The position numbers and the translations under genes were made by a program. DNA of 39,731 nucleotides, from positions 1 through 39,731 of the forward strand of contig JADBJK010000033.1 in assembly GCA_014874485.1 (NCBI GenBank), written 5' to 3'. The stretch is from Chloroflexota bacterium. Lineage in GTDB: Bacteria; Chloroflexota; Anaerolineae; DTLA01. This document shows, piece after piece, positions 1-39,731 of the stretch (its first letter is position 1; each line of letters begins with the position of its first letter). The notes beneath the pieces were generated by a model. That model worked only from the letters and a program-made list of their open reading frames with translations, was not told the DNA's origin and did not search any database.

Positions 1-283
1 CTTCGCCCTTTCAGCACGGGGGTTTAGCCCCGCGCGGCCCCGTCGCAGCCCGAGGCTGAAGCCATCGGGCTGAATGGACAAAGCCCTGCGGGCTGCCCCA
101 GCCCCAGCGGGGCTTCGCCCTCTCAGCGCGGGGGTTCAGCCCCGCGCGGCCCCCCGCCCCCGCCCGATGCTAAAGCATCGGGCTGAATGGGCAAAGCCCT
201 GCGGGCTGCCAGCCCCAACGGGGCTTCGCCCTTTCAGCGCGGGGGTTTAGCCCCGCGCGGCCCCACCCTTTCGCGGGTTCCGT
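1..283. repeat. Tandem ~111-bp GC-rich intergenic repeat, about 2.5 copies
   Basis: Units start at about 1, 113 and 224 with the same opening (CTTCGCCCT). Each is a chain of small hairpins: a GGGG..CCCC hairpin, a CCCGATGC/GCATCGGG hairpin (clearest near 171-192) and an AGCCC..GGGCT hairpin. The third unit is truncated and runs into another repeat family near 265. No credible coding frame is seen. Related units occur in the opposite orientation at 2640-3260 and in part near 12770, so this is a dispersed family. Confidence 0.75.
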
Positions 284-298
284 GATCCGAACGCCCCC

Positions 299-400
299 GC
301 CCCTCACCCTAGCCCCCTCCCAGCGGGCGAGGGAATGCACGCCCCCGCCCCTTTCACGCCTTTCGTGCCCTTTCGCGGGTTTCGCGATCCAAACGCCCGC
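299..400. repeat. Left arm of ~95-bp dispersed repeat, inverted relative to 2543-2633
   Basis: The reverse complement of this stretch matches 2543-2633 almost base for base. It differs by two substitutions and a 9-base insertion containing GAAAGG; the insertion is also present in a third copy at 2982-3067. The arms therefore face each other across the lipoprotein/GTPase operon. No transposase is linked to them. Confidence 0.7.
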
Positions 401-406
401 CGCCCC

Positions 407-1453
407 CTACCTCCGCACCCCCGACAGGCGGTCGTACACTGCCGCGGCCCACGATTCCACCGCCGCGCGGTCGGCATCCGTCATCGGTGAATCGCCCCGC
501 CCGGAGAATAGCAGACCGTCCGTCTCGGCGATCCCCAGTGCGTACAGCCACCCGTCCAGCCGCTCCAACTCCGCCGTCGTGAGCCAGCCACGCCCGGCCT
601 CCGTCGCGTCGCCGCCGTCGCACCGGGCCGTGCTGGCAAAGGCGTAGCCGCACGCGTCCACCTGCAGGAAACGGCAGTAGCCCGCGCGGTCGGCGATGGC
701 CCCCTGCCACCGCACGGCGAGGTCCAACGACGCCGCGCCGCGCCCGTACTCCACCTCCCGCATGGCCACCCGCGCCCAGTCCATGACCGCGCGCTGCCAC
801 GCGGGCGACGGCTGCTCGGTGCCCCGCCCCACCAGCACCAGTTTGGCGTCGGCGGCCTGCGCCTCAAACGGCGCGAAGCGGGCCAGCAGGTCGGCCAGTT
901 GCGCCGGACGGCCCATCTCCTCCACCAGGTGCAGGGGCGTCAGCGGTGCGCCACACGGGCCGTAGGCCACCCGCCCGTCCGCCGCCACCAGAAACAGACG
1001 GCAGCCGCCCTCATCGCGCACCTCCATCGCCAGCGCCGGCTCGTCCACGCCGTGGAGCGGCCCGGCGGCCATGAGAACCCGTGCGCCCGCCCTATCCGTG
1101 CGGTACTCGTACACCTCGCCGCCGATTTCCAGCACCAGCCGGTAGCCCGGCACGACGGCCTCGGTGCACATCCCCTCCATGCGGATGCCCAGGCACCCGT
1201 CGGGCCAGTCCACCGGCTCCCAACTCAGCACCCGCACCTGGTTCCACCCCACGCGATGGCGGGCCAGGATGGCCGCGAGGGCAATCTCCACGGCGTCGGG
1301 GCGGTTGGGGTCGGGTGTGGCAGTGGGGGCGGGCGTTGGGGACGCTGCGGGCGAAGGCGTGGGCGGCGGGGTCGGCGTCGTCGCGCGGCCGCACGCGCCC
1401 AGCATCACCGCCGCGACGATGACCATCGCCGCCAGCGCACATCGTCTCGGCAT
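407..1453 (-). CDS. Secreted lipoprotein of unknown function
   Basis: The 348-residue product starts with a type II signal peptide ending in a lipobox (LGAC, Cys21). A Thr/Pro/Ser-rich tether follows at about 25-50, so the protein should be lipid-anchored outside the membrane. Residues about 55-125 hold a Cys-containing domain (WPDGCLG...C...VVPGYRLVLE) that I associate with Chloroflexi secreted proteins; no enzyme motif is visible. The C-terminal part contains clustered Cys residues and is unrecognised. A strong AGGAGG ribosome site lies 7 bases before the ATG. The gene follows the GTPase gene by 21 bases on the same strand, so the two are probably one transcript. Function unknown. Confidence 0.85.
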   Translation of the reverse strand: MPRRCALAAMVIVAAVMLGACGRATTPTPPPTPSPAASPTPAPTATPDPNRPDAVEIALAAILARHRVGWNQVRVLSWEPVDWPDGCLGIRMEGMCTEAVVPGYRLVLEIGGEVYEYRTDRAGARVLMAAGPLHGVDEPALAMEVRDEGGCRLFLVAADGRVAYGPCGAPLTPLHLVEEMGRPAQLADLLARFAPFEAQAADAKLVLVGRGTEQPSPAWQRAVMDWARVAMREVEYGRGAASLDLAVRWQGAIADRAGYCRFLQVDACGYAFASTARCDGGDATEAGRGWLTTAELERLDGWLYALGIAETDGLLFSGRGDSPMTDADRAAVESWAAAVYDRLSGVRR

Positions 1454-1474
1454 GGCTCACCTCCTGCGCGGGCG

Positions 1475-2461
1475 CTAGACCCGCAATTCCACCACGTCGC
1501 CGTCCTGCAGGATGTAGTCGCGGGGGACCATCTGGCCGTCAAACTGAGCGCTGCCCCACACGCGCGCCGCTTTCAGGTCGCGCAGGAAGTCTTGGTGCAC
1601 GGCGGCGGCGAAATCCTCCACCGTGCTCCCCTTCTTGATGACGAACGGCGCAGTGAAGTCGGGGTCTTTCCCCGGCGGCTTGGCGTAGATGCGGATGACG
1701 CCCAACCTCTGGAAGACCTCGTGCTTCAGCCGCTCCAGGTTGCGCCCCGTCTCCGCCGACACGGGCATCATCGGCCAGTCCTCGTCCAGCAGTTCGCGGA
1801 AGATGTCGTACACCTCGTCCCACTCCTCCGAGTCCGTCTTGTTGGCCAGGACGAGGAACGGCTTGAAGGTCCAGCGGCGGTCTTCGGGGTAGCGGTCCTT
1901 GCGGTGCAGGGGCACGATGCGGCTCTGCGCCAGCAGGGCGACCGCCTCCTCCAGGTGCTGCAGCGGGTCGGTGCGCACGTCCACCACCAGCAGGATGAGG
2001 TCCACGCGCCGCAGGAGGTCCATCAGCGCAGGTTCCACGAATTCGGCGCTCAGCGGCGGCGTGTCAATGAGTTGAATCTGCACGTTCTCCACGGGCATCA
2101 TGCCGGGCGTGGGCGCCCAGGTGGTGAACGGCGCGTCGGACACCTCGGGCTCGGCGTTGGTGAGCGCCCTGACCAGGGCCGACTTGCCCACGTTGGTGGT
2201 GCCGACGACGGCCACCTGACCCGCGCCCTCGCGCTCAATGCGGTAGGCGGCGTCGCGTCGGCTGACGACCTTGGCCCCCTGGGGGCTGGTGCGCAGTTTG
2301 GACAACTTGCGCCGCAGGTCGCCCACCAGGTGTTCCGTGCCCTTGTGCTTGGGGATGAGCGCGATGAACTCCTCCAGGCGGGCGATCTTCTCCTCGGTGG
2401 TCTTCGCCTCGCGATATCGTCTTTCGGCCTCCTGGGCCTCTGGGGGAAGGTTGGTCGGCAT
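1475..2461 (-). CDS. TGS-domain GTPase (Obg/DRG-like)
   Basis: A 328-residue TRAFAC-class GTPase. It has a helical N-terminus (1-60), a P-loop GTTNVGKS (87-94), a switch I FTT (112-114), a G3 DTPP (133-136, usually DxPG), a G4 NKTD (207-210), a G5 SAE (235-237) and a C-terminal TGS domain (about 255-328, ending GDVVELRV). This is the DRG/Obg-like layout, seen in ribosome-associated or stress GTPases; the exact role is inferred only by family. An ATG 30 bases upstream overlaps the -10 box of a good promoter, so I start at 2461, which has GGAG just upstream, although closer than ideal. The lipoprotein gene follows. Confidence 0.9.
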   Translation of the reverse strand: MPTNLPPEAQEAERRYREAKTTEEKIARLEEFIALIPKHKGTEHLVGDLRRKLSKLRTSPQGAKVVSRRDAAYRIEREGAGQVAVVGTTNVGKSALVRALTNAEPEVSDAPFTTWAPTPGMMPVENVQIQLIDTPPLSAEFVEPALMDLLRRVDLILLVVDVRTDPLQHLEEAVALLAQSRIVPLHRKDRYPEDRRWTFKPFLVLANKTDSEEWDEVYDIFRELLDEDWPMMPVSAETGRNLERLKHEVFQRLGVIRIYAKPPGKDPDFTAPFVIKKGSTVEDFAAAVHQDFLRDLKAARVWGSAQFDGQMVPRDYILQDGDVVELRV

Positions 2462-2489
2462 GACTCCACTCGCGCAAAGGTTCTGGCCC

Positions 2490-2519
2490 ATTGTATCCGC
2501 GACACGCGGCGCGCGTCAA
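2490..2519 (-). promoter_or_regulatory. Sigma-70-type promoter for the GTPase/lipoprotein operon
   Basis: On the minus strand there is a -35 TTGACG (2514-2519), an 18-base spacer and a -10 TACAAT (2490-2495). The predicted start, near 2483, leaves a leader of about 20 bases before the ATG at 2461. This promoter decides between the two possible start codons. Confidence 0.7.
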
Positions 2520-2542
2520 ATGGGGCGGCGCGGGCACGCGCG

Positions 2543-2633
2543 GGGGCGTTTGGATCACGAAACCCGCGAAAGGGCACGAAAGGGGCGGGGGCGTGCATTC
2601 CCTCGCCCGCTGGGAGAGGGCTAGGGTGAGGGC
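2543..2633. repeat. Right arm of ~95-bp dispersed repeat
   Basis: Near-exact inverted copy of 299-400. It begins at GCGTTTGGATCACG and runs through the CTGGGAGAGGGCTAGGG element. With the left arm it brackets the 407-2461 operon and its promoter. Confidence 0.7.
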
Positions 2634-3296
2634 GTGCCGCGCGGGGCCAAACCCCCGCGCTGAACGGGCGAAGCCCCGCTAGGGCTGGGATAGCCCGCAG
2701 GGCTTTGCCCTTTCAGCCCGACGGCTTCAGCCGCGGGCGAAGACCGCGCGTCCCCTCGCACGCTGGGAGAGGGCTAGGGTGAGGGGCGCGGGGGCGTTTG
2801 GATCACGAAACCCGCGAAAGGGTGGGGCCGCGCGGGGCTGAACCCCCGCCACCTGTAGGCGCGCAGCATGCTGTGCCCCGACGCCCAGCCCGCAGGGCTT
2901 TGTCCATTTAGCCCGATGGCTTCAGCCTCGGGCGAAGACCGCGCGTCCCCTCGCACGCACAGGCGCAGGGTGAGGGGCGCGGGGGCGTTTGGATCACGAA
3001 ACCCGCGAAAGGGCACGAAAGGCGCGAAAGGGGCTGGGGCGTGCATTCCCTCGCCCGCACAGGCGCGGGGTTGCCGCGGGTGGCGCGTGCCCGCGGGTTC
3101 GGCGGAGGCCACGACGGGCGATGCCTTTCGCGTGTTTCGTGGCTTTTCGCGCCCTTCGCGATCCAAAAGCCACACGTAGCGGCGTATCACCCTGTGCCCC
3201 TACGACCAGCCCGCAGGGCTTTGCCCATTCAGCCCGACGGCTTCAGCCTCGGGCGAAGACCGCGCGTCCCCTCGCCCGCACAGGGTGAGGGTCCAA
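2634..3296. repeat. Block of dispersed GC-rich repeats, no gene seen
   Basis: This stretch is a mosaic of at least three recurring modules. The first is GTTTGGATCACGAAACCCGC (near 2793 and 2985). The second is the CGGGCGAAGACCGCGCGTCC module (near 2734, 2930 and 3251). The third is the GGCTTTG..CATTCAGCCCGA module (near 2700, 2896 and 3216). Copy 2982-3067 belongs to the same family as 299-400 and 2543-2633. Open frames here overlap these repeats on both strands and look non-coding. Confidence 0.7.
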
Positions 3297-3329
3297 ACCT
3301 GCGACGCACCTCCGAGGTGCGTCGCAGGT
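3297..3329. repeat. Perfect palindrome with 16-bp arms (GCGACGCACC family)
   Basis: Left arm 3297-3312 and right arm 3314-3329 are exact reverse complements around one central base. The core GCGACGCACCT / AGGTGCGTCGC is shared with the hairpin at 33898-33935, so this is a two-copy palindromic family within the window. Confidence 0.8.
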
Positions 3330-3462
3330 GCATTCTGCGCCAGGGGGCTGGGACAGCCCGCCGTAGGGACACGGCATGCGGTGTCCCCTGCGAGTATCGC
3401 ACCCCGATGGCCTCGGGCACGGCCGTGCCCCTTGCGCCCCTGAACGTTCCGCCCCGCGCCGC

Positions 3463-3491
3463 TTGCCCGCAGCCCGCCCATTGTCTATAAT
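3463..3491 (+). promoter_or_regulatory. Sigma-70-type promoter for the phosphatase-like gene
   Basis: A -35 TTGCCC (3463-3468), a 17-base spacer and a consensus -10 TATAAT (3486-3491). Transcription would begin near 3498 and give a leader of about 25 bases before the TTG start at 3523. It excludes the upstream ATG at 3376 as the natural start. Confidence 0.8.
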
Positions 3492-3522
3492 CCTTCCACA
3501 CTCGCAGCGATGGGAGGGAACC

Positions 3523-5358
3523 TTGTCCGCGCAACGAGGGCCGGAAGCAGGCAGCGGCATCGCCTGGCACCTGCGCAAGATTCTGGACCTGGCCGACCGC
3601 ATCTCGCGCGCCTACCACACGCGCAAGTATCGCACGTGGGAGCGGACGGTCGGCCACGCTGCGCCCACCGAAGACACCGCCAGGCGCGGGTTCATCCTCA
3701 TCCAGATAGACGCCCTGTCGCACACGCACCTCCTGCAGGCCATGGAGCGGGGCTACATGCCCTTCCTGGCCGGGCTGGTGCAGCGGGGCAACGCCAAACT
3801 GGCGCGGTGGCGCTGCGGCCAGCCCACCACCACACCCGCCATCCAGGCCGGCATCCTTCACGGCGACAACTACGACATCCCCGCCTTCCGCTGGTACGAG
3901 AAAGAGCGCCACGCCTCCGTCGGCTGCAAGTCGCCGGGGTTCATGGCCGAACTGCAACAGCGCATCGCCGCATCGCACCCGGGCATCCTCCAGGGCGGCT
4001 CCAGTTATGTCAACATGTTTGACGGCGGCGCGGCCCTCTCCCTGCTCACCCTCGGCTCTATCGGCCGCCACCGCTTCTTTGAGAACATGCGCGGCGTCGG
4101 ATTCCTGGTCCTGCTCGCGCTCAGCCCGTGGCGCATCGGCATCATCCTGGGGCGCGCCGCGTGGGAGTATCTCCTTCACTTCGGGCGGCAGGTGCGCGAC
4201 CTGCTCTACCCCAGCCTGCGTCGTCCCTACGCGCACCCCTCGCCTTTCCTGAAGGTCGCCAACGACGTCATCTTCCGCGAGATTCAGACCTTCGCCGCCA
4301 TGCTGGACGTGTACCGGGGCGTGCCCTCCATCGCCACCAACTACAATTCCTACGACGACGTGGCCCACCACTACGGGGCCGACAGCCCCCAGGCTTTCCG
4401 AACCCTGCGCGGCATTGACAAGCAAATCCAGCGGATTGACCGCGTGCGCAGGCGCTACACGCGTCGGCAATATGACCTATACGTGTTGTCGGACCACGGC
4501 ATGACGCCATCGGTCCCGTTCCGCCATCTGTACGGCATGACCATCGGCGAGTACATCCGCGACCACGTCCAGCAGCCCGTGCTCTTGGACGAGGCCGCGT
4601 CGGGCGAGGACCTGGCCGCGCTGCGCATGCGCTTTCTGGTGGACGAACTCAAGGGCATAGAGGAGCGCCTCGGCAAGACCCAGAGCGCGCTCCTGCGCCG
4701 CCTCCGCCGGTTCCTGCACCGGCGCATCCCCACCAGCGTGGACCCGTCCGACTGGGACCTGAAGCGCATCAGCGACATCGTGGTGCGCAACTCCGGATCG
4801 GCGGCCCACGTATACTTCAACGTCGCGCCGCGCAAGTTGCGGCTGGGCGAGATCGCGCTCCTCTACCCCGACCTGCTGACGAGCCTCGTGGAGCATCCGG
4901 GCATCGGCATGATTCTCGCCTGCGAGGCCGACTGTGCCGTGGCGCTGGGCAAGGGCGGCCAGGCGCTGCTCACCCCGCGCGGCGCCGAAGTGGAAGGCGA
5001 GAACCCGCTGGCCCTGGCCGACGAGCCCCACATCGCAGCCGGGCAACTCCGCGACTTGGCCTCGTTCCCCCACAGCGGCGACCTCATCCTGTTTGGCGGC
5101 TGGCACAGGCCCGGCGTCATCGTCGCCTTTGAGGACCAGGTAAGCACCCACGGCGGCATCGGCGGCCCGCAGGACTACCCGTTCATCCTGTACCCCAGCG
5201 CCTACGCCATCCCCACCGAGGACATCACCAACGCGCGGGAACTCTACCCCTTCTTCGCCGACCTGTACCTGAACCAGAAGGAGCCGCTGCGCCTGCAGAC
5301 AACAGAAGACCGCTCATCGCTGAGCGGTCCCCTGTCTGTGAAAGGAGATGTCGCTTAG
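3523..5358 (+). CDS. Alkaline-phosphatase-superfamily phosphodiesterase/phosphatase-like protein
   Basis: A 611-residue protein initiated at TTG. GGAGGG lies 4 bases upstream and the promoter is correctly spaced. The core matches the metal-dependent alkaline phosphatase / nucleotide pyrophosphatase fold. It has the first metal Asp in IQIDALS (Asp63), the nucleophile region PTTTPA (Thr102-104), the second metal set in YDDVAHH (Asp278/279, His282/283), SDHG (Asp324, His325) and a final STHGG (His543). All expected ligands are present, so it is probably active. Substrate is unknown; phosphodiesters, sulfate or phosphonate esters are all possible. A hydrophobic stretch at about 192-218 (VGFLVLLAL...IGIIL) could associate with the membrane; there is no N-terminal signal peptide. 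The gene converges on the LysM gene with an 7-base gap. Confidence 0.85.
   Translation: MSAQRGPEAGSGIAWHLRKILDLADRISRAYHTRKYRTWERTVGHAAPTEDTARRGFILIQIDALSHTHLLQAMERGYMPFLAGLVQRGNAKLARWRCGQPTTTPAIQAGILHGDNYDIPAFRWYEKERHASVGCKSPGFMAELQQRIAASHPGILQGGSSYVNMFDGGAALSLLTLGSIGRHRFFENMRGVGFLVLLALSPWRIGIILGRAAWEYLLHFGRQVRDLLYPSLRRPYAHPSPFLKVANDVIFREIQTFAAMLDVYRGVPSIATNYNSYDDVAHHYGADSPQAFRTLRGIDKQIQRIDRVRRRYTRRQYDLYVLSDHGMTPSVPFRHLYGMTIGEYIRDHVQQPVLLDEAASGEDLAALRMRFLVDELKGIEERLGKTQSALLRRLRRFLHRRIPTSVDPSDWDLKRISDIVVRNSGSAAHVYFNVAPRKLRLGEIALLYPDLLTSLVEHPGIGMILACEADCAVALGKGGQALLTPRGAEVEGENPLALADEPHIAAGQLRDLASFPHSGDLILFGGWHRPGVIVAFEDQVSTHGGIGGPQDYPFILYPSAYAIPTEDITNARELYPFFADLYLNQKEPLRLQTTEDRSSLSGPLSVKGDVA
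5302..5335. terminator. Hairpin at the junction of convergent genes
   Basis: A perfect 9-bp stem (GACCGCTCA 5308-5316 / TGAGCGGTC 5321-5329) with a TCGC loop. After a 2x2 internal loop it is extended by ACAG/CTGT (5302-5305 / 5332-5335). It lies in the last codons of the plus-strand gene and just past the stop of the minus-strand gene at 5366. No T-run follows on either strand, so a bidirectional terminator role is only probable. Confidence 0.45.
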
Positions 5359-5365
5359 GTGCGTG

Positions 5366-6535
5366 CTATGGCTTGCAGAGCACCTGACCCACGTAGATGC
5401 AGTTCGGGTTCGTCAGGTTGTTCTTGACCATGATGGCGTACACGGTCGTGCCCCAGCGGATCGCCAGCGAGTACAACGTATCGCCGCGCTGCACCACATA
5501 GCACTGGCCGGGTGGCGGCGGGGGCACCGTGCACGGCACCCGTAGCCGCTGCCCCACGTAGATGTTGAAGCAGCAGGTGGAGATGCCGTTGATGCTCGCC
5601 AGGTACCAGATGGTGGTGCCGTAGCGCCGCGCGATGGAGTACAGCGTGTCACCGCGCTGCACGACGTACCAGCAGTCCTGCGGCGGCGGAGGCGGCGGCG
5701 TTACGCCTGGGATGCACAGCACCTGCCCCACGCGGATCAGGCTCGGGTTCGCGATGCCGTTGGCCGCAGCGATGGCCTGCACCGTGGTGCCGTAGCGCCG
5801 CGCGATGGAGTACAGCGTGTCGCCCCAGCGCACGGTGTAGTACGCCGCGCACGGGCCGGGCGGGACCGGCGTGGCCGTCGGGCTGGGTGGCGCCGGGGTC
5901 GCCGTGGGGCCGGGCGTGGCCGTGGGGCCGGGGGTCCGCGTCGGCGTCGCCGTCGGCGCGGGCGTGTTGGTCGGCCCGCCCGTTACGGTGATGGTCGCGT
6001 TCTGCGTCGCCGCCGGAATCGGCTGCGTGAGGTTGTTCAGCAGCGAGACCGACGTGAAGATCACGCTGGCCGATCCCCCGCTGACGCCCTGGAACACGAT
6101 GCGGGCCAGAGTCCCGCTGCCCGACACCGGCGCAGCGGGCGCCAGCAGCGTCATCGCGTAGATGATGGTCCCCGACGCGTTGTCCGCAGAGTTGACGGCC
6201 ACGAACCCGTCGGCCGGATTCGGGAACGTCCCGGGCTGAATCTGCACGCCGGTCTGGTAGGCCAGCGCATCCTGCACCTGCAGGCGGGTCGGGTCAAAAC
6301 TGAGCCTGACCTCCACCCCGAACAGCCCGGTTACGTTCTGAATCTGGACGTCCAGGGTAACCGTGCCGCCGATGGGCACGCTTGAGGCGCTGGGTATGAG
6401 CGCCACCGTTGCGCCATCTGCCCGTGCGACGTCACTTCCCGCGAACGGTATCCCCAACCCCACCAGGATGGTAACCGCTGCCATGACGAGAGAAATGATG
6501 CGCCGGGCCAATGGCATTTTCTCTCTTCCGTTCAT
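5366..6535 (-). CDS. Secreted cohesin-domain protein with three C-terminal LysM repeats
   Basis: A 389-residue protein. It has a signal peptide (about 1-39, ending ARA), a cohesin-type beta domain (about 42-190: IGGTVTLDVQIQNV, GVEVRLSFDPTRLQV, GTLARIVFQG), a Pro/Thr/Gly linker, and three LysM modules (about 230-278, 286-334 and 343-389). Each LysM carries a Y-V/T-V-x-x-GDTLYS(I/L)A motif. LysM binds peptidoglycan N-acetylglucosamine and cohesins bind dockerins, so this looks like a wall-attached receptor for dockerin-bearing proteins. The next gene upstream encodes a dockerin. The first ATG (6541) sits one base from AGGAGG; the second (6535) has a proper 7-base gap and is preferred. Confidence 0.9.
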   Translation of the reverse strand: MNGREKMPLARRIISLVMAAVTILVGLGIPFAGSDVARADGATVALIPSASSVPIGGTVTLDVQIQNVTGLFGVEVRLSFDPTRLQVQDALAYQTGVQIQPGTFPNPADGFVAVNSADNASGTIIYAMTLLAPAAPVSGSGTLARIVFQGVSGGSASVIFTSVSLLNNLTQPIPAATQNATITVTGGPTNTPAPTATPTRTPGPTATPGPTATPAPPSPTATPVPPGPCAAYYTVRWGDTLYSIARRYGTTVQAIAAANGIANPSLIRVGQVLCIPGVTPPPPPPQDCWYVVQRGDTLYSIARRYGTTIWYLASINGISTCCFNIYVGQRLRVPCTVPPPPPGQCYVVQRGDTLYSLAIRWGTTVYAIMVKNNLTNPNCIYVGQVLCKP

Positions 6536-6605
6536 GTTCATTCCTCCTTACGATACTCTGTCGTTTCGCGTTCTTGGTGAGGACGGGGGATAGGCCCGGC
6601 CTCCG

Positions 6606-6640
6606 GGGTGGGCCCTGGGCAGGATACCCAAGGCCCACCC
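6606..6640 (-). terminator. GC-rich hairpin after the giant surface-protein gene
   Basis: Nine-bp arms (GGGTGGGCC 6606-6614 and GGCCCACCC 6632-6640) around a 17-base loop that can itself form a GGG/CCC pair. It lies in the 121-base gap between the stop of the giant gene and the LysM gene. No U-tract follows, so it may only attenuate transcription. Confidence 0.45.
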
Positions 6641-6656
6641 GTTCGCACACGATGGT

Positions 6657-9600
6657 TTACTGAATCCGCAGCAGTTTGGCGTTCGGTTCGGCGCCGATGC
6701 CGCGGATGGGCCCCAGCCACAGGGAGCCATCCTGCGCCTTCACGTCCAGCGCCACGGCCTGCGCCGTCAGCAACTGCGCGTTGCCGAAGCGGAGCATGGT
6801 GGGGCCGGCCTTCAGGCCCTTGAACGTGATGCGCGCCAGCACCGCGTTGCCCTGGAGCGCCGGGGTCGGATCCAGCAGGGTAGCGGCGAAGCGGATGACG
6901 CCGGCGGCCTCGTCCACAGCGTTCAGCGCCACGAACGCGCCGTTCCCCGCGAACACGTCGCCGACGGCAACCTGCACGCCCTCCTTGTTCGGATCCGCGT
7001 CCACTACGCTCACGGCCGCCGGGTCATACCGGACTTCAAACTCGCCCGCGTAGAGGTCCGCCACGCTGCTCGCCACGACCTCCACGGTCGTCTGCGCGCC
7101 CGCGGGCAGGATGCGGAACGAGGGCGAGAAGCCCAGTTTGGCCTGGCCGCGCGCCGCGGCGACTTCCGCAACCGTTACCCAGTCGGTCGGGCCGGTCTTG
7201 TTGTAGTTCGCGCCCACCAGCACCAGGTCAATCAGGTTGCAGGTCCCATCGCCGTTGATGTCGGCGCGGGAGTCGGCCGGCGGCGTGGAGCCGTACATGG
7301 CGCCCACGATCACCAGGTCCACGATGTTGATGGTGCCGTCGTTGTTGGCGTCGCCGCCCAGCAGCATGGTGCTCCCGATGTTGACGGAGCCGGACGCAGG
7401 CACCACCACGCCGGTCTTGCGGGCCGACAGGTAGCCAGGCTTGCTGGCGATGACGGTGTACGTCCCGGCGGGCACACCGGCGATGGTGAAGGTCCCGCCG
7501 CTGCCGGTGCTAACCGGCGGCAGCGCGCCCGCGGCCACCGACACGCCGCTGTGGTCGGTCCGCGACTGGAGCGACACCTGCCCGCTGATGGAGCCGGTGG
7601 TGATCACGACTTCCAGCGACCCGCCTTGCGTGGTGCTGCACAGTTGCGTGCCGTTGCGGTCCACCAACTGGCCCAGGGTGAAGGCCACGTTGGCCGTGCC
7701 GGTCGCCAGGCCCCTGAAGTGGACCGTGGCCAGCACACCGCTGCCGCTGGCGGGCGGCGCCGGGTTCTGCAGCGTGAACGTGTAGCGGATCACACCGGTC
7801 CCGTTGTTGGCCGAGTTGTTCTGCATGTAGCCGCTGCCAACGGGCAGGAACGGCCCAGGCGTGATCTGGATGCCGGGCGTCGCCGGATCGTCGTCCACCA
7901 CCTGCACGCGGGTGTAGTCAAACGACAGTTGCAGATCCACGCCGTACAGGTTGGACACGTTCTCCACGCGGATGTCCACCGCCACCGTCTGGCCCACGCC
8001 CACCGTCTGCGTCGTGGGCGACAGGCGGATCAGCGCGCAGGTGGAGACGAAGATGTACTCGGTCTTGGTCTCCGTGTCCACTCCGCACGGACCCGACACC
8101 GTCAGGGTTACGGTGTACACCCCGGGCAGGTTGTAAACGTGCGACGGATTCTGCTGAGTAGACGTTCCGCCGTCGCCAAAGTTCCACGACCAGGAGGTGA
8201 TGGCCCCCACCGACTGATCGGTGAAGTTCACCGTCAGCGGGGCCTGGCCCTGCGTCGGCGTCGCGGTGAAGTCCGCTTGCGGCGGCGTGCAGGCCTCGGT
8301 CGTGTTGATGTAGATATCCTTCGGGTCGGTCGGGTCGTACCAGAACATCACCCGGTACACCGGTGCCTGCGCCGCCAGCGGAGTCGGCGGCAGGTACTGC
8401 GTGCAGTCAAAGTCCGCGCGCAGGTTGTACCACCACCAGTCGGTGGTCATCAGGTACTTCTCGCCGGCCGGGAAGGACAGTTCCGTGTACTTGTCGGGCG
8501 ACGTGCGGTACTCGGTGAGCATCCAGAGTTGCGGCGTTTCCACGCCGTCAAACAGGTAGATTTCCTTCAACTCGCCGTAGAACTGCGGCTCACGGGCCTC
8601 ATCCACGATGGTGATCTGGAGCGGAGGCCGCTGGGTGAGCACCCGCCCGATGCAGTTCGGGTCGGTCCACAGCATGTAGGCCGGGTTGCCCATGGTCAGT
8701 TCCGCGCGGTTCAGCGGAGTTACCAGCGGGCTCGGGTTGTTCCAGATCTCCGGCATGCTGAGGACGTCCTCACGCACCGTGTGCAGGTAGTTGAACGGCG
8801 GCATCACCGAGATGGCGTCCCGCAGCCAGTAGCCTTCCAGAATCTGGCTGTCCTCGTAGTTCACGAAGTCGTCGGGCTTCGGGACAGGGGTGCGGATGGT
8901 GATGTACTTGAACTCATACGGGTCTTCGTTCGGATACCCATAGGTATTCGGGACGGTCATCAGGGCGACGACGTTGTACTCGTGGCCGTCCACGAAGAAC
9001 CGCTTGAGGTACCACGGGTCGCCGGGCGTGAGGTCGTGCCCGCCGGCCGCGTTGTCAATGGCCGAGTGGCTGGCACCCAGCGCGCGCCCGATGATGAGGT
9101 TGACCGTCTCGGTGGCCGAGTTGATCTGGTCCACATAGACGAACCACGCGCCGTTCAGGCTACCCAGGTTGGTGCCGCCGGCCAGGATGCGCCGATAGCC
9201 GGTGCGGTCCACGATGGCCATCTCGCCGGGCCGCAGCGTTACGGGCGAGCCGGGCACCAGGTCGGGGTGCTTGGAGTTGTTGGCGTGCATCCCGCCGCCC
9301 GTGTACCACAGCGTGATGTCCGCCGAGGTCGCGGGCACGGCGATGTTCGCCAGGCTCACCATGTGGTCCAGCAACTGAGCGCTCTGGCCGCGCTGCAGAT
9401 GCACCGACCGCGCGAAGATGACCAACTCGTCGCCCGAAAGCGCAGTGCCGTCGGTGTCCAAGTTGTCAATCGCGCCGTTGCCATTGAAGTCGGCGCCGAT
9501 GCCGGTGGTCTGCTGCAGCGTGAACTCGGAGTGGATGGTAACCGCATCCTCAACGCCGTCAAAGTCGGCGTCAAAGGTGGTCAGGCCGTAGCCCGCCGAG

Positions 9601-12368
9601 GGCAGTTGCCCGCTGGGGATGGAGCCGCCGACCGGCTTGGGCAGTTGGTTCGCGCCCGTGGCGATGGGGAAGGCGAAGACGCTCTTGCCCGGCTGGCCGT
9701 TGCTCGGCTGGTCGTTCATGTCCAGGTACATGTAGGTGAATTCCTGCATGACCGCCGGGAACGTCATCACCTCGGTGGGCGTTACCACCGGCGCCGCGCC
9801 TCCCAACTGGGCCCGCACGATCTTGTCCACGTAGGTGGGCTCGTACCACATGCGGAAGAACACCTTCTCGCCCGCGTTCCCCTCGCGGATGGAGATCTGC
9901 CGGTACAGGTCCACCAGCGGCTCGCCGCTGTTGTTGTACTCGTTCATGTAGGCCGGGTTCAGCGTTACGAAGTCCTTGCGCGGAGCCTGCGGATGATCCG
10001 GGTCAAACGGCGCCAGCGGGTCCGTGTACGGCAGCACTTCCACAGGGTACGGCGCCAGGCGGTCCATGTACGCCGTTACGTCGCCCGCGCCCTTGTTGCC
10101 CAGGATTCCGTCGGGCCACGTCCAGGCCTGAATCTGGCCGAGCACAGGCTCGCCGTAAATCCAGTCGCCGTAGATGCGCAGGCCCTGGGTGTCCTTGTAC
10201 TTCTTGCCGCCCACCGCCGGGTCAAACCAGAACATGATGGGCACCGGAGGTTGGGCCGTGCCCAGGAGCGTTGCCCAGTCGGGCGCGGTGCGCAGCCAGT
10301 AGCGGCGCTCGGACTGGTAGTTGAAGAACACGCTCTTCATCAGGTACAGGTCGGGCGTGTTCAGGCCCGTGATGGCCGTGCGGACATCGGGGAACACCAT
10401 CTCCGTGTACCACCACGGCACGGTCATGAACTGCCGCGTGCTCCAGTACTGCCCGCCGTCCTCGCGCTCCGAGTACAGTTCCCGCAGCATGCCCAGGAAC
10501 TGCTCGTTCTTGTCCTCTTCCACGTAGTAGAGGCTGGTCTCGCGCGCGTCCGTGTAGGGGCTGTTCGGCCCATAGCCGACGTAGGGCAGGGTCTTGTTCT
10601 TCTGCAAGATGGGCGCAACCGGCCCCACCAGCCGCCCGACGGACCGGATGTTGATTTCCCACCGCTGCTGCACGGGATCCCAGACATCAAACTCGCTGAA
10701 CTTGGTGATGGCGTTGATGTCCTGGATGTAGTAGTGTTCGTAGTTGTACGGCGGCAGGACAGACAGGTTGTCGTTGGCCAGGTAGTGCTGCAGTTGCACC
10801 GAGTGCTGCCCGATGCGAACCGGCACCTTCGGGATGGGCGTGCGGATGGTGATGAACTGGAACTGGGTCAGATCCGGCACGAAGTTGTAGGGGTCATAGG
10901 GCGGATCAATGAACCCGTCGTTGTTCACGTCCAGGTCCGGGACAGGCCCGAAAGCCCCGCCGGGGGTTATGCCGCCGTTCCGCGTCATGATCGCCACCAC
11001 GTTGTACTCGTGGCCGTCCACGTAGAAACGCTTCAGGAACCACGGGTCGCCCGGGCGGCGGTCCTCGCGGTACATCCCGTCTTCCATGGCGCTGTGCGTG
11101 GCACCCACCGCGCGGCCAACGATGAGGATCGCCTGGTTCTCGTCACGGTCCACACCCTGGAGATACACAAACCATGGCCCGGTCGGGAAGCGGGTCATGT
11201 TGGTGCCCGGACCGCCATTGCGGACGGCGCGGATGAGTTGAGCAGGCCCCTGCGAGCCGGCCAGCACCATGTCGCCAATCTGGAGCGTTACGGACGGGAA
11301 GGGCCGCGGGGTCAGGTCGCCTGTGTAGTAGATGCCCAACTGCACGCCGTTGTCCGAGACCTGCTCCACCATGGCGAGGTGGTCAAGGAACTGCACGCCC
11401 CTGCCCCGCTCCACCGGCGTGGCGCCCAGCCGCAGCACCGCCAGTTCGGTGCCGTTGAGTACGGTCGCGTCGCGGTCCAGGCGGCTGATGAGCCCGTCGC
11501 CGTCAAAGTCTGCCGCAATGCTGGTGAGGGCGTAGAGCGAGCGTTCGCTTTCCACGTGGACGATGTCGGGAATCCCGTCAAAGTCGCCGTCCAGGCTGGT
11601 GAGACCGTAGCCGAACTGCGCGTTGGCCGAGGTCATGTCCACCGCACCGTTCGGGGTGAACAGGTCCTCGGACTTCATGCCCACGGGGAAGACGAAGGAC
11701 GTGCCCACGTTGCCCCAGGTGGGCATCGGCGGCGGCTCGGCGGTCAACTGCTTGCCCTCCATCAGCAGGTAGGTGAACTCCTGCATCAGGGCCGGATACC
11801 AGATGTCGGTAACCGGCATGGTGGGTTCAAACTCCCACCGGGGCGAGGCGATGTCCAGGATTCCGTTGCCGTTCAGATCCTTGTCCCAGTGCTCCGGCTC
11901 GTACCACATCCGGAACCACACCTTCTCGGAGGCGTTGATGGGGGTCAGGATCTTCTGGTACAGCCCCTTGGCCCAGTTTTCGTCGCGGGTGGCGCCTTCG
12001 TACATCCACGCGGGGTTGAAGGTAACCAGGTCGCGACTAGGGGCTTGTACGCCTTCGGGGTCAAACACGGACATGGTGTCCGTGTACGGCGGATCCTCCG
12101 GGAGAGTGCCCAGGACGGGATCGGTCGCCGTAGTGTCGCCCGCCCGTGGGTCGCCCTCAATGGGCAGGTTGGGGCGGTCCCAGCCGGTCCCGTAGATGCG
12201 CAGGGTGTGGGCCACACCGTTCTGCGCCGTGGGGTCGGCCGGAGGGGATTGTGGCGGCGCAGCCGAGGCCGGCGCCACACCGGAGGGGACGATCGCCAAC
12301 AGCATGGCGAGAATGACCAGCACGGCCACCACGTTGGCGATCCTTTGGACAGTGAGTCTCGCTTGCAT
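6657..12368 (-). CDS. Giant secreted scaffold-like protein: two ~640-residue repeats, PKD, cohesin, dockerin, cohesin
   Basis: A 1,903-residue exported protein. The start is the ATG with GGGAGG 7 bases upstream, and the signal peptide ends ASA near residue 35. Residues about 45-725 and 726-1360 are diverged copies of one another (LRIYG..., Y(T)D...FDP...AP..D.VT.NPA.M, EKV.FRMWYEP, FFVDGHEYNVVA). Each copy contains EF-hand-like Asp-rich segments (DGDFDGIPD, DFNGNGAIDNLD). Then come a PKD domain (about 1360-1445, WNFGDGG), a cohesin (about 1445-1590), a carboxypeptidase-regulatory-like beta domain (about 1593-1670), a type I dockerin with two Ca loops (about 1668-1731, GDANNDGTINIVDL and ADINGDGTCNLIDL) and a second cohesin (about 1741-1886). 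Carrying both partners suggests polymerisation or docking onto the LysM-cohesin protein encoded downstream. The N-terminal repeat domain is unrecognised. Confidence 0.9.
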   Translation of the reverse strand: MQARLTVQRIANVVAVLVILAMLLAIVPSGVAPASAAPPQSPPADPTAQNGVAHTLRIYGTGWDRPNLPIEGDPRAGDTTATDPVLGTLPEDPPYTDTMSVFDPEGVQAPSRDLVTFNPAWMYEGATRDENWAKGLYQKILTPINASEKVWFRMWYEPEHWDKDLNGNGILDIASPRWEFEPTMPVTDIWYPALMQEFTYLLMEGKQLTAEPPPMPTWGNVGTSFVFPVGMKSEDLFTPNGAVDMTSANAQFGYGLTSLDGDFDGIPDIVHVESERSLYALTSIAADFDGDGLISRLDRDATVLNGTELAVLRLGATPVERGRGVQFLDHLAMVEQVSDNGVQLGIYYTGDLTPRPFPSVTLQIGDMVLAGSQGPAQLIRAVRNGGPGTNMTRFPTGPWFVYLQGVDRDENQAILIVGRAVGATHSAMEDGMYREDRRPGDPWFLKRFYVDGHEYNVVAIMTRNGGITPGGAFGPVPDLDVNNDGFIDPPYDPYNFVPDLTQFQFITIRTPIPKVPVRIGQHSVQLQHYLANDNLSVLPPYNYEHYYIQDINAITKFSEFDVWDPVQQRWEINIRSVGRLVGPVAPILQKNKTLPYVGYGPNSPYTDARETSLYYVEEDKNEQFLGMLRELYSEREDGGQYWSTRQFMTVPWWYTEMVFPDVRTAITGLNTPDLYLMKSVFFNYQSERRYWLRTAPDWATLLGTAQPPVPIMFWFDPAVGGKKYKDTQGLRIYGDWIYGEPVLGQIQAWTWPDGILGNKGAGDVTAYMDRLAPYPVEVLPYTDPLAPFDPDHPQAPRKDFVTLNPAYMNEYNNSGEPLVDLYRQISIREGNAGEKVFFRMWYEPTYVDKIVRAQLGGAAPVVTPTEVMTFPAVMQEFTYMYLDMNDQPSNGQPGKSVFAFPIATGANQLPKPVGGSIPSGQLPSAGYGLTTFDADFDGVEDAVTIHSEFTLQQTTGIGADFNGNGAIDNLDTDGTALSGDELVIFARSVHLQRGQSAQLLDHMVSLANIAVPATSADITLWYTGGGMHANNSKHPDLVPGSPVTLRPGEMAIVDRTGYRRILAGGTNLGSLNGAWFVYVDQINSATETVNLIIGRALGASHSAIDNAAGGHDLTPGDPWYLKRFFVDGHEYNVVALMTVPNTYGYPNEDPYEFKYITIRTPVPKPDDFVNYEDSQILEGYWLRDAISVMPPFNYLHTVREDVLSMPEIWNNPSPLVTPLNRAELTMGNPAYMLWTDPNCIGRVLTQRPPLQITIVDEAREPQFYGELKEIYLFDGVETPQLWMLTEYRTSPDKYTELSFPAGEKYLMTTDWWWYNLRADFDCTQYLPPTPLAAQAPVYRVMFWYDPTDPKDIYINTTEACTPPQADFTATPTQGQAPLTVNFTDQSVGAITSWSWNFGDGGTSTQQNPSHVYNLPGVYTVTLTVSGPCGVDTETKTEYIFVSTCALIRLSPTTQTVGVGQTVAVDIRVENVSNLYGVDLQLSFDYTRVQVVDDDPATPGIQITPGPFLPVGSGYMQNNSANNGTGVIRYTFTLQNPAPPASGSGVLATVHFRGLATGTANVAFTLGQLVDRNGTQLCSTTQGGSLEVVITTGSISGQVSLQSRTDHSGVSVAAGALPPVSTGSGGTFTIAGVPAGTYTVIASKPGYLSARKTGVVVPASGSVNIGSTMLLGGDANNDGTINIVDLVIVGAMYGSTPPADSRADINGDGTCNLIDLVLVGANYNKTGPTDWVTVAEVAAARGQAKLGFSPSFRILPAGAQTTVEVVASSVADLYAGEFEVRYDPAAVSVVDADPNKEGVQVAVGDVFAGNGAFVALNAVDEAAGVIRFAATLLDPTPALQGNAVLARITFKGLKAGPTMLRFGNAQLLTAQAVALDVKAQDGSLWLGPIRGIGAEPNAKLLRIQ

Positions 12369-12547
12369 TTTGTTGCCTCCCAATTGGTTTACTGGTGGTG
12401 TTCAGAACACCGTTGACGGTTCCACGCTAGACCCGACCGAAATGTTCACCAGGCGACCAGCAACAAGGTACAAAACGACCCCGCACGCCATCGTCAGGAC
12501 GTGTGCACAACACATGCCAAAGGAGAAATCCCCTCTACTCTTGACAT

Positions 12548-12576
12548 ATTATACCACATTTTATGTCGCGTTTCAA
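12548..12576 (-). promoter_or_regulatory. Strong sigma-70-type promoter for the giant surface-protein gene
   Basis: On the minus strand there is a -35 TTGAAA (12571-12576), a 17-base spacer and a -10 TATAAT (12548-12553). Transcription from about 12541 gives a leader of roughly 170 bases, room for 5' UTR control. This AT-rich patch stands out in very GC-rich DNA. Confidence 0.85.
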
Positions 12577-13305
12577 GCCCTCTGCGAAAATCGCCGCTGG
12601 AATTGCGAGTTTTTCCACGCGACAGGGGACCGCCCCCGGCCCCCGCAAGCCCAGTCGCCGCAGAGAGGGGTTCTGCCACCCCACAGTCTGCAAGTTTCGT
12701 GCCATCGCCACATCCCTCGGGGCAGCTCGGCCACGGACATGGAAGGGCGTCGTCCCCGCACGCCGCCCGGTGCTGAAGCATCGGGCTAAACGAACAAAGC
12801 CCGGCGGGCTGGTGTACTCTGCCGCAGGGATTCTTGATGGTGTGTCATTGCGAGGGCGCGTAGCGCCCGTAGGGACAATTCATGAATTGTCCCCACTGAG
12901 GCGCGAAGCGCCGAAGAATCTCGTCAACCGAGATGCTTCGCTTCGCTCAGCATGACAGATGGAGCGTGAGATTGCTTCACTTCGCTCGCAATGACAATGG
13001 ACTATCTTCTCTGTAGTAAAGTGCTACGCCAGCCCTGAAGGAATCTCGCCCGTGCAGCGCGGGGGTCGTCCCCGCAAGCCGCCCGATGCCCCACGCGCAT
13101 TTCGGCGATGCCCTCCAATCCCCCTGCGGCCTCTGCGGAGAACCCACATGCCCTGCCCCCGCATCCCTCCCCGCACGCGCGGACAAAGGCCGGGGTGAGG
13201 GCAGCCGACGGGGACTCCTACGCAAAGGCGGGGCAATTCCCAACCCCGCCCCGCAGATGGCCTCCTATGTACATAACGCACAGAGCCGTTTTCAGGTGCG
13301 TTGTG
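12577..13305. repeat. Intergenic repeat mosaic between convergent/tandem minus-strand genes
   Basis: No convincing gene is seen. The stretch contains a CATCGGGCTAAACGAACAAAGCC module (12778-12800, related to 181-200), a perfect 22-bp palindrome (12872-12893), and an AAGAATCTCGTCAACCGAGATG module followed by GCTTCGCTTCGCTCAGCATGACA-type sequence (about 12914-12958). A GATTGCTTCACTTCGCTCGCAATGACA-type sequence is at about 12970-12996. Similar strings recur at 15365-15715 and 26487-26565. Open frames here lack ribosome sites and lie across repeats. Confidence 0.65.
12872..12893. repeat. Perfect 22-bp palindrome
   Basis: GGGACAATTCA followed directly by its reverse complement. The identical 22-mer occurs at 15389-15410, where symmetry extends to 28 bp. 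It is AT-rich compared with its surroundings. Confidence 0.8.
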
Positions 13306-14319
13306 CTAGAGTCCCACGCCATCTATCGCCGCGCCGCAGTACTCGCACTTCCCGTCGCGCACGTGCCGCTCGCGCACCGAGAACCCAAACCGCGCGATAA
13401 TCCGCTTGCCGCAATTCCAGCAGTAGGTGTGCTCCTCCGGCGCGCCCAGCACGTTGCCGACGTACACGTACCGCAGCCCGGCCTCCTTGCCGATAGCCCA
13501 CGCCCGTTCTAACGTCTGCACCGGCGTGCTTCCCCGGTCCAGCATCTTGTACATGGGGTGGAAGCGGCTCACGTGCCAGGGCGTCTCCACGCCCAATTCC
13601 TGCGCGATGAACCCGGCCAGGTCGCGCAACTCGCCTGGGTCATCGTTCAGGCCGGGGATGACCAGCGTGGTAACCTCCACCCATATCCCCTGTTGCTTCA
13701 TCAGCCGCAGCGAGTCCAGCACCGGCTGCAACCGCGCACCGCACTGCTGGCGGTAGAACTCGTCGCGGAACGCCTTCAGGTCCACATTGGCCGCGTCCAG
13801 GTAGGGGAAGAACGTCTCCAGCATCTCCGCCGTCATGTAGCCGTTGGTAACGTAGTTGTTCGCCAGGCCCGCCTGCCGCGCCAGGACGGCGATGTCGCGC
13901 GTGTATTCAAAGAAGACCGTCGGCTCGGTGTACGTGTAGGAGATGCTCCTGCACCCGGTCGCCAGCGCGTCCTCCACGATGTCCTCCGGCGGGACGTGCC
14001 GCCCCACGATGCGGCCCTGGTCCCGCGGCATCTGCGAGATGTCCGCGTTCTGGCAGAAGCGGCACCGGAAGTTGCACCCCACCGTGGCCACCGAGTACGA
14101 CGTGGTGCCCGGGTAGAAATGGAACAGGGGCTTCTTCTCAATCGGATCCACCGCCTGGGATATGGGCCGGGCGTACACCAGCGAATAGAGCACGCCCTGC
14201 CGATTCTGCCGCACGCCGCAGATGCCCGTCTCGCCGTCGGCGATCTTGCAGCGGTGGGCGCACAGATGGCACCGAACGCGCCCGCCATCCAACTTCTCGT
14301 ATAGCCACGCCTCTTTCAT
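13306..14319 (-). CDS. amrS: AmmeMemoRadiSam-system radical SAM enzyme
   Basis: A 337-residue radical S-adenosylmethionine protein. The [4Fe-4S] motif is CNFRCRFC (Cys82, Cys86, Cys89). Upstream is the family's N-terminal zinc-finger-like segment CHLCAHRC (17-24) with GETGICGVR (29-37). The YPGTTSYSVATVGCNF lead-in is characteristic of AmrS / PflA-like proteins. The C-terminus carries two extra CxxC pairs (CWNC, CEYC), possibly a zinc ribbon or auxiliary cluster. The usual partners, AMMECR1 and Memo domain proteins, are not nearby, and the reaction of this family is not established. The chosen ATG has GGAGGTGA upstream that overlaps the stop of the preceding gene. The longer open frame upstream is Arg/Gly-rich and unlikely to be translated. 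Confidence 0.9.
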   Translation of the reverse strand: MKEAWLYEKLDGGRVRCHLCAHRCKIADGETGICGVRQNRQGVLYSLVYARPISQAVDPIEKKPLFHFYPGTTSYSVATVGCNFRCRFCQNADISQMPRDQGRIVGRHVPPEDIVEDALATGCRSISYTYTEPTVFFEYTRDIAVLARQAGLANNYVTNGYMTAEMLETFFPYLDAANVDLKAFRDEFYRQQCGARLQPVLDSLRLMKQQGIWVEVTTLVIPGLNDDPGELRDLAGFIAQELGVETPWHVSRFHPMYKMLDRGSTPVQTLERAWAIGKEAGLRYVYVGNVLGAPEEHTYCWNCGKRIIARFGFSVRERHVRDGKCEYCGAAIDGVGL

Positions 14320-14324
14320 CGCCC

Positions 14325-14798
14325 TCACCTCCGCAAATCCAGCCGCCACTCGCAGCCTTCGTCGGTCTTGCGGTACGCGACAACCGCTGCGCGAACGCCC
14401 CGCGCGCGAAGCAGCGCCGCAAGCGTCCCCAGAAGCACGCAGGGCGGCTCGGCATCGGGCTTGCCCGCCCGCAGGCGATCCACCGCATCCAGGCACACGC
14501 ACGCCCGAAACTCGCAGGCCAGCACGTGGTCCGAGCGCGAGAACCCGCACCCGTCCACAAGCCCCCGCGCCCGCAGCCAGTCGCCGAAGGCGCCCAGGAT
14601 TTCGCCCACCCCGCCCAGCAGTTCGGGGCTGGGCAGGCCCACGCCATCGGCCAGGTTGCGCCCGTCCGCGGACTCAAAGGCCGCCGCGAGGGCCTCGGAC
14701 AGGCCGGCCTGCGTCAGCGGCGGGTCGCCGTGCGCCGCCAGCGCGTACAGCACGAACCCCAGCAGACTCCCTTGTCCCTCCCGTCCGCGCCCGTCCAT
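14325..14798 (-). CDS. Small hypothetical protein, coupled to amrS
   Basis: A 157-residue, mainly helical protein of no recognised family. It has four Cys in the middle (CGF...ACEFRACVCLDAVDRLRAG, about 87-112), a helix ALLRARGVRAAVVAY, and a C-terminal strand-like end EGCEWRLDL. The ATG at 14798 has GGAGGT four bases upstream; an in-frame GTG two codons earlier is less well placed. The stop lies 5 bases before amrS and within its ribosome site, so the pair is translationally coupled. It could be a substrate or partner of the radical SAM enzyme, but that rests on position only. A TATAAT for this strand overlaps the divergent promoter at 14838-14843, without a recognisable -35. Confidence 0.75.
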   Translation of the reverse strand: MDGRGREGQGSLLGFVLYALAAHGDPPLTQAGLSEALAAAFESADGRNLADGVGLPSPELLGGVGEILGAFGDWLRARGLVDGCGFSRSDHVLACEFRACVCLDAVDRLRAGKPDAEPPCVLLGTLAALLRARGVRAAVVAYRKTDEGCEWRLDLRR

Positions 14799-14813
14799 AA
14801 GCACCTCCCGTTC

Positions 14814-14842
14814 TTGACAAAACCGCGCCGCGCGGGTATTAT
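14814..14842 (+). promoter_or_regulatory. Near-consensus sigma-70 promoter for the two small coiled-coil genes
   Basis: A perfect -35 TTGACA (14814-14819), a 17-base spacer and a -10 TATTAT (14837-14842). Initiation near 14849 gives a leader of about 80 bases. The -10 is overlapped by the inverted repeat at 14840-14858, an arrangement suited to repression. Confidence 0.85.
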
Positions 14843-14858
14843 ACCCTATGGGGGTATA
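14840..14858. promoter_or_regulatory. CsoR-family-like operator (inverted repeat with G-tract)
   Basis: TATACCC (14840-14846), a TATGG spacer, then GGGTATA (14852-14858). The arms are perfect 7-bp inverted repeats. The TACCC..GGGTA pattern with a G/C tract is the kind of site bound by CsoR/RcnR/FrmR-family repressors, such as the copper-responsive CsoR of Bacillus. It overlaps the -10 and the likely start of transcription. No such regulator is encoded in the window, so assignment is by sequence resemblance only. Confidence 0.6.
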
Positions 14859-14881
14859 TGCGCCCCGTCATGCCGAGCGAA

Positions 14882-14895
14882 ACATCGCGCGATGT
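14882..14895. promoter_or_regulatory. Perfect 14-bp palindrome in the 5' leader
   Basis: ACATCGC followed directly by GCGATGT, between the promoter and the ribosome site of the 14928 gene. It could be a second protein-binding site or a small RNA hairpin. Confidence 0.4.
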
Positions 14896-14927
14896 GAATC
14901 GCCAACCCATGCAACGGAGGAACAGCC

Positions 14928-15161
14928 ATGAATACGCCGAATCCCGACGGCCTGTCGCCCGAGGCCCTGCGCGAGGAACTCCGGAAGGCCCAACAGGCGC
15001 TGGAGGAACTGGAAGAGGAGCGCCTGCTCACCCTGGGCCAGACCGGGGTCCACATCGGCGCACAAGAACTCCACCGTTTGACCTCCTCGTTCGCACGCGA
15101 CGAGGCGCGACTGCGCGCCCGCATTCAGGAACTGGCCGCCCTTCTGGAGGGGCACCGATGA
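14928..15161 (+). CDS. 77-residue predicted coiled-coil protein
   Basis: A small acidic protein. Residues about 10-36 are a Glu/Leu heptad-rich helix (EALREELRKAQQALEELEEE). A short middle section follows (LTLGQTGVHIGAQELHRL), then a second helix (about 53-76) with Arg/Glu and Leu spacing. It has two His and no Cys, so it is not a CsoR-type sensor itself. GGAGG lies 7 bases before the ATG. Its stop overlaps the next start (ATGA), so the two tiny genes form one translational unit behind the CsoR-like operator. Function unknown; a structural or adaptor role is possible. Confidence 0.75.
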   Translation: MNTPNPDGLSPEALREELRKAQQALEELEEERLLTLGQTGVHIGAQELHRLTSSFARDEARLRARIQELAALLEGHR

Positions 15162-15349
15162 CCGCCGAGCAGCGCATCCGCGAACTGGAACGGCGGCTTG
15201 AGGACCTGCGGGCGCGCCTGCCCAAGCATTCCGTCCCCGCCGCCATGATTTTGGAACTGGAAGCGATGGAAGAGGAACTCGCCGCCCTGCGAGCCCAGTC
15301 CGAGGGAAATTCTAGCACGTCCTCATCGCCCGCGCAACCGCGCGAATGA
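15158..15349 (+). CDS. 63-residue predicted coiled-coil protein
   Basis: It starts at the ATG that overlaps the TGA of the preceding gene. Residues 1-20 form one charged helix (TAEQRIRELERRLEDLRARL). PKHSVPAAM makes a turn, then ELEAMEEELAALRAQ forms a second helix, followed by a Ser-rich tail. The helical-hairpin pattern resembles small proteins I associate loosely with metal-stress loci, but I cannot name a family. It is probably co-expressed with the 77-residue protein and might pair with it. Confidence 0.7.
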   Translation: MTAEQRIRELERRLEDLRARLPKHSVPAAMILELEAMEEELAALRAQSEGNSSTSSSPAQPRE

Positions 15350-15762
15350 GGCTGAGGCTGTCGTCATTGCAAGGGCGCGCAGCGCGTAGGGACAATTCAT
15401 GAATTGTCCCTACGGTTATTCTGAGGCGCGCAGTGCCGAAGAATCTCGCCAACCGAGATGCTTCGCTCCACTCAGCATGACAACGCGGAGAAACCGCCAA
15501 CCCGCGCGAATGAACACGAACGGCACCCTTGCATTCGTGTAGATTCGTGCGATTCGTGGATGAACATTCGCACAGCGCCGAAGAACCTCGCCAACCGAGA
15601 TTGCTTCGCTTCGCTCGCAATGACGGGGGCAGGGTTGCCATTGCGAGGGCACGGAGCGCCCGAAGAACCTCGCCAACCGAGATTGCTTCGCTTCGCTCGC
15701 AATGACAGAGAGGGCCGGGGCAACCTCGCCGTCGGCGTGAGACCGGCCTGCTCCCCATCGCC
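15350..15762. repeat. Intergenic repeat block between convergent genes
   Basis: A 28-bp perfect palindrome (15386-15413) is followed by three copies of the AATCTCGCCAACCGAGAT / GAACCTCGCCAACCGAGAT module, near 15440, 15585 and 15665. Each continues into GCTTCGCT..GCTC(A/G)(G/C)(A/C)ATGACA. An A-rich CATTCGTGTAGATTCGTG element lies at about 15530-15560. No gene is seen. Confidence 0.65.
15386..15413. repeat. Perfect 28-bp palindrome
   Basis: The left arm GTAGGGACAATTCA is followed directly by its exact reverse complement. The central 22 bp are identical to 12872-12893. Confidence 0.85.
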
Positions 15763-16377
15763 TCACCGCGCCAGGAGCAGTGCGCGGCGCACCGGCTGGT
15801 CGGCCCCGCCGGGCCACGGGGCGTCGTTCCCGCGCGCCGCAACGGGCAGGAACACGCGGAACGGCCAGAACCCGGGCACGCGCTGCCGCGTCCCCGGCGA
15901 GTTGGACAGGCACGACCAGTTGAACACCTCGTCGGCGGCGCGAACGCAGAAGTAGTACGGCGCGCCATCGTCCTCTAGCCCGACCACCACACACGACTCG
16001 GCCGAACCCGCCGGGCCGGGCGCAGGCACGCCTGGGAGGGGAATCGCGGCCTCCCAGTCGGCTTCGGTCAGGATAGGCGCGCGGGCGTAGCGAATCTCGT
16101 ACAGCGTGGCCGTCCCCACCATGTCATCGTCGCCGGGGGCCGTCCAGTACAGGATGAGCGCGGAGCCAGAGCCGTCTGCCGTCTCGCCGATGCGCAGGTC
16201 GGTGATGCAGCCGGGGGGAATGGTGTCGTTGGCGCGCACGGTGAACACGCCGGCCGCTGTCTGGCAGTCGGGTGAGCGGGCCGACGCCGTCGGCAGCGAC
16301 AGCGTCAGCGCCGCAACGACCAAAGCACATGCGATGCGTCGTATCGCCGGCGGCACCATCTTCGCAACTTTCTGCAT
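15763..16377 (-). CDS. Secreted fibronectin-type-III-like protein
   Basis: A 204-residue exported protein. The signal peptide covers about 1-33 (hydrophobic ACALVVAALTLSL, cleavage after SAR or nearby). A single beta-sandwich of fibronectin III type covers about 50-165 (PPGCITDLRI, ALILYWTAPGDDD, YEIRYA, YYFCVRAADEVFNWS). The end contains FRVFLPVAARG; an LPV/LPL-type motif near the C-terminus recurs in Chloroflexi secreted proteins and is also seen in the protease at 30995. The start at 16377 has only a weak ribosome site; the ATG at 16359 is an alternative that keeps most of the signal peptide. It is last in the minus-strand run 20373-15763. Role unknown. Confidence 0.75.
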   Translation of the reverse strand: MQKVAKMVPPAIRRIACALVVAALTLSLPTASARSPDCQTAAGVFTVRANDTIPPGCITDLRIGETADGSGSALILYWTAPGDDDMVGTATLYEIRYARAPILTEADWEAAIPLPGVPAPGPAGSAESCVVVGLEDDGAPYYFCVRAADEVFNWSCLSNSPGTRQRVPGFWPFRVFLPVAARGNDAPWPGGADQPVRRALLLAR

Positions 16378-16388
16378 TCCCAGGGCAA

Positions 16389-16416
16389 CCCGGCCGTCTC
16401 GTCCACGACGGCCGGG
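16389..16416 (-). terminator. Stable hairpin between the 402- and 204-residue genes
   Basis: Ten-bp perfect arms CCCGGCCGTC (16389-16398) and GACGGCCGGG (16407-16416) with an 8-base loop, 10 bases after the stop of the upstream gene. There is no T-run. It may reduce read-through into the 204-residue gene. Confidence 0.5.
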
Positions 16417-16425
16417 CGCGGGCGG

Positions 16426-17634
16426 TTACCGGTCGTTCGGTTCGGGCTGGGCCTTCTTGCGGCGGCGGGCCAGGATGGGCACGATGCCGATCAACACCGT
16501 CCCGCCGGCCGCCGACAGCATCAGCGCCCAGTTGAACCCGCCGGAGTCGGCGCGGGACTGGGCGGCCACGGTCCCCTTGCCGGTGGGGCTGGCCTCGGCG
16601 GCGGGTTCCACGCGCAGGGTCTCCACCGGACTGGCGGCGTAGGTCTGCCCGCCGATGGACAGGAGCGCCTGGAAGGTGTACTCACCGGCCACCCAGCCGT
16701 CGGCGGGGATGAAGGCGTAGTGCAGGCCGATGCTCCCCTTCTCCAGCGGGGCCAGCGTGGCCATCTGAATCTGAGTCAGGGGCGCGCCGTCGCGATCCAC
16801 GGTGAGGATCGTGCTGGCCTCGGGGAAGGCCGTGTACAGGTTGTTGAGGGTGTACACGATGTCGGCGAAGGCCAGCGCGCCGGTGTCGTTGCGGTAGTTG
16901 GGCACGACGCCGAACCCCTCAAAGTACACGGTGGCGACGGTGAGGGTAACGGTCTTGGCCTCGCCGTTGGCCACGTCAAAGGTCTCCTCGCCCAGGCGCT
17001 GGCCGCCCATGTAGGCCACGGCGGCGAACCGGCCGGGCGAGACGGTCGCCTCCAACAGGCCGGTCTCGGAGTAGGCCACCTCGCGCCGGTCGTCGCCGAC
17101 GAGTTTGAACAAGCGCACGGTCGCGGGCACGGGATCTCCCGACGGGCTGACCGTCCGCGCCTGGACCATGGCCGACTCGCCCAGCACCACCAGGCGGGCG
17201 CTCTGGCCCGCCGCGCCCAGCAGTTGGATGCCCTCGCCGGCAGCCTTGAACGACTCGGCGGTGAGGTTGATGGTGTACTCGCCCGCCGGCGTCTCGCGGC
17301 TCACCGACACGCCCACCATCACCTTCCTCTGTTCGCCGGGCTTCAGCGCGAACTCCTCCTCCGAGAGGAGCACCTGGACGCCTGCGGGCGCTTCCCAGGC
17401 CATGCGCACGCCGAACTCCTCGCTCCCCTGGTTGAACACGATGACGTAGATGCTGGGGGCGTTGACCGAGGAGCCTTGCGGAATCTCAAAGGACTGGCGG
17501 TAGAACGAGCCGGACATGGCCAGCCCGCCCCCCTGGGCATGAGCGACCGGCGCGGCCCGCATCCCCACGATGAGGATGACCAGCAGCGCCGCCGCAACCC
17601 ATCTCCGATTCGCGTGCCATGACCTGTTACCCAT
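16426..17634 (-). CDS. Membrane-anchored extracellular Ig-like protein (DUF916-like architecture)
   Basis: A 402-residue protein. A signal peptide (about 10-34) is followed by an Ig-like domain (about 42-130: SFEIPQGSSVNAPSIYVIVFNQG, LKPGEQRKVMVGVSVSRETPAGEYTINL), a carbohydrate-binding-like beta domain, and a further beta domain to about 355. A C-terminal transmembrane helix (about 368-390) ends in RRRKK, with the bulk outside the cell. The beta-sandwich ectodomain with one C-terminal anchor recalls DUF916/DUF3324 proteins, which accompany WxL surface proteins in Firmicutes. The two paralogous genes upstream would be the partners. That parallel is an inference from architecture. The start was chosen at an ATG with GAGG upstream; the in-frame GTG upstream lies in the ribosome-site region. 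Confidence 0.8.
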   Translation of the reverse strand: MGNRSWHANRRWVAAALLVILIVGMRAAPVAHAQGGGLAMSGSFYRQSFEIPQGSSVNAPSIYVIVFNQGSEEFGVRMAWEAPAGVQVLLSEEEFALKPGEQRKVMVGVSVSRETPAGEYTINLTAESFKAAGEGIQLLGAAGQSARLVVLGESAMVQARTVSPSGDPVPATVRLFKLVGDDRREVAYSETGLLEATVSPGRFAAVAYMGGQRLGEETFDVANGEAKTVTLTVATVYFEGFGVVPNYRNDTGALAFADIVYTLNNLYTAFPEASTILTVDRDGAPLTQIQMATLAPLEKGSIGLHYAFIPADGWVAGEYTFQALLSIGGQTYAASPVETLRVEPAAEASPTGKGTVAAQSRADSGGFNWALMLSAAGGTVLIGIVPILARRRKKAQPEPNDR

Positions 17635-17693
17635 ACCATCCCTCACGAGGGCCTGGGGCACAGTCCCCCGCGGCCCGTGATCCCGATGGGCGC

Positions 17694-17726
17694 GGCTCCC
17701 ACACCCGCCAGGCAGGCGTGGGAGCC
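17694..17726 (-). terminator. Terminator-like hairpin after the 329-residue gene
   Basis: Nine-bp arms GGCTCCCAC (17694-17702) and GTGGGAGCC (17718-17726), continued by GCC/GGC across a small bulge. It lies in the 123-base gap before the DUF916-like gene. No U-tract was seen. Confidence 0.5.
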
Positions 17727-17757
17727 GATCCCTCGGTTTCGCCCCTCTCCCAGGGCC

Positions 17758-18747
17758 CTAATCGTTGATGATCTGGAAGTAGATGTACCCGCTGTACGTG
17801 TCCTCAAAGAACGGCGAGCCGAGTTTCAGCCACAGGCTGTTGCCGGTCTCGTCGTGGCCCGATTCGCCGGTCTGGGTGCCAGTGTTGAACGTGGTGTAGG
17901 CCGCGCTCTGCACCTGCACCGCGTCGGCGATGGTGTTGTCGTCATCGGCCATGAGCGAGAACTCGTTGGCCGCCGGGGTGCCCGCCGCGTTCAGGGTGGC
18001 CGTGTGCGACGCGCCGTTCCACGTCCCGCCGGCCTTGACCTGCTGGTTGTAGCCGCCGTTGGCCAGGTAGTTGATGGCGATGCCGCTCTGGATGGTGTAG
18101 TTGGTGCCGGGGGCCAGCGTGCCCCAGTCCACCAGCGCCGTGCTCACCGTAACCTCGCCGTACCAGTTCATGTCGTAGTCGCTGCCGTCGTAGCGCGTGC
18201 CGGTGGCGCTGTTGTCGTCGGTGGCCACGGCGTAGGCGTCCCAGTCGGTGGCCTCGGTCGCGACCTTGCCGGGCTTGAAGTGGAACCACCAGGTGCCGGT
18301 GCTGCCGGTCAGCGTGGGCTCCACGCAGTTGGCCGACACGATGGCCCAGGTGGTGGGCGAGCCGCTGCTGATGGTCCACGTGGACGGCGTCCCCTTCGTC
18401 CACGTCAGGATGGCAGCGGTCTGCGTGTTGCCCGTCCCGGGCACGTCGCCCGCGTCGTCATCGCCGTCGGCGTCAAAGAAGATGGTAACGCGGACGGTGG
18501 TCAGGTCGTTGAGTGTGTTGGCGTCGCTCACGGTAACCTTGACCGCATATTCGCTTTGCGGCGTCATCGCCGTTACGGCGGTGGCGTGATCGGTCTCGTA
18601 GATGCCCAGATCGCTGATGCTGGGGGCCGCGTTGGCCGTTGTAAATTGTCCGGTGGTCTGGTCTTCGTCGGCGAAGGCCGCCACGGGCAGCATGGCTACC
18701 AGTATAACCAGAGCTGCCAGGATTGTAAAGAACTTCCGCTTTTCCAT
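17758..18747 (-). CDS. Secreted beta-rich surface protein, paralogue of the 492-residue protein upstream
   Basis: A 329-residue exported protein. The signal peptide MEKRKFF...AAFA is followed by acidic DEDQTT. An Asp-rich segment (FFDADGDDD, about 95-105) then precedes a conserved block shared with the next gene upstream: TAAILTWT, GSPTTW, TGTWWFHFKPGKVATE.TDWDA, YDGSDYDMNWYGEV, VDWG, then INYLANGGYNQQVKA and NSLWLKLGSP near the end. The region after about 195 has a spacing similar to WxL or other surface beta domains, but the diagnostic motif is not evident. The start has GAGGAGG upstream; the longer frame is implausible. Probably cotranscribed with its neighbours and located on the cell surface. 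Confidence 0.8.
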   Translation of the reverse strand: MEKRKFFTILAALVILVAMLPVAAFADEDQTTGQFTTANAAPSISDLGIYETDHATAVTAMTPQSEYAVKVTVSDANTLNDLTTVRVTIFFDADGDDDAGDVPGTGNTQTAAILTWTKGTPSTWTISSGSPTTWAIVSANCVEPTLTGSTGTWWFHFKPGKVATEATDWDAYAVATDDNSATGTRYDGSDYDMNWYGEVTVSTALVDWGTLAPGTNYTIQSGIAINYLANGGYNQQVKAGGTWNGASHTATLNAAGTPAANEFSLMADDDNTIADAVQVQSAAYTTFNTGTQTGESGHDETGNSLWLKLGSPFFEDTYSGYIYFQIIND

Positions 18748-18894
18748 TTCGCTATCCTCCTCATGTTGACTTTTGCGCTGCGATGAAGAATGCGTTCGCA
18801 CAAATGGTTCCGAATGACGATGTCTCCTCTCGTTGTCTCTTTGCCTCCCGTTGTTACCTCCTTTCTTCCGTTCCTGCCTCACTGGCCGAGTTTT

Positions 18895-20373
18895 CTATGG
18901 CGTGATGCGATAGTAAATCGTCCCGGCGTAGGTGGTGTCGGGTATGCCCGACGACCCCAGGCGGAGCCACAGCGTATTGGTGGCCACCTCGGTGCCCCCC
19001 TCGGCAGTCCGCGTGCCCACGCCGATGGTGGCGTAGGCGCTGGAGCGCACGACGACGGCGCCGGGCAGGTTGTTGGCGCTGTTGGCCTTGAGCGAGAACT
19101 GGCCGGGGCCGGGCGTGCCGGTCTCGTTGAGCGCGATCCAGCGGGGCGCGCTGCCCCACGGATTGGACGCGCGCACCTGCTGCTGGAACGCCCCGTTGGC
19201 AATGTAGGTAACCGAGACGCCGGTTCTCGGATTGGCCGGGAAGTCGGAGCCGAGCAGGACGACTCCCCAGTTGACGCTTGGCGTGTTCACGTGCACCTCC
19301 CCGTACCAGTTCATGTCGTAGTCGCTGCCGTCGTACAGCGAGGCCTGGGCAGCACCGCCGTCCCGCGCCGCGGCCCAGGCGTCCCAGTCGGTGGATTCGG
19401 TGGCCACCTTGCCCGGGCGGAAGTGGAACCACCACGTGCCCGACGTGCCCGACAGGTCCGGTTGCGCGCAGTTGGCGGTTACCAGCACCCAAGTGGTGGG
19501 CGAGCCCGCGCTGATGCTCCACGACGGTGTCGGGCCGTTGGTCCACGTGAGGATGGCGGCCGTCTGGGCATCGCCCGACGCGGGCACGTCGGCGGGGTCG
19601 TCGTCCCCGTCGGCGTCCAGGAACACCACGGCCCGCACCCACTGCAGGCTGGCCAGCCCGTCCGCATCCGACACCGACACGCGCACGGCATACTCGGCCT
19701 GGGGGTCCATGGCCGTGGCAGGCGTAACGCGGTCCGGCTGGTAGATGCCCAGGACGTTCACCGACGGCGGGGCGTTGGTTGGGGTCGGCGTAGGGGTGGG
19801 CGTGGGCGTGTTCGTGGGCGTCGGGGTGGCTGTCGGCGTAGGGGTCGGTGTTGGGGTGGGCGTAGGGGTTACCGTCGCGCCGGGGCAGGCCGGACCATCG
19901 ATAGAGCCGATGCCAGTGTCGGGCGGAACGCGAGCCGCGATGGCGACGGTGGTTACGGTGTGCCAGTCGCCAAGGGTAACGGTGAATGTCTGCGGCGGGT
20001 CGCTGGGCCAGATGTCCACGTCCCACACGATGCCGTACACGCCGCCTGCATTCCGCACGTACCCTCGTGGGTTACTGGACACGACCGTGTGGCCGGAGCA
20101 GAGTCCAAGCACCCACCAATGGAGTTTCTTGGTGGCCCCGCAGTCATCCACTGTATACGTCCAGGTGGATGTGCCATCCTCGTTGTACGTTACGCCGTCA
20201 AAGTGGAAGCAGTAGCCGAGGAGCGTCTCGCTGTCGGCGGGGAAGTTCTGGGTTTGCCGCGGGGTGTCCGTGCGGGCGTCGCCGTGGACAGCAGGCGCGA
20301 AGAGGGCCGCCAGCAGCATCGCCGCGGCGATCAACAGCCCCCGAATGACCGTCTGCTTGCCCAAGCGTTCCAT
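18895..20373 (-). CDS. Secreted two-domain surface protein with Thr/Pro linker, paralogue of the 329-residue protein
   Basis: A 492-residue exported protein. It has a signal peptide (about 1-31), an N-terminal Cys-containing domain (about 45-160: YCFHFDGVTYNEDGTSTWTY, CGATKKLHWWVLGLC), a long TP-repeat linker (about 165-205), and a C-terminal unit (about 207-492) homologous to the whole mature 329-residue protein. Shared blocks include FLDADGDDD, AAILTWTNG, TGTWWFHFRPGKVATESTDWDAW, YDGSDYDMNWYGEV and NTLWLRLGSSG. The pair thus arose by duplication, with gain or loss of the N-terminal domain. GGAAGG lies 9 bases before the ATG. Upstream is the 11-bp CGTGAA array, so this gene is the likely entry point of a regulated operon. 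Confidence 0.85.
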   Translation of the reverse strand: MERLGKQTVIRGLLIAAAMLLAALFAPAVHGDARTDTPRQTQNFPADSETLLGYCFHFDGVTYNEDGTSTWTYTVDDCGATKKLHWWVLGLCSGHTVVSSNPRGYVRNAGGVYGIVWDVDIWPSDPPQTFTVTLGDWHTVTTVAIAARVPPDTGIGSIDGPACPGATVTPTPTPTPTPTPTATPTPTNTPTPTPTPTPTNAPPSVNVLGIYQPDRVTPATAMDPQAEYAVRVSVSDADGLASLQWVRAVVFLDADGDDDPADVPASGDAQTAAILTWTNGPTPSWSISAGSPTTWVLVTANCAQPDLSGTSGTWWFHFRPGKVATESTDWDAWAAARDGGAAQASLYDGSDYDMNWYGEVHVNTPSVNWGVVLLGSDFPANPRTGVSVTYIANGAFQQQVRASNPWGSAPRWIALNETGTPGPGQFSLKANSANNLPGAVVVRSSAYATIGVGTRTAEGGTEVATNTLWLRLGSSGIPDTTYAGTIYYRITP

Positions 20374-20402
20374 GGTCTCAAGCCTTCCATACGCCCCAGG
20401 TA

Positions 20403-20441
20403 CGTGAACAGTCCGTGCAGAAAGCGTGAACGTAGCGTGAA
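20403..20441 (-). promoter_or_regulatory. Four-unit 11-bp direct-repeat array (PhoB/OmpR-type site)
   Basis: Plus-strand units CGTGAA, CGTGCA, CGTGAA and CGTGAA start at 20403, 20414, 20425 and 20436, each exactly 11 bp apart. Read on the minus strand they are (G)TTCACG units facing the 492-residue gene. OmpR/PhoB-family regulators bind head-to-tail half-sites at about one helical turn; the PHO box of Streptomyces PhoP has GTTCACC units at 11 bp. The array ends 30 bp before the start codon. Confidence 0.7.
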
Positions 20442-20451
20442 TTTCAGCCCC

Positions 20452-20480
20452 ATTGTACGGCGGCGGGAAAACCCATCCAA
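20452..20480 (-). promoter_or_regulatory. Candidate promoter inside the CGTGAA region
   Basis: On the minus strand there is a -35 TTGGAT (20475-20480), a 17-base spacer and a -10 TACAAT (20452-20457). If used, the four-unit array would lie just downstream of the start (repressing position) and the two-unit sites upstream (activating position). Alternatively, TATGGA (20386-20391), 11 bp past the array, could be an activator-dependent -10. Confidence 0.45.
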
Positions 20481-20498
20481 TGGGAAAATGGTACTATC

Positions 20499-20515
20499 CG
20501 TGAAGATTGCGTGAA
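20499..20515 (-). promoter_or_regulatory. Two-unit 11-bp direct repeat, same family as 20403-20441
   Basis: CGTGAA at 20499-20504 and 20510-20515, 11 bp apart in the same orientation as the main array, 18 bp upstream of the candidate -35. Confidence 0.65.
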
Positions 20516-20550
20516 GACAAAAGGAGAGCGGCGGACGCTATTCGCCGCCG

Positions 20551-20567
20551 CGTGAACGGAACGTGAA
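20551..20567 (-). promoter_or_regulatory. Two-unit 11-bp direct repeat, third cluster
   Basis: CGTGAA at 20551-20556 and 20562-20567, 11 bp apart, same orientation. It lies just past the stop of the portal-like gene. Together the three clusters give eight half-sites in 165 bp. Confidence 0.65.
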
Positions 20568-20616
20568 CAGGGTTCGCGGGACAGGAGCGCGCCCCCTGCA
20601 AGAGCAGAACCAGGGC

Positions 20617-21780
20617 CTACTCGTCCTTCTCGCCCGCGAACTTGAGCAGCCAGCGCCGCGCCGTGGCGTCGTCCAGCCAGCCGCGGTCCACCGACGTGGC
20701 CAGGGCGGGCACCAGCGCGGCCAGCGCCGCCGCCTGCTCGCGGTTGTCCGAGGGCGTGAGGTCGGGGAACGTGATGCTGTACGGCGCGGCCCGCCCCAAC
20801 CGCCGCCGCAGCGCCTGGTCCAGCACGTCGCGCAGGAGCGCGGCCACCTCCTCCCGCATCGCCTCAAACGTGCGCAGCGACGGCCCGCCCATCTCTGCCG
20901 CCACGGCCCGCGTCCCGCTCTCCACTTCGCTGAGCCAGTGGATGGGGATGCCCGCGCCCGCCGCGATCATGAGTTTGATGGCGTGGCCGTCCCAGCGGGC
21001 GTCGTCGGCCTGAAGGTTGGGCGCGGCGGCCCGCCATTCCTCGTCGTCGGCGTGGAACAGCACCGAGCCAGGTTCGGGCGGCTGGGCGTACTGGTTGGCC
21101 TTGGCCCGCAACTTCTGCGGCGTCGCGCTGCGCACCGCCACCGTCCACAGCCACGACGAGCGCCCGCGGTTCAGCATCACCCTGTCGGCCAGCCACTGGC
21201 GGTAGCGCCGCAGCCACGGCAGGAGCACCCACAGCGTGGAGCGGCCCCGCAGCGCGTTGGACACCTTGTGGATGGCGAAGTGCTGCACCTCGTCGGGGAC
21301 GGCATACCACGCACCCGCCCCGCCTTCGGGTGCCATCTGGTGCACGCGCACCACCACCTGGGCGTTGGCGGGGTCGGTCTGGAGTTCGTCCACCGTGGAC
21401 GGGTCCATCTGCCAGATGGTGCCGTCGGGGAGCCAGCGGATGAACTGTTCGCCGTAGAGGTGGAGTTCGCGGACGATGGCGCGGCCCTTGCGGGTCATGT
21501 CGTTGGCGGCCCAGAAGTCGTCCAGCGCAGCCTGCACGGCGGGGTCGGCGGCGGCGACGGTCGGCCCGCGCCCCCACAGGTACGCCGTGAGAATCTCAAT
21601 GATGCGGAAGGCCAGGGGATTGCCCGTGTACGCCTCGTAGGCCGCGGCGTGGAGTTCCTGGTACGTGGCGGGCGTCAGGTCTTTGTCCGACGGCCACGGG
21701 CCGATGGCGCGGAACAGCGGGGCGTCGGCCTCGTCGGATTCGGCTTCGCGGACGCGGACGATGCGAAACGGCAAGCGCAT
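20617..21780 (-). CDS. Orphan phage portal-like protein
   Basis: A 387-residue protein with the layout of tailed-phage portal proteins. It has an N-terminal segment on bound residues (YTGNPLAFRIIEILTAYLWGRG), an all-beta/helical wing region (AIVRELHLYGEQFIRWLPDGTIWQMDPSTVDEL), the HFAIHKVSNALRGRSTLWVLLPWLRRYRQWL helix, and a stem-like segment ending GIPIHWLSEVESGTRAVAAEMGGPSLRTFEAMREEV. A portal forms the dodecameric DNA channel of a capsid. No terminase, protease or capsid gene is adjacent; neighbours are surface-protein and glycosyltransferase genes. The frame is intact with a good AGGAGGT site, so it is either a prophage remnant or a domesticated gene. The longer frame to 21870 is rejected in favour of this start. 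Confidence 0.65.
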   Translation of the reverse strand: MRLPFRIVRVREAESDEADAPLFRAIGPWPSDKDLTPATYQELHAAAYEAYTGNPLAFRIIEILTAYLWGRGPTVAAADPAVQAALDDFWAANDMTRKGRAIVRELHLYGEQFIRWLPDGTIWQMDPSTVDELQTDPANAQVVVRVHQMAPEGGAGAWYAVPDEVQHFAIHKVSNALRGRSTLWVLLPWLRRYRQWLADRVMLNRGRSSWLWTVAVRSATPQKLRAKANQYAQPPEPGSVLFHADDEEWRAAAPNLQADDARWDGHAIKLMIAAGAGIPIHWLSEVESGTRAVAAEMGGPSLRTFEAMREEVAALLRDVLDQALRRRLGRAAPYSITFPDLTPSDNREQAAALAALVPALATSVDRGWLDDATARRWLLKFAGEKDE

Positions 21781-21808
21781 GGCGCACCTCCTGCACGGTG
21801 TCGCGGGG

Positions 21809-21837
21809 GTTATACCGCGCGGGCGGGCGGTTGATAA
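21809..21837 (-). promoter_or_regulatory. Candidate promoter for the portal-like gene
   Basis: On the minus strand there is a -35 TTATCA (21832-21837), a 17-base spacer and a -10 TATAAC (21809-21814), about 29 bases before the start codon. It suggests the orphan gene is expressed independently. Confidence 0.5.
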
Positions 21838-21949
21838 GGGCGAGGCGCAGCCCGCGCGGGAGAACCTCACGGTCCGTTTGACACCCTGGCCGCCCGCGTG
21901 TTACACTTCCGCCACCATCCCGTGCCAACCTCATGAGGAGAGGACTCCC

Positions 21950-23461
21950 ATGACACGCGAAGCGCAGAACTCCATCCGCCAATTCCTACGGCGGCACCAC
22001 GAGGTCATCCTCCTGGGCGCCATCCTCCTCGCCGCCCTCGCCCTCCGCCTCTACCAACTGGAACAGGACAGTTTCTGGATTGACGAACTGACCCAGATTC
22101 GGCGCAGCCGCCTGCCCTTCTCCTCCATGATCAAGGACGTTCTGGCAGAGGTTAGCGCGGTGCCCATTGAGTACATCATCACCCACTTCGTGTACTACTA
22201 CGTCGGCCGATCCGAGGGCATCCTGCGCCTGCCCGCCGTCCTGTGGGGCGTCCTCTCCGTGGCGACCCTCTACTTCCTCGGCAAGCGCATGTTTGACAAG
22301 ACCACGGGATTCCTGGCCGCCGCCATCCTGACCATCCTGCCCTCTCACATCTACTACTCGCAAGAGGTGCGGGTCTACAGCCTCGCCGCTTTCATGGTCC
22401 TGCTGACCACCTTCACCTTCCATCGCGCCCTAGAGCGCAACACCCGCGGCGCGTGGGTGCTCTACGGCGCAACGCTGGCGGTCGGCATGTACGCCCACTA
22501 CTACGTGGCCATCGTGGGCATCCTCCACGGCGCGTACTTGGTGCTCATGGCCCTGGCCAAGCGCCTGCCCTGGAACCGCCTGCTGCCCTACGTCGTGGCG
22601 GCGGGCATCGCGGGGCTCCTGTTCCTGCCGTGGGTGCTGGCCGACCAGTTCAGGTCGGGCTACTCGTTTCAGTGGCCATCCTGGAGCACCCTGCTCTCTG
22701 CGCCATTCGTGCCCCGCGGCGGAGGCGCGCTCCGTGTGAACTTTCGCCCCCTCAGCCTGTTCGTGGGATTCGCCTGGGCCTGTGCGCTTGCGGGCATTGT
22801 GATCGCCATCCGGGGTGGAGACACCAAGCGAGAGAACCTGGGGCTTCTCGCCGTGGTAGCGCTGGCGGGGATGGCCTCGGTGTTGGTGCTAGACTACACC
22901 GCCCCCTATTTTTTCGCCAACCGACAATTCCTGCCCTATGCGCCAATCCTTGTGCTGCTGGTGGCTGCCGGTGCGCTGGGCACCGTTCGCGCGGTCGCGG
23001 GGCGGCTGGCGCGAGCCGAAACGCGGGATGTAATCGCCACGGTCGCCGCGGTCCTGGTGGTCGCCTTCGCCGCGGCGACTCTGGCCGGGTCGCGGTCGGA
23101 TGCGTATCGGCACAAGAAACAGGACTGGCGAGGCGTAGGGCGGTATCTGCTGCAACACGTGGAGAAAGACGATGCAGTGCTACTGCGCGCGACCTTTGAT
23201 ATAGAATTCTACGCGCCAGAACTTAAGTCGCAGATCATTCGACTGCGGAACCTGAACACACTGAAGCAAGCCGCCCGGACCCACAGGCGGGTCTGGATTG
23301 TGGACTGGTCAAGCGCGCTCGGCCGCTACGTGCCCGACGTAGCCAAGTGGGTGGCGACGGAGAAACCCCTCCGCGTGCCCGGGTTCACGGCGATGGAAGT
23401 GTACATATACTCCGAGCAGATGACCCGCGAGCAATTGGAGGCGAGCCTGAAGCAGTGGTAG
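21950..23461 (+). CDS. GT39-type (GT-C fold) membrane glycosyltransferase
   Basis: A 503-residue polytopic protein. The first transmembrane helix (about 18-36) is followed by an extracytoplasmic loop with DSFWIDE (40-46); the Asp-Glu pair is typical of the catalytic loop in ArnT/PMT-like GT39 enzymes that use polyprenyl-phosphate sugars. Further motifs include ILPSHIYYSQEVRVYSLAAFM and GMYAHYYVAIVGI. Many helices follow, and a soluble C-terminal part (about 385-503) has DWRGVGRYLLQHVEKDDAVLL. It would transfer a sugar to lipid, glycan or protein at the outer face of the membrane. The ATG has GAGGAGAGG upstream, and the gene is divergent from the portal-like gene. A TTGACA at 21888 has no well-spaced -10. 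The next gene follows after 85 bases. Confidence 0.85.
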   Translation: MTREAQNSIRQFLRRHHEVILLGAILLAALALRLYQLEQDSFWIDELTQIRRSRLPFSSMIKDVLAEVSAVPIEYIITHFVYYYVGRSEGILRLPAVLWGVLSVATLYFLGKRMFDKTTGFLAAAILTILPSHIYYSQEVRVYSLAAFMVLLTTFTFHRALERNTRGAWVLYGATLAVGMYAHYYVAIVGILHGAYLVLMALAKRLPWNRLLPYVVAAGIAGLLFLPWVLADQFRSGYSFQWPSWSTLLSAPFVPRGGGALRVNFRPLSLFVGFAWACALAGIVIAIRGGDTKRENLGLLAVVALAGMASVLVLDYTAPYFFANRQFLPYAPILVLLVAAGALGTVRAVAGRLARAETRDVIATVAAVLVVAFAAATLAGSRSDAYRHKKQDWRGVGRYLLQHVEKDDAVLLRATFDIEFYAPELKSQIIRLRNLNTLKQAARTHRRVWIVDWSSALGRYVPDVAKWVATEKPLRVPGFTAMEVYIYSEQMTREQLEASLKQW

Positions 23462-23546
23462 CACGCGGCGGGTCTCCCGAGCGCCCCACGGACTCGCAGA
23501 GCGCCTGGCTTCCCGATAGGCAAGCACAATCGCCGGAGCAAGTAGG

Positions 23547-25391
23547 ATGGTGAGCAAAAAGAGCGCGCGGATGCCCCGCGGACTTGTGGGCGTCCTGTTA
23601 CTGGCCCTTCTGGCCGGGGTGATGCTTTCGTGCGTGCAGTATGTGTTCGGCCTGTCCAGTTACATGGAGTACCTGCCGCAGGTGTACCATACCCTGGACA
23701 GCAACTACCTGCGCAATGACTTCTTCACCAATGCCATCGCGAACTCCGCGGGCCGCTGGGTCTTCATCAACCTCATCGCCCTGGGAGGCCGCATCGCATC
23801 GGTCCCCGCAACGTTCCTCGTGCTGACGTTCCTGGCCAACATCCTGGTGGCCCTGGCAACGGGCCTTGCCGCCCGCGACCTATTCGGCGACCTGGCGGGG
23901 GCGTTGGCCGTCTGCATGGTCGCAGCCCTGAACGGCCCAACGCTCGGAGGCGCTACCACGCTCATGGGGTCCATGCTCTCGCATGCGCAACTGGCAATCC
24001 CCCTGCTCCTCGCAGCCCTCTGGGCCTGCGTGCGCCGACGCCCCATCCTCGCCGCGCTGGCCGCCAGCCTCGGTTCGCTCATCCACGCCCAAACCGGGCT
24101 GGCCGTGGGAGGCGTCGCCCTCGCAGCCCTCTGGGCACAGGCCCTGCTCCAGCGCCGCACGACCGAACGCACGCACTGGCTCCGCCTGGCGGGCGCGACC
24201 GCGTTGGTCGGGCTTTTCGCAGCGGTCTGGCTCGCCATGGACCGCATGCACGGCCCGCGGCTCTCCACCGAGCAGTTCATCCGAATTGCGGCGTTCTTCC
24301 GCCATCCCCACCACTTCGTGCCCAGCGCCTTCCCCCTCAGAGACTATGCGGAGACCGCCGCGTTCCTGGTGGCCGCAGGCGTCGCAGGATACTGGCTCTG
24401 GAAGGCGCGCCGCTCCGACGCCCGGCCCCTGCTGATCATCGCGCTTGTCGTGGGCGCTGTCCTCGCCCTGTGCGTCGTGGGCTACCTCTCCGTGGAGGTC
24501 ATCCCGTTCCGCCCAGGGGCCATGCTGCAGCCCTTCCGCCTGTTCGCCGAGGTCAAGTGGCTTGGCTTCATCCTCATGGCCGGGGCCATCGCGTCGCTGT
24601 TGGAGCGCGGCGCGGAAGGGGAACACGCCGAGGGGTACGCCCTCCTGCTGGGCGCGACCACGCCCCTTTCCGCCGGCGCTACCTTCGCGCTGCGCGCCGT
24701 GAAGTCGTGGATCCAGCGGCTCATCCCCATCCCGGCCTGGGGCTTCGCGGGCATCCTTCTCGCCGTCGCGATCCCCCTGTGGCTCAACTCCGCCCCCACG
24801 CTCCGATTCTGCACGCTGCTGGCGGTGGGCTTGCTCCTCCACGCCGGCTTCACCCGCGCACGGCCTGCCGGACGCATCGCCGCCGCCTGCGTCTGGCTGG
24901 GGGTGGTAGCCATCGTGCTGGCGGGGTTCGTGTTCCCCAACAATCCGGCCCGCGCCCTCACGAGCAAGTTCGCCATGAGGCCCGCCTTCACCCTCAACGA
25001 ACTCCGCGGGCCCGAGGCGGAATTGGGCCGCTGGGCCAAAGCCAACACGCCGGAAGACGCCATCTTCCTCACGCCGCCCGACTGGGGCCTCTTCCGTCTG
25101 ACCGCCGAACGCGCCATCGTGGTGGATTTCAAGGCGTTTGTGTGGGCCGAGCCGGAAATGGCCGAGTGGTACCGGCGGCTCGTGGACTGTTACGGCGAAC
25201 CCACGCAGGCCGGATTCGCTGCGCAGAGCGAAATGGTCAGCAACTACCACAAGATCACGGACGAGCGCATCCGCCAGGTGCAGCAGAAGTACGGCATCGG
25301 CTACGCCGTGCTCCACGAGGAGACCAAGACGGCGTTCCCCGTGGTGTACAAGGGCAGTGGGATGAAGATCGTGCGGGTGGGTGAGCCGTGA
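23547..25391 (+). CDS. Large polytopic membrane protein, GT-C-like
   Basis: A 614-residue protein with about 12 hydrophobic segments. The N-terminal helix (11-31) leads to a loop with [19 protein letters not shown] (about 44-62), which has the position and character of the first loop of GT-C transferases, but no classical DD/DE motif is clear. Repeated Ala/Leu-rich helices fill about 70-455. The soluble C-terminal part (about 480-614) contains [23 protein letters not shown], reminiscent of the C-terminal domain in membrane mannosyltransferase-like proteins. It resembles the DUF6798-type group but I cannot confirm this. GGAG lies upstream of the ATG. With the preceding GT39 gene it probably forms an envelope-glycan unit. 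Confidence 0.75.
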
Positions 25392-25459
25392 GGGCGGTGC
25401 GCGGTCGGCGGGCCCGCGGCTTCGGCGCCCAATGACGGCCCTTGCACGCCGCCCGCGCC

Positions 25460-25488
25460 TTGACGGGTGCAGCCGCCCCATGTATGAT
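25460..25488 (+). promoter_or_regulatory. Promoter producing a probably leaderless toxin-antitoxin transcript
   Basis: A -35 TTGACG (25460-25465), a 17-base spacer and a -10 TATGAT (25483-25488). The ATG at 25495 begins 7 bases after the -10, so RNA would start at or next to the A of the start codon. No ribosome site precedes it, which supports leaderless translation. Confidence 0.7.
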
Positions 25489-25494
25489 TCCGGT

Positions 25495-25809
25495 ATGACC
25501 GAGCGCACAGAAGCCGAATACACCCATACGGGCATCCCCCGCAGTCTGGCCCCGTGCTTCCAGGAGTACGACCTGGAGACGCTGGACCCTGCGGTGCACG
25601 GCGACCTCATCCTGGAGCGCGTCCTGGCGCGGGGCGACCGCCGCGAACTCCGCTGGCTGTTCCGCACCTACGGGCAGGCGCGGGTCGCCGAATGGGTGCG
25701 GAAGTTCGGCGCACGGCGGCTTCCCTGGCGACGCTACAACCTGTGGTGCGTGCTGCTGGACCTGGGCCCTGCCCGGCGCCCGCGGGAGCGACAGATATGG
25801 CCCCACTAG
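25495..25809 (+). CDS. DUF6922-type protein, putative antitoxin partner
   Basis: A 104-residue protein. The pattern IPRSLAPCFQEYDLETLDPAVHGDLILERVL...RRELRWLFRTYG...VAEWVRKFGARRLPWRRYNLW matches small DUF6922-like helical proteins that usually precede AbiEii-like nucleotidyltransferases. The basic helices at about 48-80 could contact DNA or the toxin. The start follows from the promoter geometry (see 25460-25488). Its last 13 bases overlap the next gene, indicating coupled synthesis, as expected for an antitoxin-toxin pair. The antitoxin role is inferred from context. Confidence 0.75.
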   Translation: MTERTEAEYTHTGIPRSLAPCFQEYDLETLDPAVHGDLILERVLARGDRRELRWLFRTYGQARVAEWVRKFGARRLPWRRYNLWCVLLDLGPARRPRERQIWPH

Positions 25810-26471
25810 CCGCGCCCCACTGGGAAACCGTTACTCCCGCCATGCGCGAGGCGCTTCGCTTCATCGGCACATGTAGCTTTGCCGCGCGGTTCTACCTGGC
25901 CGGCGGGACGGCCCTTGCGCTCCGCCTAGGGCACAGGCGGTCGGTTGACCTGGACTTCTTCTCCGAGAGCGACGAGGTGGGCACGGAAACCCGCCGCGAG
26001 ATTCTGCGTGCGTTGACCCCGCTGAACCCGCGGGCACTAGAGAGCACCGAAGGGAACCTCCTGCTGGAAGTCCAGGGGATGCATGTCGGATTCTTCGGGT
26101 ATGGCTACCCGTTGATTATGCCGACGGACTCTGTGGAAGGGGTCGCGGTGGCGAGCATCGCCGACATTGGCCTGATGAAACTGGACGCGATTATCAGCCG
26201 CGGCAGTCGCAAAGACTTCTACGACTTGTACGCCATCGCGCAAGAGATGCCTCTGGAGCACCTCCTCTCCCTCGGCCCTGCGAAGTATCCGTATGCCAAG
26301 GACTTCGGACTCATGGCCGTGGAAGCCATGGTTCTCTTTGACAGTGCCGACCGCGACGTTCAGCCCAACCTCATCGCAGGCCCGCCGTGGGAGCAGGTCA
26401 AAGCATTCTTCATCGGCCAGGCCCGCGCTCTGGGGCAGGCCTGGTTCGGCGAGACCCAGAGCGGCGCTTAG
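25797..26471 (+). CDS. AbiEii/AbiGii-family nucleotidyltransferase, putative toxin
   Basis: A 224-residue DUF1814/AbiEii-type protein. It has the nucleotidyltransferase signature GGTALALRLGHRRSVDLDFF (about 35-54), with the two catalytic Asp in DLD. A later KLDAIISRGSRKDFYDLYAI (about 130-149) carries the Lys and Asp residues of the family. AbiE-type toxins transfer nucleotides, for example to tRNA ends, and cause reversible growth arrest or abortive infection. Start: ATG with GGGAG 9 bases upstream, inside the end of the DUF6922 gene. All motifs look intact. Whether it acts in phage defence or as a stabilising module cannot be told from sequence. Confidence 0.85.
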   Translation: MAPLAAPHWETVTPAMREALRFIGTCSFAARFYLAGGTALALRLGHRRSVDLDFFSESDEVGTETRREILRALTPLNPRALESTEGNLLLEVQGMHVGFFGYGYPLIMPTDSVEGVAVASIADIGLMKLDAIISRGSRKDFYDLYAIAQEMPLEHLLSLGPAKYPYAKDFGLMAVEAMVLFDSADRDVQPNLIAGPPWEQVKAFFIGQARALGQAWFGETQSGA

Positions 26472-26486
26472 GGATGGCCGCCCCAC

Positions 26487-26565
26487 GTCCCGCATTGCCA
26501 TGCCGAGCGAGGCGAAGCATCTCGGTCGGTGAGATTCTTCGCCCCTCCGCCGCCCAGAACGACAG
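26487..26565. repeat. Dispersed GCGAAGCATCTCGGT-type repeat
   Basis: CATGCCGAGCGAGGCGAAGC then ATCTCGGTCGGTGAGATTCTTCG. This is a reverse-oriented relative of the ATTCTTCGG.. / ..CCGAGATGCTTCG modules at 12914-12958 and 15430-15480. It forms an imperfect hairpin around ATCTC/GAGAT. Confidence 0.6.
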
Positions 26566-26585
26566 GGCGCGGCGGCTCGCCCCCT

Positions 26586-26614
26586 TTGCCACCGTGCGCC
26601 ACGCGGGGTATAAT
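26586..26614 (+). promoter_or_regulatory. Sigma-70-type promoter for the CPBP protease gene
   Basis: A -35 TTGCCA (26586-26591), a 17-base spacer and a consensus -10 TATAAT (26609-26614). Initiation near 26621 gives a leader of about 40 bases. Confidence 0.85.
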
Positions 26615-26659
26615 CGCCCTGCGACCGGACTTGCCGACGCCATCTGAAAGGACGATGCC

Positions 26660-27628
26660 ATGCTGGCTTTTCTCCAGTTCATCCCGTTTCTCATCCTGGT
26701 GCTGCTGGCCAACTACGCCGAACGGCAGCAGGTCGTTCGGTACGTGGTGTACGCGCTGCTGGCGCTGATAGATGCCGCGTTCCTCATGGGCGCGTTCCTC
26801 TTCGCCATCGCGGGCGTCCTGGCCCCCTACATGGCGGTGGACTTCTTCGCGCTCCTCGGAACCGACACGGTGGGGATGGCGCTGGTGCTGTTCCTGGTGG
26901 GCGCGGTCGGGCTGGCGGTGCTTCTGCCCCCAGTGCGCCGCTGGATCGCCCGCTTCACCGACACCAACCCCGCGTCGCCCGTGGGGGTGGTGGCCCTGTC
27001 GTTCGCCGCCTACTACATCGGCGCGAGCGTCGGGCAGGTGCTCTTCGTCGGCGGGCTGGAGGGGCTTGCCGCCCTGCCGCTGGAGACCACCGTGGCCGAC
27101 CTGCTGCTCACGGGCCTGGCGATGGTGCTATTCGGCGTGTTCGGCGTGGGCTGGCCCATCCGCCGCGCCTGGGGCGACACGCTGCGCCGCCTGGGCCTGC
27201 GCATGCCCACCCTGCGACAGGCGGCCTTCGCCGTCGGCGCGGTGGCGGCGTTTCTCGCGATGGATTACCTCGTGGCGGTAGCCTGGCATGCCCTCGCCCC
27301 TGAACAGTACGACCTCATCGGGCGGGTGAGCCTGGGGCTGTTCGGCCCGATGAGCGTCGCCAAGGCGGCCGCCATCGGCTTGTCGGCGGGCATCGGCGAG
27401 GAGGTCCTGTTCCGCGGCGCGGTGCAGCCCCGCTTCGGCCTGGTCATCACCGCGTTGCTGTTCACCGCGGGCCACACCCAGTACGGCCTCAGCCCCGCCA
27501 CGCTGGAAGTTTTCGTCATTGGAATCATCCTGGGCCTCATCCGCAACCGCGCGAACACCACCACCTGCGTCGTAATCCATGTCCTGTACAATTTCGTTGA
27601 CATTCTGCTGCTGCCGTTGTTTCCGTGA
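26660..27628 (+). CDS. CPBP/CAAX-type intramembrane metalloprotease
   Basis: A 322-residue membrane protein with about eight hydrophobic segments. The C-terminal CPBP domain has the hallmark motif GEEVLFRG (EExxxR, about 248-255), an FxxxH-type motif FTAGHTQYG (His about 273) and a third conserved motif VIHVLYNF (His about 309), all needed for zinc-dependent intramembrane cleavage. Family members include Rce1-like prenyl-protein proteases and bacterial proteins linked to bacteriocin immunity or surface-protein processing. The substrate is unknown. AAAGGA precedes the ATG. Four further helices at the N-terminus (1-150) extend the core domain. It stands alone with its own promoter. Confidence 0.9.
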   Translation: MLAFLQFIPFLILVLLANYAERQQVVRYVVYALLALIDAAFLMGAFLFAIAGVLAPYMAVDFFALLGTDTVGMALVLFLVGAVGLAVLLPPVRRWIARFTDTNPASPVGVVALSFAAYYIGASVGQVLFVGGLEGLAALPLETTVADLLLTGLAMVLFGVFGVGWPIRRAWGDTLRRLGLRMPTLRQAAFAVGAVAAFLAMDYLVAVAWHALAPEQYDLIGRVSLGLFGPMSVAKAAAIGLSAGIGEEVLFRGAVQPRFGLVITALLFTAGHTQYGLSPATLEVFVIGIILGLIRNRANTTTCVVIHVLYNFVDILLLPLFP

Positions 27629-27631
27629 AAG

Positions 27632-27700
27632 AGCGGTCAGCATTCAGCCGTCAGCAATCGGCGATGACGGGGAACTACCGACGGAGGATGGCTGACCGCT
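27632..27700. repeat. Inverted repeat in the gap between the CPBP and nuclease genes
   Basis: Perfect 10-bp arms AGCGGTCAGC (27632-27641) and GCTGACCGCT (27691-27700). The loop contains GTCAGCAATC- and CAGCCGTCAGC-type strings of low complexity. It may act as a terminator for the CPBP gene, though there is no T-run. Confidence 0.5.
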
Positions 27701-27715
27701 GAGGGCTAACTGCTG

Positions 27716-28996
27716 ATGGCTACTCCCGAAGAGCGTCTGCGCAAACTGAGATCGCTGGGCGTCCACAAGGGCGCGGCGCACCTGAAGCCCGCCCCGCCCG
27801 CCCGCCGCCGCTATCCCGTGGAGGAACTGGTGGCGGGGCGGGTGGTGGAGAACGAGGCGGGTGCGTTCTACCTGGTGGAGGCGGCGTTCCCGCTGCACCA
27901 CGCTCACGGCGCGCCGACGCTGGGCGACCTGCTGGCCTGCCCTTGCCACGTGCCCGCGCGCCTGGCCCGCGACCCCGCCATCGCCGACCTGGACTACCGC
28001 CGCGCCGCCTTCCTGGACATTGAGACCATCGGGCTGGCCGGGGGCACAGGCACGGTGGCGTTCATGGTGGGGCTGGGGTTCTACGAGGACGACGCCTTCC
28101 GCGTGGAGCAGTATTTCATGCGCGACTTCCCCGAAGAGCCCGCCATGCTCGCATCCCTGGCCCGCCGCCTGGACGGCATGGACTGGCTGGTGAGTTTCAA
28201 CGGGCGGGGGTTTGACCTGCCCATCCTGACCACGCGCTTCATCATGAACCGCATGCCGCCTCGCCTGGCCGACGCGCCGCACCTGGACCTGCTCCATCCC
28301 GCGCGCCGCCTGTGGAAGACGCGCCTGCCCTCGTGCCGCCTCAGCGCGCTGGAGAAGGACATCCTCGGCTTCTACCGCGACCAGGCCGACGTGCCGGGCT
28401 ACCTGGTGCCGCAGACCTACTTTGACTACCTGCGCACGGGCGACGCCCGCGAAATCGCCCGCGTCTTCTACCACAACCTGTACGACATCGTGTCGCTGGC
28501 GGCGCTGGCCGGGCACATGTGCCGCCTCATCCATGCGCCCGCCGACGCTCCCGCCGCCCCGGGCGAGGACCTGCTCCGCGCCGCGGCGCTGCTGGAGCAG
28601 GCGGGCGACACCGCCGGGGCCGAGGCCGCCTACCGCCGCGCCATTGCCTCGCCGCTGCCGCACGACGCGCGCGAGGAGGCGCTGCATCATCTGGCGCTGC
28701 TCCTGAAGCGCCAGGGCCGCCGCGACGAGGCCCGCGACATCTGGCGCGCGCTGGCCGAGGCGCGGTACGGCGGCGAGGTGGCCGCGCTGGTGGAACTGGC
28801 GAAGGACTGCGAGCACCGCCAGCGGGACTACGCCGCCGCGCTGGCGCACACCGAGCAGGCGCTGGCGCGGGTGGAGGCATGGCCCGACAGCCCGCGCAAG
28901 GCCCGCGCCCTTGCCGAGTTGCAGCATCGGGCCGAGAGGGTGAGGGGGCGGCTGGGGCGCAACATGGCAAGTTCATGCAGGGAGGCCGAGCAATGA
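27716..28996 (+). CDS. YprB-like DEDD-type RNase H-fold exonuclease with C-terminal TPR-like repeats
   Basis: A 426-residue protein. The exonuclease core shows FLDIET (Asp101, Glu103), SFNGRGFDLPIL (Asn162, Asp167) and YHNLYDIVSLAALA (His253, Asp257), the DEDD-type pattern of YprB/RNase_H_2 proteins. These act on nucleic acid 3' ends. The C-terminal third (about 285-415) is Ala/Arg-rich and reads as three or four TPR-like helical pairs (ALLEQAGDTAGAEAAYRRAI and others). The last ten residues overlap the next start (ATGA), a translationally coupled unit. A 193-bp copy of its 3' part (28753-28945) is repeated at 34122-34314. The start is an ATG with GAGGG about 10 bases upstream. Confidence 0.85.
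   Translation: MATPEERLRKLRSLGVHKGAAHLKPAPPARRRYPVEELVAGRVVENEAGAFYLVEAAFPLHHAHGAPTLGDLLACPCHVPARLARDPAIADLDYRRAAFLDIETIGLAGGTGTVAFMVGLGFYEDDAFRVEQYFMRDFPEEPAMLASLARRLDGMDWLVSFNGRGFDLPILTTRFIMNRMPPRLADAPHLDLLHPARRLWKTRLPSCRLSALEKDILGFYRDQADVPGYLVPQTYFDYLRTGDAREIARVFYHNLYDIVSLAALAGHMCRLIHAPADAPAAPGEDLLRAAALLEQAGDTAGAEAAYRRAIASPLPHDAREEALHHLALLLKRQGRRDEARDIWRALAEARYGGEVAALVELAKDCEHRQRDYAAALAHTEQALARVEAWPDSPRKARALAELQHRAERVRGRLGRNMASSCREAEQ
28753..28945. repeat. 193-bp direct repeat, copy 1 (inside the nuclease gene)
   Basis: Aligns without gaps to 34122-34314 with five mismatches by my count (about 97% identity). It encodes TPR-like residues about 347-410 of the nuclease. Confidence 0.9.
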
Positions 28997-30711
28997 CGTA
29001 CGAACCCGACTCGCCAGAAGCCGAAGCCGAGGAAGTCCTTGAGGAACTGTGGAACCTGGCCGTCTTAACCTGTGAGCAGATTGAGGCCTATCAGCCGGAT
29101 ATTGTCATCGGGCTTTGCCACCGCGGGCAGATACCGCTGCGTGCGACGCAGGCGCTGTGGGAGGAAACGCGCAGCGAGCCTTTCCCGCCGAGTATGCTCA
29201 CCAACATCGGGCGGGAGAAGACGACCGACTTCAACAAGTTATACAAGCGGCTGCATGGAGGCCCTTTCATTGAGTGGGTATCGGGCCCCGAAGACGCGGG
29301 CTACTATCTCGCATGGATATCGGAACATATCGCCTGGCAGGACGAGTTGAGGGCACAGGCGCAGGCCGTGCTGGGTGCCAGGTGCAAGCCCAGCCGGATA
29401 CTCGTCATTGACGATTTCGTGCACGAGGGCGAGACCTGGCTTCTAGCCCTGGGCCTGCTGAAAGACACCTTCCCGCACGCCGACGCCATCCTGTTCGCCG
29501 GCAATCTGGATGGTAGCCTGTCGCGACTCACCCGCCTGTGGCTGGCGAGCCGCTACCCTTCGGTCTATGAGCGCATCCTGGCACCGCAGGAGGAACGTGC
29601 AGGATTGCCCGCACTCTACCAGATCGCAAAAGTCATGCCTGGTACCGAAGATGTGGACCCGATGTCTTTGGCATGGAGACCCATCACCGCCGACAGTCCG
29701 TTGGTGCAGCAACTGAGTGACTACCTTCCCGCTGAAGCCTTGCTGGAACTGCCCGCGTGGGCCTATGCCTTTGTGGACTCTTACGTGCGCCGCCGCGCGC
29801 GGGAATCCGGCTCCCTGGAAGTGCCCGAAACCGTCCGCAGCCAGACGGGCCGTGCTCCATACCGGCTCACCTCTACACATCTGCTGTTCCGACACATCTG
29901 GCGCCATCGTCGCATCACACTCGCTGAAGCCAGTTGGATCGCATCGCCAAGCGAGGCAGCGAGCATGCTTTGGAGATTGAAGGAGTCCGGCTTCCTTGCA
30001 GCCCGAGGAGAGGACATGCAAATTGACTACTACGAACTCGCGCACAGGTATGGTCTCATGCTCTACGGCCCCCAGCGGTTGGAACCAGGGGACGACATCG
30101 CGTGGGCGACAGAGGGAAGGGCCACCAGCATCCTCACGCCCTTCTCGGTTGAATATGCGCTTTCCGACGGGAGTCGGGGAGGGGCGCCCGTTCTCGTTCC
30201 CGTGCCCGACGACTGCGGCGCGCCTGTGCCTGCGGACGTGTTGCGCGTGCGGCCGGACATGGATGAATTCGCTGCGGAGGACGTAGCGTGCCCACGCGCG
30301 CCGCGCACGTTTGCGGGCGATAACGTTTCGGCCCCGTCAGACCTCAGGGCCGAACCTGAGACCGGCCTGCGGGCCGGTTACGTCCTTGATTTCGCCGGGT
30401 TTGAAAAGCTTTTCTACGTGACGGGCGATCCGAACCTGGACTTTGTTTTGCAGCCCGAGATCAGCGTGGAGGAAAAAGCGAGCCGCCTCGCCCATCTGGC
30501 GGTGCAGAGCGTTACGCCGGAGACGTTCGCCGAGCGGCGGGACGGCATTTGGTACCTGCATCAGGCCATCCTCAGCGGAGCGCAGACGCCCCTCACAGAG
30601 CCTTACAAGCAGGCCATTCTGCGGCTGGTAGGCGAAGCCCAGGGCCTGCTGGATGCCCGCGAGCGAATTGCGGCGCGCTTTGCCCCACCGGACACGTGGG
30701 TAGAACCATAA
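28993..30711 (+). CDS. Phosphoribosyltransferase-like domain fused to a winged helix, function unknown
   Basis: A 572-residue protein. The N-terminal part (about 30-175) looks like a type I PRTase fold: DIVIGLCHRGQIPLRAT (36-52) at the first loop, and RILVIDDFVHEGETW (135-149), a variant of the PRPP-binding signature with paired Asp. Such domains either transfer phosphoribosyl groups or act as PRPP-sensing regulators. About 289-340 is a winged-helix-like segment (LLFRHIWRHRRITLAEASWIASPSEAASMLWRLKESGFL). The C-terminal region (about 345-572) is unrecognised. GGAGG lies 7 bases before the ATG, which overlaps the nuclease stop. Nucleotide use looks less GC-biased than in the nuclease. The pairing suggests a nucleic-acid regulatory or conflict system, but this is inference. 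Confidence 0.7.
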   Translation: MTYEPDSPEAEAEEVLEELWNLAVLTCEQIEAYQPDIVIGLCHRGQIPLRATQALWEETRSEPFPPSMLTNIGREKTTDFNKLYKRLHGGPFIEWVSGPEDAGYYLAWISEHIAWQDELRAQAQAVLGARCKPSRILVIDDFVHEGETWLLALGLLKDTFPHADAILFAGNLDGSLSRLTRLWLASRYPSVYERILAPQEERAGLPALYQIAKVMPGTEDVDPMSLAWRPITADSPLVQQLSDYLPAEALLELPAWAYAFVDSYVRRRARESGSLEVPETVRSQTGRAPYRLTSTHLLFRHIWRHRRITLAEASWIASPSEAASMLWRLKESGFLAARGEDMQIDYYELAHRYGLMLYGPQRLEPGDDIAWATEGRATSILTPFSVEYALSDGSRGGAPVLVPVPDDCGAPVPADVLRVRPDMDEFAAEDVACPRAPRTFAGDNVSAPSDLRAEPETGLRAGYVLDFAGFEKLFYVTGDPNLDFVLQPEISVEEKASRLAHLAVQSVTPETFAERRDGIWYLHQAILSGAQTPLTEPYKQAILRLVGEAQGLLDARERIAARFAPPDTWVEP

Positions 30712-30994
30712 CGTGTAACACACCTTCAAGCGGTGCATCGCACGTGATATACGCGCTGCCCGCCGTCGGCACAGCGGGGACTTGCGAATCCTTTCCAATG
30801 AAGCGCCTCATTCCATTCACCTATTGACACGCAGGGGAATATCTGCTATAATTGTGCATAGAGTATTCGTGCTGCCATTGCAGCCTAGGCATTTGGGCGA
30901 TGTGAGCGGCGTCCCCCGCCCCATGTTGCTTTGACACCCCTCTTATTGCCGCCCTCCGCTGCTCACCCAGGCAAGGCCCTTGGGGAGGATGCAC
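30712..30994 (+). other. Spacer with promoter and ~135-base leader, no gene
   Basis: The spacer before the protease gene. Only the promoter at 30824-30852 and a pyrimidine-rich leader (CCCTCTTATTGCCGCCCTCC near 30941) are visible. No structured regulatory RNA is recognised. Confidence 0.5.
30824..30852 (+). promoter_or_regulatory. Full-consensus sigma-70 promoter for the secreted protease gene
   Basis: A -35 TTGACA (30824-30829), a 17-base spacer and a -10 TATAAT (30847-30852). All 12 positions match the bacterial consensus, suggesting strong, perhaps repressible, expression. Confidence 0.9.
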
Positions 30995-33859
30995 ATGAGG
31001 ACGAAATGGCTTGTGTTTGTCTTCTTCCTTTTCCTTGTCGCGGCGCTGGCCGGGCTTTCGGCGACTGCTCGCCCCCACGCCGAGGGGCCGCTTCCGCAAG
31101 AGGGCGAGGTGAGCGCCGCCGCCGGCGTTACCCTGTACCCCGTTGCCGACTCGTGGGTCAACTACTTCCTGCCCAACACCAACTATGGCACCGCCCGACT
31201 CCTCTACGTTGGTTCCGACGAGTGTCCTGGACAGGAGTTCCCAGATCGGGGCCGCACCCTTCTGCGCTTTGACCTGTCCGCGATTCCGGCGGGCGCGGTG
31301 ATCCAGAGCGCCACGCTGCAACTGTACCTTGAGGGGTACGTTACTTCAACCGCGCTTCAGATCAATGTGTATCGCGTTACCGGCTCGTGGACTGAGGGTG
31401 GCGTTACGTGGAACAACCAGCCCGGCCACTCCACGACCGTGTACGCGTCCACGAACGTGGGCTCAACCACAGGCACGTGGTACTCCTGGACCGTTACGAC
31501 CCTGGTGCGCGAATGGTACGCGGGCACGTACACCAATTACGGGATGAAACTCATCAGCGCCGCAGAAACCACGTGCAATCAGCGCATCTTTGACAGCCGC
31601 GAGAATGTGAACGATGCCCGCCTTGTGGTAATCTACGGCACGCCGACGCCAACGCGCACGCCGACGCGCACCCTGACGCGCACACCCACGCGCACGCTGA
31701 CGCGCACCGCTACCCCCACACCGCGCGTATCGCCGACGCCCACCGCGACGTCGCGGCTGTCTCCCACGCCCACGCCACGGGTGTCGCCGACATTCACCGC
31801 CACCCGCACGCCCACTCGCACGCCGACGCGCACGCCCACCCGCACGCCGACGCGCACCCCCACGCCGTCGGTGGACTTGCGAATTGGCTCCATTGAGATC
31901 ACCCAGGCCATCCAAGATTTGGGCAACACGGTGCCAATCATCGCCGGCAAACGTACCTACGTGCGGGCCCACGTAGCGGCTAACGTCGCTGCGGTGCCCA
32001 ACATCCTGGCGAAGTTCTGGGTGCTCAGGCCGACAGCGTCGGGAGGGCCCTGGGTGGCCGACAACCCGGGCGCGCGCATCACCGTGCGGTCCGCACCCGA
32101 CCGCGGGAACGTCAACGACAGTTTCTTCTTTGAGATTCCGCCCGACATGGTAACCGGAGCCGGCCAGTTGCAGGTGTGCGTGGAGATCAACCCGGACGTG
32201 TACGTTCCCGAAAGCGACTACACGAATAACTACATGTGCCGCAGCGTTACGATGATCAACTCGCCGCCCGCCAAGGTGAAACTGAAGATCATTCGGTTCA
32301 ACTGGGGTGGCGTGACCCACGTGGCGGGACCTGACCACTGGTGGCACCTGTTGTCTTGGCTCAGGCGGGCCTACCCCGTGCCCTCCGTGACGTGGAGCGT
32401 CGCCACCATAGACTGGACTCAGCCCGTCACGCCTCCGATCGCGGGGTGCGGTGTGGTCAACGACGTGCTGCGTGCCCAACGCGCCATGGACGGCAACCCG
32501 GCTCAGTGGCGCTACTACGGGATGGTGATTGACACCGCAGGGTTCATGCGCGGCTGCGCAGAACTACCGGGCTACGTTGCGTCCGGGCCGACGGGCACGG
32601 GCACCTGGGGCTGGGACTTTGACGGCTCCTACGGCGACTGGTACGGCGGCCACGAACTGGGCCACACCTATGACCGCGGCCATGCCAACTACTGCGGCGC
32701 AGGGGGCGGTCCGGCCTACCCGTACCCGAACGGCATCATCGGCGGCCCCATGGGGAACACGATGCGCTTCTACGGCTGGGACGTTGAGAACCGCGTCGTC
32801 ATCCCCAACACGTGGTATGATGTCATGACCTACTGCGACTACGAGTGGATATCCGACTTCACCTACAACGGCATCCGGAGCCGTATTGCGTCCGAGGCAG
32901 CGGCAGCGGCCGAAGCCGTAACCATCGCGGGGCAGGAATACGTGGCGGTCTTCGGCCATGCGAACCTCTTGCTGGGCTCCGCTGAGCTGGACACGCTCTA
33001 CCGCCTGCGGGACATCCCCGTGCCCGAGCCACCCACGCCAAGCCAGGAATGGGCGATCGCGCTGCTGGATGCCGAAGGCAAAGCCCTTGCCACCTACCCG
33101 TTCACGCCGAAGCAGGTCGCCGCCGGCCCGGGTGAGGGGCCTGAACCCCTGCCCGTCATCAGCGAGACGGTGCTGTGGGTCAACGGCACGGCCCGCGTGG
33201 CCATCCTATACAACGGCGTACAAGTCGCCGGCCGCGATGTCAGCGCCCACGCCCCCGTCGTCCACGTCATCTACCCCAACGGCGGCGAGAACCTCACCGG
33301 CCCACAGGTTACCGTCCGCTGGTCGGGCAGCGATGCTGACGGCGACACGCTGGTCTATGCGATTCAGTACAGCGCCAACGCCGGAGGCAATTGGGAGACG
33401 CTGGCCTCCGGCCTGACGGGCACGCAGCACACGCTGACGACAGACCTGTTGCCCGGGTCAACCACCGCCCTGTTCCGCGTCATCGCGTCCGACGGCGTGA
33501 ACACGGGGCAGGATCAGTCCGATGCCACATTCTCGGTGGCGAAGAAGCCCCCACTGGCGAAGATCATCTCGCCGGAGGACGGGCGCCACCTGACTCTGGA
33601 ACAGAACCTGATCCTGGTGGGCGAGGCCTACGACCCCGAGGATGGGATGCTGCCCGACAGCGCCTTCGCCTGGTACCTGGATGGGCATCTCATCGGCACG
33701 GGGTCGTACACGTCGGCCATCGGCCTGCCCGTTGGGTGGCACGAACTGACGCTGCGTGTGGTTGACAGCAACGGGCAATCTGCCACGGACAGCGTGAACA
33801 TCTACGTCGGCGCCAGCCAGCCCGACATCTGGCTGCCGGTGATCATGGTGAACAAGTAG
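30995..33859 (+). CDS. Secreted metzincin-like metalloprotease with DNRLRE and Ig-like domains
   Basis: A 954-residue exported protein. GGGGAGG lies 6 bases before the ATG at 30995; the ATG at 30989 is too close. Layout: signal peptide (1-26); DNRLRE beta domain (about 42-210: [54 protein letters not shown]); TPT-R linker (about 212-292); CARDB-like domain (about 293-425, ending [12 protein letters not shown]); protease-like region with [11 protein letters not shown] (553-563) and a Met-turn VMTYC (Met611). His553, His557 and His563 would bind zinc and Glu554 would be the base. Position 560 is Asp where metzincins usually have Gly. Ig-like domains fill about 750-945, ending in WLPVIMV. Probably degrades surface or environmental proteins. 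Confidence 0.85.
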
Positions 33860-33897
33860 CACGGCGAAGCCCCGATAGGGGCACGTGCGAAGATGGC

Positions 33898-33935
33898 AAA
33901 CTTGCGACGCACCTCCAGGGGTGCGTCGCAAGTTT
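33898..33935 (+). terminator. 16-bp stem hairpin with short T-run after the protease gene
   Basis: Arms 33898-33913 and 33920-33935 are perfect reverse complements around a 6-base loop and end in TTTT (33933-33936). It lies 38 bases after the stop of the protease gene, consistent with a Rho-independent terminator. Its core (GCGACGCACCT/AGGTGCGTCGC type) matches the palindrome at 3297-3329, so it also belongs to a dispersed family. Confidence 0.65.
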
Positions 33936-34121
33936 TCTGTCGCCCCGTGCCGTTCTCCGCCCATCCCCCGCCGTCTGGCGCGTGTGCCCTCACAAGCAAG
34001 CGCGAGCCGGACTCCTCACAGGGCACAACCCGGGGGACTCGGGGCATTGCCCCCGCGCGGAATGCCTCCAGGCACGGCGAACGGGGGCGTGGGCATCAGG
34101 CAAGGTCGCGCGCCTTGCAGA

Positions 34122-34344
34122 GGCCGAGGCGCGGTACGGGGGCGAGGTGGCCGCGCTGGTGGAACTGGCGAAGGACTGCGAGCACCGCCAGCGGGACTAC
34201 GCCGCCGCGCTGGCGCACACCGAGCAGGCGCTGGCGCGGGTGGAGGCGTGGCCCGACAGCCCGCGCAAGGCCCGCGCCCTTGCCGAGTTGCAACATCGCG
34301 CGGAGAGGGTGAGGCGTAAGTCCGAGGCCGAATCCGGCGCGTGA
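34122..34344 (+). pseudogene. Fragment of the nuclease gene (193-bp direct repeat, copy 2)
   Basis: 34122-34314 repeats 28753-28945 with five mismatches and no indels, and keeps the reading frame for about 64 residues (EARYGGEVAALVELAKDCEH and on). It then ends RKSEAESGA at the stop at 34344. The sequence upstream back to 33982 is open but lacks nuclease homology and a good ribosome site, so this is a truncated 3' end with no start. It could be the ancestral 3' end of the nuclease gene or a later copy. Confidence 0.8.
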
Positions 34345-34349
34345 GTAGG

Positions 34350-34378
34350 TTGACATTCAGCCCATAAATGCGTATAAT
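34350..34378 (+). promoter_or_regulatory. Full-consensus sigma-70 promoter for the PAS protein gene
   Basis: A -35 TTGACA (34350-34355), a 17-base spacer and a -10 TATAAT (34373-34378). It begins 6 bases after the stop of the nuclease fragment. Confidence 0.9.
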
Positions 34379-34408
34379 GCGCTCCGCTACTCCTTCAAAG
34401 GAATGTCT

Positions 34409-35038
34409 ATGGAATCATCTCAACTTGGGGTGAATGACTACGTCCGCACCGTCATGGACGCGATTCCGGCGGCGGTGTTCGTCGTGGACCGGCGCGTGCA
34501 GATCCTGGATTGCAACGCGGCCGGGCTGGAGATGTTGGGCACTCCGGGCAAGGAGAGCCTGCCCAAACTCTGCGGCAACGCCCTGCAATGCGTGCACGCC
34601 CTGCAAAGCCCGGGCGGGTGCGGGACAAGCCGCCTCTGTTCCGACTGCGCGCTGCGCAACGCGGTCAGGGAGTCCATGGCGGGCGACCGCGTCATCCGCC
34701 GAAAGACCCAGATGCTCCTGGTGCGACACGGTCAGCCCCAGGAGTTTCACCTGCTCATCAGCACGGCTCCCTTTGAGTACAAAGGCCAGCGGCTTGTCCT
34801 GGCGACGCTGGAGGACATCACCGAACTGGAAGAGTTGCGCCACATCGTGCCCATCTGCGCCAACTGCAAGCGCGTGCGCACCGATGAGGAGTACTGGGAA
34901 AGCGTAGAGGCTTACGTCTCCAAGCACTCCAACCTGGATTTCAGCCACGGCATCTGCCCCGATTGCGCACGGGTGCTGTACCCCGATCTGTTCACGGACG
35001 AGGGCGAGCGGTCGTCCGGGCAGACCACCCGCCGATAG
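34409..35038 (+). CDS. PAS-domain sensor-like protein with CxxC motifs
   Basis: A 209-residue soluble protein. A PAS domain (about 10-140) starts VMDAIPAAVFVVDRRVQILDCNAAGLEMLG and ends LVLATLEDITELEEL. It carries an inserted Cys-rich stretch with LCGNALQCVHA and PGGCGTSRLCSDCALRNAV (about 53-88), typical of PAS domains that may hold heme, FeS or metal. The C-terminus (about 145-195: ICANCKRVRTDEEYWESVEAYV, FSHGICPDC) resembles the tail often seen on hybrid histidine kinases. No kinase, HTH or output domain is present, so it may act through a partner. AAAGGA is 6 bases before the ATG at 34409. It has its own consensus promoter. Confidence 0.85.
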   Translation: MESSQLGVNDYVRTVMDAIPAAVFVVDRRVQILDCNAAGLEMLGTPGKESLPKLCGNALQCVHALQSPGGCGTSRLCSDCALRNAVRESMAGDRVIRRKTQMLLVRHGQPQEFHLLISTAPFEYKGQRLVLATLEDITELEELRHIVPICANCKRVRTDEEYWESVEAYVSKHSNLDFSHGICPDCARVLYPDLFTDEGERSSGQTTRR

Positions 35039-35047
35039 CGTTTACGG

Positions 35048-35205
35048 TTTTCACCGCAGAGACGTAGAGAGCGCAGCAGAGGAAAGGGAAGATAGGGATT
35101 TCCTCTGCGCACTCAGCGTCTCTACGGTGAAAAAGACCTCTCCTCCGCGCCCTCTGTGTCTCCGCGGTGAAAAAGCCCACCCCTCCGCGTCTCTGCGGTG
35201 CAAAA
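35048..35205. repeat. CGTCTCTGCGGTGAAAA-type repeat cluster with nested hairpin
   Basis: Outer arms 35048-35064 and 35117-35133 pair over 17 positions with one mismatch. Inner arms GCAGAGGAAA (35076-35085) and TTTCCTCTGC (35099-35108) pair perfectly. Two more GCGGTG(A/C)AAAA copies follow near 35164 and 35195. It follows the stop of the PAS gene and may end its transcript. Confidence 0.7.
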
Positions 35206-35244
35206 GCCCACACGCGCGGCGTTTTGCATACAGCCGCGCGCGGG

Positions 35245-35250
35245 TATAAT
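35245..35250 (+). promoter_or_regulatory. Candidate -10 box for the GT2-DUF2723-DUF4012 operon
   Basis: A consensus TATAAT 20 bases before the GT2 start codon. A weak -35 such as TTTGCA (35223-35228) would give a 16-base spacer. Confidence 0.55.
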
Positions 35251-35269
35251 ACGGGCCGGAGGGGAACGC

Positions 35270-36262
35270 ATGCCCGAAGGCCCATCGCCAACGGTTTCCG
35301 TCGTCATCCCGGCCCGCAACGCTGCGACCACGCTCCCGGCCTGTCTGGACGCGCTGCGCCGCCAGGTGGGGAATCCGCCCGCGTTTGAGGTCATCGTGGT
35401 GGACGACGGCTCCACGGATGACACGGCTGCCGTCGCCGAGGCGGCGGGTGCGCGGGTGGTGCGCATCGCCCACGCCGGACGCGCGGCGGCCCGCAATCGC
35501 GGCGCGGAGGCCGCACGGGGCGCGCTGCTCCTGTTCACCGACGCCGACTGCGTGCCCAATCCCGACTGGGTGGCCCGTCTCGCGGCCCCCTTCGCCGATG
35601 CGTCGGTAGCCGGCGCGCGCGGGGTGTACCGCACGCGGCAGCGGTCCTTGGTCGCCCGCTTCGTGCAGATAGAGTACGAGGACAAGTACCGCCTCCTCAA
35701 GCCCCTGCAGGACATTGATTTCGTGGACACGTACTCCGCCGCCTATCGCCGCGAGGTGTTCCTTGCCAACGGCGGGTTTGACCCCACGCTCCCCTTTGAC
35801 GAAGACCAGGACTTCTCCTTCCGCGTGGCCAATCGGGGGCATCGGCTGGTGTTCGTGCCCGACGCCATCGTGTACCACCGCCACACGGAGTCGCTGCGCG
35901 CGTATGCATCCAAGAAGTTCCGCATCGGCTTCTGGAAGGCGAAGATCGTGCTGACCCATCCCAACAAACTGGCCCGCGACACCCACACGCCCGCGTCGCA
36001 GCGCGTGGAGTTGGTGCTGTTCTACCTGACCGTCCTGCTGGGCATCGTCGCGGCGGCGGGCTTGGCGTCGTTCTGGTGGCCCGTGGCGGCGGCGCTGGCG
36101 CTGACGGCCACGACCGTGCCCTTCGCCGTGCGGGCGGCCCGCAAGGATGCGCCGGTGGGCCTGGCCGCTCCGTTTCTGCTGTGGGTACGGGCGGCGGCGC
36201 TGGGCTCGGGCTTTGCCCTGGGCATGGCCCGATTCCTGACTCGGAGGCTGCGGCGGAGATGA
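35270..36262 (+). CDS. Family 2 glycosyltransferase with C-terminal membrane helices
   Basis: A 330-residue GT-A enzyme. It has the nucleotide-binding start SVVIPARNAATTL, VDDGSTDDT (about 44-52), a metal-binding DAD (91-93) and an acceptor-side DEDQDF (177-182) containing the catalytic acid. The C-terminus (about 245-320) has two or three hydrophobic segments, so it acts at the cytoplasmic membrane face. It probably adds a sugar from a nucleotide-sugar donor to a lipid-linked glycan; donor and acceptor are unknown. GGAGGGG precedes the ATG. Its stop overlaps the next start (ATGA). Confidence 0.9.
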   Translation: MPEGPSPTVSVVIPARNAATTLPACLDALRRQVGNPPAFEVIVVDDGSTDDTAAVAEAAGARVVRIAHAGRAAARNRGAEAARGALLLFTDADCVPNPDWVARLAAPFADASVAGARGVYRTRQRSLVARFVQIEYEDKYRLLKPLQDIDFVDTYSAAYRREVFLANGGFDPTLPFDEDQDFSFRVANRGHRLVFVPDAIVYHRHTESLRAYASKKFRIGFWKAKIVLTHPNKLARDTHTPASQRVELVLFYLTVLLGIVAAAGLASFWWPVAAALALTATTVPFAVRAARKDAPVGLAAPFLLWVRAAALGSGFALGMARFLTRRLRRR

Positions 36263-37785
36263 CACGCAGCGCGACCGGCCGCTCCTTGTTCCCCGCCCCG
36301 CGCGCGGCGGCGATTGCGGCGTTCGCCGTGCCGCTGGCCGTGTACGTCGCCACGCTCCCGCCCGGCCTCACCTGGGCGCACGATGGCGCAGACGGCGGCG
36401 ACCTCATCGCCGCGGCCCGCACGCTGGGCGTCCCGCACCCGCCTGGGTATCCGCTGTACACGCTCGTAGCGCGGCTGTTCCTGCTGGCGGGCTGGGGCAC
36501 GCCGGCGCATCGCGTCGCGCTCCTGTCGGCGGTGGCGGGCGCGGGGGCGGCGTGGGCGCTGTACCGGCTGTGCCTGGCGCTGGTCGGGCGGGCACAGTGG
36601 CCGCTGGCGCTGTCGGCGGCGCTCCTGTGGGCCTTCGCGCCGATTCCGTGGGGACAGGCGGTCATCGCCGAGGTGTACGCCCTGAGCGCGTTGCTGGCGG
36701 TGGGGTTCGTGGCGGCCCTGCTCCACTGGCGCAACACGGGGAGCAAGGCCGCGTGGCGGGGCGCGTGGCTGCTGTTCGGGCTGGGAATGGCCCATCACCT
36801 GCTCATCGCGGCGTGCCTGGTGCCTGCGGCGGTGTGGGCCTGGGAGCAGCGCCGCCGCACGGATGGGCGCGCCTTGGGCGAGGCGGCGGGGCTGGTGGCG
36901 CTGGGACTGTCCTGCTACCTGTACCTGCCCCTGCGCGCGGCAGCCTCTCCGCCGGTCAATTGGGGCGATGCGCGCACGCCCACGGGGTTCTGGTGGGTCG
37001 TGTCGGCTGCGCCGTACCGCCATTACGTCTTCGCCCTGCCCCTGGCCGAATGGCCGTCGCGCGTGGGGGCGTGGGCCGCGCTCCTGTTGAGCCAGTTCAA
37101 GGTCTGGGGCGTGGCGCTGGGCCTGTGGGGCGCGGTTTCGCTCCACGAGCGGGACAGGGCCGCGTCTTGGGGGCTGCTGGGGCTGTTCGCCGTCATCACG
37201 CTGTACGCCATCGGGTACAACACGACCGATTCCTACGTGTACCTGCTGCCCGCGCTGGCGGTGTTCGCGGCCTGGGTTGCGGCGGGACTGGCCGACATCG
37301 CGGAGCGCATTCGGGCGCGGCGCAAGGCCCTGGGACGCGCGGCGCTGGCGGGCATCGCGGCCGCGCTGGTGGCGTTGCCCGCGCTGTCGCTGGCGATGAA
37401 CTGGGCGGCGTGCGACCTGCGCGGCGACCACGAGGCGCAGCAGTACGTGGACGCGGCGCTGGGGGCGCTCCCTGCCGATGCCGTTGTCCTGGCCGACGGC
37501 GACCGCGAGACCTTCGCCCTGTGGTACGCCCGCTGGGCGTTGGACAGCGCATTCCGGGGCGAGCCGATTTCCGTCGGCCTGCTGCAGTTTGACTGGTACC
37601 GAACGCAGGTGCAGGGCCGCAACCCCGACCTCGCGTGGCCCGATGCCGCCCTGCCGCAGGCAGAATGGCTGGCGGGTTTCCTGAGCGCGAACCTGGATCG
37701 CCGCCCGATTTTCGTTACAGCGCCACATCTTGCGCCCGCGGGCTGGGGGCTAGAACCCGCAGGGCCGCTCTTGAGGGTGCACTGA
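36259..37785 (+). CDS. DUF2723-family GT-C-type membrane protein
   Basis: A 508-residue polytopic protein. The N-terminal helix is followed by the signature THDGADGGDLIAAARTLGVPHPPGYPLYTL-like segment; here Asp-Gly-Ala-Asp-Gly-Gly-Asp lies in the first extracytoplasmic loop (about 42-48), the equivalent of the catalytic acidic loop in GT-C enzymes. DUF2723 is related to TMEM260-type protein O-mannosyltransferases. About 10 helices follow, with a soluble C-terminal part (about 400-508: DGDRETFALWYARWAL). It would use a polyprenyl-phosphate sugar to modify secreted proteins or glycans. It overlaps its neighbours by 4 and 1 bases, in one operon with the GT2 and DUF4012 genes. Confidence 0.85.
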   Translation: MTRSATGRSLFPAPRAAAIAAFAVPLAVYVATLPPGLTWAHDGADGGDLIAAARTLGVPHPPGYPLYTLVARLFLLAGWGTPAHRVALLSAVAGAGAAWALYRLCLALVGRAQWPLALSAALLWAFAPIPWGQAVIAEVYALSALLAVGFVAALLHWRNTGSKAAWRGAWLLFGLGMAHHLLIAACLVPAAVWAWEQRRRTDGRALGEAAGLVALGLSCYLYLPLRAAASPPVNWGDARTPTGFWWVVSAAPYRHYVFALPLAEWPSRVGAWAALLLSQFKVWGVALGLWGAVSLHERDRAASWGLLGLFAVITLYAIGYNTTDSYVYLLPALAVFAAWVAAGLADIAERIRARRKALGRAALAGIAAALVALPALSLAMNWAACDLRGDHEAQQYVDAALGALPADAVVLADGDRETFALWYARWALDSAFRGEPISVGLLQFDWYRTQVQGRNPDLAWPDAALPQAEWLAGFLSANLDRRPIFVTAPHLAPAGWGLEPAGPLLRVH

Positions 37786-39656
37786 TGAGCCTTGACGCCA
37801 CGCCTCGCCGCTTCTACCATTCGGCCGTCTTCTGGATTGTCGTTGGGCTTCTGGCCGGGCTGCTGGTGGGCTTCGGGCCACGGCTGGTGCGTCTTCCGGG
37901 CCTGGTTCGCCAGGCGCAGGCCGAGGTGGCCTACTGGAGCGCCGTGCGGAGCGATGGGCTTCGGGGGATGAGCCGGGCCGGAGCCGCCGACGAACTCGGC
38001 GCACACCTGGACGCGGCCTGCCGCCTGGTGTCAGCCGCGCGGCGCGATTGGGGTTTCGCCGTGCAGGCGGCGGCATGGTTCGGCTGGGTGCCTGGCATCG
38101 GGGGCGACTTGGCGGCGCTGCCCCACCTGCTGGACATGGGCCAGAACCTGCTGGACGGCGGCGCGCTCCTGTACGCCGAGGCAAAGCCGGCGGTAGCGGC
38201 GCTGCCCGACGGCATGGGCGCGATGCTGGCCGCCCTGGCGACGCGCACATCGGGCAACGCCGCAGCCCTGCGCGATGCCGAGCAGGCTCTGCGGCGGGCG
38301 GCGGAGGCGTGGGCCAGGGTGGACACCCCCCGCCTGTCGCCCAGGCTGGCGCGGTTCGCTCCCCTGCTGGACCGGGCGCTGCCCGTGCTGGCCGCCGCAC
38401 CGGACCTGCTGGCTGCCGCGCCCGAACTCCTGGGGGCCGACGGCCCGCGCCGCTACCTCATCCTGGCCCAGAACAGCGACGAAATCCGCGCCACGGGTGG
38501 GTTCATCAGCGGCGTGGGGATTGTGGAAGTGGAACGGGGCGAGATCACGTCCATCACCTTCACCGACAGTTACTCGGTCATAGACCTGACGAAGCCGCAC
38601 CCCATCCCGCCCATCGCGCTGGAGACCCACATGTGGGCGCAGATTCTCCTGCTGCGCGATGCCAACTGGTGGGCCGACTTCCCCACCTCGGCCCGCAAGG
38701 CGTGGGAACTGTACGAGCAGGACACCGGCCAGCGAGTTCACGGGGTCGTCGCCATGGACACGCCGGCGCTGCAACTCCTGGTCGCCGCGACCGACCCCAT
38801 CCGCTTGGACGAGTACGACGACACCATCACCGCCGACAACCTGATGGAGCGCATCCAGCACTATTGGGCGTCGCCCGTGGGCGGGCCGACCATCACCAGC
38901 GACGACCCCAAGTGGTGGAAACTGCGCAAGAACTTCATGGGCGTGCTGGCGAAGGCCGTGGTCCAGCGCCTGCTCAAGGATACGGCCAAACTGGACATGG
39001 GCGAGGTGGGACAGGCCGCCTTGCGCCTGCTGGATGAGCGCCACCTGCTGCTCTACCTGCCGCCTGTGCAGGATACCCTGCGCGAGCAGAAGTGGGACGG
39101 GGGCATCGTCCCGGCCCAGGGCGATTACCTGTTCGTCGTGGACAGCAACGTGGGGTTCAATAAGGTGAACCCGATGATCCAGCAGGCCATCACGTACACG
39201 GTGAACCTGGACGACGCCACCGCCACGCTGCGGATTCGCTACGCCCACGGGTCGCAGGCCCGCCTGGACGTTTGCGTGCATGAGTCGCGCTACGGCGACA
39301 CGTACCAGGACATGATGGACCGCTGCTACTGGGACTACGTGCGTGTGTTCGTGCCGGCGGGGGCAGAACTCCTGAGCCGCGAGGGGCTGGAGGACGGCGA
39401 CCTGGCCGAGTCGGAGGCCGGCCTGGCGGTGTGGGACGGCCTGCTGGTGCTCAAGCCCGGCGAGGCGCAGGAAGTTGTGTTCCGCTACCGGCTGCCCGCG
39501 TCCGTCGTCGGGGGTGCAACCTATCGCCTGTATGTGCAGAAGCAGCCGGGGACCTGGGGCATTCCGCTGCGGGTCGTCCTCCGGGGCGCGGGCGGCGCGG
39601 TGCGCGAGTTCCAGACCGACCTGACGGTGGATCGGGAGTTCGCCATTAGCCCTTAG
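37785..39656 (+). CDS. DUF4012-domain membrane-anchored protein
   Basis: A 623-residue protein with an N-terminal transmembrane anchor (about 12-31) and a large extracytoplasmic part. Residues about 35-215 are Ala/Leu helical (likely coiled coil). The DUF4012 core then starts near RYLILAQNSDEIRATGGFISGVGIVEVERGEI (about 222-253), with TDSYSVIDLTKPHPIPP and DANWWADFPTSARKAWELYE. The C-terminal section (about 480-620) is beta-rich. DUF4012 proteins commonly sit in polysaccharide or cell-wall loci, and the N-terminal FG.I..V.V..G pattern is shared with LytR-CpsA-Psr-associated proteins. Its biochemical role is unsettled. The start overlaps the preceding stop by one base (TGATG). Confidence 0.85.
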   Translation: MSLDATPRRFYHSAVFWIVVGLLAGLLVGFGPRLVRLPGLVRQAQAEVAYWSAVRSDGLRGMSRAGAADELGAHLDAACRLVSAARRDWGFAVQAAAWFGWVPGIGGDLAALPHLLDMGQNLLDGGALLYAEAKPAVAALPDGMGAMLAALATRTSGNAAALRDAEQALRRAAEAWARVDTPRLSPRLARFAPLLDRALPVLAAAPDLLAAAPELLGADGPRRYLILAQNSDEIRATGGFISGVGIVEVERGEITSITFTDSYSVIDLTKPHPIPPIALETHMWAQILLLRDANWWADFPTSARKAWELYEQDTGQRVHGVVAMDTPALQLLVAATDPIRLDEYDDTITADNLMERIQHYWASPVGGPTITSDDPKWWKLRKNFMGVLAKAVVQRLLKDTAKLDMGEVGQAALRLLDERHLLLYLPPVQDTLREQKWDGGIVPAQGDYLFVVDSNVGFNKVNPMIQQAITYTVNLDDATATLRIRYAHGSQARLDVCVHESRYGDTYQDMMDRCYWDYVRVFVPAGAELLSREGLEDGDLAESEAGLAVWDGLLVLKPGEAQEVVFRYRLPASVVGGATYRLYVQKQPGTWGIPLRVVLRGAGGAVREFQTDLTVDREFAISP

Positions 39657-39677
39657 TGGTCCTCTCGCTAAATAGTT

Positions 39678-39687
39678 AGGATATCCT
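39678..39687. repeat. 10-bp palindrome before the last partial gene
   Basis: AGGATATCCT is a perfect palindrome. Its AGGA could serve as the ribosome site of the GTG at 39688. Confidence 0.35.
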
Positions 39688-39731
39688 GTGAACGACCAAT
39701 CCCCAAGCCTCCCAGCACAACCTGCTCCTGG
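39688..39731 (+). CDS. Possible start of a further gene (partial)
   Basis: A GTG start preceded by AGGA at 6 bases opens a frame (NDQSPSLPAQPAP) that runs off the window. It lies 31 bases after the DUF4012 stop, in operon-like spacing. Too short to identify. Confidence 0.35.
   Translation, partial: MNDQSPSLPAQPAP

Follow-up and report, generated by a model that had tools for sequence, protein, structure and literature searches.

Regulators of the OmpR/PhoB family, which include PhoP of B. subtilis and PhoB and OmpR of E. coli, act on operators composed of head-to-tail half-sites repeated with a period near 11 bp, placed just upstream of the -35 hexamer or replacing it. The PHO box of Streptomyces, with the unit GTTCACC, is of this kind. 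For PhoP of M. tuberculosis, a member of the same family, direct repeats of 7 bp separated by 4 bp, i.e., a period of 11 bp, are described in PMC4832192. Direct repeats in varying number are also bound by the Streptomyces protein BldC as cooperative multimers, the repeats being 9 bp long with the consensus AATTXXXX(C) (PMC5859096). On the side of the proteins, the WxL surface loci of Gram-positive bacteria combine a membrane-anchored Ig-type protein with small secreted beta proteins.

The window analyzed here is the whole stretch of 39,731 nucleotides from contig JADBJK010000033.1 of a Chloroflexota bacterium (GCA_014874485.1), a representative of Anaerolineae, a large and mostly uncultured class. 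The draft genome holding the window (contig 3) is designated G000, and its two congeners G001 and G002. Eight units of one orientation were found at positions 20403-20567, upstream of an operon of four genes, P1 to P4. On the minus strand the distal pair of units is followed by the proximal pair, a core promoter element, the -10 hexamer TACAAT, the predicted start at about 20445, a run of four units and the start codon of P1 at 20373. The features are as follows:

20562-20567, minus strand: TTCACG unit 1, distal pair; invariant in the three species; about -122 from the predicted start
20551-20556, minus strand: TTCACG unit 2, distal pair; about -111
20510-20515, minus strand: TTCACG unit 3, proximal pair; about -70
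20499-20504, minus strand: TTCACG unit 4, proximal pair; about -59; TTCACA in G002
20478-20496, minus strand: putative core promoter element TAGTACCATTTTCCCATTG, the terminal TTG of which begins the weak -35 TTGGAT; invariant in the three species
20452-20457, minus strand: putative -10 hexamer TACAAT, 20 nt after the core element and 17 nt after TTGGAT; TAAAAT in G001
20436-20441, minus strand: TTCACG unit 5, opening the four-unit run; about +4
20425-20430, minus strand: TTCACG unit 6; about +15
20414-20419, minus strand: TGCACG unit 7, imperfect; about +26; TACACG in G001
20403-20408, minus strand: TTCACG unit 8; about +37
18895-20373, minus strand: P1, secreted, with a signal peptide, a threonine/proline linker and a beta-rich domain at the C-terminus; its start codon lies 72 nt downstream of the predicted transcription start
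17758-18747, minus strand: P2, secreted paralogue of the C-terminal domain of P1, 54% identical
16426-17661, minus strand: P3, with an Ig/NEW3-like ectodomain, a C-terminal membrane helix and a basic tail
15763-16377, minus strand: P4, small secreted protein, Fn3-like by eye, with no Pfam match

Inside the clusters the units lie 11 bp apart. An earlier sequence-only reading had described eight CGTGAA half-sites; their positions, orientation and 11-bp spacing were confirmed, but only seven of the eight are exact, the unit at 20414 being CGTGCA. The pair CGTGAA-N5-CGTGAA with at most one mismatch gave five matches in the window, all of them at the array, against an expected 0.19 +/- 0.39, and none of 100 shuffles of the window gave five. 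The 3.74-Mb genome has three exact pairs, again only at the array (reversed control 0), while with one mismatch the pair is at chance level elsewhere in G000 (seven matches outside the array versus 19 in the reversed control). No RNA element was matched in an Rfam search of the window.

The operon is kept in both congeners, P1 being 94% identical in G002 and 79% identical in G001. Retention of the operon with loss of the spacing in relatives had been named in advance as the outcome that would speak against the array; nearly all spacings are in fact retained, namely, 11-41-11-63-11-11-11 in G000 and G002, with 62 in place of 63 in G001. In the three-way alignment of the promoter, invariant columns make up 46 of 48 in the units, 11 of 25 in the within-cluster spacers and 23 of 71 in the rest (Fisher test of units versus within-cluster spacers, p about 1e-6). 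All 21 positions are invariant in the block 20478-20498, which lies downstream of the proximal pair and before the -10 hexamer. The genes flanking the operon differ among G000, G001 and G002, while the promoter stays with the operon. The sequence-only reading is supported in that half-sites arrayed head to tail every 11 bp, in the manner of OmpR/PhoB operators, precede an operon of secreted beta-rich proteins; the eight units are conserved, probable protein-binding sites. A phage portal-like gene (phrog_10963, E 5e-25) is located just upstream of the operon in the window (20617-21870, minus strand) and was not seen beside the operon in the two congeners.

From the likeness of the unit to the actinobacterial GTTCACC, it had also been proposed that these are PHO boxes, through which a phosphate regulon of PhoB/PhoP type runs the surface layer under phosphate limitation. 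The half-site letters and the period are indeed shared with the Streptomyces box, and clusters similar to phoB-phoR-pst-phoU are present in G000 and G001, with other pst/phoU loci across the three genomes. However, the pst/phoU loci retrieved from the three genomes, about 73 kb of sequence, yielded no TTCAC-N6-TTCAC pair when up to one mismatch was allowed (boxes diverging at more than 1 of 10 positions would escape this search). The window units are not associated with phosphate genes, and arrays of the unit precede genes of surface appendages, chemotaxis, secreted proteins and signalling. The phosphate hypothesis is accordingly very improbable and can be set aside. Envelope stress had been offered as the alternative signal, and it may play a part.

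The sequence-only reading missed two things: the core element at 20478-20496 and the location of the four-unit run downstream of the predicted start. With at most three mismatches, the three genomes have 7, 6 and 6 sites of TAGTACCATTTTCCCATTG, versus 1, 0 and 1 in the control, and at nearly all such sites a -10 hexamer starts 20 nt past the element; since this distance is regular, the final TTG of the core would be the beginning of a -35 hexamer with a 17-nt spacer. The proposed -35 is weak, and in a scan of the intergenic region with the sigma-70 consensus no site reached the threshold. In 196 genomes of the class, the generalized form TAGTAC-N4-TTCCnATTG-N20-TAnnnT gave 194 matches outside the genus against 39 in the control. 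Genes of Flp-type pilins were found behind core-element sites in five other genomes examined as well as in the genus of the window; the one pilin that was tested by Pfam matched Flp_Fap with E 2.6e-6, under the curated cut-off. The element also precedes genes of secreted proteins, of a protein similar to PilZ and of one similar to type IV pilins; wherever Pfam was not run, for the Flp-type pilins as well, the genes were identified by eye. By sequence, the block 20478-20498 is part of a putative class-wide core promoter element of Anaerolineae surface-protein genes.

From the position of TACAAT we infer a transcription start near 20445. The four-unit run spans +4 to +42 from this start and the two pairs lie on the other side of the promoter; the placement of the run resembles that of a repressor. 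A similar placement is seen at the locus G000:C110, where the first unit of a pair starts 8 nt past TATAAT. A second promoter (G000:C71:4303) and its counterpart in G001 show the order of the window, with TTCAC-like units immediately preceding the core element.

The shorter unit is enriched well beyond the operon. Exact TTCAC-N6-TTCAC pairs number 11, 10 and 10 in the three genomes against 0, 2 and 0 in the reversed control (31 versus 2), three pairs per genome being the operon's own array; the three-unit form with at most two mismatches gave 15, 8 and 11 matches against 2, 1 and 1 in the reversed control. Some exact pairs look incidental, in particular those in the leader of a cold-shock gene (L168) and in an interspersed repeat (L162). 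One TTCAC-pair match lies before an mraZ-like gene (L153, L143) in the orientation opposite to that of the window units; an MraZ operator was considered in this connection and set aside. Other sites in the genus are as follows:

C93: conserved array before the gene of a CpaF-like T2SSE ATPase
G000:C96: array directly after the gene of an OmpR-family regulator and before the gene of a SIMPL lipoprotein; conserved in all three genomes
C71:71080: conserved array before the gene of a PAP2-like protein
C71:96186: conserved array before the gene of a receiver-HD protein
C63: array before the gene of a papain-family protease
G000:C53: single pair before the gene of an HTH_17-receiver protein

At G000:C110 (L099), the gene of an OmpR-type regulator in which no receiver domain was recognized is followed downstream by that of an S8 subtilase, which is secreted and bears VNWGS repeats (Pentapeptide_2) at its C-terminus.

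At other arrays the -10 hexamer (TATGAT, TATAAT, TAAAAT, TATCTT/TATCGT or CACAAT) starts exactly 22 nt after the last TTCAC. Among 39 distinct array ends of the genus, picked without regard to a -10 hexamer, TAnnnT occurs at offset 22 in ten, and at most three times at every other offset. These ten ends represent four independent loci, and a fifth locus has CACAAT at the same offset. The chance estimate for this excess, 2e-7, is rough and holds as an order of magnitude only, since the background is mostly coding DNA and 12 independent loci were assumed. Such an arrangement is as expected for an activator that would be bound just upstream of the -35 region. No cluster of the window has a -10 hexamer at N22: the nearest upstream pair lies 42 nt before TACAAT, and the four-unit run is downstream of this hexamer.

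The N22 distance was learned in the genus, so that genomes from the rest of the class put the spacing to the test anew. In a search of 199 class genomes, three units followed by N22 and TAnnnT, with at most two mismatches, gave 92 matches in 43 genomes outside the genus against nine matches in nine genomes for the reversed control. A single simple tandem repeat in G115 accounts for five of the 92, and some of the remaining matches represent the same array read in overlapping registers. In the family f24, two genomes carry 17 and 10 of the matches. The genes right behind the class arrays, assigned by a simple ORF caller and by Pfam on a chosen subset, encode a type IV pilin (N_methyl), archaellin (Arch_flagellin), CheW, PilC (T2SSF) and FliK (Flg_hook); a sigma factor (regions 2-4), OmpR-family regulators followed by a kinase-like gene, and HTH_17-like proteins were also found. 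Over all arrays, the targets recognized by Pfam are T2SSE ATPase, REC-HD, C1 and S8 proteases, pilin, archaellin, CheW, T2SSF, FliK and the sigma factor; with no control set of promoters scored beside them, the named genes give an impression of functional bias and not a statistic. On one Anaerolineae contig (L257), genes of archaellin (Arch_flagellin, E 8.8e-22) and CheW are each preceded by a TTCAC array. A variant array, TTTACG-N5-TTCAC-N6-TTTACTGA, with the -10 hexamer at the same distance, precedes FliK and sigma-factor genes in other families (L222, L229, L237 and others).

The most likely predicted binder of the units is a response regulator of the OmpR/PhoB family, which fits best by the period of 11 bp, the half-site letters, the distance to the -10 hexamer and the presence of arrays beside regulator genes. 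The operators of this family and the arrays described here agree in head-to-tail half-sites and in the 11-bp period and are similar in half-site sequence, and a regulator gene of the family adjoins the site at C96. At the other arrays the last unit is placed shortly before the -35 region, 22 nt ahead of the -10 hexamer; the promoter of the window instead has units on either side of it, none of which takes the place of the -35; the set of genes behind the arrays also differs, comprising surface appendages and not phosphate genes. Because the window units are off the N22 position, their effect may be opposite here, or a different member of the family may bind. Matches to Trans_reg_C (PF00486) number 16-19 per genome in the three genomes, with 19 in G000, and the nearest solved structures for the regulator beside the C96 array, namely, RpaA, MtrA, DrrD and PhoP, indicate the family and not the identity. 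In three genomes of the family f9 (L231, L232, L233), a TTCAC array is located directly upstream of the gene of an OmpR-family regulator, which suggests autoregulation.

The recurrence of HTH_17 genes among array targets makes a BldC-like protein, i.e., an HTH_17/MerR-type winged-helix protein polymerizing head-to-tail on the direct repeats, the main rival of an OmpR/PhoB-family regulator. Among the array genes are five for HTH_17/MerR-like proteins, including two receiver fusions; arrays precede HTH_17-like genes at four loci of the family f24, one of these genes being receiver-fused, and the pair at G000:C53 precedes the HTH_17-receiver gene. A variable number of head-to-tail repeats is likewise common to the Streptomyces BldC operators and the arrays described here. 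However, the 9-bp AATT-based repeats of BldC were not found at the window array, where the period is 11 bp and the core is TTCAC, and the HTH_17 genes may be mere targets of array control; binding by a BldC-like protein is therefore considered unlikely.

The TTCACG units are probably the operator of a factor, most likely of the OmpR/PhoB family, that recognizes head-to-tail 11-bp repeats, and they would decorate the core promoter TAGTACCATTTTCCCATTG-N20-TACAAT. Binding of the regulator to the four-unit run and to the pairs upstream would be cooperative; from its place at +4 to +42 the run would block or gate initiation, and the upstream pairs would load more protein or activate. The TTCAC regulator may in this way gate a surface promoter driven via the core element, and the surface operon would be switched together with pili and motility genes or opposite to them. 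Alternatively, only the TAGTAC core would activate, and the TTCACG array would be an addition peculiar to the genus, serving a repressor that has no relation to the TTCAC regulon of the class, in line with the distance of the window units from the N22 position and with the chance-level occurrence of the TTCACG pair elsewhere in G000. The genome-wide enrichment of the relaxed TTCAC-N6-TTCAC unit argues against this, as does the repeated combination of TTCAC-like units with the core at G000:C71:4303 and its G001 counterpart, and such an unrelated repressor is quite improbable.

The beta-rich domain of P1 and P2 was found in only 3 of 396 genomes of the class, all belonging to the genus of the window. 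The gene pair P2-P3 is also present in Chloroflexi RBG_13_53_26 (L142), where the promoter is missing because the contig begins inside P2; P3 of this genome has a long low-complexity tail past the membrane helix. No sequence match to P1 or P2 was found in the PDB, and the structure model of P2 (mean pLDDT 55) was too poor to use. The operon is similar to WxL loci in having a membrane-anchored Ig-type protein beside small secreted beta proteins, but no sequence match to the WxL or WxLIP families was found in Pfam or NCBIfam; WxLIP (9i1y, 9i25; Z 11.7, 215 residues, rmsd 16.1) is one of the structural matches of the P3 model, next to many unrelated multi-Ig chains with equal scores, so that the operon is at most a candidate WxL locus. 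Elsewhere in the window, PKD, cohesin and dockerin domains are joined in one large protein (6657-12383, minus strand) and a LysM-cohesin protein is encoded as well (5366-6541, minus strand), and tandem repeats of the CTCCGCGTCTCCGCGGTGAAAAAG type and of a 111-bp unit are located at 35101-35211 and 1-264.

The kind of operator is already known, while the regulon and the combination of promoter elements appear undescribed: a keyword search of the literature, with limited coverage of subscription papers, returned no description of the TTCAC or core motifs. The presence of the predicted TTCAC code before genes of the pilus, archaellum, flagellum and chemotaxis points to an undescribed system of cell-surface control in Anaerolineae. 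It is possible, if still tentative, that two superposable promoter codes for the surface exist in this class: TTCAC repeats with N22 and a -10 hexamer, for type IV pili, archaella, flagella, chemotaxis and the Tad-type ATPase, and TAGTAC-N4-TTCCnATTG-N20-TAnnnT, for Flp pilins and secreted proteins. The operon of the window would then be a node where they meet, with the TTCAC regulator acting from both sides of the start. Chloroflexota are among the bacteria that took the archaellum from Archaea, as described in PMC12488501, in the text of which the word "promoter" is absent. If the two codes exist, a single ancestral regulator would have captured appendages that differ in origin, among them the archaella that came from Archaea. 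A cis-code readable before genes of pilins, archaellins, secreted proteins and the proteins of flagella and chemotaxis would permit the prediction of regulons directly from metagenome bins, and the TTCAC code would offer a way to ask how Chloroflexota wired the archaellum from Archaea into their own control.
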